From Nitrospira sp. (lineage in GTDB: Bacteria; Nitrospirota; Nitrospiria; Nitrospirales; Nitrospiraceae), in the NCBI GenBank assembly GCA_022226935.1, contig CP092081.1, forward strand, positions 1,504,315-1,568,314: a stretch of 64,000 nucleotides of DNA. The letters run 5' to 3'. Below the pieces are notes generated by a model. That model ran no database searches and was not told the DNA's origin. It saw only the letters and a list, made by a program, of their open reading frames with translations. Positions 1-64,000 of this stretch are shown here, piece by piece. Made by a program: the position numbers and the translations under genes. The stretch's first letter is position 1. Each line of letters opens with the position of its first letter.

Positions 1-2
1 TC

Positions 3-104
3 GCGGCTGTTGCTATTGTGGGATGGATTGGGCTAAAGATCTCCCGCAAGCGGATGCGAGAAGAGCAACGGCGAAAGAAGGGACAGGGCAAGCGGCAGAA
101 ATAG
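3..104 (+). CDS. C-terminal end of a membrane protein (5' end outside window)
   Basis: An open frame enters the window from the left and ends at a TAG. The visible 33 residues begin with a short hydrophobic stretch (AAVAIVGWIGL) and continue into a very basic tail rich in Arg, Lys and Gln. This is the pattern of a final transmembrane helix followed by a cytoplasmic positively charged tail. Too little is visible to name a family. About 210 bases without a gene follow before the respiratory operon, and I see nothing distinct in them. Confidence 0.4.
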   Translation, partial: AAVAIVGWIGLKISRKRMREEQRRKKGQGKRQK

Positions 105-315
105 GGCACGGTCCGTGGGGCATTGTTCCTCGCCGGATCGAATAGCAAGAAGTAGGCGGGGAAGTCCAAACGTGACCTCGTTGTATTGTGAGTCTTGACG
201 CTTTTGCTGTGGCTGCTCGTTGCGCCGCAGGGAAGCGTCTTTTTTTTCTGTCGATGGTAATGGGTGTCTGCGCATGAAACGGCGCGGGCATGAAGAAAGG
301 AGCGGGAGTTTTTTT

Positions 316-822
316 ATGAAACAGGCAGGCATGAAGAGATTGGCTCTGATGGTCGGCATTCTTGGTTTTGGCTTTGGCGTCGTCGGATGCGGTGGCGGCG
401 GTGAAGGCGGCGGCGAGGGACCGGTTGTTCCGCCACCCCCTGCTCCTGCGGAATATGCCGATAAGCACATGCCTGCCGGTTGGTGGACGGATCCGAAGAT
501 CCTGGAAGAGGGCAAGGAGCTGTACATCGGCGGCAAGAATCCTGATGTGAATTGTGCCAGCTGCCACGGCAAGGATGGCAAGCCGGTGAAGGCCGGGGCG
601 CGGGATTTCCGCAATGGCGATCGCATGAAGATGTATTCGGATTCGGTCTGGTTCTGGCGCATTTCTGAAGGCGTGCCGAACACGAAAATGAAGCCGTGGA
701 AGAGCAAGTTGTCCGAAGAAGATCGCTGGAAGATTCTGGCGTTCGAGCGCTCGTTCGGTTTGTCCGGCAAGGGCTGGGATGCCAATAAGAAGGATTGGGT
801 GCCTGCTGACCAGGTGAAGTAA
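316..822 (+). CDS. monoheme c-type cytochrome lipoprotein
   Basis: 168 residues. The start at 316 follows an AAAGGAGCGGG ribosome-binding sequence; an upstream in-frame ATG at 220 would add a non-signal-like extension and is rejected. The N terminus is a lipoprotein signal (hydrophobic segment ending GFGVVGC), followed by a Gly-rich linker. One heme c motif C80-A-S-C83-H84 is present and the C-terminal half resembles a class I cytochrome c. It should be anchored to a membrane on the periplasmic side and carry electrons for the complex encoded immediately downstream. First gene of the respiratory operon. Confidence 0.85.
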   Translation: MKQAGMKRLALMVGILGFGFGVVGCGGGGEGGGEGPVVPPPPAPAEYADKHMPAGWWTDPKILEEGKELYIGGKNPDVNCASCHGKDGKPVKAGARDFRNGDRMKMYSDSVWFWRISEGVPNTKMKPWKSKLSEEDRWKILAFERSFGLSGKGWDANKKDWVPADQVK

Positions 823-888
823 TTCGCGTCTGGTGCGGTTCGAGTCATGGGGCAATCGGTTGGTAATGAGGAGGAGCGGCGAGACATC

Positions 889-2592
889 ATGAAAATCTGG
901 CAGCGCTGTTTGTTGGTTATGTTCGCGCTAGTGGCGGTATTGGGAGGAGTGGCCTATGCCCAGGCTCCCAGTGCGCCCCCCGTGGAGTTCCCTTATACCG
1001 GGAATCGCACGGCGGTATGGATCGTCGCTCAACTCCACATTCTCTTTGCGGGATTCATCTTAGGTGCTCCGATTTTCGTCGTCATCTCGGAGTGGCTGGG
1101 ATTTCGCAAGCAGGATCCCCGTTACGACCGGCTGGCCAAAGAGGTCACCAAGGTCACGGTCATCCTGTACAGCATGACGGCCTTGACGGGCGGCCTCTTT
1201 ATCTTCGTGCTGCTTGCGACCTATCCGCAGTTTACGACTTGGCTCATCAATCACTTCTTCCTGATTTTCGCCGTCGTGTATCCGCTCTTGTTCATCGGCG
1301 AAACCATTGTCCTCTACATGTACTTCTACACATGGGATGCCTGGAAGGGTGAAAAGAAGGGGCGCCATATTGCGTTGGGCGTGCTGCTGAATCTCATCGG
1401 CTCCATTACGCTGTTCGTGATCGACGCGCCGACCTCTTTCATGAACACGCCGGTCCGGGCTGAAGGTATTTCCCCGGCTGAGTTTTTGGCGACCGCGTCC
1501 CTTTGGGACAAGGTGTTCAATTACAGCTGGATGCCTCTCAATTTGCATCGCCTCGTGGGGAACGTGACCTTCGGTGGATTCGTGGCGGGACTCATTGCCG
1601 CCTACATGTTCATGGGCTCCAAGAAGGAAGAGGATCGGGCCTATTACGATTGGATGGGCTTTGTCGGCAATATGATCGGCGTGGGTGCATTGTTGTTCCT
1701 GCCCTTCATGGGGTACTTGCTGGCCTACGAGCTCTGCGACTACGACGCGTCCATCTGTCCGTACATGATGGCGGACCAGTTGTCGATGTTCTTCGAGATG
1801 CAAGGGGCCATGATCGGGCTGATCTTCCTGGCCAGTAACTATTACATCTGGCTCAGTATGAAGCGCATCGAGGGTGTTGAGAGGGTTCGGATGACGGTGG
1901 TGGCGCCGATCGTCATGGTGTTGCTGCCGATCGTCATGACCAAGGTCCTCACCGATTATCCCGTGCCGGACCCCACGTCGCTCGCCTTCCTCCTCCCGCT
2001 TCTGCTGGCACCGGCCATCCTGGGACGCTTCATCCCGCTGACGGTGTCTTCCAGTACCGTCATCAAAATCGGCTTCTTGATGGTCGTTGTGGGTAATGCC
2101 ATCTGGATGACGCCGCACGGATTCGTGCCGACCGGCGCCAAGCTGGTGGCGGAATTGGAGCTGCCGTCCGATTGGAACTTCCTGGCGCTGATGCCGGCGA
2201 AAAATTCCGCGGCGTTCACCTTGGTGTTCGTCACCGTGGTGAACTATGTCATTTATAACCGGGCGGTTTCACAGGGCACCATCGTGTGGGGCAAAATCGA
2301 CTTTGCTTCGCAGTTCGTCCTGGTCTTCCTCGCGTTCAGCGCGATTTGGACGATGGGCCTGATGGGTGCCGTCCGCTCCCTGTTGCGGAAATACTTCCAC
2401 ACCTACAACTTGCTGCCGGACTTCACGGCGGAATCTTTTACGCCGACGCTGTCCTATTCAGCGTGGTGGATTACCGGTATTACTATCGTGTTTTATGCAG
2501 TGGTCAGCTTCGCGATCATCGTGACGTTGCGCCCGAACGATTCCAAGGGCCATGCGCACGAGGGGAGCCCGGTTCCGGCTGGGGCCAAGTAG
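889..2592 (+). CDS. cytochrome bd-like (CydA-related) membrane subunit 1
   Basis: 567 residues with about 14 hydrophobic segments. The N terminus ends in AYAQ, like a cleaved signal or first helix. The segment WIVAQLHILFAGFILG matches the first core helix of CydA-type subunits, where the His is a heme ligand; a second conserved block, HRLVGNVTFGGFVAG, follows in the middle. The start at 889 is chosen because a GAGGAGG sequence lies upstream; the longer ORF from 847 has no signal-like N terminus. Bd-like proteins of this kind are known in Nitrospira and have been proposed as terminal oxidase components, but sequence alone cannot show whether this one reduces oxygen or only oxidises quinol. It is paralogous to the gene at 6566. 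Confidence 0.8.
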   Translation: MKIWQRCLLVMFALVAVLGGVAYAQAPSAPPVEFPYTGNRTAVWIVAQLHILFAGFILGAPIFVVISEWLGFRKQDPRYDRLAKEVTKVTVILYSMTALTGGLFIFVLLATYPQFTTWLINHFFLIFAVVYPLLFIGETIVLYMYFYTWDAWKGEKKGRHIALGVLLNLIGSITLFVIDAPTSFMNTPVRAEGISPAEFLATASLWDKVFNYSWMPLNLHRLVGNVTFGGFVAGLIAAYMFMGSKKEEDRAYYDWMGFVGNMIGVGALLFLPFMGYLLAYELCDYDASICPYMMADQLSMFFEMQGAMIGLIFLASNYYIWLSMKRIEGVERVRMTVVAPIVMVLLPIVMTKVLTDYPVPDPTSLAFLLPLLLAPAILGRFIPLTVSSSTVIKIGFLMVVVGNAIWMTPHGFVPTGAKLVAELELPSDWNFLALMPAKNSAAFTLVFVTVVNYVIYNRAVSQGTIVWGKIDFASQFVLVFLAFSAIWTMGLMGAVRSLLRKYFHTYNLLPDFTAESFTPTLSYSAWWITGITIVFYAVVSFAIIVTLRPNDSKGHAHEGSPVPAGAK

Positions 2593-2633
2593 GGCGGGTC
2601 CACATACTGGAAGGGCGATAAACGAGGGCATTC

Positions 2634-3440
2634 ATGGGAAATATCATTAAAAAGTTAGTCGTAGGAGTCGTCGTCGGCGGAATTCTATTCGGCGCCACCA
2701 ACGCGCTCGGGTTTCCGTTCGTCTTTCAGGCGCTGTTTTTCGGGTATGCCATGCTCGGCGCCATTGTCTTTATGATCCTCGATTTTCCTGCGCTCAAGCC
2801 GTTCGGCGGGGTGAAGGCTGTCGGGGCCTTGCTGGTGTTCTACGTCATTCTTTCGGCCAGTTATATCGCGGTCGGGGCGATGTGGCCACAGTATGACCCG
2901 GAGGATGAAAAGGGGAAAATCGAGAAGATTTTGAAGCCCAAGCGGGAGCATTACGAAGCCGGCAAAGTGGAAGTGTTGATGCAGCGGGCCAAGGCTCTTG
3001 ACGAAAAAGCCAAGGAATTGACCGCTCGCTTGCAGGCATTAGGGGCGGCTCAGGCTCCGGCCGATCAAAAGGCCGGGGGCGAGAGTGCGCCGACCGCTAC
3101 CACGGCTGCCGCCAGTGGTGATATCGCCAAGTTGGGTGAAGAACAGTGGCAGCTGCAGGAATGTTACAACTGCCACAAGCTGAACGGCGAAGGTGGAAAG
3201 AAGCGCGGTCCTGAACTGGATAACATCGGCAACCTTCTGTCGGCAGCAGAAATCGCCAGAAAGATTCTCGATCCGAAGAGCTACAAGGCGGAAGGGTTCG
3301 AACAGGAATACGAGAAGGGCAAGATGCCCGACAAGTATAAGGATCTGATGGAGCCCAAGGACGTGGACGCGCTGGCGACCTGGTTGGCCGGATACAAGAA
3401 CGCTTCGGTGAATACTCCGAAGCCGATCAAGATGAAGTGA
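2634..3440 (+). CDS. membrane-anchored monoheme cytochrome c
   Basis: 268 residues. The first ~85 residues form about three hydrophobic segments. A charged, probably coiled-coil linker (residues ~95-140) and an Ala/Thr-rich hinge lead to a cytochrome c domain with the heme motif C177-Y-N-C180-H181 and a likely Met axial ligand in GKMPDKYKDLM. The C-terminal domain should face the periplasm. It sits between a bd-like subunit and the Rieske/cytochrome b pair, so it probably takes the cytochrome c1-like role in this complex. Its stop overlaps the GTG start of the Rieske gene by four bases. Confidence 0.8.
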   Translation: MGNIIKKLVVGVVVGGILFGATNALGFPFVFQALFFGYAMLGAIVFMILDFPALKPFGGVKAVGALLVFYVILSASYIAVGAMWPQYDPEDEKGKIEKILKPKREHYEAGKVEVLMQRAKALDEKAKELTARLQALGAAQAPADQKAGGESAPTATTAAASGDIAKLGEEQWQLQECYNCHKLNGEGGKKRGPELDNIGNLLSAAEIARKILDPKSYKAEGFEQEYEKGKMPDKYKDLMEPKDVDALATWLAGYKNASVNTPKPIKMK

Positions 3441-4384
3441 GCATCATGCAGCCGAAACTCAAATCAAAAGTTCGATGTACGGACGGTGAAGTCGGGGAGG
3501 TGCGCCGGGTCATTATGGACCCGCTCTCCCACGAAATCAGTCATATCGTCGTGGGCGGGGGGACGGCAGATGCAGTCGAACGCCAAGTTCCGATGGGGCA
3601 GGTCCAGGCTGTCAGTGATGAAATGGTCACGCTCCGCGGCACCTCGGCTGAGTTTGCCGCACTGCCGGCTTTCAAGCGCGATGAGTACGTGACGACGCAC
3701 GAGGTGGAAATTGCCCACCTTGAAGACCGGATTCATGTCACGCCCGGCGAAGTGTTGGTGCCGTTTCCTGAGCTCGAACGGAGTGTGAAGCGCCGGACAT
3801 TTTTCGCCAATTTCACCCATGTCATCGGATTTTTGATCGGGTTCCCGCTTGCGTTTCCGGTCCTCCGCTACCTGATGAAGCCCATGTACTCCCCGTTTGA
3901 CAATGAATGGCTCAAGATCGGCAACTCCGGGAAGATCAAGCAGGACGATGTCGGCGTTCAATTCAAGTACAAGCGCAAGATCAAAGAAGCCTACATGCCT
4001 GAACAGGAAATCGACAAAAACGTCTGGGTTCTGAAGGCCACTCCCAAAGTGTTGGAGACGATTTATCAGGGGAAGGACATGGAGTTCCGCGATTCTGCAG
4101 GAAAGCATATATGGACGAACAAGAAGGACATTCCTTATATCGCGTATTCCGGAAAGTGCCCGCATTTGGGCTGCGGATTCAAATGGCGCACGCATAAGAC
4201 GCTGGGGCAGGTATTTCTTTGCCCCTGCCACCTGAGCATTTACGACGCCGCGGGGAAGGTTTTGGATGGACCGGCTCCCCGACCGTTGGATCCCCTCCCG
4301 ATCAAGGTGACGGCAACAGGTGATATCACCATTATTGATATGGAATTCAAGGCGGGCACCAAGGCCCAGGTTCGGATTGTCTAA
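3437..4384 (+). CDS. PRC-barrel domain fused to a Rieske iron-sulfur protein
   Basis: 315 residues from a GTG that overlaps the previous stop (GTGA); an ATG at 3446 is an alternative start. Residues 1-~95 look like a PRC-barrel-type beta domain (KVRCTDGEVGEVRRVIMDP, then SHIVVGGG). A transmembrane helix follows near residues 125-150 (HVIGFLIGFPLAFPVLRYL), then a Rieske domain with C241-P-H243-L-G-C246 and C262-P-C264-H265 as cluster ligands. The second box reads CPCHLS rather than the usual CPCHGS. The product would deliver electrons from quinol at the cytochrome b encoded next. An N-terminal PRC barrel is not part of standard bc1 or b6f Rieske proteins. Confidence 0.85.
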   Translation: MSIMQPKLKSKVRCTDGEVGEVRRVIMDPLSHEISHIVVGGGTADAVERQVPMGQVQAVSDEMVTLRGTSAEFAALPAFKRDEYVTTHEVEIAHLEDRIHVTPGEVLVPFPELERSVKRRTFFANFTHVIGFLIGFPLAFPVLRYLMKPMYSPFDNEWLKIGNSGKIKQDDVGVQFKYKRKIKEAYMPEQEIDKNVWVLKATPKVLETIYQGKDMEFRDSAGKHIWTNKKDIPYIAYSGKCPHLGCGFKWRTHKTLGQVFLCPCHLSIYDAAGKVLDGPAPRPLDPLPIKVTATGDITIIDMEFKAGTKAQVRIV

Positions 4385-5499
4385 TGGATACGACTACGCA
4401 GCCGACGACCACGCAGCCCTCAGCCATTGAAAAAGTCTTTGCCTTTGTCGACGAACGAGTCGGGCTGAAGACTTTGCAAGCCAAAATGCTCAACGAGCCT
4501 GTCCCTGGCGGGTCACGTTGGGCCTATGTCTTTGGCTCGGTGTTGCTCTTCATCTTCATCATGCAGGCGGTAACCGGCATTCTGTTGATGTTCTATTACG
4601 TGCCAACCGCGGATCACGCTTATGCCAGCACGCAGTACATCATCCATACGGTGGATTACGGCTGGTTTCTGCTGAGTTACCACTTTTGGGGCTCAACGGC
4701 GATGGTCGTCTGCGTCTTTGCGCATATGTCGCAAGTCTTTCTCTGGGGCGCCTATAAGAAGCCTCGTGAACTCATCTGGTTGGTCGGACTCGCCTTGTTC
4801 GGTATCGTCATGGGATTCGGCTTCACCGGCTATCTGCTTCCCTGGGACCAGCGGGCCTATTGGGCCACGACCGTCGGCGTCGAAATCATGGACAAGACGC
4901 CGGTGCTGGGCGACTTCATGGCCCGGTTCCTGAAAGGGGGAGCGACGCCGGGGCAGATGACGCTGAGCCGCTTCTTCGTCATTCACGTCATGGTCTTGCC
5001 GGCCGCGCTCATGGGATTGGCCGGATTGCACCTCTTCCTGTTCCGGAAGGCCGGCCCTGCCGGTCCGTTCCGTGGCAGCGTGGAAGAGATCAAGGCCAAA
5101 ACCGATTATTTCTTTCCGCGGCAAATCTGGAAAGACATTGTCGGCATGGTCGCGGTGTTCCTCTGTATTTGCAGTTTGGCCTTCTGGGAGCCGATCGTGC
5201 TCCTGGAGGAGGCTACCCCGGATCCCGGCGATTACCATCCTGAACCGGAATGGTACTTCCTCTTCCTGTTTCAGCTGTTACGACTGAAAGTCTTTGCGGG
5301 TGAATTCGGGCAGTTCCTGGGCGCGATTGCGTTGCCCGGAGTCTTCATGGCCTTGCTGGCGGCATTGCCTTTCATTGATCGTGACCCGGAACGAAATATC
5401 TTTAAACGGCCGATTGCATTGATCAGCTGGATTGTGGTCATGGCGAGCATTCTCATTTTCACCGTGGCGGCAATCATCAACCGCGAATTTTTGGAATAG
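4384..5499 (+). CDS. cytochrome b of bc/b6f-type complex (b6 and subunit IV fused)
   Basis: 371 residues; the ATG overlaps the Rieske stop (taATG). Two bis-His heme pairs are visible: H100/H114 and H201/H216. The second pair has 14 intervening residues, the spacing of b6-type rather than mitochondrial bc1-type cytochromes b. The quinol-site motif appears as PEWYFL after a proline-rich loop (PDPGDYHPEPEWY), so the subunit IV part is fused on, ending with about three helices. It is the membrane core of the quinol-oxidising complex and pairs with the Rieske protein encoded just upstream. Confidence 0.9.
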   Translation: MDTTTQPTTTQPSAIEKVFAFVDERVGLKTLQAKMLNEPVPGGSRWAYVFGSVLLFIFIMQAVTGILLMFYYVPTADHAYASTQYIIHTVDYGWFLLSYHFWGSTAMVVCVFAHMSQVFLWGAYKKPRELIWLVGLALFGIVMGFGFTGYLLPWDQRAYWATTVGVEIMDKTPVLGDFMARFLKGGATPGQMTLSRFFVIHVMVLPAALMGLAGLHLFLFRKAGPAGPFRGSVEEIKAKTDYFFPRQIWKDIVGMVAVFLCICSLAFWEPIVLLEEATPDPGDYHPEPEWYFLFLFQLLRLKVFAGEFGQFLGAIALPGVFMALLAALPFIDRDPERNIFKRPIALISWIVVMASILIFTVAAIINREFLE

Positions 5500-5517
5500 G
5501 CGGAGGGTCTTGGGCAC

Positions 5518-6537
5518 ATGACTGGTCGAGAGACGATGTCGTCATTCAAATTAGGGCTCAGTATTCTGTGGCCTGCCTGCTGGACCGCCCTGCCGATCAA
5601 GATGGCATTCGCCGTGTTGTTCATGGCTATGGGCACGATCCATCTGGAGACCAAGCTCGGGATTACGTTCCTGATGCTGCTCATGAGCCCCGTCAGTGTG
5701 TTTGCGTTCTTCGTTATTTCGTTGGGCGTCGGATTTCACTTCGGTGAAGGCGCGGGACTTCCTCTGCTCTTCCTGGTGTCGATTCCTATCGATATCTGGG
5801 CGCTGGGACTTGTGGCCCGCACCGTATTTCTTGAGCGCCTGCGGCTTGAGCCGCCGGATTCACTTGGGGTAGCGTTATGGGTTCGATTTGCCATTGCCGG
5901 GGCTCTGTACCTGCCGCTGCTGTGGGTGGTAGAGGGGGGAGCGACCGACCTCGCCCGTTCGATCGTGAAGTCGATTCTCGACATGGATATGTTGAAGGGC
6001 CTTCCGGTTGCCGAACGCATCGGCCTGGAGTTTACCGCGTGGGGCAGTGTATCGCTGCTGGTGTTGATGGCCCTGACCTATATCGGACTGTCCATCCTCG
6101 GCAAGTTGGCCGAAGGGAAAACCGCGGGAGCTCAGCCTTCAAGCGACAATTATCAGGGCCTGATCTCGCGGTGGGATATGTTTCGCGTACCGGCGGATCA
6201 GAGTCTGATGCTCACGGCCTTTACGGCAGCCGGCGCGGTCCTGAGTGTGTTGTTTTGGATGGTGCTGCCTGTCTCAACTCCCCATCCCCATGAATGCTGC
6301 AAGCCCGCAAGCGTGGCTCCCGTGGCGCCATTTGACCCGCAGAAATCCCTATCGAAAGGGGAAAAGGTACTCAAAGACGCGGAAGTGAAGATCGCCGCGT
6401 TAGAACAGAAGACGGCGGAAGACGAGAAAGAGAAACAGAAGGGCGGCAAAGAAAAAGCCGGGGTCAAGGACAGCTCCGCCAAAAGTGACGGCAAGGCTTC
6501 GCAAGTCACGGCCGGGAAACCAGCGGGAAGCAAGTGA
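5518..6537 (+). CDS. unknown integral membrane protein of the respiratory operon
   Basis: 339 residues; an in-frame ATG at 5536 is an alternative start. I count roughly six hydrophobic segments in residues 10-250, ending with a helix followed by HPHECCKP, a compact His/Cys cluster that could bind metal or heme. The last ~70 residues are a Lys/Glu/Ala-rich disordered or coiled tail. I do not recognise a named family. Its position between cytochrome b and the second bd-like subunit suggests a structural subunit of the same complex. Confidence 0.7.
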   Translation: MTGRETMSSFKLGLSILWPACWTALPIKMAFAVLFMAMGTIHLETKLGITFLMLLMSPVSVFAFFVISLGVGFHFGEGAGLPLLFLVSIPIDIWALGLVARTVFLERLRLEPPDSLGVALWVRFAIAGALYLPLLWVVEGGATDLARSIVKSILDMDMLKGLPVAERIGLEFTAWGSVSLLVLMALTYIGLSILGKLAEGKTAGAQPSSDNYQGLISRWDMFRVPADQSLMLTAFTAAGAVLSVLFWMVLPVSTPHPHECCKPASVAPVAPFDPQKSLSKGEKVLKDAEVKIAALEQKTAEDEKEKQKGGKEKAGVKDSSAKSDGKASQVTAGKPAGSK

Positions 6538-6565
6538 CATCATGGCGAACGACGAGGTGGGAACA

Positions 6566-8446
6566 ATGATGGACCAAGGGCTGAATATCACCAACCACGG
6601 TCGCCAGATTGCGGGGCGTATGGCCCTGCTGGCGGGATGTGCCGCAGCGCTGGGATGGATCGGGTTGCCCGATGTTGCCTTCGCTCAGGAGGCTGCTGCC
6701 CCGGCACCGACCGCATACCGCGATCTTCCCTATATCGGCAGTCGGAATTTGGTGTGGGTCGTCGCCCAACTGCATCTCCTCCTCGCCGGGTTTGTGCTCG
6801 GCGTGCCAATTTTTGCCTGGTTGTGCGAAGTCGTCGGTTGGAAATCCGGCGACAAGCGATACGACAAGTTGGCGAAAGAGTTTACCAAGCTGTTGACGTC
6901 GTCTTATGCCACTACCGCGTTGTTCGGCGGCATCCTTCTCTTTCTGTTGATCGGCTTCTACCCGAAGCTCATGGCGTATTTGACGGATATTTTCTTCCCG
7001 TCATTCCTCGTCTATTGCGGCCTCTTCCTCGTGGAGACCGCCACCCTGTATCTCTATTGGTACGGTTGGGACGCCATGTCCGAGGGCAATGGGAAGAAGT
7101 TCCATATCTTCTTGGGCTTCCTCCTGAACGTCTTTGCGTTCTTCATCATGATTGTTCCGAACTCGTGGGCCACGTTCCAGGCGAGCCCGGTGGTCATCGC
7201 CGAAGGCACGGATTTCGAGCGCGCATGGGCTGCCACCTGGAATCCGACCTGGTGGCCGGTGAACATTCATCGCATCATCGCAAACGTGGTGTTGGGAGGC
7301 TATATCTGCGGAGCCTATGCGGGTATTCGCTACCTGTCGGCCAAGAGCGCCGAAGAACGCTATCACTACGACTGGATGGGCTACGTCGGGAACTTCATCG
7401 GTGTGTTCGGGTTGTTGCCGCTACCCTTTGCCGGCTATTGGCTGATGCGTGAAATTTACCAATACAACCAACAGATGGGCATCACCCTCATGGGTGGATT
7501 CCTGTCCTGGTTGTTTATCTTGCAGGCCATGCTGATCGGAGTGTTGTTCCTCGGATCCAATTATTATTTTTGGATGGGGATCACCCATCGAATACCGGGA
7601 TCTGAAGGCCAGTATCGAAAACCGATCATGGCCATGCTGATTATCCTCCTCCTGTGCCTCGCGGTGTGGATGACGCCGCATTCCCTGGTGGCCAGTCTGG
7701 AAGAAGCCCAAAAAATGGGAGGCACCCACCATCCGCTCCTGGGCGTCTTCGGCGTGATGTCGGCCAAGATGACGGTGTCGAACCTGATGGTGCTCGTAAC
7801 GTTTATGAGCTTTATCATGTACTGGCGCGCAGGGAAAGAAGACACGGCCGGATGGGCCAAGGTCGCGAAATCCGTCATGGGTGCTGTCCTGGTGCTGGCT
7901 GGACTCGCCGTGATCGTGCTCGGTGTCTGGGGGTATTTCGTCCCGGCCATTATCCGCATCAACTACTTCTCCACATCGCAAGTCGGCATTGTGATCTTCG
8001 TCATGCTCACGATTACTCCCCTCACCGCCTTGCTCTTGAAGAGCGCGAAGACTACGACGGAAATGGTCTGGGGGAAAATGCCGCCTCGCGCCGGATATTC
8101 GCTGGTGCTGAACGCGGTGATGGTCATCTTGCTGATGACCCTGATGGGCTATGCCCGATCTTCTTCTCGCGTGCATTGGCACGTGTACGGTGTCATGCGT
8201 GATTCCTCCCAGTATGCATTCTCCCCCGCGCTCGGATATGCGGCAGCGCTGATGGCCCTGAATACCTTCTTGTTCTGTATGTTGGTGGCGTTTATTTTCT
8301 GGGTCGCCACCATGGGAGACAAAGCGAAGGCTGCCGCTAGTGCAAAGGGCTCCCCCGAGCCTGGCCGGATTCCGGCCATGGCGGGAGGCTCGCAAGCATT
8401 GGACGGTCCAGTGGCCGAGAGATCCGAGCAACAGGGCCAGGTCTGA
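6566..8446 (+). CDS. cytochrome bd-like (CydA-related) membrane subunit 2
   Basis: 626 residues from 6566, chosen for the GAGG box eight bases upstream; in-frame ATGs at 6542 and 6569 are alternatives. After a signal-like N terminus ending DVAFAQ, the protein repeats the architecture of the gene at 889, with WVVAQLHLLLAGFVLG (putative heme-ligand His) and HRIIANVVLGGY. It has about 14 membrane helices and a hydrophilic tail. Two related but diverged bd-like subunits in one operon suggest a heterodimeric arrangement comparable to CydA/CydB, although here both resemble CydA. The function as oxidase or quinol dehydrogenase is inferred. Confidence 0.8.
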   Translation: MMDQGLNITNHGRQIAGRMALLAGCAAALGWIGLPDVAFAQEAAAPAPTAYRDLPYIGSRNLVWVVAQLHLLLAGFVLGVPIFAWLCEVVGWKSGDKRYDKLAKEFTKLLTSSYATTALFGGILLFLLIGFYPKLMAYLTDIFFPSFLVYCGLFLVETATLYLYWYGWDAMSEGNGKKFHIFLGFLLNVFAFFIMIVPNSWATFQASPVVIAEGTDFERAWAATWNPTWWPVNIHRIIANVVLGGYICGAYAGIRYLSAKSAEERYHYDWMGYVGNFIGVFGLLPLPFAGYWLMREIYQYNQQMGITLMGGFLSWLFILQAMLIGVLFLGSNYYFWMGITHRIPGSEGQYRKPIMAMLIILLLCLAVWMTPHSLVASLEEAQKMGGTHHPLLGVFGVMSAKMTVSNLMVLVTFMSFIMYWRAGKEDTAGWAKVAKSVMGAVLVLAGLAVIVLGVWGYFVPAIIRINYFSTSQVGIVIFVMLTITPLTALLLKSAKTTTEMVWGKMPPRAGYSLVLNAVMVILLMTLMGYARSSSRVHWHVYGVMRDSSQYAFSPALGYAAALMALNTFLFCMLVAFIFWVATMGDKAKAAASAKGSPEPGRIPAMAGGSQALDGPVAERSEQQGQV

Positions 8447-8511
8447 TCCGGAAGAGGGCTTCTCCTGACGATCAGGAGTGGGTCGTGATCATTATCCTTT
8501 GTTGAGGACTT

Positions 8512-9132
8512 ATGAGTGAAGTAGTCAAATTGCAGCTAATCGGTCTCTGCGTTGTCGGACTCGGAACGGTCATCCTGTTGTTCATCAAGGGCCAATTTCT
8601 CCGAGTCATTGGGTTTGTTGCGATCGTGCTGGGCTTATTTTCGCTGGTCGCGTTGGCCGTCCCGCAGATGGCGTCATTGCCCCCGGCGGAAGAGAGCATC
8701 AATATCGCCGACATCAAGACGGCAACGGACATGGCGACGATCGGGCAAAAGATATTTTTCAGCAAAGGCCAGTGCGCCCTCTGCCATTCCATCGGGCCTA
8801 GCGAGTCTGCCCGCTGTCCTGACTTGAAAGGCATCGGCGCGAAACTCTCACGGGAATTCATCTTTGAAAGTTTGACGGAGCCGCAGGCCTACCTCTACCT
8901 GGACTACCGGCATGAAGGTATCCCGAAGGAATATCCGGCGCGCATGCCGTACATCAATAGAAATCCTATCGGTCTGTCGAAGAATGAGATCCTGTCGGTC
9001 ATTGCATTTCTACAGCAAATGAGTGGTGAGCCCATCAGCGTGAGTCCTTCGGAACTAGACATTCCCCGTGCCACCCCGGCACCGGTGAAGGCCGCGGACG
9101 CCGGCACCGTGGCAGTGGCACAAGCACGATAA
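8512..9132 (+). CDS. membrane-anchored monoheme cytochrome c
   Basis: 206 residues. Two N-terminal hydrophobic segments (residues 4-25 and 29-52) precede a cytochrome c domain with C88-A-L-C91-H92 and a probable Met ligand in ARMPYI. The C terminus is an Ala/Pro-rich tail. It follows the second bd-like subunit after a short gap and belongs to the same operon. It is a candidate electron shuttle between the bc-like module and a terminal acceptor. Confidence 0.8.
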   Translation: MSEVVKLQLIGLCVVGLGTVILLFIKGQFLRVIGFVAIVLGLFSLVALAVPQMASLPPAEESINIADIKTATDMATIGQKIFFSKGQCALCHSIGPSESARCPDLKGIGAKLSREFIFESLTEPQAYLYLDYRHEGIPKEYPARMPYINRNPIGLSKNEILSVIAFLQQMSGEPISVSPSELDIPRATPAPVKAADAGTVAVAQAR

Positions 9133-9162
9133 GTTATTGTCGGTGAAGTAGAGGAGGAAGGT

Positions 9163-9888
9163 ATGGGAGGCGTACTCATCAGACCAATCATACTGACGGT
9201 CTGTATCTATCTGTTCTTGAAATTTATTGTTCCGGTTTTGCCGCATAGCGCGCCGCTGCCTTCGAGTTTGATTTTTCTGTACCTGATGCTGGTGATGTCA
9301 GGCTCAGTGCTATTTGCAACCCTGAGTGGTGAATCGAAAGACGCATTCTTTCAACCGATCCTCCGCTTCCTGACTGGGGAAAGTGGCGGAGCGCTCAGTA
9401 GCGCCCGCTATCTCGTGTTGGCCTTATTCCCGTTGCTCGTGGGATGGCAAACCTACGGCAGCACGGCATCAAGTGACGCGCCCCCGGGTGAAAATCGCAC
9501 AATTCATCCCGCTCCTCCTGGCGAATATACAGGACTCTCGAACCCGGTACCGAAAACGCCGGAGAATATTATGTATGGCAAAGGTTTGTATGCCTCGCGT
9601 TGCGCGCCCTGCCACGGCAATTTTGATGGCAAGGGTTTCGCGGCCGCCGGATTTACGCCTCCGCCGGCAAACTTTAAGGATCCGACGACGATCGCCATGC
9701 TGCAGGAAAGCTATCTGTTCTGGCGCATCAAGAAGGGAGGCGTCGGCCTTCCTGTCGAAGGGATGCCATGGAAAACCGCCATGCCGCGCTGGGAATTGGA
9801 AATGTCCGATGAGGACATCTGGAAAGTCATCATGGGCGAATACGACGGAGCCGGACAGAAGCCTAGAACCTGGGACGAGTCCGAGTAA
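9163..9888 (+). CDS. membrane-anchored monoheme cytochrome c
   Basis: 241 residues; GAGGAGGAAGGT provides a strong ribosome-binding site upstream. About three hydrophobic segments occupy the first ~105 residues, followed by a cytochrome c domain with C147-A-P-C150-H151. The region after the heme (YLFWRIKKGG, then GMPWKTAMPRW) closely parallels the monoheme lipoprotein at 316 (WFWRISEGVP, KMKPWKSKL), so the two are probably paralogous domains on different membrane anchors. Confidence 0.8.
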   Translation: MGGVLIRPIILTVCIYLFLKFIVPVLPHSAPLPSSLIFLYLMLVMSGSVLFATLSGESKDAFFQPILRFLTGESGGALSSARYLVLALFPLLVGWQTYGSTASSDAPPGENRTIHPAPPGEYTGLSNPVPKTPENIMYGKGLYASRCAPCHGNFDGKGFAAAGFTPPPANFKDPTTIAMLQESYLFWRIKKGGVGLPVEGMPWKTAMPRWELEMSDEDIWKVIMGEYDGAGQKPRTWDESE

Positions 9889-9928
9889 TTTATCCGTCCA
9901 GAGCTTGCTGAGCAATTAAGGGGAACGT

Positions 9929-10756
9929 ATGGCACGAGTGAGGAGAGTAGGAAAGAGATGGTGGGTTGGAGCCGTCGGCCTTCTAGGGCTGTGTGTGGCT
10001 GCTGAAGTGCAGCCCGCCTATAGTCAGCAAAGCGTCGCCGTGCGCGCGGCACTTGTGAAGGGCTCCCTTCCGGCCGATGATCCCACGGCAGCGGCATGGG
10101 CTACTGCCTCCGTGTCTGAATTCCCCATGTCTCCTCAGGTCCACTGGCCGGTTCGGATCACGGAGGTGACCGCGAAAAGTGTCAAGGTTCGCGGACTCCA
10201 TGATGGCACCACCGTCGCTATCATGCTGGAATATTCAGATCCCTCTGAGGACCCCGATGATGCAGCCGCCTTGGAGTTTATGGTCGGTGATACCAAGGCG
10301 CACTTCGCTCACGGTCAGCCTATGGCGCAGGTCGAGGGTGGGCCGGTCAATATCTGGTACTGGAAAAATAAAGACGGCAAAGGTTCGGACCTCGGTGCGA
10401 AGGGCTTTGGCACGCTCAAGCCCCACAGCCATCAGGAGGTGAAGGCAAAGGGCGTCTATCAGGGCGGCGTGTGGAAGGTCGTCTTCTCGCGGCCATTGAA
10501 CACGGAGCATGGTGCGGAAGATACCCAATTTAAACTTGGAGAATTTGGCAGCATCGCTTTCGCTGTGTGGGACGGCAAAAAGATGGACAGCGGCCAGCCC
10601 AAAGAAAAGGGCTCTGAAAAAGCCATTTCCTCCTGGTGGTATTTCCGTGCCGATGCGCCAGCGGATTATTCCCCGTACCTGTACGCATTACTCGCGGTGG
10701 GCCTCGCGCTGGGCTTCGAGATGGCTCTCGTGAGACGTTTAAAGAAAGGGTCGTGA
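9929..10756 (+). CDS. ethylbenzene dehydrogenase gamma-like (EB_dh) heme b protein
   Basis: 275 residues with a cleavable signal peptide (residues 1-~32, ending PAYSQ) and one C-terminal transmembrane helix (YLYALLAVGLALGFEMAL). The body has the layout of the EB_dh heme-binding domain: an early VKGSLPADDPTAAAWATA segment, a Trp/Asn-rich core near NIWYWKN, and a late VVFSRPL strand. This family supplies a b-type heme to molybdoenzymes such as ethylbenzene dehydrogenase and is the proposed type of NXR gamma subunit in Nitrospira. No molybdenum catalytic subunit is encoded nearby, so here it more likely serves the cytochrome complex. Confidence 0.75.
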   Translation: MARVRRVGKRWWVGAVGLLGLCVAAEVQPAYSQQSVAVRAALVKGSLPADDPTAAAWATASVSEFPMSPQVHWPVRITEVTAKSVKVRGLHDGTTVAIMLEYSDPSEDPDDAAALEFMVGDTKAHFAHGQPMAQVEGGPVNIWYWKNKDGKGSDLGAKGFGTLKPHSHQEVKAKGVYQGGVWKVVFSRPLNTEHGAEDTQFKLGEFGSIAFAVWDGKKMDSGQPKEKGSEKAISSWWYFRADAPADYSPYLYALLAVGLALGFEMALVRRLKKGS

Positions 10757-10758
10757 GC

Positions 10759-11772
10759 ATGAGGGCGTGGCGAAGAATACGCGTCTTTGGAGCAGTCGTC
10801 GGAGTCGTGGGCCTCTCGGGCCTCATCGGTGCTGGTTGTTCGATGATGCAGAGTGAACAGGCCGCCAAGGGCAAGAAGCTCTACGCGCACTATTGCATGC
10901 ACTGTCACGGCGAAACCGGCAAGCAGAATGAAGGGTTCAACTGGTCGTCGATGAGCGATCCGAAACCAAAGGATCTGTCCAATAAGTCTGAAATGGGCAC
11001 ATTCAAGGACGAGGATATTTTCTCCACGATCTCGCGGGACATGAAGGATACGAGCCCGAACGGCGACAAGATCGGCGACGATGAATTTGCCGTCCCGACC
11101 ATGCCGACCTTCAAATACACGCTGTCAGAGGAAGAGATTTGGGGCATCGTCGGATACGTCCGGTCCTTGCACGGCAAAAAGTTGGAATTTAACGTCGAGG
11201 GCCGTAAGAAGGAGCTTCAAGAGGCCAAGCAGTCTGCCGACCAAAAATATAAAGAGGCGGAACGTTTGGAGCAGGAAGCCGAGAAGAAGGCCAGCGATGA
11301 AGCCGACAAGAAGGGCGTGGAAGTGGACGATAATGCCTTCGCCAAAGAAATGCAGGCGATGGGGCAGGCCAAAAAGGAACTCGACCAGGCCACGGCCGCG
11401 CTGGCGAACTTCACAACCAGACCGGGCAAGGGCGTGAACATTGCCCGTCCCGATCTGAACATGAAGCCGGACGCCGCCGCGAAACTCGTCGAAGTCGGCA
11501 AGCAGATCTATGTGACCAAGTATGGGTGCAATGGATGCCACAAGATCGGAGAAGAGGGCGGAAAAGTCGGCCCTGCTCTGGATCGGGCCGGTTATCGATT
11601 GAATCCGACCTGGGTGTATCGTTGGTTGCGCAACCCGCAAGCGATGAAGCCGGATACGCGTATGCCCAGCTTAGGCTTGAACGATGCCGATGCCAAAGCC
11701 GTGGCCCTCTATCTGAAAACGCTCCGCGCTCCGAAACCTGACAAGCCGCTCGGTAAGGTCGGGGAGGAATAG
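10759..11772 (+). CDS. diheme cytochrome c lipoprotein with internal coiled coil
   Basis: 337 residues. The ATG at 10759 follows AAAGGG and lies two bases after the previous stop; a GTG at 10753 is possible. The lipobox reads LIGAGC. Two class I-like cytochrome c domains carry C46-M-H-C49-H50 and C257-N-G-C260-H261. They are separated by a strongly charged helical stretch (residues ~138-220, rich in Glu, Lys, Ala and Gln) that should form a coiled-coil spacer. It is the last gene of the respiratory operon and ends one base before the convergent prenyltransferase. Confidence 0.85.
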   Translation: MRAWRRIRVFGAVVGVVGLSGLIGAGCSMMQSEQAAKGKKLYAHYCMHCHGETGKQNEGFNWSSMSDPKPKDLSNKSEMGTFKDEDIFSTISRDMKDTSPNGDKIGDDEFAVPTMPTFKYTLSEEEIWGIVGYVRSLHGKKLEFNVEGRKKELQEAKQSADQKYKEAERLEQEAEKKASDEADKKGVEVDDNAFAKEMQAMGQAKKELDQATAALANFTTRPGKGVNIARPDLNMKPDAAAKLVEVGKQIYVTKYGCNGCHKIGEEGGKVGPALDRAGYRLNPTWVYRWLRNPQAMKPDTRMPSLGLNDADAKAVALYLKTLRAPKPDKPLGKVGEE

Positions 11773-11773
11773 C

Positions 11774-12688
11774 TTAGCGCAGCTCGTTCAACGTGCTGAC
11801 CCATAGCGTGATGAGAATCACGACGCCGGCCAGAACGTGCTGTTGAAACATGGTAAAGGCTTGTGGCGGCGTCACGGGAAACCGTAGACGCCGCGCTTGC
11901 CAGAGAAAGACCCCCGCCAGCAGCGTTAAGGCAACATAGTATCCCATCCCTAGACCAGCCGACTGTCCCACAATTATCAAGCAGACCACCATCCCCAGCA
12001 GGAACAGGCCGACAGCCGTAGGAACGGCCGTCCCGAATAGGAGTGCCGAAGATTTTACTCCGATGCGGCGGTCATCCTCGCGGTCTTGCAGCGCGTAAAT
12101 CGTATCGTAGGCCACCGCCCAGCAGGCCGTGGCGGCAAATAACCACCAGGCAGGAGGAGCGATCGTGCCGCACGAAGCCGCCCAGGCCATGATTGCCCCC
12201 CATCCGAACGCGATTCCCAATACCGCCTGAGGGATCTGAATCCATCGTTTGCAAAACGGATAGACGGCAGCCAGTAACAACGCGATGGGGCTGAGTAGAA
12301 TGGTCAACCAGTTGAGTGCGGTCACGAGGCCCGCTGCAACCACGACGAAGCCGAGCGCGATGAGGAGGGCCTGCCGGGGGACTAACCGGCCGGCGGCTAG
12401 TGGCCGGTTGCTCGTGCGGGCGACGTGCTTGTCGAAATTGCGGTCTGCCAGGTCGTTGAGCACCACGCCCAGGCTTCGCATGACAAAGGCGCCCAGGATG
12501 AACGTCCCGACCAACCAGATCGGCGGGCGACCGTGATTGGCCAACACCAAGGACCAAAGGCTTGGCAGGAGCAGCAGCACGGTGCCTGATTGGTTATCCA
12601 GGCGGATGAGGTCGGCGACGGCGCCCCATGTCCAGCGTGGGGAGGCGCGGTCGGTTGAATCGTTGGACGAGCTCACGCGCTGGACCAT
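11774..12688 (-). CDS. ubiA: UbiA-family polyprenyltransferase
   Basis: 304 residues from the ATG at 12688; a longer frame exists, but its extension is not family-like. Both Asp-rich prenyl-diphosphate motifs are clear: NDLADRNFDKHVARTSNRPL near residue 90 and YALQDREDDRRIGVKS near residue 205. They read very much like 4-hydroxybenzoate polyprenyltransferase. About eight membrane helices are predicted. The enzyme would attach a polyprenyl tail to an aromatic quinone precursor, either in ubiquinone or (as a MqnP-like relative) in the futalosine menaquinone route; the substrate cannot be settled here. The gene converges on the respiratory operon. Confidence 0.75.
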   Translation of the reverse strand: MVQRVSSSNDSTDRASPRWTWGAVADLIRLDNQSGTVLLLLPSLWSLVLANHGRPPIWLVGTFILGAFVMRSLGVVLNDLADRNFDKHVARTSNRPLAAGRLVPRQALLIALGFVVVAAGLVTALNWLTILLSPIALLLAAVYPFCKRWIQIPQAVLGIAFGWGAIMAWAASCGTIAPPAWWLFAATACWAVAYDTIYALQDREDDRRIGVKSSALLFGTAVPTAVGLFLLGMVVCLIIVGQSAGLGMGYYVALTLLAGVFLWQARRLRFPVTPPQAFTMFQQHVLAGVVILITLWVSTLNELR

Positions 12689-12728
12689 AACGGAGCACAG
12701 AGAGCCTGTCAACGCGAGGGCCCGGCGG

Positions 12729-12758
12729 TTGTCATGTCTCCGCCAGATTGGGTATAAC
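12729..12758 (+). promoter_or_regulatory. sigma70-like promoter for the caspase-like gene
   Basis: TTGTCA at 12729-12734 and TATAAC at 12753-12758 are separated by 18 bases, in the divergent gap between the prenyltransferase and the next gene. A transcript would start near 12765, very close to the GTG at 12768, so the mRNA may be nearly leaderless. Prediction by eye only. Confidence 0.4.
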
Positions 12759-12767
12759 AAAACTATT

Positions 12768-14738
12768 GTGCAGCGATTGATAGGCGGTTGGATCAGGTCT
12801 CGCAGTCAGCGGTCTTCCCGGCGTGCTCTTGCGGCGCTCATGGCGGCGATGCTTGTGTCGGCCGGATGCCAGTACTTCAGTCTGCGTCACGTTCCCACGA
12901 ACTATAATCTGCCCTTAACAGTGTTTCTGCGTTTGGACCCGAGCATCGGCACCGCTGCCTTAGACTATCAGGATGCCTGCGCTCAATCCGTGGCCCTGCC
13001 GATTCATGAGCCATTAGCGGCTGAACTCAAGAAGCGGCTTGAGCAGGTGTTCGAGCGAGTCGTCATGCAGACAGGCCCGTCGAGTGAGGCGATCGATGGC
13101 GTGGTCGATGTGGCGTTAGGACTTCGACGGGTAGAATTGTTCGTCGTCCGCAAAGCCAATAAATCCTATCCGGCCACGGTGACGGTGGGACTCGATGTAG
13201 CCTACACCGATCCGCAAGGGACCGTGCTGCACAGCAAGAAATTACAGAGCGTGACCACCGGGGAGGTCGACGCGCGGGCGGAGACGTGTGATATCAGCGG
13301 ACTCGATAAGGTGGCGAAGGACGTCATCGCCACAGTCGTGGAAGGCGTCGCCCAACAACTCGGCACGGCCACAAAAATCCGTGAGCAAGCTCAGTTCCAA
13401 AAGACGCAGCGCGGAGCGACGGCCCAGACCGGGTCGTTCGCGCAGGGGTCTCTTCCCTCTCCGCCGGCTGCGGCCTTGTCCAACGCGCCGGTCGTTTCAT
13501 CGCCAATGGCAGCCACGACGGAAGATTCCGCCCCGCCGCGTGCCGCGCCGACCGCAAGCACGCAACTGTCCTTCCGAACCATTCTTCGGGATCAGAATCA
13601 AAACCATGTCTTGGAGCAGCATGAACGCTTCAGCGTGGAATTCGAAGTCAAAAACGAAGGGGCAGCGGCGGCCGACGCCGTCGCGGTAGACCTCAGCGGG
13701 CATCCCGCGATCGTCGCCGCGGTGAAGACACCCGTCTCTGTCGGCCTGCTGCAGCCGGGGGAAATTCGGCGAGTAACGGTAGAGGGGACAGTCGGCAAGG
13801 TGCCGGAGGCCGAGCAGGCGGAATTGATCTGCGCCCTGCAGGCCGCCACCAACGTCACGCTGCCATCGCCGAAAAAATTCTTCGTCGCGATCAAGCCGGA
13901 TGCGACCGACGCCACCGAAGTGGTATCGGTGGATGTCGACCAACTTCCCAACAGAAAGGGCAAACCGGCACAGCCGCATGCGGTCGGCATCGCGATCGGA
14001 GTGGGGGCCTTCCGGGATCCGGCCATGCCGACGATGAAACTGGCCGCCCACGATGCCGAAGTGATGAGCGGCTACTTCACGTCCGTGATGGGGATTCCGC
14101 CGCAAAAGGTCAAGGTCGTGCTAGATGCCAAGGGGCTGAAAGACGATTGGATCGAGGTGTTCGAACAGTGGTTACCCAAGCAGGCAGGATCTCAAGCGAC
14201 GGCCTACGTGTATGTCGCCGGCAGGGCGATGGTGGATCATGAGACAGGAGCCGTTTCTCTGTTGCCGTACGATGCAACGGTGTCCGGATCGACCCGCGCC
14301 TTTTCTCTCGCCAGGCTGCAGCGCGCGCTGGCGAATGCGCCCGTGAGGCAGGCCGTCGTAATGTTGGATCTGTCCCTGGAACCATCGGCCGGTTCAGATC
14401 CCGCTCGTGTGGCTCAGCCGCAATGGATCGCGCAGGCCTCCAACGGGGACCAGGAGCGAGTGCTGCTGATGGTGGGAAATTCCACGGTGCAGGAAGCGCA
14501 GGCCTATCAGCCGGGCCAACATGGCCTCTTCACATATTTTCTACTCAAGGGTCTGCGAGGCGCCGCTGATCTCGACAAAAATGGCTCGGTGCTCACCGGC
14601 GAACTGTGCGCCTACGTGCAGAGACAGGTCACGGCTGTGGGTCGATCGACAGCGGGGGATACGCAGCAGTCTGTCTGTCTTCCGGATGCCAACGGAGTCT
14701 CTCCACTCAGACAGCTTCGTCTCAGCAAGTCGCCTTGA
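12768..14738 (+). CDS. lipoprotein with degenerate caspase-like (peptidase C14 type) domain
   Basis: 656 residues from a GTG. The signal ends in a lipobox (LVSAGC). The N-terminal half has a LpoB/CsgG-like beta-sheet look, followed by a Pro/Ala-rich hinge, an Ig-like or CARDB-like segment (residues ~265-375, including QNQNHVLEQHERFSVEFEVKN), and a C-terminal caspase-fold segment starting VGIAIGVGAFRDP. The usual YxxGHG box reads YVAGRA (Arg486 in place of His) and the usual DAC box reads DLS (Ser536 in place of Cys). LLPYDA and the p20-like order are kept. It is therefore probably a non-proteolytic pseudo-caspase. The function is unknown. Confidence 0.7.
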   Translation: MQRLIGGWIRSRSQRSSRRALAALMAAMLVSAGCQYFSLRHVPTNYNLPLTVFLRLDPSIGTAALDYQDACAQSVALPIHEPLAAELKKRLEQVFERVVMQTGPSSEAIDGVVDVALGLRRVELFVVRKANKSYPATVTVGLDVAYTDPQGTVLHSKKLQSVTTGEVDARAETCDISGLDKVAKDVIATVVEGVAQQLGTATKIREQAQFQKTQRGATAQTGSFAQGSLPSPPAAALSNAPVVSSPMAATTEDSAPPRAAPTASTQLSFRTILRDQNQNHVLEQHERFSVEFEVKNEGAAAADAVAVDLSGHPAIVAAVKTPVSVGLLQPGEIRRVTVEGTVGKVPEAEQAELICALQAATNVTLPSPKKFFVAIKPDATDATEVVSVDVDQLPNRKGKPAQPHAVGIAIGVGAFRDPAMPTMKLAAHDAEVMSGYFTSVMGIPPQKVKVVLDAKGLKDDWIEVFEQWLPKQAGSQATAYVYVAGRAMVDHETGAVSLLPYDATVSGSTRAFSLARLQRALANAPVRQAVVMLDLSLEPSAGSDPARVAQPQWIAQASNGDQERVLLMVGNSTVQEAQAYQPGQHGLFTYFLLKGLRGAADLDKNGSVLTGELCAYVQRQVTAVGRSTAGDTQQSVCLPDANGVSPLRQLRLSKSP

Positions 14739-14878
14739 CGGCTTGTCACTGATGCCTACCAAGGAGCAGGAGTGTTCCACATCCATCTCAATTTTCACAG
14801 ATCGCGAACCGCAGTAAAGCCATCCACTCATTGACAGGTGTTTCACCGTCTGAGTAATATTGCGCCTCATCCCGCCTG

Positions 14879-14954
14879 GCCGGCGTAGCTCAGTTGGCAG
14901 AGCAGCGGTTTCGTAAACCGCAGGTCGGTGGTTCGATTCCACTCGCCGGCTCCA
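14879..14954 (+). tRNA. tRNA-Thr (anticodon CGT)
   Basis: A full cloverleaf can be drawn: 7-bp acceptor stem GCCGGCG/CGCCGGC, D arm GCTC/GAGC, anticodon stem GCGGT/ACCGC around the loop TTCGTAA (anticodon CGT, reading ACG codons), variable AGGTC, and T arm around TTCGATT. CCA is encoded at 14952-14954. Its 3' part from the anticodon loop onward serves as the left attachment site of an integrated element. Confidence 0.95.
14910..14954 (+). repeat. attL: 45-bp core shared with attR
   Basis: Identical to 24217-24261. It begins in the anticodon loop (TTCGTAAACC...) and runs to the encoded CCA; the flanking bases differ on both sides. Integration into the 3' half of a tRNA restores the intact gene, as is usual for tyrosine integrases. 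Confidence 0.9.
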
Positions 14955-14966
14955 TTTATCAAGCAC

Positions 14967-16040
14967 TTACATTGCCACCGTTGGCGCAAATGGTCGCTGT
15001 GCTAAATTTGTGCTAAACGTCTTTCCTCTGTCCAAAATCTCCACTCCATCCCGCAAACTTTCCGGATAGTGATGCGCATACCGTTGGGTCATGCTGGGAG
15101 ATTTGTGCCCGAGCAGCCGCTGGACTTTGTACAAGTCCACCCCGGCTTGGACCAGCCGCGTGGCAAAGGTATGGCGCAGATCGTGGAAATGAAGGTCCTC
15201 AATCTGTGCCGCCTTCAGGGCTGCGGTAAATCCTCGCCGAAGGTTGCTGCCATCCAGTAGGGTACCGGCTTCACTGCAGAACACGACGGCGGTTTCGATG
15301 CCCCGTACACGACGGCTCTGCTCGTATTTTTGAGAAAGCAGCTCCAGTACGGTTTGATTGACGGGAATCGTCCGCCGCTCCCCATTCTTGGATTTGAACA
15401 CCGTCACGGTTCGTCGGGAAAAATCCACCCCTGCCCAGGTGAGGGCAAGAATTTCTCCCCGTCGCATGCCGGTATGGACGGCGAAGGTGACGACTTCTCG
15501 AATCCATGCAGGCGCAGCCATCAGCAGCCGTGCTTCCTCCTGTTCGGTAAGCCAGCGGTCACGTGAGTTCTGTTCCTTCTCCATCGACACCCGGCAGACC
15601 GGATTGTCCTCTGCCCATTCCCATTCGCGACAGGCGAGATTGAACGCCTTTTTCAGCATGGCCAGCTCTCGATTAATGGTGGCCGGCATCACTCCATCGG
15701 CATAGCGCTTCGCTTTGAAGGCCACGATGGTCTTCGGCGTAATCTGGGACAGGTTTGGATTGCCGAAGAAGGCTTTCACATTCGTGACCATGTTTACATA
15801 GCGCCGGTAGTGGGCCCGCCGACTCGCGTGATCTTTTAGATACCGATCCATTAACTGGGAAAAGGTGTAGGGGTCTTCTCTCGGCTTTTCGAAGTATTTC
15901 CCCTCGACAATCTGCACTCGGATCTTGCTCAGGATGGCTTCGGCCAACTTTTTATCCGAGGTTTCGGTCGATCGCCGCACCTGCCGCCCTTCGTACGTAA
16001 ATGACATCCACCAGATATTGTTCCGTTTAACGAGCCCCAT
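14967..16040 (-). CDS. int: tyrosine recombinase (phage-type integrase)
   Basis: 357 residues. The ATG at 16040 is preceded by AAGGAGGAG on the minus strand; a longer frame to 16121 overlaps the upstream gene and is rejected. The N-terminal arm-binding/SAM-like region (ending near residue 160) precedes the catalytic domain with R193 (GMRRGE), H286-D-L-R289 (HDLRHTF) and the nucleophile Y321 (TQRYAHHYP). It should integrate and excise the element at tRNA-Thr. The gene points toward attL, and its last codons contain a repeated GTGCTAAA-type sequence that recurs near attR. Confidence 0.95.
   Translation of the reverse strand: MGLVKRNNIWWMSFTYEGRQVRRSTETSDKKLAEAILSKIRVQIVEGKYFEKPREDPYTFSQLMDRYLKDHASRRAHYRRYVNMVTNVKAFFGNPNLSQITPKTIVAFKAKRYADGVMPATINRELAMLKKAFNLACREWEWAEDNPVCRVSMEKEQNSRDRWLTEQEEARLLMAAPAWIREVVTFAVHTGMRRGEILALTWAGVDFSRRTVTVFKSKNGERRTIPVNQTVLELLSQKYEQSRRVRGIETAVVFCSEAGTLLDGSNLRRGFTAALKAAQIEDLHFHDLRHTFATRLVQAGVDLYKVQRLLGHKSPSMTQRYAHHYPESLRDGVEILDRGKTFSTNLAQRPFAPTVAM
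14997..15017 (+). repeat. arm-type-like direct repeat, left copy
   Basis: A 21-bp sequence containing GTGCTAAA twice (spaced about 11 bp) lies 42 bp inside the attL core. An exact copy lies at 24067-24087, 129 bp inside attR, in the same orientation. Paired octamers close to both cores suggest integrase arm-binding sites; this is inference from position and repetition. Confidence 0.5.
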
Positions 16041-16338
16041 GCTGCTCCTCCTTCGTGCGTGGGCTCGGTGTGATGGTTTCCCCGTGGCGGGAAGTATAGG
16101 CGGCATGCTTGGCTGCCGCAATCAGGTGGTCTACGTCCTCAGCGTTCTGGCGGGGAGCGCCAGGAGGCTTCTCAGAGGAGGGGGGAGTAAAGCCATTGAG
16201 CCACGCTTGGATGGCCTCAGGTTCAAAGCGGACGAGGCCATGAATGCGACGGCACGGGATTTTGTTCTTGGAAGCCCAGAGGTAGAGCGTGGATTCTTTG
16301 ATGTTGAGCCAAGCTGAGAGTTCTTTGACGGTAAGCAT
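16027..16338 (-). CDS. AlpA/MerR-like helix-turn-helix regulator (putative excisionase)
   Basis: 103 residues from the ATG at 16338; a GTG at 16350 is an alternative. The N-terminal ~55 residues are a winged HTH of the AlpA/HTH_17 type: LTVKELSAWLNIKESTLY, then WASKNKIPCRRIHGLVRF and EAIQAWL. The tail is Pro/Ser-rich. Small proteins of this type next to an integrase usually act as excision directionality factors or regulators of integrase expression. The 3' end overlaps the integrase start by 14 bases, implying translational coupling. Confidence 0.8.
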   Translation of the reverse strand: MLTVKELSAWLNIKESTLYLWASKNKIPCRRIHGLVRFEPEAIQAWLNGFTPPSSEKPPGAPRQNAEDVDHLIAAAKHAAYTSRHGETITPSPRTKEEQHGAR

Positions 16339-16380
16339 CTGCAGATACACCGGGGGAGTCTTGCGACACCCCCAGTCCCC

Positions 16381-17388
16381 CTAACATGGGCTGCCCGCGT
16401 GACCGCCGGCAGACCGGTGAAACCGATTGGGTGGTTGCTTGAGCAAATTGCGGTGTCGGTCCTTCCACCGAGCAATGCCCCTGACAATTTCGTTCAGTAG
16501 CCATGCTTCCCCTCCAGGGGTGGCGCAAATGACCGCCAACATCGGCGTCAGGGTGTCACTCACCCATCGTTTCACGTTTTGCAGGGTCTGCACCTGCTTC
16601 TCCTGGGCCAATCGCCCTTTCTGAAATCCCTCCGTCAGGAGGGTGTACCACTCCAAGACTGGAGCCCGGTACCGCTCTTCATCCTCGGCATCCTTGGGAA
16701 TCTGCCGGAAGTCCACATACGAGCGGAGTAAGCCGATGACCAACTCCTTCCAATCGGCTTCGTCTAAGGTGGCTAATGCACGAGCGCACTGTTCGGCCCG
16801 ATCCTTCTTGAGTTCTAATTCCCATCGAGCCCCATACTCATCCCAGTTCTCGTGGCCCTTGCTTTGGAGTTCGAGCCGTTTGTCATAGATCCGCAGCAAG
16901 GTCTGGCTCTGCGGGCTGCCGAAGTACATCGTCTCCCCGGTCGTCGCTCCGGTCCCATGCGTCAGATTGGAGACGATATGCCGGACTTGTGCGGCACGCG
17001 TCACACACTGACCGGCAGCAACGGCCTCTCGAATCGTGCTGACCGGGACCGATCCGGCTCGATCATCCAGCGCGCAATCAATGCGCGTCACATGCCCTTG
17101 CTGTTTATGCACCCACTGCAGGAGCGCTCGGATTTGATCCCGTGTCAGGGCGGACGCCAGGCCGCCCGAGAGATCCACATGGATTTCGTTCGGACGACGG
17201 GGCGCATTAGTGCCGAGTTTGCCGACCCCGCGCAGTCCGTCTACCCGCATCCACGACAAGGGATAGCCTCGGAAGCCGCCTTTGGCCTTGCTCCAATCGC
17301 CGCCAAGCACCTTCATGGTCTCTTGCGGATTGCTGGCCAGGACTGTAAACGCCAGCCAGTCTATGGAGAGAGTGAAGCTAGAATCCAT
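16381..17388 (-). CDS. Rep_trans-family replication initiator / MobT-like relaxase
   Basis: 335 residues. Recognisable blocks are FTLSIDWLAFTV at the N terminus, the RIDCALDDRAG strand near residue 100, and LLRIYDKRLELQSKG near residue 165, as in rolling-circle initiators of the Rep_trans family. That family also contains the MobT relaxases of Tn916-like elements. It would nick the element's origin and drive rolling-circle replication or mobilisation. It lies 43 bases upstream of the AlpA-like gene in the same direction. The catalytic Tyr cannot be assigned by eye. Confidence 0.75.
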   Translation of the reverse strand: MDSSFTLSIDWLAFTVLASNPQETMKVLGGDWSKAKGGFRGYPLSWMRVDGLRGVGKLGTNAPRRPNEIHVDLSGGLASALTRDQIRALLQWVHKQQGHVTRIDCALDDRAGSVPVSTIREAVAAGQCVTRAAQVRHIVSNLTHGTGATTGETMYFGSPQSQTLLRIYDKRLELQSKGHENWDEYGARWELELKKDRAEQCARALATLDEADWKELVIGLLRSYVDFRQIPKDAEDEERYRAPVLEWYTLLTEGFQKGRLAQEKQVQTLQNVKRWVSDTLTPMLAVICATPGGEAWLLNEIVRGIARWKDRHRNLLKQPPNRFHRSAGGHAGSPC

Positions 17389-17554
17389 GGAACCTATCGA
17401 ACTCCTGTACGGAGCGCTGTAGGTAGCGCCCCCGTGTTACCAAGCCGGGGGCCATTCCGCTCCGCCCCGCAGCCTGCCGGCATGCGGCGCGGACCGGCTT
17501 GCCTCCCGGCGACGGACGACGGTGTTGCTGTCTGACGCGTTGCAACTTGGACAT
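17378..17554 (-). CDS. small basic protein upstream of and overlapping the Rep gene
   Basis: 58 residues, starting at 17554 after CAGGAGCGA, a good ribosome-binding site. Very rich in Arg (including RQQHRR near the N terminus). The 3' end overlaps the Rep start by 11 bases, so translation of the two is probably coupled. No recognised domain; it could be a small DNA-binding protein or a leader peptide. It may also be chance coding. Confidence 0.4.
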   Translation of the reverse strand: MSKLQRVRQQHRRPSPGGKPVRAACRQAAGRSGMAPGLVTRGRYLQRSVQEFDRFHGF

Positions 17555-17630
17555 CGTTCGCTCCTGTTGAGCCCTGTGCTCGTTCATCTCACCCTAGGCG
17601 AATCACCGGACCGAAGCAAAGGCTCCGGAA

Positions 17631-17680
17631 GAGGTCACTAGGGGTCACGAGGGGACAAGAGAGGACAGATTTTGGGACAG
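17631..17680. repeat. phased 10-bp imperfect repeats upstream of the Rep operon
   Basis: Four consecutive 10-base units at 17631-17670 follow the pattern GRGGWCAMKA (GAGGTCACTA, GGGGTCACGA, GGGGACAAGA, GAGGACAGAT), and a shifted GGGACA follows at 17674. One unit per helical turn suggests a protein-binding array, either an origin/iteron region for the Rep protein or an operator for the element's regulator. Confidence 0.45.
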
Positions 17681-18250
17681 CTTAGATGCAAAAGGAAGTG
17701 AGCAGAAGGAGGCGTAAGTGCGCTTTTCTGCGCTCAGAGCGGCAATTGTGCGCATCGTTCGGAGACGGGACCGGGAGCGAACACAAATCAGCTCGTTTTT
17801 GAGTGGTGGGCGAAAAAAAGTTTGGAAGGCATCCTCGGCATTGTGGGATAGGATTTGAAGCAGGGAGGCCGAACGCCCATAAAATAATGTCGAGGCAACT
17901 AAGTGACAATAAAAATATTAGCCATCGGGCTTAGAATTGCGCGACTAGTCTCTGAGTAAAGCGTACATACGTCCTTGTCTCCATCAGCATAAGCGATCGA
18001 ACGTTATTCTTGTTCGGGCGGTGCAATTTCGCACCGTGCGGCTTGTGCGAAAAAGCTCAGTTGCCATGTTGATTGCTTAGTACGTGTATGTAATTTCATG
18101 CACTCTTCGAGGGATTATTCTCGACATGAAAATAGTTATTCATAGATACGTAGGTATTCGTGCCTTCAACATGGAAATAGTTGACTCAAATTCAGCGAAT
18201 TGTGCTACAACGCACTGCCATTGGAGCGCACCTTCTACCTCAGAGGACAC
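17681..18250. other. AT-richer control region without a clear gene
   Basis: About 570 bases separate the leftward integration/replication genes from the rightward cargo. The only distinct structure is a short perfect hairpin at 18019-18036 (CGGTGC, 6-base loop, GCACCG). A weak promoter-like pair lies upstream of the small secreted ORF: TTGACT at 18181 and TACAAC at 18206, with a long spacer of 19 bases. Base composition is lower in GC than the host chromosome here. An ORF at 17682-17909 on the minus strand has no coding character. Confidence 0.5.
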
Positions 18251-18460
18251 ATGCATTGTCCTGCCCGTCTTGGTAGTGCAACGTTTTCAGTCTTCGTCTT
18301 CATGACTCTCGCATTCACATTTTTTACCAGACCAGCAGCTGCCCTAATTGTGAGTTCCGAGACCGTGCCACAACTTCCTATCGGTCCAAGTACGTCACCT
18401 GGAGCGGGACCGGCTCAAACTATTAATGTCAACGGACAAGTCACCTTTTCGGAGCATTAG
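18251..18460 (+). CDS. small secreted protein of unknown function
   Basis: 69 residues from an ATG preceded by AGAGGA. Residues 15-~33 form a signal peptide (FSVFVFMTLAFTFF) with probable cleavage after an Ala-rich site (TRPAAA). The mature part is only ~35 residues, rich in Pro, Ser and Gly. It opens the rightward cargo region of the tRNA-Thr element. No family recognised. Confidence 0.45.
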   Translation: MHCPARLGSATFSVFVFMTLAFTFFTRPAAALIVSSETVPQLPIGPSTSPGAGPAQTINVNGQVTFSEH

Positions 18461-18606
18461 CACTGATCTGTTTATATTTCAATTATGTAGCGCTCACTTT
18501 ATCACCGTCGTCGACGATCCGTGTCGCCTGAGGCGCGTGCCTGTTCATTTTGTCGAGCCGACGAACCCAGATCCATACCTAACACCGTAGTCTTGGAGGA
18601 CACCAC

Positions 18607-18915
18607 ATGCGCACACTACCCAGGCTAGCGGCCGGTCTTTCCGCACTGCTCCTCACCGGCTGCGTAGACCTCTCCTTTCGCATCACGCCGGAGAATATCT
18701 CGGTGAAACCGATGGCGGAGGGCAAGACCTGCATATACACCCTGTTTAATTTTGGCTACGGCACCAATACCGCTGAGCAGGCCATGGCCAACGCAACCCC
18801 GCCGATTCAGAACATTCGCAGCATCAGTCTAACGGTCTTTCATTTCCTAGTCTTCGAATCACACTGCCTGAAGGTCGTCGGTGAGAGCGCTCCAGCCGGC
18901 GTGGGAGCACGCTAA
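18607..18915 (+). CDS. small lipoprotein, copy 1 of a tandem family
   Basis: 102 residues with a lipobox LLTGC after a short signal. The mature part contains ITPENISVKPMAEGKTCIYT, a Gly/Tyr-rich FNFGYGTNTAEQAMANATPP and IQNIRSIS, ending with a hydrophobic strand, a Cys and VVGE. This order (Gly-rich strand, Ala-rich helix, I-x-x-I-R strand, late VVGE) resembles small TRL-like bacterial lipoproteins, but the match is by memory and unproven. SD AGGAGGAC... lies upstream. Copies 2 and 3 follow directly. Confidence 0.75.
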   Translation: MRTLPRLAAGLSALLLTGCVDLSFRITPENISVKPMAEGKTCIYTLFNFGYGTNTAEQAMANATPPIQNIRSISLTVFHFLVFESHCLKVVGESAPAGVGAR

Positions 18916-18951
18916 TTGGAACATGATATGTTCGCAAGAGGAGGACCCCGC

Positions 18952-19254
18952 ATGCGCACGTTCTGTACGCTGACCGTCTGTCTCGCCGTGCTTCTGCTCG
19001 TTGGCTGTGTCAGCATCACCAATCGCATCACCCCCGAGGATCTCTCGGTGAAACCGATCGCGGAGGGCAAGACCTGCATGTACACCCTGTTTGAGTTGGG
19101 CTACGGCAACAATACCGTCGAGCAGGCCATGGCCAACGCCACCCCGCCGATTCAAAAAATCCGAAGCGTGAGCCACAGCCTCTTCTTCTTGCTGTTTGTG
19201 AATAAGAGCTGCCTCATCGTGGTCGGCGAAGGCGCACCAGCCGCCGCGCCATAG
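18952..19254 (+). CDS. small lipoprotein, copy 2 of a tandem family
   Basis: 100 residues from the ATG at 18952, which has AGAGGAGGAC upstream; a TTG at 18916 would give an implausible N terminus. The lipobox reads LLVGC. It shares with copies 1 and 3 the core LSVKP, EGKTC, YGNNTVEQAMANATPPIQKI and the C-terminal Cys-Leu-x-VVGEGAP. The two conserved Cys of the mature part could form a disulfide in the periplasm. Confidence 0.75.
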   Translation: MRTFCTLTVCLAVLLLVGCVSITNRITPEDLSVKPIAEGKTCMYTLFELGYGNNTVEQAMANATPPIQKIRSVSHSLFFLLFVNKSCLIVVGEGAPAAAP

Positions 19255-19312
19255 CGGCGACGCCAACGGAGACGGTCTGTCGACGATTACCACGTACTGG
19301 AGGGATTATACG

Positions 19313-19615
19313 ATGCATCGACTGATCTGCTGCACCTGCTGGCTGACGGCCCTACTTCTCTCCGGCTGCATAAATCTCTCATTTCGCCTGACCCCAGAGG
19401 ATCTCTCGGTGAAACCGATGGTGGAGGGCAAGGACTGCGCGTACGCCGCGTTTGGGTTTGGTTACGGCACCACGACCGTTGAGCAGGCCATGGCCAACGC
19501 CACTCCGCCGATTCAGAACATCCGAAGCGTGGGGATAAACGAATTCTACTTGCTAGGTGTATACAGGGGGTGCCTGATCGTGGTCGGCGAAGGTGCCCCG
19601 AGCGCCAGGAAATAA
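19313..19615 (+). CDS. small lipoprotein, copy 3 of a tandem family
   Basis: 100 residues, lipobox LLSGC, SD GGAGGG upstream. It keeps the LSVKPMVEGKDC, FGYGTTTVEQAMANATPP and CLIVVGEGAP blocks. The three genes are similar at DNA level in the blocks encoding these motifs, which points to fairly recent tandem duplication with divergence of the variable strand before the last Cys (LTVFHFLVF, SLFFLLFVN and NEFYLLGVY in copies 1-3). Confidence 0.75.
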   Translation: MHRLICCTCWLTALLLSGCINLSFRLTPEDLSVKPMVEGKDCAYAAFGFGYGTTTVEQAMANATPPIQNIRSVGINEFYLLGVYRGCLIVVGEGAPSARK

Positions 19616-19895
19616 GCCCACCGTGCCCCCCACACGACCGATTGTGCGCGAGCTCACTGCACCAGGCTGGTGCACGGTGGTGGATCTGGAGGGCCTGACG
19701 TATCGGGCGGAGGCGGTGATGGCGGAACTGGCGGCCACTCGTTTGTGCCCAAATTTGTATAAAAGGCCTATCTCATGTTTGGTGGAGTGAATGTCAGAAG
19801 CAGAAGTTTTTCTTTTGACAGTGTCGCCTTGACGGGGGGACTTACAGCTTGATGCCATCATCTTTCATGCTCATCGCTTATCGAAAGGAAATTGC

Positions 19896-21128
19896 ATGCG
19901 ACATTTTGATAGACGCAGCATCTTTGCGTCACCATTCTCCTTCTTGCTCATAGCGCTTGTTGTGGTTTCCGGTAGTGGTTGTACCGTCCCTCTGTATAAA
20001 GAGTCATTCCTTACCGCAGCATCAGACGGGCCCAAGTGGAGCCCCGTTCGCACAGGCCATAAGTTAGGTGTTGGTGACCATATCCACGTCATCGCTCTAG
20101 CAGTTGACCCGAAAACCCCCGACACCGTCTATGCCGCAACAGAAATCTTGCTAACGGAAGGGTATAAACGCGATCTCATTAAAACGACAGATGGGGGAGT
20201 GTGGTGGAGTAGGGTCAAGAAGGGCGTTCCCGTCTCGTTAAACGTGAAGTGTATAGCGATTGATCCTCATGTCACTAGCACATTATACCTGGGTACAGTT
20301 GAGGGCGGAATATATAAGAGCATCGATGCGGGAGAGAACTGGGTGTCGATGAGTTCGGGAATGGAAACCAAGAAACCCGGAAAGCCCAGCGCTGCGTTTC
20401 GAACCATCAATGCTTTGGCAATTGATCCACAAAATCCCAATACGTTATATGCTGCTACGCAAGCCGGAATATACAAGAGCATCAATGGGGCAGAGAATTG
20501 GGTCGAAGTCAGTAATGGCTTGACGGATATACAGGATCCTCAGTGGCAGGATTACACCGGTGGTGTTATTGCTTATGCCGTAGCAATCGACCCAACCAAT
20601 TCGCAAATAATCTATGCGGCCACTTATGGTAAGGGGGTTTTTAAGAGTGCCGACGGAGGGACAAGCTGGACTGGCACGCTTCTCGCGCTCGGGAAGAATA
20701 AAATGTTTGGAGGCATCCAGGCATTCGGGGAGAATGAAATGTCAGTAGGCGTCCAAGCGCTAGCGATTAATCCTAAACAGCCTACTATCATTTATGCTGG
20801 AACGACTCTTTCCGGGGTGTTCAAAACCTCAAATGCAGGAAAGTCATGGGAGCCGGTCAACACTGGTTTGGGATCTCAAGCCACGAAAGTGGGTTCACTT
20901 ATGATCGACCCTCAGAACCCCAATACCGTATATGCGGGTACCCAGCGAGGGGTCATTAGAACCACGAATGGCGGACAAAACTGGAAGTTCATTAACTCCG
21001 GACTACAGCCGGTGCCCAATATGGATCAACCAGTAGTACTTGCCATCGATCCATTGAACCCACATACGATGTACGCCGGCACTACTTTGCTCGGCATTTA
21101 CAAAAGTCCGAACGTCGAAAAAGAGTAA
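19896..21128 (+). CDS. BNR/sialidase-fold beta-propeller lipoprotein
   Basis: 410 residues with lipobox VSGSGC. Seven repeats of about 50 residues follow the pattern AIDPxNPxTxYAGTxxGIYKSxNxGxxW, for example around residues 65, 115, 170, 225, 285, 330 and 380. These are BNR/Asp-box-like blades as in photosynthesis assembly factor YCF48-type and VPS10/sortilin-like propellers, so a complete seven-bladed propeller is likely. It should sit on a membrane facing the periplasm or outside; binding partner unknown. SD GAAAGGAAA upstream. Confidence 0.85.
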   Translation: MRHFDRRSIFASPFSFLLIALVVVSGSGCTVPLYKESFLTAASDGPKWSPVRTGHKLGVGDHIHVIALAVDPKTPDTVYAATEILLTEGYKRDLIKTTDGGVWWSRVKKGVPVSLNVKCIAIDPHVTSTLYLGTVEGGIYKSIDAGENWVSMSSGMETKKPGKPSAAFRTINALAIDPQNPNTLYAATQAGIYKSINGAENWVEVSNGLTDIQDPQWQDYTGGVIAYAVAIDPTNSQIIYAATYGKGVFKSADGGTSWTGTLLALGKNKMFGGIQAFGENEMSVGVQALAINPKQPTIIYAGTTLSGVFKTSNAGKSWEPVNTGLGSQATKVGSLMIDPQNPNTVYAGTQRGVIRTTNGGQNWKFINSGLQPVPNMDQPVVLAIDPLNPHTMYAGTTLLGIYKSPNVEKE

Positions 21129-21136
21129 TCTGGCAG

Positions 21137-21270
21137 TTAGTCGAAAGTATGCCCGATGGTCACGACATCGAACGTTTTGGCAGCCGCTTCGATGAGCGTC
21201 CCGCGCAACACATTCAACCACTGTTCACGACAAATGCCGTCACCTGTTGTTCGGGATCGACTCCGAGCAT
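21137..21270 (-). pseudogene. frameshifted remnant of a short unknown coding sequence
   Basis: Reading the minus strand from the ATG at 21270 gives MLGVDPEQQVTA, and a shifted frame then continues ICREQWLNVLRGTL, EAAAKTFDVVTIGHTFD and a stop at 21137. The two pieces read like one ordinary protein broken by a single indel near 21235. No family recognised. The rest of the gap 21129-21545 shows nothing else. Confidence 0.25.
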
Positions 21271-21545
21271 GTCTCTGTCCTGTGCCACCTCACATGTTCG
21301 TTCGGAAAATGTGAGTCATTCAATGGGTGTTCGTGTGATGAGTGCGTGAACGAGCCTGGTTCCTTACCCTCACGCATGCCCAGGCCGCCATGAAAGGTGG
21401 TGGCATGAGGACAATGAAGAGCGATCGCACATAGCATTGGGCCGGCTGACACCTGCCGCCCATACGAGGCAGTGGGCCAGAATATCGGTCACGGTGTCGA
21501 CCGGATTCTAAAAGGGGGGCTGCCATTAAGGACGGGGGAAGTCGG

Positions 21546-23498
21546 ATGCACAAGTACACTCTCGCGCTGGTCGTAATTGTAAGTCTGTCTGTGCTGTCGA
21601 GTGGTTGCACTGCCATTATGGAGGCAAGGGCAAAATATCGAGCTGAAAATCCTCACCTGTTTCCAGAAGAGGTGGTATCTCGTGAACCAGAGCAGAAGCC
21701 ACCCACGAGCGTTCTTAGCCCGGACGCTTATGGAGAAAACATAGCCGGAACTCCGTATGCTTTTGTCAAATTAACTGTAGCGGAGAAGGCGGCTCTCCAT
21801 TGGGCAGCTTCTCAAGAATACCTACGATTACACAGTTCAAAGCCGTCGAATGCCGAGGTAGGAATCCTGGCAGACATGCATGGTATGAGCTCGATCTCCC
21901 TCAGTGAGAAGGCAAATCATTGGGACATGCCAGAACCATCTATTTGGCAGGTTCTTAATGGACTTCCTCTGAGTCTCAGAGACTTTGAAAAATGGCGCGC
22001 GCAACGCATAGAACAAGATAATACACGGGTTGGAGTGGCTAGAGCAGTAGCCAAACTTGAGCAAGCCCAAATCATTGAGCAGAAAGAATCCTCTCTACAT
22101 CGGCATGGATGTGAGTGGATGACCGGAAAATATTATGTGAACAGCGCCCCATCCTCACTGTGTACTCCCGTCCTAAGTAGATGTGCAGAGGGCGATTGCA
22201 CTAATGGCCATGGGACATATGTTTCCTTTGATGGAACAAAGTACATTGGATATTTTGAGGACGGTGCCCGTATTGGGGAGGATACGGTAACTGCTGGCGC
22301 ATATGGATCAAATGAATCAGCTACGCCCCATTCCTTTACGAACCTACTTCCCGAGCAGAAGGCTGCACTCCATTGGATCACTAGTCGAGAGTATGTGAGT
22401 CTGCATGACCCTAATTGGGCCAAGAAAAATCCTGATGTACTCGCTGCCCTCCATGGGATGTCTGCCAAGTCGCTGGAGAAAATGGTGAATGGATGGCAAA
22501 TGTCAGAAGAATCCATTCGTCGAATTATTAATCAACTTCCCTACAGGCAACATGCGTTTGAGAAATGGCGAGCACAAACTATTGAGCGGCAAAATACGTC
22601 AGAACGTCTACCTAATTTAGTTGAACTCCTTGCTCGTGAGCAATTGGGTGAGCAGGCTCATAATGGCATGCAGCGAAGTGGATGCGGATGGATGACCGGC
22701 GAATATTATCTCGATCGCAATCCTTCTGCCCTTTGCACTCCGGTTGTTGGGACTTGTATTGAGGGTGATTGCATCAATGGGCATGGCGTTTATGTCTTAT
22801 TTACGGGAGTTAAATTCTCAGGAACGTTCAAAGATGGCAAACCTATCAGCCGAGATAAGATTTACCCAAAGAAAACATACATAACTGGCAGCTGTACGGA
22901 AGGTAATTGTACTAATGGACACGGAACGTATGTCTTTTCAGACGGGTCGAAATATGTTGGAGATTTCAAGGATGGTCTAGCCCATGGCAAGGGATCGAAG
23001 AGCTGGATGGTCGGGATTAAGTATAGCGGCGATTTTGATCACGGTGTCGCCACTCAAGAAGAAAGCTTTACGGTTCCAGCAAAACAGGGCCTGTCAAAAA
23101 AAACATGTCTTGAAGGAAACTGCATTGATGGCCAAGGCACACTCACATACCCTAATGACACAAAATACGTTGGAGCATTTAAATCCGGGCAGCCCTCGGG
23201 TCAAGGAATATATCTTTGGAGGGATGGAGAAGCGCTGAGGGGAGATTTCGAGAACGGTTTTTTGATAAAGGGAGAGTATATCTTTCAGGACGGAAGCCGT
23301 GTGGGTCAGAATATACGTCGAAGTTGGCACGAAACCTACGCGGAAGAAGCGAAAGCTGCTCAAGATAAGGCAGATCGAGAGCGTGCCGAACGCATTTTCA
23401 GTCGGTTTCTTTTCAATCAGGTTATAGATTCTGTCGTCGAGATGACTTTAGATAACTCGTGGAGTGGCGCTCATGGTGGACGTGGTTTTATGCAGTGA
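21546..23498 (+). CDS. MORN-repeat lipoprotein with an internal duplication
   Basis: 650 residues, lipobox VLSSGC. Two homologous modules (residues ~75-245 and ~258-430) each contain EKAALHW or QKAALHW, a helical HGMS...W...P block, FEKWRAQ-IE, GC-WMTG-YY, LCTPV, and a MORN-like strand pair CxEGDCxNGHGxYV/F-G-K. Further MORN units follow at ~435-600 (CTEGNCTNGHGTYVF, YVGDFKDG, CLEGNCIDGQGTLTY, YVGAFKSGQ). The C terminus is a charged helix. MORN repeats are usually membrane- or protein-binding beta hairpins. The internal duplication suggests expansion within the element. Confidence 0.8.
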   Translation: MHKYTLALVVIVSLSVLSSGCTAIMEARAKYRAENPHLFPEEVVSREPEQKPPTSVLSPDAYGENIAGTPYAFVKLTVAEKAALHWAASQEYLRLHSSKPSNAEVGILADMHGMSSISLSEKANHWDMPEPSIWQVLNGLPLSLRDFEKWRAQRIEQDNTRVGVARAVAKLEQAQIIEQKESSLHRHGCEWMTGKYYVNSAPSSLCTPVLSRCAEGDCTNGHGTYVSFDGTKYIGYFEDGARIGEDTVTAGAYGSNESATPHSFTNLLPEQKAALHWITSREYVSLHDPNWAKKNPDVLAALHGMSAKSLEKMVNGWQMSEESIRRIINQLPYRQHAFEKWRAQTIERQNTSERLPNLVELLAREQLGEQAHNGMQRSGCGWMTGEYYLDRNPSALCTPVVGTCIEGDCINGHGVYVLFTGVKFSGTFKDGKPISRDKIYPKKTYITGSCTEGNCTNGHGTYVFSDGSKYVGDFKDGLAHGKGSKSWMVGIKYSGDFDHGVATQEESFTVPAKQGLSKKTCLEGNCIDGQGTLTYPNDTKYVGAFKSGQPSGQGIYLWRDGEALRGDFENGFLIKGEYIFQDGSRVGQNIRRSWHETYAEEAKAAQDKADRERAERIFSRFLFNQVIDSVVEMTLDNSWSGAHGGRGFMQ

Positions 23499-23587
23499 CA
23501 AGGGACAGCTTTGCTGAGGCATAGTCAAAGGGCAGTCTTGTACGGAGTTGAGCCGGACACAAATGCTACATTCGATTTACGCTCCGA

Positions 23588-23884
23588 ATGAGCGATGGAG
23601 TACGGTCTTTTGATGCCTTGGAAGAACGCGGTCTGACTCCGCGAGGCTCATTGGCGGACGCGATTCGACTCGATAATGGTATGACCGCCGACCGGTTTAT
23701 GGCCTGCTGTGAGGATCAGGGCATTGAGCTACCGTGTATTCAGCCGGGCAAACCCGATCAAAATCCGTTCATCGCGCGCTTCAATCGCGCGTACCGAACC
23801 GAAGTCCTCAATGCCTAGGTGTTCGAGTCGCTCAAACATGTCCGGGAGATACCCACAGAATGGTTAAATAGTTACAGAGTTTAA
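23588..23884 (+). pseudogene. fragment of an IS3-family transposase (integrase core end)
   Basis: The translation contains IRLDNGMTADRF, the hallmark QGIELPCIQPGKPDQN, F-I-A-RFNR-YRTEVLNA, then an in-frame TAG at 23816-23818 exactly where the family has a Tyr, and then VFESLKHVREI and EWLN. This matches the C-terminal part of the DDE domain of IS3-type OrfB. It lacks the first part of the catalytic domain, so it is an inactive remnant inside the right end of the tRNA-Thr element. Confidence 0.85.
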
Positions 23885-24066
23885 CGAAGAACGGCCTCAT
23901 GACGCATTGACAGGCTCCCGCCTGACAGGTATCGGACACGATTAGAAGCTCGAAGTTCTCTTTTGCGGCGTCTCCTTGACAGGGGAGCTTGCAAGAGGAA
24001 GCAAGGTAATCAACCCGAAGTGTGCTAATGCGAAACTGTCTCACTGAAGGGGTTAACAGCATTGGA

Positions 24067-24087
24067 CTGTGCTAAATTTGTGCTAAA
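24067..24087 (+). repeat. arm-type-like direct repeat, right copy
   Basis: Exact 21-bp copy of 14997-15017 in the same orientation, located 129 bp inside the attR core. Confidence 0.5.
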
Positions 24088-24216
24088 AACTTTCAAAACC
24101 AACCTGTACCCCTCGAACCTATCGAACCAATAGAATGCACGCAAGCAATTGTATTCACGGTAAAAACGGGGAAACCACCTGATACACCGAGCATTTCAAA
24201 AATTGTCCTGGCCTGA

Positions 24217-24261
24217 TTCGTAAACCGCAGGTCGGTGGTTCGATTCCACTCGCCGGCTCCA
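24217..24261 (+). repeat. attR: 45-bp core repeat of the tRNA-Thr 3' part
   Basis: Perfect copy of 14910-14954. The 5' half of the tRNA is absent here, so this is an attachment-site remnant and not a second tRNA gene. Confidence 0.9.
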
Positions 24262-24906
24262 GAAAAAGGCGTCTCCATGTAATATATTTCCTCCGACAGG
24301 AACGGCCCCACCCTCTACTCAATCCGCTGCTTACCATTTCGCATGCCAGCCCTCGGTCAGCGAATCGAGGAGCGCCCCGCGCTCGCTTTTTCAATCACCA
24401 TCCTTCGCGCCGGCAAGATGGAAAGCTCGTATGCTACATCGGCCGTCTCCATGAACTCCTCCGCATGGTCGTGAAGCCGATCGTGCGCAGACGATCCTCA
24501 TTCTGGCTGTGTATAACTCTGACACTGCCCGCATTGGACATTGCAGGCAGGATCGTCGAATTACGTAGGCCAGGGGTTTGCCTAGTCACCGACCGTTCGG
24601 CATTGTGGAAGAAATGCTAAAACAAGAGTCAAGCCACAAGATATAGGGGGTGGCGTAAGGCGATAGAAGTTCTGCACGTTTATTAGGCAGTTTGTGAGAA
24701 AGCCAGTCAATGGCTGATTTTCACCTTCCGCCAATTCGTTATCCCCAGCGTCATCCACAGTATTTGGGGACCGCCAAATAGCGTGTCGGAGCACGCCGGC
24801 TTTGGAGGTCGAGCGGTTTATTTTTGATGAGATGCGTAATGTCGATTCAGCCCCGCGCGATCGACTAATGGGTAGGGACCACATTCAAACTAAAGGAAGA
24901 AGACGT
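24262..24906. other. 645 bases outside the element with no supported gene
   Basis: Short ORFs on both strands lack signal peptides, ribosome-binding sites or recognisable motifs. The stretch may hold eroded coding sequence at the former junction, but nothing can be named. Confidence 0.4.
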
Positions 24907-25314
24907 ATGCGATTCCTCATATTTATGATCCCGGCGGTATATCAGCCGAAAATAGGCGAGAAGATAGAGGCGGATTTTACGCCCGATGCGGAGATGATGG
25001 CGAAGATGGGCCAGTTCAACGAAGAACTGAAGAAAGCCGGCGCGCTACTGTCGTTGGACGGATTACAGCCCCTGACGACTGGCGCGCGTTTGGTGTTTTC
25101 ACAAGGCAAGGCCAGCATAACGGACGGCTCATTGGTCGAAGCCAAGGAAGTGGTCGGCGGCTATTGGATGCTGCAAGCCAAGTCGAAGCAGCAGGTCGTT
25201 GATTGGATGAAGCGCTGTCCGGCGCAAGACGGCGACGTGATCGAGATTCGGCAGGTTTTCGAGATGCCGGATTTTCCTGCGGAGGTTCAGGCGGCAGCGA
25301 GAAAAAATGGTTGA
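24907..25314 (+). CDS. YCII-domain protein
   Basis: 135 residues from the ATG at 24907 (AAGGAAG upstream). The protein has the YCII layout: an initial RFLIFMIP strand, an acidic helix with MMAKMGQFNEEL, LSLDGLQPL, and the terminal GGYWMLQAKSKQQVVDWMKR and VIEIRQVFEMPDF segments. Proteins of this larger subgroup are often found beside VOC/PhnB-like proteins, as here. The catalytic role is uncertain. Probably co-transcribed with the next gene. Confidence 0.85.
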   Translation: MRFLIFMIPAVYQPKIGEKIEADFTPDAEMMAKMGQFNEELKKAGALLSLDGLQPLTTGARLVFSQGKASITDGSLVEAKEVVGGYWMLQAKSKQQVVDWMKRCPAQDGDVIEIRQVFEMPDFPAEVQAAARKNG

Positions 25315-25399
25315 GCGTCGTCCCTTTTCTAAGGGCAGGGCACCGCTCTGGTGGTTGCGTAAATGAATCGGTTTACTCAAAAAGCGAAGGAGGAGTGCG

Positions 25400-25897
25400 A
25401 TGACCAAACCAGCCAAGAACACGATCTGCCTTTGGTATGACGGTGACGCTGAAGCGGCGGCGCGATTTTATGCTAGGACCTTTCCCGACTCATCTGTCGG
25501 CGCGGTGCATGCGGCACCGGGAGACTTTCCGTCCGGCAAGAAAGGGGATGTCCTAACGGTCGAGTTTGTAGTGATGGGAATTCCCTGCCTCGGCCTCAAT
25601 GGCGGACCGGCGTTCACGCACAATCAAGCGTTCTCGTTTCAGGTTGCAACCGACGATCAGGCTGAAACCGATCGGTATTGGAACGCGATCGTCAGCAACG
25701 GAGGGGAGGCGAGTGAGTGCGGCTGGTGCCAAGATAAATGGGGGGTATCCTGGCAGATTACGCCGGTGGCTCTAACAAAGGCGGTCACCGATCCCAATCC
25801 GGCCGCCGCCAAGCGTGCCTTCGATGCGATGATGCAGATGACGAAGATCGACATCGCGACAATCGAGGCGGCACATCGCGGTTCGCAAATGCAGTGA
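25400..25897 (+). CDS. VOC-superfamily PhnB-like protein (3-demethylubiquinone methyltransferase-like fold)
   Basis: 165 residues with GCGAAGGAGGAG upstream. The sequence begins NTICLWYDGDAEAAARFY and contains FPDSSVG, GIPCLGLNGGP, FTHNQAFSFQV, ETDRYWNAI, CGWCQDKWGVSWQITP, the standard run of the PF06983-type glyoxalase-fold family. Despite the frequent annotation as ubiquinone methyltransferase, members lack a SAM fold; the role is unknown. It follows the YCII gene by 85 bases. Confidence 0.85.
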   Translation: MTKPAKNTICLWYDGDAEAAARFYARTFPDSSVGAVHAAPGDFPSGKKGDVLTVEFVVMGIPCLGLNGGPAFTHNQAFSFQVATDDQAETDRYWNAIVSNGGEASECGWCQDKWGVSWQITPVALTKAVTDPNPAAAKRAFDAMMQMTKIDIATIEAAHRGSQMQ

Positions 25898-26563
25898 GTC
25901 CTTATTTAAAAGAGGCGCATGCGCTCGGCATGCCCCTCGTAAAAATTGTTCGCGAATTGTCAGTGAGCGCATGAGCGAAATGACGGATGTGGCGATTATC
26001 TTTCTGCAAGTGTTCTATGCGTGCGCCGTAAAGACGGACCGCTAGATCAATCGAAAGAGACTGAGAACTGGAATACCGAAGCGAATGCCTTCGTATGCCC
26101 GTGCTGATTATTCGGCGCGTCGCTTCAAAACATTCCTCTCGTTTATGCCTGTTTCATCAGCGGCCGCATCAGCTCAGCGGGCTTTGGGCTTCTCCCGTAG
26201 TCGCCAATCCATCTCATTTTGTACTTCCCCGTAGGACCAGGGCTTTGTCCAGTGGCCCTTCAGGGGAAGCCGCGTATGCTAACGGCTAACGATGGTAGGC
26301 GTTCGCCATCGGAATGAGTTGGAGCCTTGCATGAGTCTCGAAAGGAACTGTCATGCACTCCATAATCCTGTTGTCGACGGTTTCCTGCGACCAAGGTTCT
26401 AAATCGGCTGAGCAGCTGACGTCGCCATCCCGGACGGCACCTACATCGTCCACTGTAAAGAAACGCATCCGGACCAGAAGTTGAAGGAAAAAATATTGTA
26501 GTGATCACTGTCAAACAAACCGGTGCGTGGAGAGGGGAAGTCAAAGGTAAGGAGGCCGCTTTC
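25898..26563. other. region with only a possible decayed coding fragment
   Basis: No intact gene is supported. A short plus-strand frame at 26412-26501 encodes AADVAIPDGTYIVHCKETH and ends KEKIL; this reads like the mature part of a small secreted protein, but its 5' end is interrupted by a TGA at 26409 with no start or signal sequence in frame. It is probably a remnant. Confidence 0.3.
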
Positions 26564-27229
26564 TTACCAGTAATGACGTCTAAAATATCGCGAAACACGT
26601 GGATAAGGAGCGACCTCGTAGAGACGAGTTTGGACTTCCGTCGGAACGGGGAGGGTCGTCATCACCGGTGAAGAGGCGAGCGTAGGATATTCCGTTTGGA
26701 CCTTTTGCCGAAGCAGCGTTTGAGACTCCTCATCCACCATGACCGAGAGGGCCACCATTCGCCCATATTTCGGCGAATCCACCCCGAATCGCCAGGTTCC
26801 GCTGAAAACAACAGGGCCTTCGTTCAATGCAATCGAGAGCGCCGGCTGGGCGATCGACAAGAACGGTCCTTCATTGATCTGTACGCGATTCACGTCGTAT
26901 CGGCCCGGAGGTAACAAGGCGGCGAAGAGAGTGTCGCTCCCCCCTATGCTGACCCGATAGCGTGTCCCATCGTCCCGGTTAATGAATTCTATTTCGCGGA
27001 CCGTCGGCTCGAATTTTCTGGCCCTCTCGCCTGTCAGTACCGTCATGGCTCGACCGATCAACAGAACTGCGGGGCGTTCCTGTGTCGCAGATTGCACCGT
27101 TTCCGGTTCGGTAACGCAGCCTACCAGACCGGCTCCGAATAATGCCCAAGCCACCGCCAATCTCCAAAAGAACCCCGAAAATATCTGGCGCATAACACAG
27201 TATACAAAGAAATCTGTCTCTCGCAGCAT
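26564..27229 (-). CDS. lipoprotein of unknown function
   Basis: 221 residues from the ATG at 27229, chosen for GAGGAGAG upstream; an ATG at 27193 would give a shorter signal. A hydrophobic stretch ends in GAGLVGC (lipobox). The mature part is mainly beta: LLIGRAMTVLTGE, IEFINRDDGTRYRVSIGG, LFAALLPPGRYDVNRV and VVFSGTWRFGV. These give the impression of an Ig-like or carboxypeptidase-regulatory-like fold. The C terminus is YFRRHYW. No family named. Confidence 0.7.
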   Translation of the reverse strand: MLRETDFFVYCVMRQIFSGFFWRLAVAWALFGAGLVGCVTEPETVQSATQERPAVLLIGRAMTVLTGERARKFEPTVREIEFINRDDGTRYRVSIGGSDTLFAALLPPGRYDVNRVQINEGPFLSIAQPALSIALNEGPVVFSGTWRFGVDSPKYGRMVALSVMVDEESQTLLRQKVQTEYPTLASSPVMTTLPVPTEVQTRLYEVAPYPRVSRYFRRHYW

Positions 27230-27363
27230 GGCTAACTCTCCTCGGGATGTGCGTCTCATATGCGCCACTCGGCAGTCTGTCTCCCGATGATGTGCGTGGT
27301 AAATCCAGCGCGAATGAATCGATCTTCAAAAGCCTGATAAATCACAGAGCAAAGGAGCCAATC

Positions 27364-27588
27364 ATGAGCAAACATAAACGGCGCATCAAGCGAGACGCCA
27401 CCTCCATGGGGGAAATGGTTGTCACCGCAATCGACCAAGGCTTACTGCGTTCAGCGGCCACGGCGGGCCAACAAATGATGGAGCATGTGCTCAAAACCGA
27501 TCCTGAAGTGAGATCACTGGTTGAAGCATTGACGAAACAGCGACTGACGCGTGTGTTGCGGAAACTGGGCGACAAAAGAAATGCATGA
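27364..27588 (+). CDS. small basic protein of unknown function
   Basis: 74 residues, preceded by AAAGGAGCC. A very basic N terminus (MSKHKRRIKRD) is followed by two amphipathic helices with GEMVVTAIDQGLL, MMEHVLKTDPEVR and LVEALTKQRLTRVLRKL. The coding character is good and the start is well placed. Divergently arranged with the lipoprotein at 26564-27229. Confidence 0.65.
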   Translation: MSKHKRRIKRDATSMGEMVVTAIDQGLLRSAATAGQQMMEHVLKTDPEVRSLVEALTKQRLTRVLRKLGDKRNA

Positions 27589-28381
27589 TCAAAGGATCCG
27601 TCAGGCCACCACATTTTCTGTGGAATGATCGATCGACAGATTCAGAGCGAAATCGCGCGGCGAGAACTCGGCGAAGTTGCTGCTCACGGTCCTGTCGTTT
27701 CAAGCGCGGACCGATTTCAATCGGCTCCCGTTTTACCGATGAACACGGCACGACCAGATCGGGCGAGATCGGAGATCATCCGGTCCGGCGTATGGATTCT
27801 GTCGGTCGTCGCATCTCGCCGATCTCACTAACGCCTACTGGATCATCTGCATGATCTCCTTTTCGTCGGTCACAGAAATGTATTGATCGTTGTGGCCTGG
27901 ACGGTCCAGGCAGACGGGTACCGATGTCGGCCTAATCTGGCGACGGCATGGCCCGGACAAAACAATCAGGCGTGATCCCGCTCAGACATCTCAAGAGACT
28001 ACTGGGGTGGCCGGTGATGTCGCGCAAGAGAAACGGCGCGACGGTTGTATCGTACCGGGCGGCCTTGCCCTTGTAATGCATCCTTCCTCATACACAATGC
28101 GATCGGGATGCGTGATGTTCATGCCATGCAGAATAAGCGCTTTGCCGAAGCGATTCTTCATCGCGTGAGCGTCCTGCTTGGTCGGCTAATCACACGTGTC
28201 AAATGTTGCACACAGACAGTGGAGCCGCCGAATCGGCATCTGAGGTCTATGAAGACAGGCGGGACGCAGGTTATGCGTCGGCAAAATCCTCCATAAATGG
28301 AAGAAATGGAAGAATGGCATGCTGCTAGGGGTTTCCCTAAGTTTCATCGACGAAGAGATAGCCCATGATTTCAGAAGCCAT
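27589..28381. other. about 790 bases without a supported gene
   Basis: Several short overlapping ORFs exist on the plus strand but none has a ribosome-binding site, signal or motif. The even spread of stop codons and the lack of any recognisable domain suggest decayed sequence. Confidence 0.4.
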
Positions 28382-28872
28382 ATGGCCAACGATTTAGAAA
28401 TCCAAGATGACCTTCCGTTTCAACACCGTCATTGGAGGCTGCAGCGGGTAGGGTGGTGGGTTATTGCCTGTATCCTCGCTGCCGGCCTCCTCGGCCTGTT
28501 TGGCCACCATCCTCTTTCTCGGACAACAGCGCAGACTCAAGACGGCACGCTCCTGGTGACCTACGATCGTTTCGGGCGCGCCACCAGTGATGCTGAGGTC
28601 ATCCTTACCGTGACGCCCACGGAACAAGAAGAAGGCACATTTCGAGTTTGGTTCGACTCAGACTACCTCGAGCCGTGTGGGTGATATCCGTCTCGCCCCT
28701 CCCTCTCCGAGGTGAGGCACGCCAGAGAGGGCGCGACTTCATCATACAGACGGATGGCGGCCCCTCGACGGTGTTGTTGTCTGTCCAGTTTCACACGTTC
28801 GGCATTATTCGGGGCCGAGTCAGAATCAACGGAGGCGATGCGGTACCGATCACGCACGTAGTGTGGCCCTAG
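28382..28872 (+). pseudogene. membrane-anchored unknown protein with a frameshift
   Basis: From the ATG at 28382 the first frame encodes an N-terminal cytoplasmic stretch, one transmembrane helix (WWVIACILAAGLLGLFG), then LLVTYDRFGRATSDAEVILTV and VWFDSDYLE, and stops at 28684. The overlapping +1 frame continues without a break through [19 protein letters not shown] and [13 protein letters not shown] to a stop at 28872. The two parts complement each other in length and character, so a single indel near 28672-28680 has broken one gene of about 163 residues (or the assembly has an error). It lies 11 bases upstream of the DUF421 gene and was probably its operon partner. Confidence 0.65.
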
Positions 28873-28883
28873 AAGGAGGATGT

Positions 28884-29330
28884 ATGGATGCGATTGTGCG
28901 GGGATTCATGATGTACCTGTTCTTGCTGGTGTTGTTTCGGATTGCAGGGCGGCGAACGCTGGGCCAAATGACCAATTTCGATTTCGTGCTGCTCTTGATC
29001 ATCAGTGAAGCGACGCAAAACGCCATGATTGGGAATGATTTCTCGGTGACCAACGGAATCTTGGTGATCCTATCTCTTGTAGGCTTGGACATTGGCTTTT
29101 CGCTCCTGAAACAGCGATTCCCGGTCTTGAATCGTCATCTGGACGGACTGCCGCTGGTGTTGGTGGAGCAGGGACGGCCGGTGCAGGCATTGATGCGCAA
29201 ATCGCGGGTGGATGAGCAGGACATTCTTTTTTCAGCGCGTGAGAAACATGGTCTTGAGCGCATGGAGCAAATCAAATATGCCGTGCTCGAAACAAATGGA
29301 GGGATTTCGATCATTCCCAAAGCGGAATAG
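28884..29330 (+). CDS. DUF421 / YetF-like membrane protein
   Basis: 148 residues; GAAGGAGGATGT is a strong ribosome-binding site. About three N-terminal transmembrane helices contain [20 protein letters not shown] and [16 protein letters not shown], signature segments of the DUF421 family. A cytoplasmic domain with [14 protein letters not shown] and [16 protein letters not shown] follows. The family also contains the spore protein SpoVA-associated YetF group; function unknown. Length is normal for the short form. Confidence 0.9.
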
Positions 29331-29567
29331 TGCGCGCTGATTCCGCTGAGCACTATGTTCCGCCGGCGCGGAAACCTCGTCGACGTTAACCGGAGCATCG
29401 AAGAATCGTGTGCGTCCTGCCGTGTACTTCGCCGGTTCGCCTCATGATCATATCCGGGAACAGGCGGGATGCAAGGACATCTCCTGTTGCTTGTTGGCGC
29501 GCGCAGGCTATGGTACTCTCCAGTCGTTGATGCCCCGACCTGGTGATACTGTTGGCGACCGGATGAC

Positions 29568-29906
29568 ATGACGATGATCTCATTGCGTGGCCCATCTTCC
29601 CGTCCGATTCCTAAGGTGCTCATTCTTCTGCTGACCTGGGTGGTGGTGGCCGGTCTCTCATGGGCAGATCTGGTTGCTTCTCAGGCAGAACCGACCGGGG
29701 CATTGGTCGACGCGCAGGTCGCGACCGAACCCGATTTGGACGAGCTGCGGGACGATGGCACGGCCATTGTGCTCACCGAAGAAGAACTCCCTGCGCGCCT
29801 TTCGCCACAGACTCCGCCCTTCTTCCCTATGGATGTTTCGGCCCAGGGTGAGAATCCATTACCGACCCGCTTACTGCTCTCCAAACTCTCCATCTATCGA
29901 TTGTAA
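29568..29906 (+). CDS. small exported protein of unknown function
   Basis: 112 residues; an ATG at 29574 is an alternative start. A signal peptide (VLILLLTWVVVAGLSWADL) precedes an acidic mature part with DLDELRDDGTAIVLTEEELP and a Pro-rich segment. It lies upstream of the RND pump gene with a 129-base gap and may be co-expressed with it. No domain recognised. Confidence 0.55.
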   Translation: MTMISLRGPSSRPIPKVLILLLTWVVVAGLSWADLVASQAEPTGALVDAQVATEPDLDELRDDGTAIVLTEEELPARLSPQTPPFFPMDVSAQGENPLPTRLLLSKLSIYRL

Positions 29907-30035
29907 CGCCCTTTCTTTCGCTGCAAGGTACTGTCTGGTGACTCAACCCTCGAGCAGGGCCGAGATGCCGGTTATGCGAGGCTTGCGCTGCGAGGCCCCG
30001 GTGGCACTGCAGCGAGCGGGGAAGGAAAGGGACGT

Positions 30036-33000
30036 ATGATCGATCGACTTGTCGGGATGGCATTGACGCAGCGCTTGATGGTGTGTTTCGCCGGCCTCGC
30101 GCTGTTGTTTGGCGGCCTCTACGCGTTTCATATTCTGGATGTCGTGGCCTATCCCGATCCGTCGCCGCCGATGATCGAGGTCATCACCCAGTATCCGGGC
30201 TGGTCCGGCGAGCAGATGGAGCGCGCGATTACGCTGCCCATCGAAATTGCGCTCCAGGGCATGCCGGGTCTGTCGGAGATTCGGTCGTTGTCGATTTTTG
30301 GATTGAGCGACGTCAAAGTCTATTTCGACTTCGGCACCGACTATTTCCGAGACCGGCAGGAAATTTTGAATCGCCTGCAACTCACCGTCCTGCCGCAAAA
30401 CGTGCAACCCACCATTTCTCCCTGGTCGGCCATCGCCGAAATCTTTCGTTATGAACTGACCGGCGACCATGTGTCTCTCACCGACCTGAAGACCACCCAG
30501 GATTGGCAGATTCGCCGCGAGTTCAAGCGCGTGCCCGGCGTCATCGATGTCAGCACTTATGGCGGAACCACCAAGGAGTATCACGTCGAATTAGATCCCG
30601 GGCAGCTCATGAGCTACAACGTCACGCTCGACCAGGTCATGGATGGCCTCGCCAAGAGCAATACCGATGTGGGCGGCAACTACCTTTCGATGGGAGAACA
30701 GAGTTTCAATATCCGCGGCATGGGGCTGATCAAGAAACTCGACGATATTTCCAACACCGTCGTGACGCAGAAAGAAGGCACGCCGGTGTTCGTGAGAAAC
30801 CTCGGCAAGACCAGCATCGGCTCGCGCGTACGCCTGGGAAAAGTCGGCATCGACGATCGGGATGATGTCGTGGAAGGCGTCGTGTTGCTTCAGCGAGGCG
30901 CCAAGGCCTTGCCGGTGCTGGACAAGGTTCATGAAAAGGTGCAGGAGCTCAATGCCCGCAAGCTGCCGCAGGGTGTGGCCATCAAGACCTTTTATGACCG
31001 TACGGTGCTTATCCACACCACCATCGAAACCGTCATCGATATTCTGATCGCTGGTGTCGTGCTGGTCTCGATCATTCTCTATGTGTTCCTGGGGCACTTC
31101 AGGACCGCGATGATCGTCGCCCTGACCGTGCCTGTGGCCCTGCTGTTCACGTTCGGGATGATGGTCCTCAGCGGGCAGTCGGCCAACCTGATTTCCTTGG
31201 GCGCCGTCGATTTCGGCATCATCGTCGATTCGACCCTCATCATGGTCGAAAGCATCTTCTATCATCTTGCGCATAAATCTTCGGCCGGCGTGACAGTACC
31301 GATGCATGTCATGCGGGCGGCGCGCGAGGTGGGGCGTCCGATTTTCTTCGCCACGACGATCATCGTCATCGCGTTTTTGCCGTTGTTCACCATGACCGGG
31401 GTGCCGGGAAAAGTATTTGCCCCCATGTCTCTGACCTATGGCTTTGCGTTGACTGGGGCGTTGCTGATGGCCTTCACCCTGGCGCCGGCGCTGTGCTCGC
31501 TTCTGCTGAACGGACCGATCAAGGAGCATGACACGGCGGTGGTGGAATTCTTGAGCCGCCGCTATATGGCCTTGCTGAATTGGGGGCTTCAGCGCGAGTG
31601 GTTGGTGATCGGCATCGCGATCGTGACGTTAGTCCTGGCCATGGCAGCCGTGCCCTTCATCGGTGGCGAGTTCATGCCGGCGTTGGAAGAAGGCAATATT
31701 TGGATGCGCACGACCTTCCCCGTGGACATTTCGTTCGAACAGGCCGCTCGCCTGGTCACCGATATTCGCGGCATCTTCAGGCAGTTTCCGGAGGTCATCA
31801 GCGCGGCCTCGCAATTGGGGCGGCCGGACGACGGCACCGATCCCACCAGTTTCTTCAACGCCGAATTTCTGGTGACCTTGAAGCCATTCAAGGAGTGGCG
31901 GGCGGATGTGCCGACCAAAAAAGCGCTGGTCGATCAAATCGAGCAACGCCTCGCAGTCATTCCCGGTGTGACCTTCAACTTCTCCCAGGCCATTCAAGAC
32001 AATGTGCAAGAGGCGATGTCCGGCGTGAAGGGCGAGAACGCCGTCAAGCTGTATGGCAGCGACCTCCAGACCTTGGAGCAACTGGCCGCACAGATCGAGC
32101 TGGTCATGAAGGATGTACATGGCGTGAAGGATCTCGGCGTGCTTCACCTGTTGGGGCAACCCAATTTGGTCATCGAGGTCAATCGCGAGGAGTGCGCGCG
32201 GTACGGCCTCAAGGTGGGCGATGTCAATGATGTGGTACAGGCGGCCATCGGCGGCCAAGCCGTCACGCAGATCTATGAGGGGGAACGCTGGTTTGATCTG
32301 GTCGTGCGGTTTCTCCCCGAGTTCCGGCGCGATATCGAGTCGATTGGGAATATCGTCGTGAGTACACCCGATGGGGCCCGAATTCCGCTCAAACAATTGG
32401 CCTCGATCACGGAACAGACGGGGGCGTTCATCGTGTACCGGGAAAATAACGAACGGTATATTCCGATCAAGTTCAGCGTGCGGGGCCGAGACCTGGAAGG
32501 CACGGTTCGGGAGGCGCAAGAACGGATCGAACGGCAGGTCCCTCTTCCTGCCGGCTATCGGATCGAATGGCATGGTGAGTTCGATCAGCTGCAGGAGGAA
32601 AAAGCGCGTCTCGCCAAGATCGTCCCGATTACGCTGCTGCTCATTCTGTTTCTTGTCTATCTCGTGCTGAACAATCTGCGCGATGCGTTCCTCGTCCTCG
32701 CAGCGGTCCCCTTCTCCTTGGTCGGGGGCGTGTTGGCCTTGCTGGTGACCGGCACGCATTTCAGTATTTCGGCGGCAGTCGGATTCATTTCGCTCTTCGG
32801 TGTCGCCGTGCAGGGCGCGTTGATCCTGATCAGCCGAATGCAGGAACTGTTGCGGGAAGGGTATGAGATTCGCGACGCGATTATGAAAAGCGCAGAAGTC
32901 CGGATGCGTCCGGTGCTGATGACTTCCCTGGCTGCCGCCATCGGGCTCCTGCCTGCGGCCATTGCCACCGGCATCGGGGCGCAGTCGCAGCAACCGTTGG

Positions 33001-33161
33001 CGAGAGTCGTGGTGGGAGGGATGCTGACCTCAGCGGCGCTGATCCTGTTGGTGCTCCCGGTGCTGTATCAATTGCTGCACCGCTACCGGAAGCCATCCCG
33101 TCCGACTGCTGCGCCGGCGTCGGTGGGAACAGCGAGCCAGGGCCATGGCTCACGCGAATGA
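30036..33161 (+). CDS. RND-family efflux pump inner-membrane protein (CzcA-like)
   Basis: 1041 residues, the usual RND length, with TM helices at the N terminus, residues ~335-490 and ~860-1020 and two large periplasmic loops. The fourth-helix region reads GAVDFGIIVDSTLIMVES, matching the DFGxxVD motif of heavy-metal-efflux (HME/CzcA) members. The N-terminal AYPDPSPPMIEVITQYPGWSGEQMER is likewise CzcA-like. The substrate cannot be inferred. No membrane-fusion or outer-membrane partner is encoded next to it; only a small exported protein precedes it and a convergent sortase gene follows. Confidence 0.85.
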   Translation: MIDRLVGMALTQRLMVCFAGLALLFGGLYAFHILDVVAYPDPSPPMIEVITQYPGWSGEQMERAITLPIEIALQGMPGLSEIRSLSIFGLSDVKVYFDFGTDYFRDRQEILNRLQLTVLPQNVQPTISPWSAIAEIFRYELTGDHVSLTDLKTTQDWQIRREFKRVPGVIDVSTYGGTTKEYHVELDPGQLMSYNVTLDQVMDGLAKSNTDVGGNYLSMGEQSFNIRGMGLIKKLDDISNTVVTQKEGTPVFVRNLGKTSIGSRVRLGKVGIDDRDDVVEGVVLLQRGAKALPVLDKVHEKVQELNARKLPQGVAIKTFYDRTVLIHTTIETVIDILIAGVVLVSIILYVFLGHFRTAMIVALTVPVALLFTFGMMVLSGQSANLISLGAVDFGIIVDSTLIMVESIFYHLAHKSSAGVTVPMHVMRAAREVGRPIFFATTIIVIAFLPLFTMTGVPGKVFAPMSLTYGFALTGALLMAFTLAPALCSLLLNGPIKEHDTAVVEFLSRRYMALLNWGLQREWLVIGIAIVTLVLAMAAVPFIGGEFMPALEEGNIWMRTTFPVDISFEQAARLVTDIRGIFRQFPEVISAASQLGRPDDGTDPTSFFNAEFLVTLKPFKEWRADVPTKKALVDQIEQRLAVIPGVTFNFSQAIQDNVQEAMSGVKGENAVKLYGSDLQTLEQLAAQIELVMKDVHGVKDLGVLHLLGQPNLVIEVNREECARYGLKVGDVNDVVQAAIGGQAVTQIYEGERWFDLVVRFLPEFRRDIESIGNIVVSTPDGARIPLKQLASITEQTGAFIVYRENNERYIPIKFSVRGRDLEGTVREAQERIERQVPLPAGYRIEWHGEFDQLQEEKARLAKIVPITLLLILFLVYLVLNNLRDAFLVLAAVPFSLVGGVLALLVTGTHFSISAAVGFISLFGVAVQGALILISRMQELLREGYEIRDAIMKSAEVRMRPVLMTSLAAAIGLLPAAIATGIGAQSQQPLARVVVGGMLTSAALILLVLPVLYQLLHRYRKPSRPTAAPASVGTASQGHGSRE

Positions 33162-33215
33162 GGTGTGGGCCTGCGGCGCATGGGGATCATTGCGCTCAGG
33201 TCATTCCAGAGCGCC

Positions 33216-33818
33216 TCATGAACGATTGGCTTGAGGTACGCCTTCGGCCCGCACCACGTACCGCAACGGGCCGCCCGCCGTGATCGCATCAAACGGGAAG
33301 CAGGTGATCAGTATCAGTTCATCCCGTTCGTCGCTCGTCACAATGCTGTCCCGCCGCGAATCCATGACCCGCTGCGCGGTGACTCTGTAGTGGCGGGTCG
33401 TTCCATCCGTTCCCGTGAGATCGAGTTGATCGCCCGGTTGCACCTCGTTCAAAAACTGGAAATGCGTGTCTCGGTGTCCGACCAACATCATGGTGCCATC
33501 CTGCCCCGGCAAGGCGCTTGACCCCACGTGACCGGGGCCGAAGGCCAACGTGCGACCGTAGGCGCCGGCCAACACAATCAGATCCACCGACAAGCGTGGC
33601 ATCTGCAAGCGTGCGACGGGCCAGGTGTCGGCCCAGGGCCAGGGTTTCGGCATAACCTCTCCTGCCAGGGAACGGGTCCAGGCCCGCTGCAACAGAAGCT
33701 GCGCGAGCCTGGCCTTGGCATACATCCATGATCCTTCCCCGAGCTGCCATAATCCAACGGCGAGAAGGCTCACCGTCAGCCAGACCAGGAACGGCGCATG
33801 TTGCCTGGTTCGGTTCAT
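33216..33818 (-). CDS. class GN sortase
   Basis: 200 residues from the ATG at 33818, which overlaps the stop of the VIT-vWA gene (ATGA), so the pair is translationally coupled. One N-terminal transmembrane helix (FLVWLTVSLLAVGLW) precedes the sortase beta barrel. The catalytic residues are H115 (VGHRDTH), C173 (ILITCFPF) and R186 (PLRYVV). The enzyme should cleave the LPKTA-type signal of its upstream partner on the periplasmic side of the inner membrane. The dedicated one-substrate arrangement is known for Gram-negative class GN sortases. Confidence 0.9.
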   Translation of the reverse strand: MNRTRQHAPFLVWLTVSLLAVGLWQLGEGSWMYAKARLAQLLLQRAWTRSLAGEVMPKPWPWADTWPVARLQMPRLSVDLIVLAGAYGRTLAFGPGHVGSSALPGQDGTMMLVGHRDTHFQFLNEVQPGDQLDLTGTDGTTRHYRVTAQRVMDSRRDSIVTSDERDELILITCFPFDAITAGGPLRYVVRAEGVPQANRS

Positions 33819-35944
33819 ACGGCCGCGTTCCGTAATCCCCGCAGCCACGCCGCCAGCACGAGGGCTGACAGTCCCAACAAGATTTGCAGCTGCCAACCGA
33901 TGGCGGTTTTCGGCAGGCCTCCTAGGTTCTGTGCGCGAGCTAGATTCATCGCCTGGCCCTGTTCGGTTCCAGGTATATCGGCCGGTCGAGCCGGTGTCAC
34001 GTCGACAGCCACCAGACTGGTGTACTGACTCACAAGATGGTGAGCCAAAGCTACCTCGATCACGGATGTTTTTGTGACCTCGGCCTGTCCTTCTTTGGTG
34101 GCCTCATCCATCAGCGACGAGATTTTTTGCCGCGCCCAGTAGACGGAGAGCCCGCCTTGCGTCGCGGCTTGGTTCAATGAGACCGGCAGCGACCAGGGAC
34201 GGGTTCCTACCTGTCCATGCAGCATCGCGTGCGACGGCAGCGCATCGGCTTTGAGGGCCAGCACAATCGGCTCGCCTTCATACAGATCGGCTATCTTGGC
34301 TGGATATTGTTCCAGCCCGGACCAGCCGGCCTGATCGAGGGTGATGTCCCCGAGCACCGGGCGTTCCAGTTTTTTGAACAAGCGCGCGAGCTGCTGTTCG
34401 ACCTCCTCCACCTTGCCGATATAGGTGAAGGTGCCTCGTCCGAATTCGGCCGCTTTTCGCATCAGATGGCTGTTGGGCGTGGACCCGATCCCGATCGTGA
34501 ACAGCCGCCTGGTGCCGACTCGTTGGTGTAGCAGCTCAAACAATTCCTCCTCGTTCCCGACTTGGCCATCGGTCAACAAGATAATCTGTTGCAGTCGTGA
34601 GCTGTCTTGCGGGCTCTTGAGGGCTTGTCGCAAGGCCGGAAGCACTTCGGTCCCGCCATCGGCATGCAACTGCTCGGTATAGCGAATGGCCTGTTTGATG
34701 GTCATGGTGGTCACCGGCTGAGGTACGGTAAACAGCGAACGGACCGTATGGCTGAATTGGATGATGTTGACGCGATCCTGCATGGAAAGCCGTGGAAGGG
34801 CTGCGGCCAATGCGCGTTTGGCCTGATCGATCGACGGGCCGGCCATGGACCCTGAGGTATCGATGATGAACGTGAGGTCGCGTGGAATGCGCGGCGCCTT
34901 CTCGTCGTGCTGCGTCGGAGGAGCGAGCATCAGCATCGCGTAGGTCTGCCCATTGTTCTGCTCCGTAAAGACGGTGGCGATGGGCTCGGTGCGGGGCGCG
35001 GGGCGCCAGGTCAGTTGAAAGTCTCGATCGGCCGGGACGGCGTCGGCTCGGAGCGTGACGTGATAGCCGCCTTCAGCATCCGGAATCGTGATGATGGGAT
35101 GAAAGCTGGACTCCACCTTGTCGATCGGGAAGCCGGGATGCAGCGTCAAGGAGAGGCTGACGGGATTGATCGAGCCATGATCCGGTGATTGCATCGGCGG
35201 CGTGATGCGCGAGGCGTCGGGGACGCGGTCTGTGTCCCACATCGTGCCGGATCCTGCTGGAGCCTGCCCCTCGATGATAACCGGTGTGCCGGGAATGTAG
35301 CGCTGTCCCACAGCCATGGGAAAACGGAGGTGGAACTGTTCATCTGCGTATCGCACCGTTTCCTGATACTCGATTTCGATGGTGATGTGCTCGCCGGGTC
35401 CGATATTGGCCACGGAGGTCGTGAAGATATTCGGCCGTTCCTGATCCAACAGGCTCGTGCGCTGTCCCTGCTGTTTGGCCTGTTCATAGACCTTCTTGGC
35501 TTCGGCCCGTTCCTTGATCTGCCCTTCGATGATCCGCTCGCCGACTCGCATCCGCAGGTGATCGACGGCAGCCGTGTCGGGTAGCGGGAAAACGTAGATG
35601 CCTTCAAGCCAGTCGCCTTTGTTGGTGCTGGGGTTGGTAAATTCCTGCCGGACGGTCGCGCGGGCAATGGTGCCGGTGACGGCGATCTGGACATCGGTTT
35701 TCAGAACGGGGGCCGGGGTGAATCGACCGGCCTGCTCGGCGCGGAATAGCAGGGCGCCTTCCGTGACCTCGCTGATGCCCATGGTGGGAACGACCCCGGT
35801 GCTCAACGTGGCAGGCGATTCGGCCGAACCGGCGTCCGGCGGAGGAGCGCCAAGAGCGAGGGTGGCGAGTACCACAGAGATCATCAGGAAGCGTGCACAT
35901 CTGTGTAGTCGAGCACGTGGGAGAAAGAACCATTCAGTCAGCAT
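33815..35944 (-). CDS. VIT and vWA domain protein, dedicated sortase substrate
   Basis: 709 residues. After a signal peptide, a VIT domain (residues ~65-190, including VRQEFTNPSTNKGDWLEGIYVFPLP) and a von Willebrand A domain (residues ~355-530) with a MIDAS motif starting at D362 (DTSGS) follow. The C terminus is a classic sorting signal: LPKTA at residues 677-681, a hydrophobic helix and an Arg-containing tail. This is the layout of the family called marine proteobacterial sortase target protein. The protein may be released from or re-anchored to the membrane by the coupled sortase; the ligand is unknown. Confidence 0.9.
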   Translation of the reverse strand: MLTEWFFLPRARLHRCARFLMISVVLATLALGAPPPDAGSAESPATLSTGVVPTMGISEVTEGALLFRAEQAGRFTPAPVLKTDVQIAVTGTIARATVRQEFTNPSTNKGDWLEGIYVFPLPDTAAVDHLRMRVGERIIEGQIKERAEAKKVYEQAKQQGQRTSLLDQERPNIFTTSVANIGPGEHITIEIEYQETVRYADEQFHLRFPMAVGQRYIPGTPVIIEGQAPAGSGTMWDTDRVPDASRITPPMQSPDHGSINPVSLSLTLHPGFPIDKVESSFHPIITIPDAEGGYHVTLRADAVPADRDFQLTWRPAPRTEPIATVFTEQNNGQTYAMLMLAPPTQHDEKAPRIPRDLTFIIDTSGSMAGPSIDQAKRALAAALPRLSMQDRVNIIQFSHTVRSLFTVPQPVTTMTIKQAIRYTEQLHADGGTEVLPALRQALKSPQDSSRLQQIILLTDGQVGNEEELFELLHQRVGTRRLFTIGIGSTPNSHLMRKAAEFGRGTFTYIGKVEEVEQQLARLFKKLERPVLGDITLDQAGWSGLEQYPAKIADLYEGEPIVLALKADALPSHAMLHGQVGTRPWSLPVSLNQAATQGGLSVYWARQKISSLMDEATKEGQAEVTKTSVIEVALAHHLVSQYTSLVAVDVTPARPADIPGTEQGQAMNLARAQNLGGLPKTAIGWQLQILLGLSALVLAAWLRGLRNAAV

Positions 35945-36039
35945 GCGATCCTCGTGTTGTCCGATGCGGATGTGTTGCGCGGTTGCGAGTTCCCCTGGGA
36001 AACACGCAGGGTCTTTCCCAGGGGAGCCCCGATGTCATG

Positions 36040-36858
36040 TTAGTTGCCGGTCGCTGATTCGACAGGAGTCTCTGCTTCGTCGGAGGAAGCAGCGGAAGGA
36101 AAGCCATTCTCGCTGCCGGAATCGACCGGCGCCGATTCCATCGACAGGTCGGAGCTGTTGGAGAAAGGATCTGTTACGGGTTCGGTGGTGATGGTGGGAA
36201 CTACCATGTGTTCCTGGCCGATCTTCCGCATCTCCAGATGCACTCGTCGATTCATCTGCCGGCAGACATCGCTCTGGTCGATGCACAAGGCGCCTTCTTC
36301 ACCCAGACTCACCGTGCGGATGGCCGATTCCGGCACGCCCAGGGAGATGAGCTGTTGCTTGACCGTCTCGGCCCGTTTCATGCCGAGAATCTTGTTGAAG
36401 CTCATGGAGCCCTGTTGATCCGTGTAGCCTTGCAGCAACACGCCCCAATCCGGTTCGTTCTTCAGGAACTCGGCATGGCGCTGCAACGTGGCCTTGCCGT
36501 CGTCACTCAAGCCCTTGCGGCCGATCTCAAAATGGATATCGTCATGCAGAATGTCTGTGCTCCGACTCGCCAACGGTGCGGTCTCCACATGAGTGACCGG
36601 CATCGCGGCTGACCCCGTTGCCTTGTCGGTCGACTCCTTAAGAACCTGGGACACCTGGGCTGTATCGAGAGCTTCAGACGATCGATTGCTGTGGGCCGCT
36701 TCGTCCGCCTGCGAGTAGTACCAGAAGGCGGCAACGACGATGGCCAGGAACCCGACGAGACCGCTCAGGATATAGACATCCTTCATGTCCCGATCGGGGC
36801 CGACGATGGTGGGGGCGACGGATCCTGCGCTGACGGTGGCTGTGGGAGATTTTTGCAT
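36040..36858 (-). CDS. OmpA-domain protein next to the sortase pair (PdsO-like)
   Basis: 272 residues from the ATG at 36858, chosen for AAGGAG upstream. One transmembrane helix (YILSGLVGFLAIVVAAFWYY) anchors a periplasmic OmpA/MotB-type peptidoglycan-binding domain with HFEIGRKGLSDDGKATL, LLQGYTDQQG and MKRAETVKQQLISLGV, ending with a QMNRRVHLEM segment. The C-terminal ~60 residues are acidic, Ser/Thr/Pro-rich and disordered. It lies 95 bases upstream of the sortase target gene on the same strand. Dedicated class GN sortase loci often include such an OmpA protein. Confidence 0.8.
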   Translation of the reverse strand: MQKSPTATVSAGSVAPTIVGPDRDMKDVYILSGLVGFLAIVVAAFWYYSQADEAAHSNRSSEALDTAQVSQVLKESTDKATGSAAMPVTHVETAPLASRSTDILHDDIHFEIGRKGLSDDGKATLQRHAEFLKNEPDWGVLLQGYTDQQGSMSFNKILGMKRAETVKQQLISLGVPESAIRTVSLGEEGALCIDQSDVCRQMNRRVHLEMRKIGQEHMVVPTITTEPVTDPFSNSSDLSMESAPVDSGSENGFPSAASSDEAETPVESATGN

Positions 36859-37679
36859 GGTGCCTGCTCCTTGCGTTGTCGAGCCGGATTGCTCCGGCCC
36901 ATTGGTTGTTGTGACTATTGTTGTGCCCACTGTTGGCTTGCGGGGTCGGCCTGCCGATGTTCACCTCCTTCCTGCCGAACGCCCGCCGTCGGGCGGTGCA
37001 GAGAGCAAGGCAGAGGCCAGGCGCAGCCGCCGGCTCGATGTTTAGAAAGCCATTACGCAACAAAGGCTTAGATGAATTGGGTGGATGCGTGGAACCGGCG
37101 ATTCATGCGGGGATCAGCGGGGATGCGGGGCTAGCCCCGCATGGGAACTGAGAGGTGGAGTATGGGGTGGTCTGGGTGAGTCCCCGAAGACACTGAGCGC
37201 TCACTGTCTCGCGTCCCTGCGCAAACGTAACGCTCCTTCTTCGTCGCATCGCACACCTCGCACAACGCGCGGCTTCAGAAAGCCCTCGTCGGACGCGCAC
37301 AGTTGGAGACCTCCCAGGCCGCCCCCTATATACCGTTGCGACCTTCGTGAGGGACAAGCTTGCATCCCCCTCTTGCCTGTGATGAGCGTGGCCTGCTAAA
37401 ACCTGCCGAGCCGGTTGTGCCTTGGTCGCAGTTTTGGATAGCCCACTCGATCTGACAGCAGCAACCAGCCTTCTTCTTATTATTCCCTCTTTGTGGCCCA
37501 TGCGTTGAACCCTTCGAGAGTCTTTGATCTCTCAGAGGAAGAATCGTGGCGTATGGCAGTGCCGTGAGGGGTCCGGCGCCGTTCCAGGAATTTGTTTGAG
37601 CGGGGTGGGGGCTGCTGTAAGATCGACCAAAATCCCCGGTGATTGCCGATGTATGAATTCAGGCAGGGAGAATCGTTCG
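36859..37679. other. about 820 bases without a gene, containing a perfect palindrome
   Basis: No ORF here has coding character. The notable element is a 20-bp perfect palindrome at 37123-37142 (half-site ATGCGGGGCT), which is followed by neither a T tract nor a gene start. The remainder shows nothing I can assign. Confidence 0.4.
37123..37142. repeat. 20-bp perfect palindrome
   Basis: Half-site ATGCGGGGCT joined directly to its complement. It is preceded by partial copies of the same GCGGGGAT motif at 37107 and 37117. Could be a hairpin in RNA or a dimeric regulator site. Confidence 0.4.
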
Positions 37680-38489
37680 ATGAAGAGGTTGTCCTCGTGG
37701 TTGTTGTTGTCTTGGCTCTCAATGATTTCGTTGGTTCAGGCGGCGGACTATCAATTGACGCTTGGTCAAGGAATCGACGTCTGTGAGGCCTGCAAACAAA
37801 ATCTGGAACGGATGACGGTGCACCCCGCTTGCGAGCGGGAGTACAGTGTCCAGTTCGACCTGGAACCTCCGGTCTGGAAACCCTTCGATGTGGCCGGTCA
37901 TCTCGAGGCCATGGAACAGGTGCTGTATTTCCTGGCTGCAGGCAGTGAATCTGCCGGACATGCTCTTTCGGACGAAAGCCAATTCGAGGAGACGGTCAGG
38001 AGAATCAGCACCAAGGAGGAGCCCTGGGCCTATTGGGCGCAGGTGGACATCAATAACGATGGTAAGGTGGAGCCGGTGCTGAAGCTCCATTCTTCACTGT
38101 GCCGTTCGCGAAATGACGGGACCATTGGCCGGGCCTACTCGGCTCCCCTCGTGGTGCTCACCGAAAATCTTAATGGCATCGATCACGCATTGACCGATTT
38201 GGTGCTGCAGAACCCTCGTCAGGATGGGCGCGCGGCCGGTGAAACCAACTACCAGCTGTATGGGGTGTTCCGCTATAAAGGGGAGACCTATTTTGATCGC
38301 TGGGACGATGCAGGGAGCAGCGATCCGTCTGAGCGCTTTACGTTGAGCATCTATGCCTCAACCGGAGAGACCACTCGCAAACTCTGCCGGTTGAAGGAAT
38401 TGCAGACCAAGCGCTGGTTCCCCGGGTTGCCTTGCGCATCCGGTCGTTGTCAAACCGCAAGGCCGCTCCCCACGCGGTTCATCCCGTGA
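37680..38489 (+). CDS. secreted protein of unknown function
   Basis: 269 residues from the ATG at 37680 with GGGAGA upstream; the longer frame from 37524 lacks a signal. Signal peptide MKRLSSWLLLSWLSMISLVQA with cleavage before ADYQ. The mature protein has CEACKQ near the start, several further Cys (possible disulfides), a calcium-loop-like DINNDGKVEPVLK, and a hydrophilic C terminus ending with a CASGRC pair. It may be a periplasmic structural protein; no family recognised. Confidence 0.7.
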   Translation: MKRLSSWLLLSWLSMISLVQAADYQLTLGQGIDVCEACKQNLERMTVHPACEREYSVQFDLEPPVWKPFDVAGHLEAMEQVLYFLAAGSESAGHALSDESQFEETVRRISTKEEPWAYWAQVDINNDGKVEPVLKLHSSLCRSRNDGTIGRAYSAPLVVLTENLNGIDHALTDLVLQNPRQDGRAAGETNYQLYGVFRYKGETYFDRWDDAGSSDPSERFTLSIYASTGETTRKLCRLKELQTKRWFPGLPCASGRCQTARPLPTRFIP

Positions 38490-38525
38490 TTCCATCGACA
38501 CGGCGCGCGCTGTAATTTCCGCCAG

Positions 38526-39653
38526 TCACCGGCTTTTCAATCGCCATAGCGACGTCAACTCGGCTGCGCGGGCGGCGCGGAGAGGATCCGCCTGTTCCGA
38601 GGCGCGCGGATGACGCGGCCGGATGTCGGTCTTGCCGACGACGACGAGCCCCGCTTGTTCGAAGGCGGCGAGGAGTTCGTCCCTGGATCTCAGTGCCAGA
38701 TGTTCGGCGAGATCGGAGAGCAAGAGCCAGCCTTCTCCGCCCGGCTCCAAGTGGGCGGCCAGCCCGTTGAGAAATCCATACAGCATCCGGCTCTCGGGAT
38801 CGTAGATCGCCTGTTCAAGGGGAGAGGTGGGCCGCGCCGGCACCCATGGCGGGTTGCAGACCACGAGGTGAGCCTTGCCTTCTGGAAAGAGGTCGGCCGG
38901 CAGTATCTCCACCTGACTACTCAGATCCAGGCGTTCAATATTCTCGCGGGCGCAGGCCAACGCGCGAAGATCCTGGTCGGTGGCAATGATACGCGGGACG
39001 CCGCGGCGGGCCAAAACTGCCGCCAGCACCCCCGTTCCCGTTCCGACATCAAACGCCAGCGTACAGGCGGGAAGCGAGGCATCGGCGACCAGCTCCACAT
39101 ACTCGCTGCGTATCGGTGAAAACACTCCGTAGTGCGGATGGATGCGGTCTCCCAGCGCGGGGACGTCTATCCCGTTCTTCCGCCATTCGTGCGCCCCGAT
39201 GACTCCCAGTAATTCACGTAGCGAGACCAGAGCACGAGCCGTCGCGCGGCCGTAGGCTTCGGCGCAGGCCTGCCGGAGATCGGGGGCGCGGCGCAGGCGG
39301 ATGGCGTAATCGTCCTCCAGAGTGACCAACAGCATGCCCAGGATGCGGGCACGGCGGGATTGCGTCTGCCGATGAAAGTGAAAGGACTCCGTGGGAGAGG
39401 CGCCGGCCTTCGGGGGATGGCGGTCTGCGCGCCTCGCCATGGCATTGAGCAGCTGTCGCGCATTCTGGAAGTCGCCCCGCCAAAGCAGTGCGGTGCCTTC
39501 ACAAGCCATCCGATGGGCCGCATCGGCGGTCATGCTGTCGCCGGCGATCACCACACGTTTCGGAGGAGGCGCGCCCCATTCCGAGCGCCAGGACGCGGAG
39601 TACGACTGTCCTCCTTCGGTCCACGTCACCTGCGCCGGTTCAGTCATAAACAA
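38526..39653 (-). CDS. class I SAM-dependent methyltransferase
   Basis: 375 residues. A helical N-terminal region (~190 residues) with DFQNARQLLNAMARRADR precedes a Rossmann methyltransferase domain with motif I DVGTGTGVLA, an acidic IIATDQD end of strand 2, and the NPPWVP motif typical of enzymes methylating planar nitrogen in Gln, Asn or nucleobases. The domain arrangement is similar to N5-glutamine or rRNA guanine methyltransferases; the substrate is unknown. It is the last gene of a minus-strand run that begins near 45.7 kb. Confidence 0.75.
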   Translation of the reverse strand: MFMTEPAQVTWTEGGQSYSASWRSEWGAPPPKRVVIAGDSMTADAAHRMACEGTALLWRGDFQNARQLLNAMARRADRHPPKAGASPTESFHFHRQTQSRRARILGMLLVTLEDDYAIRLRRAPDLRQACAEAYGRATARALVSLRELLGVIGAHEWRKNGIDVPALGDRIHPHYGVFSPIRSEYVELVADASLPACTLAFDVGTGTGVLAAVLARRGVPRIIATDQDLRALACARENIERLDLSSQVEILPADLFPEGKAHLVVCNPPWVPARPTSPLEQAIYDPESRMLYGFLNGLAAHLEPGGEGWLLLSDLAEHLALRSRDELLAAFEQAGLVVVGKTDIRPRHPRASEQADPLRAARAAELTSLWRLKSR

Positions 39654-39734
39654 GCTCCGCGTCCGCTGCTTGGTGCGAATGTTGCTGTGCCGACGCGCCG
39701 ATTTCCTCAGTGGTCAAATGGTGAGGGGATCGGA

Positions 39735-42446
39735 TCATGATTTGGAAAAATGTCGCCGCACCAAGGCTTCGACGGATGTGAAGTGGCGCTCGGGAAGGTT
39801 TTTGAAACGCCGCTTACAGTCCAGCAGGGCTTCCTCCACGCCCGTGAATGGAATGATGGTTTCCATGAGGTGCCCATGGTAGTCCATCAACTTCAGCTCG
39901 ACCGTGCGCAGGAGGGATGGGTCTCCGGCCAACGCGGCGGCGGCTTTGGCTTGGTCTCCGCCCGAATCCACGAGCGCTTGAAAGCAGAGGCCTTTCAGTC
40001 GTTGGGTCACCGTGCTGCGATCCCATCCCAAGGCTTTGGCTGTGGCTTGCATGTCGAAGCGCTGTTGACGCAACTGCTGCAAGACGGCGAGGTCGCCGGC
40101 AGGATCCGGCAAGAGCGGGGCGGCACCGGATGGCTCGACATGCCGCGACGGTCGGCCGGCCAGGCGAAGATCCGCCGCGGAGAGCACCGGACCATCTGAT
40201 AGCGCCACGGCCTGCTCCAGGCATTGCCGCAATTCCCGCACGTTGCCCGGCCAGGGCTGTTGCATGAGCGCCGAGACTGCTTCTTCCGAAAGGCGAACGG
40301 AGGTGTGACGATTGTGTTGCACGGCTTCGTCGAGGCAGGCCTCTGCGATGAGTGGGATATCGTCCCGACGCTCCCGCAATGGCGGCAGGTGCAGCACGAG
40401 GCCTTTGAGGCGGAAATACAGATCCTCACGAAACCAGCCTTCCGACACGCCTCGCTGCAAATCCTTGTTCGTCGCTGCCACAATGCGGACGTCCACCGTG
40501 GTGGGGGTCGCGGCGCCCACGCGATAGAAGGATCGATCCTGCAACACCCGCAAGAGTTTGCTTTGATGGTCAAGTCGCAGGTCGCCGATTTCATCGAGAA
40601 AAATCGTGCCGAGGTGCGCCAGTTCGAAATACCCTTTGCGGTCGGCATGCGCGCCGGTGAAACTGCCGCGGACATGGCCGAAGAGTTCGCTTTCGAACAG
40701 TTCCGGTGAGATGGCCGCCATATTGACGGCAATGAAGGGTTTCGCCGCTCGTGGACTCAACCGGTGAACGGCGCGGGCGCAGAGCTCTTTGCCGGTTCCC
40801 GCTTCGCCGGTGATCAGGACGGTAACGGTCGTGCGCGCGCCTTTCTTGAGGTCGCGAAACATCGTGAGCATCGCCGGGTGCCTCGTGATTATTCCTGCCT
40901 GCTCGCATTCCCGGCGAAGGGCCTCCTGTTCGACGTTGCCCAGCGGCTCTGCGCTGATCGTCGCGGCCCGCATGCGCTGCAGGTGCTGTTCGAGGGCGTC
41001 CATCCGTTGACGGGTTGCATCTTCCTGCGCCTGGGCCTCGGCAATCCTGAGTTGGAGCTCTGCAGCGAGCCGGCTCGACTCGGCTGCTTTGGAGGCCGAC
41101 TGTGACATGCTGGCGCGAGCGGATTCCAAATCCTCCTCCAGACTCTCCACAGCCGTTTCCCGATAGACCAGCGCTTCCCGGACTGCCACCAGATTCTGTT
41201 GAACCTGCAGCATGTCTTGCTCCAACAGCACCAGGCGTCTGGTCGCCATCAACTGGCCCAGGAGGCTGCCGGTGATGAGGATCATGACCGTGGCGGTGAC
41301 GGGAATGATGAACGGCAGCACCCAATGGGTGGCGGCGAGCATGACCCAAGCAAGGCAGAGATACAGCAACAACATGCCTGTGCCCAGGACCGGACCTTTC
41401 CAATCTGCCCCACGGAGGACCATCCAGGCTACGGAGAGGCCAAGCACGAACGTGACGATGGCGCGCTCTAGTGGAGAGAGGTCTCTGATCCAGTCTTGTG
41501 TCAGCAGCGTGTGCAGCAGATGTGCCTGCAACAATATGTCCGATGCCTCATCGCCGGAGGGAAGCGTTCGTTCCGGTTGAAGGATCGGCTGGGTAAGTAG
41601 GAGCACCGCTTTGCCGTTGACCAGGGCATTCAGGCTCTCAGTGTCTTTCCGGTCGATCATGCGGGAGAGATCCAGCACCGTGGTGGCAGGAAAGACCGTG
41701 GGAAGCGGATGCCCGGCAACGTTGATGAGGAGGCGGCCGTGACGGTCAAGCGGGATGGTGATGTCGCGCGTCGATCCGTCGGGCATTCGCGCGTTGCGCA
41801 GATGCATCCGGCCCGATCTCCCTGCGAGTTGATTCGGTGGGACTTGCCAGAATGTGGTGGCCATGGCGAATCCCAAGGCCGGAAGTTCACTGGCGCCGTC
41901 GCCATGAAAGAGCGGCACACGGCGGACCACGCGATCTGGGTCAACCATCAGTTGTAAGGTGCTTCTTCCCGGTGTGAGTGCTGGTGAGGGGATCGCGGAG
42001 ATGGTCGTCTCCTGGTCCAAGACGAGAGGCATGACCGCTGGATAGGAGACGGTACCGGCTGACTTCACCGCTTCGATCAACAAGGCGTCACTGACGGCGC
42101 CTCCGAGATTGGGAGGGCTGGGAAGGTCGAGCGAAATATCGAGGCCGATCGAGGCGGCTCCGGCATCATGCAGCGCAGTGATGAGTTTTGCCGGGAGCGC
42201 GCGATCCCACGATCCGGTGCCGAACTGTTGATCGCTGGCCTGGTCTCTGAGGATGAGGAGAAGGTGCGGGTCTGGAGCCGGTTGGGCGCGAAGGCGCATC
42301 CAGGTGTCGTACGGTGCCCATTCCAGCGCCTGGTACGTGGCGGGTGCCGGCACCCACATGACTTCACTGAGGGCGATCGCGGCCAGCGCCATCAGCGCGG
42401 CTTGCAGCCAGATATTCCTGACGAAGAGGCGGGTGGCGATTCGCAT
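39735..42446 (-). CDS. CHASE2-domain membrane protein with sigma54-activator AAA+ module
   Basis: 903 residues. After one TM helix, a periplasmic CHASE2 sensor (residues ~40-300; YDTWMRLRAQPAPDP, ASIGLDISLD) is followed by about three TM helices (~310-410) and a coiled coil (~420-500). Next comes a sigma54-interaction AAA+ domain with Walker A GEAGTGKE, a GSFTGA loop (family norm GAFTGA), Walker B IFLDEIGD, and an arginine-finger region NVRELRQ. A helix-turn-helix (MQATAKALGWDRSTVTQRL) and a ~90-residue C-terminal extension end the protein. It probably activates sigma54-dependent genes in response to a periplasmic signal. The Ala-to-Ser change in the sigma54-contact loop is conservative but unusual. 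Confidence 0.85.
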   Translation of the reverse strand: MRIATRLFVRNIWLQAALMALAAIALSEVMWVPAPATYQALEWAPYDTWMRLRAQPAPDPHLLLILRDQASDQQFGTGSWDRALPAKLITALHDAGAASIGLDISLDLPSPPNLGGAVSDALLIEAVKSAGTVSYPAVMPLVLDQETTISAIPSPALTPGRSTLQLMVDPDRVVRRVPLFHGDGASELPALGFAMATTFWQVPPNQLAGRSGRMHLRNARMPDGSTRDITIPLDRHGRLLINVAGHPLPTVFPATTVLDLSRMIDRKDTESLNALVNGKAVLLLTQPILQPERTLPSGDEASDILLQAHLLHTLLTQDWIRDLSPLERAIVTFVLGLSVAWMVLRGADWKGPVLGTGMLLLYLCLAWVMLAATHWVLPFIIPVTATVMILITGSLLGQLMATRRLVLLEQDMLQVQQNLVAVREALVYRETAVESLEEDLESARASMSQSASKAAESSRLAAELQLRIAEAQAQEDATRQRMDALEQHLQRMRAATISAEPLGNVEQEALRRECEQAGIITRHPAMLTMFRDLKKGARTTVTVLITGEAGTGKELCARAVHRLSPRAAKPFIAVNMAAISPELFESELFGHVRGSFTGAHADRKGYFELAHLGTIFLDEIGDLRLDHQSKLLRVLQDRSFYRVGAATPTTVDVRIVAATNKDLQRGVSEGWFREDLYFRLKGLVLHLPPLRERRDDIPLIAEACLDEAVQHNRHTSVRLSEEAVSALMQQPWPGNVRELRQCLEQAVALSDGPVLSAADLRLAGRPSRHVEPSGAAPLLPDPAGDLAVLQQLRQQRFDMQATAKALGWDRSTVTQRLKGLCFQALVDSGGDQAKAAAALAGDPSLLRTVELKLMDYHGHLMETIIPFTGVEEALLDCKRRFKNLPERHFTSVEALVRRHFSKS

Positions 42447-42487
42447 GGGTGGTCGCTGACGAACCGGATACTGAAAATGTCCGCTCG

Positions 42488-43825
42488 TTACGGCTTGGGA
42501 GGCTCAGCTGCGACGTCGTCGAGGATGCGTTTGACATCATCCTTCGGCAAACCCTTGAGATAGCTTTTGGCCTTGGCCTGATCGGGAGCCAGGCCGAGAC
42601 CTTTCCCGTAGATACGGGCCAGCGCCATGCGTGAAGGAACGGCGCCGTCGGCGGCGGTGGATTCCAGGTAACTTAAAATCCATTGGCCATGCGGCGGGAG
42701 TTGGCCGTCGAGTCCTTGTTCATACAGTTGCACCAGCGTGGCATGCGATATTTCATTGAGAGCATAGGCTTCACGCAGCAGCACCGGGAGGGCCTCCGCA
42801 GTGCGGCCTTGCTTCAACAGCGTGGTGCCGACGGTTTCCGTGGGCTGATCCCGGTCGAGGTCGGGGAAGTCCAACCAGATTTGGTCGCAATAGTTCTTGA
42901 AGGCCTCCGCGGCCGCCTTGGACTGTTTGGTCTGCAGGTTGCCTTTGACGGCTGCCAACCGTCTGAGTTGGGTCAGCGCCTGGGCTGCTTCCGGTAACCC
43001 CTGTTCGAAGGCCTGCGCCCACCAGGTAATCGCCATGATTTGGCTTTTCTCGACTCCCTGTCCGGAGCGATAGGCGTTGCCGAGGAAATATTGCGCCTTG
43101 GCAAGACCGGCCAGAGCGGCCGCTTCAAGTTCCTGCGCCGCGTCTTTGTCTTTCCCCGCCACCTTGAGCACGAGCCCCAGCCGATAATGGGCCTCGGCAA
43201 AATCGGGCTTCAACCGCAGCGCTTCTTGGTAGGCCTTGATGGCCGATTGGATGTTGCCGCGGGTGTAATGGATCGTGCCCATGCTGTAGTGGGCTTGCAC
43301 GAGCATCGGATCCAGGCGGACGGCCTCCTGCAGTTCCGTCATGGCGGTCCGCCAGTCCTGCTTGGCCATGAGCGCGGTGCCGAGATCGAGATGCGCCTGC
43401 GCGACGGTGGGATGGAAGCGTAGCGCAGTCCGGTATTCATCGATCGCGCCATCCGTATCGCCTAACTGAAATAAGGTTCTGCCGAGGGTGAGCCGAGGCT
43501 CTTGGGCATCCGGTTCGATATGCAGCGCTTGGCGAGCCTTTGCCAGAATCTCGAGTGGGGTAAGGGGAGGCTGGACCGGCGGCGAAACCGGGGAGGCTGG
43601 CGCCGGAGGTTCTTCGGGAAGCGGCTCCACACGGACCGCTTCTTGAGAGGCCTGGTCAGTCGACGGAGCGGCGGGTGTCTCGGTGACGGGTGTTTCTGCT
43701 TGAACGATTCCGGTTGCCGCAGCGGGGGAAGACTCTTCTTGCGCGCCGGCCGGGAGGGACGGAACAGGCAATGCTACAGTCGCTATGAGAAGCCACCGCC
43801 CGATGGCGACACGTTGCATGAACAT
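42488..43825 (-). CDS. secreted TPR/Sel1-like repeat protein
   Basis: 445 residues; start chosen at 43825 (an ATG at 43819 is also possible) because the resulting N terminus is a signal peptide ending LPAGAQ. After a Pro/Ala-rich spacer come at least four TPR units (LTLGRTLFQLGDTDGAIDEY, VAQAHLDLGTALMAKQDW, VQAHYSMGTIHYTRGNIQ, FAEAHYRLGLVLKVAG) and Sel1-like repeats (AQYFLGNAYRSGQGVEKS, ALARIYGKGLG). Such proteins scaffold complexes in the periplasm. It precedes the CHASE2 activator by 41 bases, suggesting a functional link. Confidence 0.8.
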   Translation of the reverse strand: MFMQRVAIGRWLLIATVALPVPSLPAGAQEESSPAAATGIVQAETPVTETPAAPSTDQASQEAVRVEPLPEEPPAPASPVSPPVQPPLTPLEILAKARQALHIEPDAQEPRLTLGRTLFQLGDTDGAIDEYRTALRFHPTVAQAHLDLGTALMAKQDWRTAMTELQEAVRLDPMLVQAHYSMGTIHYTRGNIQSAIKAYQEALRLKPDFAEAHYRLGLVLKVAGKDKDAAQELEAAALAGLAKAQYFLGNAYRSGQGVEKSQIMAITWWAQAFEQGLPEAAQALTQLRRLAAVKGNLQTKQSKAAAEAFKNYCDQIWLDFPDLDRDQPTETVGTTLLKQGRTAEALPVLLREAYALNEISHATLVQLYEQGLDGQLPPHGQWILSYLESTAADGAVPSRMALARIYGKGLGLAPDQAKAKSYLKGLPKDDVKRILDDVAAEPPKP

Positions 43826-43987
43826 AAGCGCTGGTAGGGCTCCAGGTAAAAGGTATCCGACTATATACACATAGATGATGAGAAATTTCCATGGGATCTC
43901 TCGGGGAACCGGTGTCCATGGCCCGTTGAACCGGATCACGGGATGCGGTCAGCACGCGGCACAATATCGATCAATCAGCGCCATGGC

Positions 43988-44650
43988 TCATGTTGTGAGG
44001 AAGGCCAGCGCCAGCGCAACGGCGGCGAGTAGCAGCAATATTCCGAAGAGGAGGTAGCGCCACCAAACCAATTGATCCAGGACCGGCATGAATCCCAGGC
44101 TCACGCCTTCGGCGAGCAGCCAGTTTCGAAAGTCCTGAGGCGCGACAGAGTGGACCCCGCGCGCCGTGCAAGACGCGATGAAGCGATCGACCACCAGACC
44201 TCGCACTGCCGCACGAGTCAACCGTTCAAGCCACTGCGGAAGCCGCAGACGTCGTCCGGCTTGCGCGACAGCGTGGTCGACAAGGGTTTCGTAGTCCTGT
44301 CGAACGGTGGAGAGGTCTCGGCCTATGGTGTCTGCGCTCCGGTTCAGGGCAGGCAACGTATGGAGCCAGTCACGGAGGACTTGTTCCAGCCGCTCCACCA
44401 TCCGTTGGGCTGCGTCCAATACGCCGGCCACAGTCCCGCCCACGAGCCCGATGAGGATATACAAGGCCGTCAACGACCAGCTTCCCAGCATGGTCCAGGT
44501 TCCACGGTTCGAGACGGAGAGGCTGTAAAAGACCGCCGCCCCTCCCACGATGCTGGTCGTAACCAGAACGTGCAGAGGCAGGGTGCGGATCAACGTCTGG
44601 AAAAAGGTGCGGGGACTGTTCCCGTTCGGCCCTGGCGGAGTCTGCATCAT
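43988..44650 (-). CDS. integral membrane protein of unknown function
   Basis: 220 residues; ATGs at 44650 and 44647 are adjacent. Two N-terminal transmembrane helices (VLVTTSIVGGAAVFYSL and ALYILIGLVGGTVAGVLDA), a central amphipathic region that may be coiled coil (MVERLEQVLRDWL), and one C-terminal helix (YLLFGILLLLAAVALALAFL). No motif recognised. Lies in the same minus-strand run, 15 bases downstream of the HIT gene. Confidence 0.7.
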   Translation of the reverse strand: MMQTPPGPNGNSPRTFFQTLIRTLPLHVLVTTSIVGGAAVFYSLSVSNRGTWTMLGSWSLTALYILIGLVGGTVAGVLDAAQRMVERLEQVLRDWLHTLPALNRSADTIGRDLSTVRQDYETLVDHAVAQAGRRLRLPQWLERLTRAAVRGLVVDRFIASCTARGVHSVAPQDFRNWLLAEGVSLGFMPVLDQLVWWRYLLFGILLLLAAVALALAFLTT

Positions 44651-44665
44651 GGCCAACGGATGGGG

Positions 44666-45106
44666 TTACGGCTTGAATGGCCGGTGAGTCGGCCAAACCG
44701 TCCGGAGACGGTTCACCAGGGAGGCGAGGGCATCCGATTCAAGCCGAACTGGTTCATGCGCGACGCGCCACACCGGCTCGAGCGGAGCCGGGTCTTGCGA
44801 CAGGCGGGGAATCAGGTGCCAATGGATGTGCGGAAGTTGGTTGCCGAGCAGTTCATAGTTGATCTTCACCGCTTGCCATTCCTCGGCTAGGAGGGCAGAC
44901 ACCTGCGCGACTTCTTCGATGAGGCGGCCGCGTTCCTCTCGCGAGAGATGGAAGAGTTCGGTCGCGTGGCGCTTCAAGACGAGCACCGTCCAGCCGCGGA
45001 AAAATTGGTCGTCGTGGAGATAGGCCTTCGTGAGGCCGCAATCGGCGATGAAATGATCCTGGCTCGGCCAGGTGCCGACACAAGCCTTGCAGGGATCGCC
45101 GTTCAT
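44666..45106 (-). CDS. HIT (histidine triad) family hydrolase
   Basis: 146 residues. The active-site triad reads LPHIHWHLIPR, the H-x-H-x-H pattern of nucleotide hydrolases and transferases that act on AMP-linked compounds. A putative zinc pair C-x2-C near the N terminus (CKACVG) is as in many HIT proteins. Its ATG overlaps the stop of the upstream gene by four bases. Cytoplasmic; substrate not assignable. Confidence 0.9.
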   Translation of the reverse strand: MNGDPCKACVGTWPSQDHFIADCGLTKAYLHDDQFFRGWTVLVLKRHATELFHLSREERGRLIEEVAQVSALLAEEWQAVKINYELLGNQLPHIHWHLIPRLSQDPAPLEPVWRVAHEPVRLESDALASLVNRLRTVWPTHRPFKP

Positions 45107-45723
45107 GGTTGGAGGAGAGTCCGCGCCTCTTCCGCCGTGATCAGGCCCTTCTTCAGCAACAGCTGGATGAGTTTATCCGTGGTCGCTTTGTGCGGCGCGG
45201 CGGCGGCCGCGGCGGCTGCTGCTTGGGATTTCTGCTTCGGTGGCTCGCGCCGCTGCCCCAGGACGCGAAATGAAGGGGTGAACACGGCCACATAGTCGCG
45301 ATTGCGGATGCGGACGGTGACGGGCAGGCTTTCGCTGTTCGGGGTGAGGTCAGGTCCCGACCCTTGCGGGACACGAAAATAGGGTTTGCCGTCCTCCGTG
45401 GTCCCGTCCTGGCCGATGATTTCCATCCTTGTCAAGAGGGATTCGCCCGTCAGGTTCTCACGATCCTGCCCGGCGGTATTGGTGATGTGATCCAAGACCA
45501 GGATGAGACTGTCGGCCATAAAGAGGTCGGGCGAACTGTTGCGGACCGTCACGTCGTAGCGATATTCACTCGAAAAATTGTCCCGGCTGCGCAGGGTGAC
45601 GAACGGCGTGACCTTGCCGGTCACATCCACGAGTTGATCGAGTGCGAACACGGGAACGGCTGTTTCCGCCAGCAGGAGGCACGCACCGGCTGCCAGGATC
45701 TGCATGGACCGAGTTATGCTCAT
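45103..45723 (-). CDS. exported protein with poly-Ala linker and SHOCT-like tail
   Basis: 206 residues. A signal peptide ends near VPVFA; the mature domain is mostly beta (VTPFVTLRSRDNFSSEYRYDVTVRNSS, VRIRNRDYVAVFTPSFRVLG). A run of nine Ala encoded by GCC/GCG/GCT repeats links to a short helical hairpin LLKKGLITAEEARTLL that resembles a SHOCT motif. Overlaps the HIT gene by four bases (ATGA). Function unknown. Confidence 0.7.
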   Translation of the reverse strand: MSITRSMQILAAGACLLLAETAVPVFALDQLVDVTGKVTPFVTLRSRDNFSSEYRYDVTVRNSSPDLFMADSLILVLDHITNTAGQDRENLTGESLLTRMEIIGQDGTTEDGKPYFRVPQGSGPDLTPNSESLPVTVRIRNRDYVAVFTPSFRVLGQRREPPKQKSQAAAAAAAAAPHKATTDKLIQLLLKKGLITAEEARTLLQP

Positions 45724-45814
45724 GGTTCCCTCCCGTTGTCGATCGGCATCCGAGTCAGAATAACAAAGCCTCGCGGTGAGTGCGAGGAAATCCTCTCCCT
45801 GCGCGGCGGTCTGC

Positions 45815-45842
45815 TTGACACGTTCTTTTCATGGACGATATT
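45815..45842 (+). promoter_or_regulatory. sigma70-like promoter upstream of the HD-domain gene
   Basis: TTGACA at 45815-45820 and GATATT at 45837-45842 with a 16-base spacer. Transcription would start near 45849, which favours the start codon at 45885 (or 45870) over the ATG at 45831. Divergent from the exported protein ending at 45723. Confidence 0.4.
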
Positions 45843-45884
45843 CTGCCGGGCGGTCAATCGTCGCCCCCGATGCATCATTCCAGC

Positions 45885-46757
45885 ATGGCACGTACACGTG
45901 ATACCTCCCTTCCCTTGCTGGTGCCGCGGGCATTCGCCTCCACGTTGTTACGGCTTTACGATTATCCCGATCCGCGTCGCCCCGGACGCATGATCAAGGG
46001 GTATGACTGCCCCCATGCCTTGCGGACAGCCAAGATGTGCGCGGCTGTGGCCCAGCGATTGGGACACGAGCCGGCGCGCGTGAAGTCATATCAAATCGCC
46101 TGCCTTCTCCATGACTTGGGCCGGGCCGGACTCGATCGAGCTCTTTTCGGCCGCATCTGGTCGTGGGCCCGCGCCCAAGGGATTCCCACGAGACCTCGCG
46201 AATGGAGAGCGGCTCATCCGGAGACTCGCTACGGCAGGGAGACCGAAGCCTTTGTCGCCCGGTATCGAGCCGCGATGGAGTCGGCCGGCATCACGCTCGA
46301 TCCATGGGCCTGCGAACAGGTGGACATGCGTCTGGGGTATGCCCGCCGTCTGGCCGCGCGACTACGTAGCGTGAAACCGGAGTTGCGCCGGCTGGGAGTG
46401 GCCTGGGCGCCCTGGATGGGGCGGATCATGCTCTACTATTACTATCCTGAAAAATTGGCCGGCGCGCCGCCCTGGGTTCGGCAGTTGGCCGAAATCCTCG
46501 TCGCGTGTGAACAGTTCGAAGCGTTCAGCAATCAGCGCCGCGGGCGCGACTACTACGTGCGGCGCCGCGAAGACGTGGCGGAAGCGTTTGCCTATCTCCA
46601 TGGGCTGCAGAAAGACGGCATCATCAGTCGTCCGGTCGTGCAGGCCTTGCGCGAACTCGCGGCAGAAGGCGCGTTCGACGCCCTGCTCGAGCAGGCGAGA
46701 GGGCGGGCATTATCGAGGCGGGAACGGGCATTTTTACGCCAGGCAGCTAAGGAGTAA
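45885..46757 (+). CDS. HD-domain phosphohydrolase-like protein
   Basis: 290 residues from 45885; an ATG at 45870 is equally possible. The HD signature is visible as H in CPHALRTAKM, then CLLHDLGRAGLD (HD pair), and a later conserved acidic helix. C-terminal helical part (LVACEQFEAFSNQRRGRDYY). Metal-dependent phosphohydrolase acting on nucleotides or phosphates is the family expectation; no GYP motif, so cyclic-di-GMP hydrolysis is not implied. First gene of a short plus-strand operon with the YjbQ and HtrA genes. Confidence 0.8.
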   Translation: MARTRDTSLPLLVPRAFASTLLRLYDYPDPRRPGRMIKGYDCPHALRTAKMCAAVAQRLGHEPARVKSYQIACLLHDLGRAGLDRALFGRIWSWARAQGIPTRPREWRAAHPETRYGRETEAFVARYRAAMESAGITLDPWACEQVDMRLGYARRLAARLRSVKPELRRLGVAWAPWMGRIMLYYYYPEKLAGAPPWVRQLAEILVACEQFEAFSNQRRGRDYYVRRREDVAEAFAYLHGLQKDGIISRPVVQALRELAAEGAFDALLEQARGRALSRRERAFLRQAAKE

Positions 46758-46760
46758 CCG

Positions 46761-47183
46761 ATGGCCGTCAAGACCGTATCGATTCGAGTGCCGATGCAAG
46801 GCGACAGCCGGATGGAGAATATCACCGGGCAAGTGCGGGCGGCGCTTGAGCAGACGCAGCTGCGGGCCGGTATCGTGACGGTGTTCATCAAGCATACGAC
46901 CGCCTCCGTGTTGATTGTTGAAGACGAGCCTGGCATTCGTGCCGATACGAAAGTGCTGTGGGAACGCCTCATTCCCGCCGATCCTCGCTGGCAGCACAAT
47001 GAGCGCAATGCGGGCGAGGACAATGGTCATAGCCATCTGCGCGGACAGCTCCAGGGCCAGTCGCTCACGATTCCCTTCACCGATGGAGCCATGACGTTGG
47101 GAACGTGGCAGCAGATCGTCGTGCTGGATTTCGATACGCGCGCCAGAACCAGAGAACTGGTGCTGCAGGTCATCGGTGAATAG
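46761..47183 (+). CDS. YjbQ-family (UPF0047) protein
   Basis: 140 residues starting three bases after the HD stop, with AAGGAGTAACCG as ribosome-binding site. The family hallmarks are KHTTASVLIVEDEPG, HNERNAGEDNGHSHLRGQLQG and the C-terminal GTWQQIVVLDFDTRARTREL. YjbQ proteins show secondary thiamine phosphate synthase activity in vitro; the physiological role is open. Length (140) is normal. Confidence 0.9.
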   Translation: MAVKTVSIRVPMQGDSRMENITGQVRAALEQTQLRAGIVTVFIKHTTASVLIVEDEPGIRADTKVLWERLIPADPRWQHNERNAGEDNGHSHLRGQLQGQSLTIPFTDGAMTLGTWQQIVVLDFDTRARTRELVLQVIGE

Positions 47184-48311
47184 ATGCAATCGGCGAGCGT
47201 GAGTGTGAAACAGTCTGCCGTACGGCGCCTGAGTGTAGGGTTGTGGTGGAGCCTGATAGGGGGACTGGTGTTGCCGACAGGTAGTGTCGCTGCCGAAGGA
47301 ATTTCCCCAGTGCCCGTGGCGCAAGTCGCGGCTCCGACTGAACTCAGTCCGGAGGAGCAGGCGACGATTGCAGTGTTCGACCGGGCAACCCGATCGGTGG
47401 TGTTCATCGCCAATACGGCCATGCAGCGTGATCCCTGGTCGTTCAATCTGTTCGAAGTGCCGCAGGGATCAGGCACGGGGTTCGTCTGGAGCCGGCAAGG
47501 CCACATTGTGACGAACTATCATGTGATCTACGGAGCGGATTCGATCACGGTGACGCTGGCGGATCGTACCGAATATAAAGCGAAGGTCATCGGCGCCGAC
47601 CCGGATCATGATGTCGCGGTGCTTCAGATTCAGGCTTCCGAAGCGACACTCCAGCCGGTCACTATCGGCAACTCCCAGTCCTTGCGAGTGGGGCAAAAGG
47701 TGCTGGCGATCGGGAATCCCTTCGGCCTCGATCACACCCTGACGACGGGCGTGGTGAGCGCATTGGGCCGGACCATCAAATCGATGAGCAACCGGACCAT
47801 TGAGGGTGTGATTCAGACCGATGCTGCGATCAACCCTGGGAACTCCGGTGGGCCCTTGCTGGACAGCGGCGGGCGATTGATTGGTGTGAACACGCAGATC
47901 GTGAGCCCCAGCGGGGCGTTTGCCGGGATCGGGTTTGCGGTGCCGGTCGATACGGTCAATCGTATCGTTCCGGAATTGATCAAGCATGGCAAGCTGATCA
48001 GGCCGGGATTGGGCATTTCGTTGGTGCCTGACGCCATGGCGCGGCGGTGGGGTGTCAAAGGCGTCATCATTGGAAAGGTCGGGCGCGGCAGCGCGGCGGA
48101 ACGGATCGGGCTTCACGGCGCGCGGGAAACCGCCGGCGGCCGTATTGAATTGGGCGATATTATTGTCGCCGTGGATGGCAGACCGGTTGAGACTATCGAC
48201 GACCTGATGGATCTCATGGAACAACATAAGGTCGGTGATCAGGTCACGATCGAGTTCACGCGCGGCAGCCGCCGGTTGCAGGCGATGGCGACACTCCAGG
48301 CCGTCAACTGA
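47184..48311 (+). CDS. HtrA/Deg-type serine protease with one PDZ domain
   Basis: 375 residues; starts immediately after the YjbQ stop. A signal/anchor segment in residues 15-35 leads to a trypsin-like domain with catalytic H113 (NYHVIYG), D143 (DHDVAVLQI) and S221 (NPGNSGGPLL). A single PDZ domain (~265-370; LGDIIVAVDGRPVETIDDL) ends the protein, the architecture of DegS/HhoA-type proteases. It should act in the periplasm in quality control or regulated proteolysis. Confidence 0.95.
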   Translation: MQSASVSVKQSAVRRLSVGLWWSLIGGLVLPTGSVAAEGISPVPVAQVAAPTELSPEEQATIAVFDRATRSVVFIANTAMQRDPWSFNLFEVPQGSGTGFVWSRQGHIVTNYHVIYGADSITVTLADRTEYKAKVIGADPDHDVAVLQIQASEATLQPVTIGNSQSLRVGQKVLAIGNPFGLDHTLTTGVVSALGRTIKSMSNRTIEGVIQTDAAINPGNSGGPLLDSGGRLIGVNTQIVSPSGAFAGIGFAVPVDTVNRIVPELIKHGKLIRPGLGISLVPDAMARRWGVKGVIIGKVGRGSAAERIGLHGARETAGGRIELGDIIVAVDGRPVETIDDLMDLMEQHKVGDQVTIEFTRGSRRLQAMATLQAVN

Positions 48312-48315
48312 CGTG

Positions 48316-48439
48316 CAGGAGACTGAAAAAGTCCGCCAGCGGCGTTCTCGCATCGCGAACAGCCTCAACGTACCGCTGAGAGTACGCCTCGGCTCTTCGC
48401 TCGCTGCGGCCTTGCTGGACGATCTTTTTGAGTCTCCTG
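48316..48439. mobile_element. 124-bp MITE-like element with terminal inverted repeats
   Basis: The two ends are inverted copies: CAGGAGACTGAAAAAGTCCG at the left and the complement of CAGGAGACTCAAAAAGATCG at the right, matching over about 25 bases with few differences. The interior is non-coding. The whole element could also fold as a long hairpin and act as a transcription terminator between the HtrA operon and the proteasome operon. Confidence 0.6.
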
Positions 48440-48596
48440 CGGGATTGCGCATTTCCATGGTGAAGCCTTCATTCAGGGAAGTTTCTCGCATCGTCAGACG
48501 TGCGCCGCAAGGGGATAATTGATGCCACCTAAGGCGACAGTGGCTTGCCTCCCTGTGTTAGGATGACCGGAGTTGGATCAGCCGGAGGATATAGAA

Positions 48597-50348
48597 ATGA
48601 GTGACCATCGGAATATGGATCAGCCTGGCCATGGGGGACATCAATCGCCCTCGCGTGACACCTCGACGCCTGCCGATCCCATCGAACTGATAGATGAATG
48701 CCTGGCCGCCTTTCCCGACGGCGACCCCCGCCAGAAAGTGCTCTATAAATTACGCCATGTCATGACGGCCCAGTCGGTGGCCCAGGATCGGCGCGACACC
48801 GAATTGAAAAAGCTCAATGAAGTGGTCGCGAAGCTCACGGCGCCGGCCAACCGTGTGGGCCTGCTCGTGGAGGTTCCGGCTGAGGGTGTGGCGCGTATCG
48901 TGGTGGGCGGGGCGGAATATTATGCCAACATCGACCCACGGCTGGCGGCAGAGGAGCTCAAGATCGGAACGCAGATTCTGGTCAACGAGGCCTACACGGT
49001 AATCAAGGTGCTGGGCTATGACCGCAATGGGCCGGTGTTGAAGGTTGCGGAGATTTTGCCCGACGGGCGTATCCGGTTCGAGCAAGACATGGGCCGGCAG
49101 GCCTTGATTCTCCAGCGGTCCACCGATTTGCTCGGCGTGGACCTCAAGGCCGGTGATGAAGTCCGCATCGAACCGACACATCGGATCGCCATTGAAAAGT
49201 TTGAAAATCGGCAGGCGCGGACCCACCTACTGGATGAGGTGCCGAACGTCACGTGGCAACAAATCGGGGGGCAGCATCAGGCGATTGACGCCATCCGTAA
49301 GGCGATCGAGTATCCGCTGCTCCATGCCGACACCTTCACGAAGTATCAATTTACGCAGCCGAAGGGATTCTTGCTGTATGGCCCACCGGGCTGCGGCAAG
49401 ACGATGATTGGCCAGGCGGCAGCCGCCAGTTTATCGCAGCTGGTGCGGGAGTCGCAGGGGCAGGCTGCTTCAGACGGCCAGGCGAAAAACCCGCCGGTCA
49501 CGAGTGGCGCGTTCCTCCATATCAAGGGACCGGAAATTCTTAACATGTGGTTGGGCGAGTCCGAGCGCATCGTTCGGGATCTCTTCGCCAAGGCGCGGGC
49601 CAGACGAAAAGAAGGGGCGCTCCCGTTTATTTTCATTGATGAAGCGGAGTCGGTGTTAGGGACCAGACGGTCGATGCGGTCATTCAACATCAACAATACG
49701 CTGGTGCCGATGTTCTGCGCGGAGATGGACGGAATCGAATCGTTGCAGGATGTGGTGATCATTCTGGCTTCTAACCGGCCGGACTTGATCGATCCCGCGG
49801 TGCTGCGGCCGGGCCGGATCGATCGCAAGATCAAAGTGGCGCGCCCGACTCGAGAGGCCGCCGTGGAGATCTTGTCCGTGTATCTGACCGCCGCGCTCCC
49901 GCTCGATTCCGCGTTGCTCGAGCAACACCATCAATCGCACGAGACGGCGCGCCGGGCAGTCATCGAGCAGGTGGTCGAGAGTCTCTTTTCCCGAACCGAT
50001 CAGAACCGTGTCTTATCCATCCGTCTGCGAAACGGACAGCACAAGGTGCTGTTTCGTGGCGATCTCGTCAGCGGGGCCATTCTCTCTGCCATCGTCCAGC
50101 GGGCGAAGGAAAAGGCGATCGAGCGGGCGGTGGCGCAGACAGGCGCCGCAGCCGGTGACGGCATTCGCGCGCAAGATCTGCTCGATGCCGTGCAGGAGGA
50201 ATATCGAGAAGGCGAGATGCTACCTCCCGACGATGCGGCGGAAGAATGGTTGAAGCTGTTGGACCATCACCCGGAGCAGGTGGTGGGAGTGTCCTCGTTC
50301 CGCCGCGGCCGGCCGACGGAAGAACGTTTGGTCAATCAAATTATTTGA
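48597..50348 (+). CDS. mpa: proteasomal AAA+ ATPase (Mpa/ARC)
   Basis: 583 residues from the ATG at 48597 (GGAGG eight bases upstream; the 48573 frame start has none). N-terminal coiled-coil region, double OB-fold interdomain (residues ~85-200), AAA+ core with GPPGCGKT (Walker A) and FIFIDEAE (Walker B), and the sensor ASNRPDLIDPAVLRPGRIDRK. It would recognise pupylated proteins and feed them to the 20S core. The usual actinobacterial C terminus GQYL for docking to the proteasome is absent; the protein ends VNQII. Confidence 0.95.
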   Translation: MSDHRNMDQPGHGGHQSPSRDTSTPADPIELIDECLAAFPDGDPRQKVLYKLRHVMTAQSVAQDRRDTELKKLNEVVAKLTAPANRVGLLVEVPAEGVARIVVGGAEYYANIDPRLAAEELKIGTQILVNEAYTVIKVLGYDRNGPVLKVAEILPDGRIRFEQDMGRQALILQRSTDLLGVDLKAGDEVRIEPTHRIAIEKFENRQARTHLLDEVPNVTWQQIGGQHQAIDAIRKAIEYPLLHADTFTKYQFTQPKGFLLYGPPGCGKTMIGQAAAASLSQLVRESQGQAASDGQAKNPPVTSGAFLHIKGPEILNMWLGESERIVRDLFAKARARRKEGALPFIFIDEAESVLGTRRSMRSFNINNTLVPMFCAEMDGIESLQDVVIILASNRPDLIDPAVLRPGRIDRKIKVARPTREAAVEILSVYLTAALPLDSALLEQHHQSHETARRAVIEQVVESLFSRTDQNRVLSIRLRNGQHKVLFRGDLVSGAILSAIVQRAKEKAIERAVAQTGAAAGDGIRAQDLLDAVQEEYREGEMLPPDDAAEEWLKLLDHHPEQVVGVSSFRRGRPTEERLVNQII

Positions 50349-50385
50349 GCGGCTACAATACGGTTCTACTCACGCATAACGGACT

Positions 50386-51909
50386 ATGCATCTCTTCGGC
50401 ATTGAAACAGAGTACGGCATCACCAGGGAGGATCTCGATGCGGTCGATCCGGTCGAGGAATCCATGGAATTGGTGCGTGCCCATCTGACCGGCGAGTTCG
50501 AACGGCGGTGGGATTACCGGGGCGAAGATCCGCACGAGGATGCGCGCGGCTTCCGCGTGTCCGGCCTGCAGCAGGACAAGGAGGAAGACGACTTTGCCAA
50601 GGTCGATGCCCATCGGCCCTATTCGTTCCACGAGATGAAGAGCGACTTGGTCTTGCCGAACGGCGCGCGGTTTTATAACGATCACACACATCCGGAATAT
50701 TCGACCCCCGAATGCCGGACGCTCAAAGATCTGCTGGCGCATGACCGGGCGGGAGAGCGCATTGTGCAACGCGCAGCGGATCGACGGAATCAGCGGCTGG
50801 GCGGGGCGCATGTCCAACTCTACAAGAATAATACCGACTTTCACGGCCACAGCTATGGCTGCCATGACAACTATCTCGTCCCGCGCGCATTGCCTTTCCC
50901 GCAATTGGTGCAGGGGCTCCTGCCGTTCCTCGTCAGCCGCCAGTTGTTCGCCGGCGCGGGGAAGGTAGGCATGGAAGCGCAGGAATCCGGCTTTGTGCCT
51001 GGTCCCTTCCAACTCTCGCAACGGGCAGATTTCATGGAGGCGGAGCTGGGCGTGGACACGATGCACAACCGGCCCATTCTCAATACACGCGACGAGCCCC
51101 ATGCGGACCGGGCGAAGTATCGGCGGCTCCATTTGATTGTCGGTGATGCCAACTTCTGTGAATATGCCACTGCGCTCAAAGTTGGTACCACGAGGCTGGT
51201 GCTGGATGTGCTGCAGCGGGGCGCGGCTCCACAGATAGAGTTGGAACAGCCGGTGGCCGCCATCAAGCAATTGTCTCGCGATCCCGATCTCAAAACGACG
51301 GTACGATTGAAGGACGGACGCACGATGTCTGGCCTGGCCATTCAGGAAGAGTACTGGAATGCGGCGAACCGGATTTGTGCCGGCAGCGATTCGGATGCCG
51401 ATTGGGTCCTACGGGAATGGCATGACACCTTGCAGTGCCTCGGGGGGGATCGGGCCCAGTTGGTTGGAAAGTTGGATTGGGTCACGAAGCAGTGGTTGCT
51501 GGAAACTTTCATGCGTGAGGAACAGCTCGCGTGGGAAGATCCCTGGCTCGCCAGCCTGGATTTGGAATATCATAATCTCAATCCTGACCGTGGATTGTTT
51601 CTCGGCCTCGAAGCCGAAGGGAAGACGTGGCGCATGACGACCGAGCGCGACATTGCCCAGGCGCTCGTGGCTGGTCCCTCAGATACCCGTGGAGGATTGC
51701 GCGGCTTGTGTGTCAGACGGTTTCCCGAACACATCACGGGGATGCAGTGGGAGCGGGTGCAGTTCGCGGGCGGGTTGCGGAGTCGTTCGCTGGAGATGGG
51801 CGATCTGTTCGATCCGGAGGCGGTGCAAGCCTGTGCGGCTTTGTTCGAAACCGCAGCCTCTCCTGCGGATGCCTTGGCTGCGTGGGCAAAACGAAAGGAC
51901 GTACAATAA
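50386..51909 (+). CDS. dop: Pup deamidase/depupylase Dop
   Basis: 507 residues. Begins with the FGIETEYGI motif of the carboxylate-amine ligase fold; the Dop-specific loop WDYRGEDPHEDARGF follows, and the catalytic-site segment reads YNDHTHPEYSTPEC. NTRDEPHAD and FQLSQRADF are also clear. The Dop loop and sequence order distinguish it from PafA encoded at 53905. It should convert the C-terminal Gln of Pup to Glu and remove Pup from targets. The stop overlaps the pup start (taATG). Confidence 0.95.
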   Translation: MHLFGIETEYGITREDLDAVDPVEESMELVRAHLTGEFERRWDYRGEDPHEDARGFRVSGLQQDKEEDDFAKVDAHRPYSFHEMKSDLVLPNGARFYNDHTHPEYSTPECRTLKDLLAHDRAGERIVQRAADRRNQRLGGAHVQLYKNNTDFHGHSYGCHDNYLVPRALPFPQLVQGLLPFLVSRQLFAGAGKVGMEAQESGFVPGPFQLSQRADFMEAELGVDTMHNRPILNTRDEPHADRAKYRRLHLIVGDANFCEYATALKVGTTRLVLDVLQRGAAPQIELEQPVAAIKQLSRDPDLKTTVRLKDGRTMSGLAIQEEYWNAANRICAGSDSDADWVLREWHDTLQCLGGDRAQLVGKLDWVTKQWLLETFMREEQLAWEDPWLASLDLEYHNLNPDRGLFLGLEAEGKTWRMTTERDIAQALVAGPSDTRGGLRGLCVRRFPEHITGMQWERVQFAGGLRSRSLEMGDLFDPEAVQACAALFETAASPADALAAWAKRKDVQ

Positions 51910-52103
51910 TGCGATATACAATGATGCCGGAACGTCGTGAGGCTCCGGGCGATCCGATGCCGAAACCGACCGGCCCCTCGGAAGAAGGCGGCGGTCCTCG
52001 GCGGCCGGATACCGGTTCACCGGACAAGGATAATTTGCTGAAGCGGATGCGAAAAGTCGACCCCAAGCAGGCGGAGCGTTATCGGCAGCGCACGGGACAA
52101 TAA
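51909..52103 (+). CDS. pup: prokaryotic ubiquitin-like protein Pup
   Basis: 64 residues, the normal size; start overlaps the dop stop by one base. Gly/Pro/Glu-rich disordered N-terminal half and a helical basic segment (DNLLKRMRKVDPKQAERY). The C terminus is RTGQ: a terminal Gln that needs deamidation by Dop before ligation by PafA, but with Thr replacing the first Gly of the usual GGQ. Pup marks proteins for Mpa-dependent degradation. Confidence 0.95.
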   Translation: MRYTMMPERREAPGDPMPKPTGPSEEGGGPRRPDTGSPDKDNLLKRMRKVDPKQAERYRQRTGQ

Positions 52104-52157
52104 ACGTGAACGCCATCGTGAAATGTAAAGGTTGTGGGTTTGTCTAAGAGGTAGGCA

Positions 52158-52931
52158 ATGGGGATGCAAGGAGATTTCTTTCAGCTGTTGAAGGAGCAGG
52201 GCTATCAGTTCGGTAATCCCGCCGCAGCCGCGACGGGATTGGATATTCCGAATGCCACCACGATTCTCGCGCTCAAGTATCGTGACGGAGTGCTGGTGGC
52301 AGGTGATCGCCGGGCCACCGCGGGCAACATGGTGATGTACGACCGGACCGACAAGGTGTTGGAGATCGATCGCCACAGTGTCTTGGCGATTGCCGGTGTA
52401 CCGGCCACTGCTTATGAAATGGTCCGCGTGCTGGAGCATTCGTTCAAGTATTACCGTCGCACACAGCTGCAGGAGCTGAGCTTTGAGGGCAAACTTCGCG
52501 CGGTGTCCAAGTTACTGAAAGAAAACGTGCCGGCGGCACTGGCTGGAACCGGAGCCGTGGTGCCGGTGTTTGCCGGGTATGATCATGAGCAGGAAGCGGC
52601 CAAGATCTACTTCTACGACATTCTGGGAGCCGAGTTCGAAGCGGTAGAGTACGCCGTGTCCGGATCCGGCTCGCCGACGATCCGGGGCATCCTTCATTAT
52701 GTCAATACCTGGGGCCCTCAACCGCTCGCAGCCTTGCCTGAGGAGCAGGCCACCGTACAAGCCCTGCGACTGCTCTCGAGCGCGGCGGAGTTCGATTCGG
52801 CGACCGGTGGCGTGAATCGTGAGCTGAATCTGTATCCGGTTGTGAAACTCATCACCGCAGCAGGGGTGCAGACCATTCCGGATACCAATTTGAAACAATT
52901 GTACGAGCGTGATGTCGTCCGCGCGCTCTAG
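52158..52931 (+). CDS. prcB: 20S proteasome beta subunit
   Basis: 257 residues with AGAGGTAGG upstream. A 33-residue propeptide precedes the expected autocatalytic cleavage site, exposing Thr34 as the N-terminal nucleophile (TTILALKYRDG). VLVAGDRRAT carries the conserved Asp/Arg, and a late SGSGSP segment supplies the Ser part of the active site. Forms the catalytic rings of the 20S core with PrcA, encoded 70 bases downstream. Confidence 0.95.
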   Translation: MGMQGDFFQLLKEQGYQFGNPAAAATGLDIPNATTILALKYRDGVLVAGDRRATAGNMVMYDRTDKVLEIDRHSVLAIAGVPATAYEMVRVLEHSFKYYRRTQLQELSFEGKLRAVSKLLKENVPAALAGTGAVVPVFAGYDHEQEAAKIYFYDILGAEFEAVEYAVSGSGSPTIRGILHYVNTWGPQPLAALPEEQATVQALRLLSSAAEFDSATGGVNRELNLYPVVKLITAAGVQTIPDTNLKQLYERDVVRAL

Positions 52932-53001
52932 CCCATAGATGTTCGCGTGAAGGCCGGCGAACTCGCTGGCCCTATGCTGATGAGGATGAAGGTGACGCGT
53001 T

Positions 53002-53835
53002 ATGTATGAAGAACCCTATCGGTGGATCGAGGCGGTCGGGAATCGGCGTCAGTATCTCGATGAACAGTTTGCGATGGGTGCGCCGGTTGTGGCGTTGGCC
53101 TACGCCGACGGCATCGTGATGCTGACCGTGAGCCGAGGCACACCCAAGCTGTATGAAATTTATGATCGTATTGCGCTGGGTGGAATGGGACATCCGGCCG
53201 ATCTGGAGAAGTTGCGGTTCTCGCTTTTGGAAATGGCCCATGTCGAAGGGTTCAATCGATCGCCGTCCGATGTCACAGGCGCAAGGCTGATGAAATATGG
53301 GTTGGCGCCGACCATCAAACAGGCCTTTGAAGAAATATATAAGGCGCCCTTCATCGCGAAAATTCTGCTGGCCGAATTGGGCGTGAAACCGGAGCGAGAC
53401 CTCTTTCTGACCATCAACTACGATGGGAACTTTGAGGAAAGGCGAGGCTGGGCGGCGCTTGGTGCCACACCCGCTGTTCAGCTTGAAATGGGGCGGTATA
53501 TCGACTCGCAATCCGGCTATGCCCAGGCCTCATTGGCGCAAGCCGTCGAAATCGGCCTCTGCGCGTGGGCGGTGGGATCTCTGGCGCAAACCTCATCCGG
53601 TACATCCGATGGCGAGTCGTCTTCTATTCGAGAGTCGGCAGAAAAATCGGAGGCGGAGGCCTTGCCGGACACAACGGCTTTGCTGGCCCATGTGCGGCAG
53701 ACCGTTGCTGAAAAGTCCCTGGAATGCGTGGTGCTGGAACGCAATGGTCCTGGTTCGTCTAAGTATCGGGCCCTTCGCGCGGACGAATTAGGCCGCCTGT
53801 TGCCGCCGGCGGTTCGAGCCTCAGACTCACATTGA
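53002..53835 (+). CDS. prcA: 20S proteasome alpha subunit
   Basis: 277 residues with AAGGTG ahead of the ATG. Starts EEPYRWIEAVGNRRQYLDEQF, as alpha subunits that form the gate; APVVALAYADGIVMLTV is the beta-strand pair matching the Ntn-hydrolase fold without a catalytic Thr. The C-terminal ~80 residues are an acidic/Ser-rich linker followed by a VRQTVAEKSLECVVLERN segment and a tail. The gate and the C-terminal HbYX-type contacts with Mpa cannot be judged from sequence alone. Confidence 0.95.
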   Translation: MYEEPYRWIEAVGNRRQYLDEQFAMGAPVVALAYADGIVMLTVSRGTPKLYEIYDRIALGGMGHPADLEKLRFSLLEMAHVEGFNRSPSDVTGARLMKYGLAPTIKQAFEEIYKAPFIAKILLAELGVKPERDLFLTINYDGNFEERRGWAALGATPAVQLEMGRYIDSQSGYAQASLAQAVEIGLCAWAVGSLAQTSSGTSDGESSSIRESAEKSEAEALPDTTALLAHVRQTVAEKSLECVVLERNGPGSSKYRALRADELGRLLPPAVRASDSH

Positions 53836-53904
53836 TGTGCCGTCTACACATGGCCTTGGCATCGAGCAAGCCCTGGAGCCCCATATCATCAATAGTTTGC
53901 TGAC

Positions 53905-55395
53905 ATGCTGAATCGTATTTTCGGGATCGAGACGGAATATGGCCTCTTGGTCAACCAGGATCGGCCTGACCATTCGCCTTCCTGGGTGGCGCAGCGCATC
54001 CGGGATCACATTTTTCATATCGCGCGTCGCGGGGTTCTCGATCTTCATCATCGTGGACATGATGAGCCGCCCGGCAACGGGGGGTTTTTGACAAATGCCG
54101 GGCGCATCTACATCGACATGGGCCATTTGGAATATGCCTCGCCTGAATGCACGACCCTGGCGGATCTCGTCGCATCGGACCGCGCTGGGGACCGGATCAT
54201 TCAACAGGCCGTGACTGCGTTGGGACTGGAAGAGACAGTCTCACTCATCAAGAACAATATCGACCACGAGACCGATGCGACGTTCGGGTCGCATGAAAAC
54301 TACCTCGTCAGCCGCCAATTTCCGTTTTCCCGGCGTGGTCTTGGCCCCCTCGTGACGTTTTTGGTCACCCGACAGGTGTTTACCGGCGCGGGGCGGATCG
54401 GTTGTGCCGGTGATCCGAATGAATGGGTCCAAATTGGCGGGCTCATCTTGCATCGCCCCGGGCTGCGGGATGCCCACGATCGATCGATTGTCCCCTTTCA
54501 GATCTCGCAGCGGGCCGATTATATCGTGAACGATTTTTTTGAGTGGGTGCAGCACAATCGAGCCATCGTCAATACGCGCGATGAACCGCTGGCGGATCCG
54601 AATCAATACCGCCGCATCCACCTCCTCTGCGGCGATTCGAATATGGCTGAATATGCCACGGCCCTGAAGATGGGCACGACAGGATTGGTTCTGCAACTGA
54701 TCGAAGCCGGGCAGGCCCCCCGTGGATTGAGTATCAGCGAGCCGGTTGAAGCTCTGCAGGAGATTTCGCGAGACCCGGATCGGCAATGGATCGTCCGGTT
54801 GGAATCCGGCCAGTCGATGTCCGCCCTCGATATACAAGAGCAGTTTCTCGCCGCCGCGCAGCGCCATTGCAAGGGACAGGATGAGGAGACGGATTGGGTG
54901 CTGGAACAATGGGAGTCGGTGTTGACCGATCTGCGGCACGGGTATGAAAAACTCGTGGGTCGGATCGACTGGGCCTCAAAGCTCTGGCTCTTGGAAACCT
55001 ACCGGGAGGCGGAACAGTTGGCGTGGGACGATCCGATGCTGAAGAGTCTCGACCTGGAATACCACAACCTACACCCGGAGCGCGGACTCTGCTACGGCCT
55101 TGAAGAAGAAGGGCGCGGGCTTCGTCTCACAACGGATAAGGGCGTTCAATTAGCGCAGGACCATCCACCCCGCAATACGCGGGCCTTCGGCCGGGGTGAA
55201 TTGGTCCGGCATCTGTTGGCGTCCACCACTGCCGGAGGAGAGGCGGATGCCGCTCATAGTTATGGTGACCATGCCTCCTGCGAGTACATCATCAACTGGT
55301 CCAATTTTAAGTTGCGTGATACCGAGCCGTTCTTTATGGCAGACCCCTTCAAAACCTACGTGCAGGACGTGCGGAGTCATCTGAGCGGCCGATAG
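53905..55395 (+). CDS. pafA: Pup ligase PafA
   Basis: 496 residues. Starts with FGIETEYGLLVNQ; the catalytic Asp segment reads IYIDMGHLEYASPEC. VNTRDEPLAD, KNNIDHETDATFGSHENYL and the C-terminal FFMADPFKTYVQ match PafA rather than Dop, and the Dop loop is missing. It joins deamidated Pup to substrate lysines using ATP. Last gene of the proteasome operon; the next gene converges 7 bases downstream. Confidence 0.95.
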   Translation: MLNRIFGIETEYGLLVNQDRPDHSPSWVAQRIRDHIFHIARRGVLDLHHRGHDEPPGNGGFLTNAGRIYIDMGHLEYASPECTTLADLVASDRAGDRIIQQAVTALGLEETVSLIKNNIDHETDATFGSHENYLVSRQFPFSRRGLGPLVTFLVTRQVFTGAGRIGCAGDPNEWVQIGGLILHRPGLRDAHDRSIVPFQISQRADYIVNDFFEWVQHNRAIVNTRDEPLADPNQYRRIHLLCGDSNMAEYATALKMGTTGLVLQLIEAGQAPRGLSISEPVEALQEISRDPDRQWIVRLESGQSMSALDIQEQFLAAAQRHCKGQDEETDWVLEQWESVLTDLRHGYEKLVGRIDWASKLWLLETYREAEQLAWDDPMLKSLDLEYHNLHPERGLCYGLEEEGRGLRLTTDKGVQLAQDHPPRNTRAFGRGELVRHLLASTTAGGEADAAHSYGDHASCEYIINWSNFKLRDTEPFFMADPFKTYVQDVRSHLSGR

Positions 55396-55402
55396 TTCCC
55401 GC

Positions 55403-56323
55403 CTACCGTTTCCATCCCATTCGTTCCACCGCGCCTTTGGACACGTCGAACGCAAAGCGCAGTTGCACCGCGAAGTATTTTTGGACCAGTCCTGCTTGAT
55501 CCAGCGGCCGATCTTCTTCGCGATAGAAAGCCAGTTCCATATCTTGCCAGCGCACGGCAATACCCACGATCCAGTCGAGCTCGGAGGGATTCAGGGTATT
55601 ACTCGCTTCCCGATCGGTAAAGAAGTTCATGTCTCCATAAAGCACAACCTTGTTCTTGTACACGTCCAGGTCTGCATGGGCGACATACCGGAACAGGGCG
55701 CGACCGGTATTGTTAGGGCGCGCGAAGTACTGGCTGTTGTGAAAGAGCCAGCCAGCCCCGGCATAGGCGGTGAAATTTTGGTGAGGAAAGGTGCGCCGCC
55801 ACCAAGTGGAATCTTGAATGGCCTGAAACCGTGCCGTCACAAGTGCGTCGGCGTAGGTTTGCTTCAAGCCCCGGCGGTCGAGGGGCGCATCGCGTTCATA
55901 CTGCAGCCGCCAATTGAACCGGTCCAGCACGCCGGTGAAGGCGAAGGTGCCGTCCCACTCAGACAGTTTGATCCACCCGTCGGTACGATCCGAGAAAAAA
56001 TTCTGATCGGTATAAAACGTCAAGTATTGCTTGTAGAGGTCTGTTTCTAGGTGCAGCATGTGCCGCATGCCGACGAGACCAGTATTGTCAGGGCGGGCGG
56101 CAAAGGTCGGATTTTTTACAAATGCCCCGGTCAGGAAGTATCCGCCGAAAAGGGTTTCCTCCTCTTCCCGTGTTTCGTGTTCCGGTTCGTCCATGGAGGG
56201 AAGCGGACGGCCGTACTTTTCAAGCCCGTAGGCGGGTGAATGCCAGCCAGCCAAAAATTGCAGCCATCCGACGAGCAGCACCAGGCTGAGGACCTGCCGT
56301 CCGTTTGGGAGCCGAGTCTTCAT
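55403..56323 (-). CDS. exported beta-rich protein of unknown function
   Basis: 306 residues from the ATG at 56323, which overlaps the stop of the upstream lipoprotein gene (ATGA), so coupled translation is likely. A signal peptide precedes ~270 residues with aromatic, alternating strands (YLTFYTDQNFFSDRTDGW, LYGDMNFFTDREASNT, MELAFYREEDRPLDQ). This resembles an outer-membrane beta-barrel or related beta protein. Two similar segments (KQYLTFYTDQNFFSDRTD and NKVVLYGDMNFFTDREA) hint at an internal duplication. Confidence 0.65.
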   Translation of the reverse strand: MKTRLPNGRQVLSLVLLVGWLQFLAGWHSPAYGLEKYGRPLPSMDEPEHETREEEETLFGGYFLTGAFVKNPTFAARPDNTGLVGMRHMLHLETDLYKQYLTFYTDQNFFSDRTDGWIKLSEWDGTFAFTGVLDRFNWRLQYERDAPLDRRGLKQTYADALVTARFQAIQDSTWWRRTFPHQNFTAYAGAGWLFHNSQYFARPNNTGRALFRYVAHADLDVYKNKVVLYGDMNFFTDREASNTLNPSELDWIVGIAVRWQDMELAFYREEDRPLDQAGLVQKYFAVQLRFAFDVSKGAVERMGWKR

Positions 56324-56718
56324 TCCTGGCAATTCGCGAAGATTTCTTCGCAATCATTGGACGCATCCACGGAACTGGGCACGAAATGGTACCGGACTTG
56401 ATCGACCCGCTGATCTTGGAGGACCACCGTCGCCCAGCAGCCATGATGCACGGTCGGCCGGCTTCCCTTCGACGACACCATGGATTCCTCCAGGAGCGGT
56501 GCCTCTCTGTAATAGCGGAGGATGGTCACCGGGCCGTTTTCCCGCTTCTGCAGTGGATGTCCGGCGCAGGCCAACACTTGCTGGAGGGTTTTCCCCTGGA
56601 GTGCTTGCTGGTGAGGATACCCTTCTGTGACGGGCGGGCTGGTTTGGCAGCCAAGCACAAAGCCGGTTATGAGGAGGCTCAGCAAGCCAGTGTAGAGTCG
56701 GACGTCAGCAGTCTGCAT
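56320..56718 (-). CDS. small lipoprotein of unknown function
   Basis: 132 residues with lipobox FVLGC. The mature part has HQQALQGKTLQQVLACAGHP and VTILRYYREAP; the N-terminal half resembles SmpA/OmlA-like (BamE-type) lipoproteins that start a helix followed by GxP, but this is weak. Forms a two-gene unit with the exported protein at 55403. Confidence 0.65.
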   Translation of the reverse strand: MQTADVRLYTGLLSLLITGFVLGCQTSPPVTEGYPHQQALQGKTLQQVLACAGHPLQKRENGPVTILRYYREAPLLEESMVSSKGSRPTVHHGCWATVVLQDQRVDQVRYHFVPSSVDASNDCEEIFANCQE

Positions 56719-57368
56719 GATGAGTGACAGCGCGAAGGTTTAGGCCCTGTGGGTAACATAACTCTCCCTTCAAAGCAACCGAGCAGCTGTCTGACTATGC
56801 GGCCCTCGCTCGATGCAATTCGTTGATGAGACGGCTATCAGGCGTATGCGGCCAATGCTCGAAGATGCGGAGCAAGAAAAACAGGCCGGGCTGTTGTCAG
56901 TGCAATGGCGTGGATACGGTAGGTCTCGGAATTACGTATGCCATATGTCCGCGTCAGTATCATGACGGTCGTCAGCGCTCTGACTGGCCCCATCAGTGTG
57001 TGAGCGGCCGTAGGCGGCACGATTGGCGACAGACGGCCCTGCAGCTAACAACTAAGTTATTTCTTGTAGGCCACGGCACATTTTTTCCGCTGATGAGTTG
57101 ACAATTATGTCTAATTCCCTAGAATAAGCTTCGAATCTCAGACAGGTTAGCTGGTCGCTGTGTGTTTACACTGAGGCTGTGCGTGCCGCTTATCCTTCCC
57201 CGTTTTGATCATCCGACATCCTCCCGCTGTTTTGGAATCGTTCGTGCGCTTGCAAGAGTCCAGCCTCGCCCGGAGCTTGATGCATGAAGCGGCGAGATGG
57301 CCACAAGTTGCTTACCGCGATGCTGTGGCAGGACCGACACCAGGACTCAAATTAGCGGGAGGAAATGT
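56719..57368. other. 650-base intergenic region holding a promoter
   Basis: No gene is supported between the lipoprotein and the PilZ-fusion gene. It contains the promoter at 57098-57125, about 240 bases ahead of the next start codon, leaving a long 5' leader in which I see no clear riboswitch or terminator. Confidence 0.4.
57098..57125 (+). promoter_or_regulatory. sigma70-like promoter for the PilZ-fusion gene
   Basis: TTGACA at 57098-57103 and TAGAAT at 57120-57125 with a 16-base AT-rich spacer. Close to consensus. Would give a leader of about 235 bases. Confidence 0.5.
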
Positions 57369-60101
57369 ATGTTGTCTGATAGCACTGCGCGTAATGTGAC
57401 TCAGCCGTTGCCTGCTCTGTGCGGGCATGAGGATAGCCTGAACGTTCCGGTGGCCGATAGAAAGAAAACGAAGGACGCCTGGTCGCTTTCTCTCGCGGAA
57501 CGGCGAGCGTCTCGTCGTCTGGCGCTTCGCTTGTCCACTCAGCTGTTCTTTCAGGGACACACCTGGAAGGGGGTTACCAGGAGCCTCAGTCTGGGCGGTC
57601 TCTCCATGGACTTTGTGTCCGACATTCCGGCCATGCTGAATCAACAGATGATGCTGAGCTTCACCCCGGATGAGGGCGGATTGGACAGCATCGGCATCGT
57701 GTGCGGCATTCGCTCGTCCGAGGATGTGCACGTGTCTGGTCGTACCCACACTGCGGTGACACTGGCCATCCAATTCGTACGCCTGAGTGCCGCCGACGAA
57801 CTGGTCGTGGCATCGCTCCTCAGTCAGGGGGCCACCCCACCAAGGCAGATGCGTCTAGCGGCCGCCTTAGTCGTGCAGGAAGGGGAAGAGTCACTCATCG
57901 ATATCGGTTCACTACAGACCGCGAGCGCGCCGCCGTCGCCCATGCAACTGGTACGAGGTCCAGAGCGCCCGCGAGAAGAGCGACGGCGCCAGCAGCGCGT
58001 GATGGTTGGATTGAGCACCGAAGTGAGTCTCCGCACTCGTACCGGCGGCCGGCCGTTGTCCGCCGGTATGACGACGGATTTGTCGTCCAATGGGGCGTGC
58101 GTCCACCTGTCGGCTGAAGAGGATCTGTTGGGATCGGAACTCGAATTACGATGGTCGCAATCGGCCGCTCTCCAGGGATCGTTGGCCAGTCCGATGCCGA
58201 CCACGCTATGTTCCGTGATCGGGCAAGTCGTGTGGACCAGGCCCGTTGCACCAGATGCTCGCCCCGGTTGCGTCCCCGTGGCTGGGTGTTCCGTGCTCGC
58301 AGGGGTGCGGTTTCTTCCGGTTGCGAAGGAAGCCGAAGATATCATCGAACATTTGCTGGGACAGATGCAGATGCCGAGCCTCGAAGCGACGGCTGGAAGC
58401 CCCGCCGTCCTCAGTGAGTTTTCCGAATGTTTTCGGCCTTCCGGTCTCCGGATCGTGATTTGCCATGATCGGCCGCGAGCTGAACAGGCGGCCGAGGCTC
58501 CGATTATCGTGTTGGCGCCGGGATATGGGGAGAGCAAGCGCGATTATGTGCCCTTAGCGTACTACCTGGCCGGTAATGGGTTCCACGTGGTCCGCTACGA
58601 CAATGTGAATCATGTCGGGGAAAGCGACGGCTTGGTGACTCAATTTCGGCTGGAGGACATGGAGGCCGATCTCGAAACCGTGTTGGACCATGTCGCTCAT
58701 CAATGGCCGGGTCGACCGATCGGCCTCGTGGCGACCAGTCTGGCGGGACGCGTCGCGCTGAAGGTAGCCGGCAAGGTGTCACATGTGCGGCTCTTGACGC
58801 TCATCAACGGGATCATGGATGTCCGGCATACGCTGCAGGCCGTGCATCAAGAGGATTTGATCGGTGAGCATCTGGCCGGTGTGCACAAGGGGGTGGTGAA
58901 TATTATGGGTCTCACCATCGATGCGGATCGATGGTTGGCGCATGCGGTGCAGGGGAATTATGCCGATCTCCTGACGACGCAGCACGACGCTGCGCGTCTA
59001 CGAACTCCGGTTGTGCTGTTTCACGCCGAACAGGACGCGTGGGTTGATCCTGGCTCTATAGAGCGTGTCACTGAGGCGATCGGTCCGTATCTGCGCCACT
59101 CCTTCGTCGTGCCGGGCGCCTTACATCGTTTGCAGGAAAGTCCACGGAAAGCCCGCGCGGTATACCGGCAAATCGCTGCCTGTTGCCAACAGGAACTCTG
59201 GCCTGCGCGGCGCCAGGAGCGAATGGTCGAACCGTCCCACCGCGAAATCGGCATGCAGAACCGGCTTGAGCGCGAGCGGAGCAAGAAGCGGAAGCCGATG
59301 GGAAAGTCTGATCACGTGTCGTTTTGGCAAGAGTATTTACGGAATTTTCAGACGATTCCCAATGTGGCCGATTTCTGGCGCCTCATGGATCATCTCTATC
59401 GGTTGATGGGCAATTGTCACAAGGGCGAGCGGATTTTGGATGCCGGGTGCGGGAACGGCAATTTTGGTGTCTTCCTGCAACTGAATCAGGCGTTCCGGCA
59501 GCGATATGGCAAGCGCGGGGATTTTCGCTCACCCGACTATGTCGGTCTTGACTTTGTGCCAACTGCATTGGCTCAAGCCATGAGCAATTTCAAGCAGGTC
59601 AGCGCGACGCTGCAGGGGCAATTTTATGAAGGGCTGCGGGCATATGAGCCCATGTCGATGCGTGTCTGTCAGGCGGATTTGGAATGTGCGCTGCCGTTTC
59701 CCGATCATTCCTTCGATCGCGTCGTATGCAACCTCGTGTTGGGGTATGTGCGCGACCCGCTCTTTACCTTACGTGAATACTTGCGCGTGCTGACTCCGCA
59801 GGGGCGCTTGGTCATTTCCAATCTGAAGCCGTATGCGGATCTTTCGGCCATTTACCGCAATTTTGTGGATACTGCTCAAACGAAGGATCAAGTCGAGGAA
59901 GGTCGGCGCCTACTGGACAATTCTGGTAGAATCAAGGAACGCGAAGGCGAAGGCACGTTTCATTTCCACTATCAGGCTGAATTAGAACGTCTGCTGCGCG
60001 CCGCGGGAGTCTCTCGCCCGCGGGTTTATTCCACGTTCGGCAATCAAGCCCTCATTGCCGTGGCCGAGAAGGGCATGGCGCATGTCACGGTCGCTGCATG
60101 A
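57369..60101 (+). CDS. PilZ-PilZ-LuxD-like acyl hydrolase-methyltransferase fusion
   Basis: 910 residues from the ATG at 57369, which has GGGAGGAAA upstream. PilZ 1 (~35-150): RRASRRLALRL and a degenerate SLSLGG. PilZ 2 (~195-335): RRRQQRVMVGL and TDLSSNGACVHL, the canonical cyclic-di-GMP motifs RxxxR and DxSxxG. Residues ~365-605 match LuxD-type acyl transferases/thioesterases: APGYGESKRDY, GNGFHVVRYDNVNHVGESDG, nucleophile S457 (ATSLAGRVA), D556 (HAEQDAWV) and H586 (GALHRLQES). The spacing 99 and 30 is almost that of the known LuxD triad. Residues ~650-905 are a class I SAM methyltransferase with LDAGCGNG (Asp691) and ADLECALPFPDHSFD. The protein probably acts on an acyl thioester or lipid-like substrate under second-messenger control. 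I know of no such fusion. Confidence 0.85.
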   Translation: MLSDSTARNVTQPLPALCGHEDSLNVPVADRKKTKDAWSLSLAERRASRRLALRLSTQLFFQGHTWKGVTRSLSLGGLSMDFVSDIPAMLNQQMMLSFTPDEGGLDSIGIVCGIRSSEDVHVSGRTHTAVTLAIQFVRLSAADELVVASLLSQGATPPRQMRLAAALVVQEGEESLIDIGSLQTASAPPSPMQLVRGPERPREERRRQQRVMVGLSTEVSLRTRTGGRPLSAGMTTDLSSNGACVHLSAEEDLLGSELELRWSQSAALQGSLASPMPTTLCSVIGQVVWTRPVAPDARPGCVPVAGCSVLAGVRFLPVAKEAEDIIEHLLGQMQMPSLEATAGSPAVLSEFSECFRPSGLRIVICHDRPRAEQAAEAPIIVLAPGYGESKRDYVPLAYYLAGNGFHVVRYDNVNHVGESDGLVTQFRLEDMEADLETVLDHVAHQWPGRPIGLVATSLAGRVALKVAGKVSHVRLLTLINGIMDVRHTLQAVHQEDLIGEHLAGVHKGVVNIMGLTIDADRWLAHAVQGNYADLLTTQHDAARLRTPVVLFHAEQDAWVDPGSIERVTEAIGPYLRHSFVVPGALHRLQESPRKARAVYRQIAACCQQELWPARRQERMVEPSHREIGMQNRLERERSKKRKPMGKSDHVSFWQEYLRNFQTIPNVADFWRLMDHLYRLMGNCHKGERILDAGCGNGNFGVFLQLNQAFRQRYGKRGDFRSPDYVGLDFVPTALAQAMSNFKQVSATLQGQFYEGLRAYEPMSMRVCQADLECALPFPDHSFDRVVCNLVLGYVRDPLFTLREYLRVLTPQGRLVISNLKPYADLSAIYRNFVDTAQTKDQVEEGRRLLDNSGRIKEREGEGTFHFHYQAELERLLRAAGVSRPRVYSTFGNQALIAVAEKGMAHVTVAA

Positions 60102-60134
60102 TGACACGGCTCCGGTCCGCCCAGAGTACCTGAT

Positions 60135-63100
60135 ATGAAAGTGCTCGCATTCAGCGCGCTGGTCAATGCGTTGGCTGCGACGGGGCTCGGAATGTTCGTG
60201 TACTTCCGGGATCCTGCCGCTGCCCGCAACCGGATCTACGGGCTGTACTGTCTGAGCATCGCCTTCTGGAGCATATTTTACTGCGGCTGGCAGCTTGCGG
60301 AGTCGAAGGAGCTCGCCCTGAGCCTGTTGCGCCTGGTCATGGCCGGCGCGTCGCTCATTCCCATCCTGTATTTTCACCACACGGTCACGTTTCTCGACAT
60401 TGCGGCTCGCCATGCCAGGGCGCTCAAGATCGGGTATGGATTAGCCGGGCTGTTCCTCCTCGCCGATACGACCCCCTGGCTTGTGGCGGGGGTGCATCCG
60501 GCAATGTCCTTTTCCTTCTGGCCCGTGCCGGGCCCATTTTTCCATCCCTTCCTCGCCTATTTTCTCTGGTATGTGATCTACGCCACCTCGCTCGTGGGCG
60601 TGGCGCTTCGCGATGCCAATGGGATCCGGCGCCATCAATATGCCTACATGCTGGCGGCCAGCGTCATCGGCTATGCGGGCGGCGCGACGAATTTCCCGCT
60701 CTGGTACGGCGTCCCGCTCTTGCCCTATGGCACGGTGCTGATCACGATGTATACCGCGTTGATGGCCTATACGATTGTTCGGTATCGCCTGATGAATATC
60801 AGCGTCGTGCTGAACAAGGGGCTGGGATATGCCATCGTACTTGCGATTATTGTGGTGGCGACCTCGATCGGCGCCGTGCTCAGCAATCGGGCGACCGGGC
60901 ATTCCACTCCTCCCTTATTAGCCGGAACCCTGTTTTTGATCTGTGCCTTGTGGGTTCTCAGCAATAATCCGCGCTCCTCCTCCAATACGGTGTTTAGTGC
61001 GGTATGCGGTGCCGCGTGCCTCTGGCTATTCGGCTGCTTCATGCTGTTCTCTGCCTCTCACGAAGAGGAAGCGCTGTTCTGGGTGCGAGTGATTTATACC
61101 GGTGTCGTGTTTCTGCCCGCCTTGACCTATCACTTTGCACAGAGGCTTGCCGGAGGGGCCGTACAGGATCGCCTGATTCTGTGGAACTATGTCCTCGGCG
61201 GGGTGTTCTGGAGTCTCTTGTTCACGACTTATCTGGTGGACGGACAGTATGTCTATTACTGGGGCCGGTATCCCAAGGCCGGAGTACTCCACCCATGGCT
61301 CGTCGCCTACGTGGTGGCAGGAGGCGGGCTGACGGTGCATCGACTGTATCAGGGCTATCGCGACCATCAGGCGTCCGCTCCTCTTCTGGCCGCCCAATTG
61401 AAATACACCTTGGTGGCGCTGTTGCTGGGGTTCCTGGCTTCCCTCGATTTCCTGCAAAACTATGGCGTGGGATTCTATCCGGTCGGCTACTTGCTGGCAG
61501 GCCTGTCTGTGACGGTCGTCGCCTATGCCATCGCACGATACGAATTGATGGATATCTCGTTTGTGCCGACCAGGCCGAAGGTCATGTTATCGATCAAGCT
61601 CGCGGGGCTGATTCCGGCCTATATGATGATTTTGCTCGTCATTCGAATTTTCACCGGAACCTTCCACTATCTGCTTGCCGGAGTGCTGTTCGGGCTATTT
61701 GTCATTGTGTCGAGTGGGTTGGCCAATCTGCAAAAAGGCGTGGAGCGTGCGATCGGGCAGACCCTCTTTCGAGAGCGATATGATGCGTACGACACACTGG
61801 TGCAATTTTCCAAGTCTCTGGTGGCGATCCTCGAGCTGAAATCCCTGACGAAGGAAATCGTACAAACCCTGGCCCGTGTGATGAACATCAAGACCGCGTC
61901 CGTGTATGTCCTCGATAAGGAGCAGGGGGTATACAGCTTGACCGCTTCCTATGGGTTTGTGGCGAGAGATGTGATCGTGCCTCCCATCAAGATAGAGAGC
62001 GAGTTCCCGCGAGCCCTGTTGCGAACCGAAACCGCCCTCGTCCGAGAAGAAATCGAATATGACAAGGCTGACCTCGACTACCTGCGATTGCTGGATACCC
62101 TGAAAGGGTTGGAATCGGAAGTCTGCATCCCCTTGATCAGCAAGGAGCGGCTTGTCGGTTTTTGTAATTTAGGACGCCGTGCGAACCATGGCATGTATTC
62201 GACGGAAGAACTGGCTTTGCTTAAAACGCTGGCGCAACATGCGGCGATTGCGATCGATAACGCCTTGCTGTACGAAGACCTGCGTCGGTCTCAGTTATTG
62301 ATGCGCCGCACCGACCGTCTCCGGTCACTGGAAACCATGGCCGGAGGATTTGCTCATGAGATTCGGAATCCGCTGACCTCCATTAAAACGTTCGTTCAAC
62401 TGGCTCCCGACCGGCGAGATGATGTGGAATTCATGGAGCAATTTAGTCAGGTGGTCTGTGAGGATGTCGAGCGAATTGAACGGCTGGTCCACGAAATTCT
62501 GGACTATGCGCGGTATATGACACCGAAATTGACGCAGGAGAGTTTGAACGATGTCGTGTCGTCCTGTTTGTATTTTATCGAGGTGAAGGCGAGCAGCAAA
62601 GCCATCACCATTCAAAAGGAACTCGCGCCTGATCTACCCTACGTCAAGCTGGATCGTCAGCAAATCAAGCAAGTGCTGCTCAATTTATTTATCAATGCGA
62701 TGGAAGCCATCGGAAGCGAACAGGGCGGCCGCCTCTCCGTCCGCACACGAAAACTCGTCAAATCTATGAATGAGCCGTGGGTGCAGATCGAAGTGGAGGA
62801 TAGCGGGCCGGGGATCGAACCGCATGATCTGGATCATATTTTCGATCCGTTTTATACCACCAAGCATGAAAGTGGCGAACGTGAGGGCACCGGTCTTGGT
62901 TTGACCATTGCCCACCAAATTGTTCAGGAGCACGGCGGCTATGTGGAAGTGTTCAGTGAAGTGGGGCATGGCACCAAATTTATGGTGAGTCTTCCCGTAA
63001 ACCCGCCCATGGCGGAGTGGCAGGCGGCCCAGCCGGTCTATGATGATGGGCGAAAGCTTGCGGGAGCATTTTTAGCCAGGCCTCATCTGGGGTTGGACGC

Positions 63101-63143
63101 ACAGTTCAGCAAGTCGGACTCGCCCCTCAAAACGCGAACATGA
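60135..63143 (+). CDS. membrane histidine kinase with two multi-TM sensor modules, GAF, HisKA and ATPase
   Basis: 1002 residues. Residues 1-~230 and ~265-~475 each look like a seven-helix sensor unit of the histidine-kinase N-terminal 7TM type; both end with similar IVRYRLMNIS and IARYELMDIS segments. Two further helices follow, then a GAF domain (~550-715; VCIPLISKERLVGFCNLG), HisKA with phosphoacceptor H741 (AHEIRNPLTS), and an ATPase with NLFINAMEAI, DSGPGIEP and GTGLGLTIAHQIV. No response regulator is encoded in the window. It starts 33 bases after the PilZ fusion gene and is probably in its operon. Confidence 0.9.
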   Translation: MKVLAFSALVNALAATGLGMFVYFRDPAAARNRIYGLYCLSIAFWSIFYCGWQLAESKELALSLLRLVMAGASLIPILYFHHTVTFLDIAARHARALKIGYGLAGLFLLADTTPWLVAGVHPAMSFSFWPVPGPFFHPFLAYFLWYVIYATSLVGVALRDANGIRRHQYAYMLAASVIGYAGGATNFPLWYGVPLLPYGTVLITMYTALMAYTIVRYRLMNISVVLNKGLGYAIVLAIIVVATSIGAVLSNRATGHSTPPLLAGTLFLICALWVLSNNPRSSSNTVFSAVCGAACLWLFGCFMLFSASHEEEALFWVRVIYTGVVFLPALTYHFAQRLAGGAVQDRLILWNYVLGGVFWSLLFTTYLVDGQYVYYWGRYPKAGVLHPWLVAYVVAGGGLTVHRLYQGYRDHQASAPLLAAQLKYTLVALLLGFLASLDFLQNYGVGFYPVGYLLAGLSVTVVAYAIARYELMDISFVPTRPKVMLSIKLAGLIPAYMMILLVIRIFTGTFHYLLAGVLFGLFVIVSSGLANLQKGVERAIGQTLFRERYDAYDTLVQFSKSLVAILELKSLTKEIVQTLARVMNIKTASVYVLDKEQGVYSLTASYGFVARDVIVPPIKIESEFPRALLRTETALVREEIEYDKADLDYLRLLDTLKGLESEVCIPLISKERLVGFCNLGRRANHGMYSTEELALLKTLAQHAAIAIDNALLYEDLRRSQLLMRRTDRLRSLETMAGGFAHEIRNPLTSIKTFVQLAPDRRDDVEFMEQFSQVVCEDVERIERLVHEILDYARYMTPKLTQESLNDVVSSCLYFIEVKASSKAITIQKELAPDLPYVKLDRQQIKQVLLNLFINAMEAIGSEQGGRLSVRTRKLVKSMNEPWVQIEVEDSGPGIEPHDLDHIFDPFYTTKHESGEREGTGLGLTIAHQIVQEHGGYVEVFSEVGHGTKFMVSLPVNPPMAEWQAAQPVYDDGRKLAGAFLARPHLGLDAQFSKSDSPLKTRT

Positions 63144-63254
63144 GAGAAGGGAAGTTTACTCTCGACCGGGAGGTGCTTGTTTCTTTAATGCACCATTCTT
63201 CGGAAGCATTCGCGTACGGCCCTGAAGCGTGGGCCGGCACTCTTGCCGACTGAG

Positions 63255-64000
63255 TTATGCCCGCGAAGAAATCCACTCGATAATCCTGTTTTCCGCCCAA
63301 AACCGATCCTCTCCATACCGGCGTTTCTGAAAAAACCCGCAGTGCCCGCCGTTCCGTAGCATCGCCAGGCTAATATGGCGATTGTCGCTGATTGCCCTGG
63401 TCTTGAATATCGATGCCGGAATAAACGGGTCATCCTGGGCTGTGATAATCAACGTAGGCACCGCAATCTCGGATAATACGTGGCGGGCTCCCGCTCGATT
63501 GTAATAATCCGAGGCATCCCGATACCCACCGTCGCGTGCGGTGTACGTATCGTCGAACTGTGTAATCGTCTTCATTGCGCGTAACGGCGAGAGATTCCAT
63601 TGGCCTGGAAACAGAGCGGCTTTCCGTTGTATTCGTGCTTTGAGGCTCGAAAGGAAGTGCGCATGATAGAGCCAGTTCCGAGGCTCCTCCAGAGCGGTCA
63701 CGCATGGCGTAGGATCAATGTTGGGACTGACGGCTATCACGCCTGCAAGGGCCGCGTCCGATCGTTGCAGCTCTCCCGCTGCCTTGAGGACGAGATTTCC
63801 CCCCATCGAGTACCCGACGAGCCAGATACGGCTCAGGCCATTGCGTTCTCGTAATTCGTGCAGGATGGTTCGGTAATCATTGCTGAGTCCGCTGTTATAC
63901 AGAGTCGGAGTCAGGTGATCCGTGCCGCCGCAGGTGCGTTGGTTCATCCGGATGACATTGAATCCAGCACGGAAGGCCTTCGCCGCCATCCCACGCATAT
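63255..64000 (-). CDS. YheT-like alpha/beta hydrolase (N-terminal part outside window)
   Basis: The frame runs to the window edge; the first visible Met belongs to an internal RGMAAKAF segment that, in YheT/ABHD-type esterases, lies ~90 residues from the start. Visible are RTCGGTDHLTP (oxyanion region), the nucleophile elbow GYSMGGN, the Asp region TAQDDPFIP and the His region NGGHCGFFQ, a complete triad. Predicted cytoplasmic esterase of the UPF0017/YheT family. It converges on the histidine kinase gene. Confidence 0.9.
   Translation of the reverse strand, partial: MRGMAAKAFRAGFNVIRMNQRTCGGTDHLTPTLYNSGLSNDYRTILHELRERNGLSRIWLVGYSMGGNLVLKAAGELQRSDAALAGVIAVSPNIDPTPCVTALEEPRNWLYHAHFLSSLKARIQRKAALFPGQWNLSPLRAMKTITQFDDTYTARDGGYRDASDYYNRAGARHVLSEIAVPTLIITAQDDPFIPASIFKTRAISDNRHISLAMLRNGGHCGFFQKRRYGEDRFWAENRIIEWISSRA

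Follow-up and report, generated by a model that had tools for sequence, protein, structure and literature searches.

A LuxD-like hydrolase-methyltransferase of Nitrospira with PilZ domains and its paired 7TM histidine kinase: a possible acyl-signal cassette in several bacterial phyla

What might a bacterial protein do that joins two PilZ domains to a LuxD-like hydrolase and a methyltransferase, and with which partner does it work? The question is raised by a gene in a 64,000-nucleotide stretch of a Nitrospira sp. genome (contig CP092081.1), which was analysed as a whole and is here called the window. An initial annotation had described the gene as one 910-residue frame containing all four domains, and this description holds: positions 57369-60101 (+) form a single unbroken frame of 910 codons, with Pfam matches to every part (Table 1). 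An alternative in-frame ATG at 57297 would yield a 934-aa product, and we favor the ATG at 57369 as the start because a GGGAGG sequence sits 6 bases ahead of it. A search of close relatives for a frameshift or assembly join splitting the domains found the fusion intact in most genomes of the genus, and as this one-frame form is kept there at 64-92% identity it does not stem from an assembly join. In two relatives (G001 and G007) most of the second PilZ domain is gone, and a third (G009), a fragmented draft assembly, has an internal stop in the enzyme frame. Family matches occur in 98 of the 121 genomes of the order, some of the weak ones being other methyltransferases. A literature search for a PilZ-LuxD-methyltransferase protein found nothing.

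Table 1. Positions in the window of the enzyme gene, the kinase gene and their predicted features.
Feature	Positions	Strand	Basis or remark
Ribosome-binding site GGGAGG	57357..57362	+	Sequence; 6 bases 5' of ATG 57369
PilZ-PilZ-LuxD-like hydrolase-SAM methyltransferase, 910 aa	57369..60101	+	Pfam; predicted structure
PilZ domain 1 (residues 44-152)	57498..57824	+	Pfam PilZ; motif alignment
PilZ domain 2 (residues 204-330)	57978..58358	+	Pfam PilZ; motif alignment
LuxD-type alpha/beta hydrolase (residues 364-603)	58458..59177	+	PF02273; 1tht best structural match
Catalytic Ser457, predicted nucleophile	58737..58739	+	Aligned with S114 of 1tht; kept by all class A members
Catalytic Asp556, predicted	59034..59036	+	Aligned with D211 of 1tht; conserved
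Catalytic His586, predicted	59124..59126	+	Aligned with H241 of 1tht; conserved
Class I SAM methyltransferase domain (residues 646-902)	59304..60074	+	Pfam Methyltransf_31/11/25; conserved motif
Histidine kinase, 1002 aa: two 7TM modules, GAF, HisKA, HATPase	60135..63143	+	Pfam; predicted structure; position
Kinase membrane module 1: seven helices, with a beta hairpin joining helices 4 and 5	60138..60788	+	AlphaFold2 model
Kinase membrane module 2 (PF16927): seven helices, with a beta hairpin joining helices 4 and 5	60906..61541	+	Pfam; AlphaFold2 model
Kinase GAF domain	61833..62258	+	PF13185
Kinase HisKA domain, AHEIRNP H-box	62331..62513	+	PF00512; sequence
Kinase HATPase_c domain	62652..63002	+	PF02518, E 5e-27

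The central domain matches the Pfam family Acyl_transf_2 (PF02273) with E 7.2e-25 and 88.3 bits against a gathering cut-off of 20.3, over residues 364-603 where 365-605 had first been given, and the closest sequence of solved structure in a phmmer search is LuxD itself (1tht, E 1e-16). An AlphaFold2 model of the full 910-aa enzyme (mean pLDDT 79.8) bears out the LuxD-type fold: both Foldseek and VIA-align return 1tht, the Vibrio harveyi myristoyl-ACP thioesterase, as the top structural match, the latter with Z 31.6 over 282 residues at 2.7 A against Z 29.4 for the next match. As the list from this fold search is filled by hydrolases, the structural result speaks for the hydrolase part and not for the methyltransferase or PilZ parts. 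The predicted triad aligns residue by residue with that of 1tht and its spacing is as originally stated, 99 and 30 residues against 97 and 30 in LuxD. The window hydrolase shares with LuxD the fold, the Ser-Asp-His triad at equivalent positions and an RYD..HVGxS motif, but it is only ~21% identical to it and scores 86.1 bits with the LuxD equivalog model NF052253 (NCBIfam), far under the cut-off of 420; moreover, it is fused to a methyltransferase, is paired with a kinase and has no clear LuxC partner. A profile search of the genome for LuxC gave one marginal match (21.8 bits against a cut-off of 21), a level also seen in E. coli, and we reject a link to bioluminescence given that the genome contains no clear LuxC.

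Pfam detects PilZ in two stretches, the better being the second one (E 1.2e-16). That domain displays both c-di-GMP motifs, RRRQQR and DLSSNG, in agreement with the initial annotation, whereas the first keeps the RxxxR motif and has a degenerate DxSxxG in which S replaces D/N. Thus, when a PilZ receptor is defined by a Pfam match together with RxxxR and D/NxSxxG, the second domain qualifies and the first falls short by the D/N. The C-terminal region contains a class I methyltransferase (Pfam, residues 684-828, E 3e-15) with the motif I DAGCGNG that had been noted, at residues 691-697 (59439-59459); motif, Pfam match and model agree on a motif I in a Rossmann domain, as in class I SAM methyltransferases.

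The initial annotation overlooked a kinase partner, which is the constant feature of the system. The kinase gene begins 33 bases after the enzyme gene, and its product matches HisKA_7TM (PF16927) in two stretches with 67.4 bits against a cut-off of 28.6. We do not claim the 7TM modules to be homologues of GPCRs: the best Foldseek E-value is only 8e-3, and VIA Z-scores of up to 17.7 to GPCR-type folds point at most to a similar helix arrangement. The GAF-HisKA-HATPase half resembles that of PrsK (TIGR02916, E 9e-42), but the score with that model is 143.6 bits where the cut-off demands 300, and its identification as the PEP-CTERM system histidine kinase PrsK was likewise rejected.

To place this pair in a wider context we scanned one genome per species and recovered 79 loci encoding the hydrolase-methyltransferase. 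These loci belong to Nitrospirota (with one record titled Nitrospinota), across which a survey of the fusion had first been suggested, and also to Verrucomicrobiota, Omnitrophota and Elusimicrobiota, the Verrucomicrobiota loci being mainly from Opitutia and including a complete genome (CP011265). A 7TM-kinase lies immediately downstream in 73 of the 75 loci with enough 3' sequence; in many of these pairs the stop of the enzyme gene and the start of the kinase gene overlap by 4 bp, and in one Nitrospirota locus (L041) both proteins are merged in a single frame. Where it seemed to be absent, at several loci of Opitutia, ORF calling was at fault, and tblastn recovers the kinase. In one of the two exceptions (L165) the hydrolase serine is lost and the kinase has no 7TM part.

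The PilZ domains are more variable than the kinase. Verrucomicrobiota proteins comprise the hydrolase-methyltransferase alone and one Omnitrophota locus has an SRPBCC domain in place of PilZ, with PilZ being attached in Nitrospirota (another class too) and Elusimicrobiota. Because the enzyme occurs without PilZ in the former and with SRPBCC in the latter, PilZ is a lineage-specific add-on and c-di-GMP gating is not the core of the system. The earlier suggestion of c-di-GMP-gated acyl release and methylation thus stands in part: profile, structure and conservation back its domains, and acyl release with methylation, giving for example an acyl ester signal, is still the leading idea, but the absence of PilZ from Verrucomicrobiota counts against gating as a general property.

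The order contains two paralogous types of the enzyme. In class A, to which the window protein belongs, no member checked in any of the phyla has lost the triad residues (Ser, Asp and His) or the DAGCGNG motif. Class B proteins, of ~1400 aa, have the form REC-PAS-kinase-like-PilZ-PilZ-hydrolase-methyltransferase; their catalytic serine is changed to aspartate, the His position is lost, the third position is usually lost too, and motif I of the methyltransferase is eroded. The window's genome carries one of each. Its class B gene (G000:C1:504122-506668; L002 1483-5547; L052 8105-12310), with a destroyed hydrolase triad, is followed by genes for a soluble GAF kinase that lacks the 7TM part, for an NtrC-type regulator and for a REC-HD-GYP protein. 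More generally, loci with dead hydrolases pair with a kinase without 7TM, with two exceptions that carry a PilZ-ketoacyl-ACP synthase III and keep the 7TM part. On the tree this amounts to one change of the serine and two of the 7TM region; we reject the co-loss as statistical proof and treat it as an illustration, because these one or two evolutionary events are not phylogenetically independent. Next in line at many Nitrospirota loci are genes for an NtrC-type sigma-54 regulator and for a REC-HD-GYP phosphodiesterase, whose HD-GYP motifs are intact in most of them and read GNP for GYP in the window's genome; in that genome the two regulators are encoded at the paralogous locus and not beside the window pair.

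A comparison of gene contexts showed kinases of this type downstream of other enzymes as well, most of which are predicted from their sequences to act on acyl thioesters: 1) In Nitrospirota it follows a PilZ-ketoacyl-ACP synthase III with an intact Cys-His-Asn triad; at two loci (L061 5933-7498 and L044 7158-8756) this gene is flanked on one side by the 7TM-kinase and on the other by a family member that lacks the triad or the hydrolase. 2) In another Nitrospirota locus (L123 8822-10657) a PilZ-HMG-CoA reductase directly precedes a two-module 7TM histidine kinase. 3) An acyl-ACP-reductase-like protein (L124) or PilZ-TenA/diiron-oxidase-like proteins (L086, L122 and L135) take this position in further Nitrospirota. 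4) An acyl-CoA dehydrogenase is found upstream of more distant kinase relatives (L234 and L236). A second, related 7TM-kinase follows a gene for a HAD-type phosphatase in another family of the order (L125-L131 and L137), an arrangement that fits an acyl signal less well. Genes of fatty-acid metabolism also surround the pair: in Omnitrophota the neighbouring genes encode an ACP (DLGVDSM), FabZ, a reductase and two ketoacyl synthases, FabG genes are also met, and at one of these loci (L182) housekeeping genes of fatty-acid synthesis lie on both sides of the cassette. At least 12 Opitutia loci include a FadL-type outer-membrane transporter. At one of these (L208 3331-7786) the transporter gene lies between those for a GAF-HATPase protein and a REC-kinase protein, and this group is divergent from the hydrolase-methyltransferase/7TM-kinase pair, a gene order repeated in many Opitutia loci.

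Taken together, these observations appear to be best explained by a two-gene cassette of signal synthase and receptor. We propose, tentatively and at somewhat less than an even chance, that the enzyme makes an acyl-derived, probably methyl-esterified signal under throttling by c-di-GMP, and that the adjacent kinase reads it, in a manner like RpfF/RpfC/RpfG or PhcB/PhcS but without homology to RpfF. The hydrolase would remove an acyl chain from ACP or CoA, and the methyltransferase would cap the carboxylate so released, or alter the chain itself, the result being a hydrophobic acyl signal, for instance a fatty acid methyl ester; the carboxylate is a candidate acceptor, the substrate of the domain not being predictable from sequence. 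This signal would bind to the 7TM modules of the adjacent kinase, leading to phosphotransfer to NtrC-type sigma-54 and REC-HD-GYP response regulators. The PilZ pair may let c-di-GMP adjust signal production, and HD-GYP output would then close a c-di-GMP loop; against this part of the proposal stand the degenerate first PilZ domain, the two close relatives without most of the second, and the GNP in the HD-GYP protein of the window's genome.

The relationship could also run in the opposite direction, with the 7TM-kinase sensing the membrane or environment and the hydrolase-methyltransferase remodelling lipids (membrane homeostasis, acyl turnover) as its output under c-di-GMP as a second control. 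A REC-PAS region is indeed fused to the enzyme in many Nitrospirota members, PilZ and SRPBCC suit regulated lipid enzymes, and HMG-CoA reductase and acyl-CoA dehydrogenase (the latter beside distant relatives) belong to general lipid metabolism. However, the receivers fused to the Nitrospirota enzymes have lost the conserved acidic pocket, which weakens the case for a classical phosphorylated output; the Verrucomicrobiota and most Omnitrophota enzymes offer no receiver or PilZ for a kinase to act on, and yet the pairing is conserved; and one sensor type is common to many different enzymes. Given the lack of a regulatory domain in Verrucomicrobiota and of the acidic pocket in Nitrospirota, the enzyme more likely acts upstream of the kinase, and we consider the output model rather unlikely. 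Less probable still is a specialised secreted lipid or antibiotic-like product with the kinase as a cluster regulator answering an unrelated cue: the Omnitrophota loci do resemble small biosynthetic clusters (KS, KS, ACP, FabZ, reductase) and Opitutia have FadL, but in Nitrospirota and Verrucomicrobiota the enzyme and kinase stand alone without such a cluster, and the sensor stays constant while the enzyme varies. That the catalytic domains serve chiefly for sensing or as a scaffold in a c-di-GMP-responsive kinase partner, as the retention of the architecture in class B with its destroyed triad and eroded motif I might suggest for the triad-less paralogue, is very improbable for class A, where triad and DAGCGNG are intact in all members checked.

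The window contains further genes of interest. On the evidence of translations alone, a proteasome-like locus at 48573-55395 encodes an AAA+ ATPase, two proteasome subunits, two Pup-ligase/Dop-like paralogues (50386-51909 and 53905-55395) and a short Pup-like ORF with a GQ end (about 51909-52103). An alpha/beta hydrolase gene at 63255-63998 (-) is convergent to the kinase gene, and a similar-sized gene occupies its position at the other class A loci of the genus.

The synthase/receptor reading bears on how nitrifiers communicate. AHL synthases are the sole quorum-sensing genes reported in Nitrospirales and are missing from many lineages (PMC12342949). Among 121 relatives, 17 have LuxI (PF00765); the sampled members of the window's own genus all lack it, and only two genomes combine it with the 7TM kinase type (Fisher p 4e-4 by genome, 0.40 by genus). 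As the significance is gone at the genus level we reject this exclusion as proof; the anti-correlation suggests alternative signalling but is confounded by descent. A broader generalization, that these loci define a new class of lipid signalling, present in at least four phyla and serving Nitrospira lineages without AHL synthases, is possible if somewhat doubtful; here exchangeable enzymes of acyl thioesters or lipids (the LuxD-like hydrolase-methyltransferase, ketoacyl synthase III, HMG-CoA reductase and the acyl-ACP-reductase-like and diiron-oxidase-like proteins), often PilZ-controlled, would each supply a 7TM receptor kinase of their own. If the cassette does make and sense an acyl signal, these central nitrifiers would gain a signalling system whose enzyme, receptor and tie to a second messenger are defined, and acyl signalling would extend to Verrucomicrobiota, Omnitrophota and Elusimicrobiota. 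The exchange of enzymes before one 7TM-kinase type is a ready-made experiment on the evolution of such signals.

Two characterized systems are instructive in this respect. DSF signalling combines an acyl-ACP thioesterase-type synthase, RpfF, with the membrane kinase RpfC and the HD-GYP regulator RpfG (PMC4504480). The present loci likewise place an enzyme predicted to act on acyl-ACP next to a membrane sensor kinase, the 7TM-kinase being adjacent in the window and a REC-HD-GYP protein being adjacent in many relatives but lying at the paralogous locus in the window's genome. However, the candidate synthase is an alpha/beta hydrolase-methyltransferase and not an RpfF-type crotonase, the kinase is of a 7TM-GAF type as against the 5-TM phosphorelay kinase RpfC, and the cassette studied here adds an NtrC regulator and PilZ on the enzyme. 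In the second system, that of Ralstonia, the methyltransferase PhcB produces a hydroxy fatty acid methyl ester (3-OH-PAME or 3-OH-MAME) sensed by the kinase PhcS (PMC8578825). It resembles our cassette in the proximity of methyltransferase and sensor kinase genes, in the presence of receiver/kinase proteins in the locus and in the fatty acid methyl ester proposed here as the signal; our cassette differs in the fusion of a thioesterase to the methyltransferase, in the PilZ domains and in its occurrence in other phyla.
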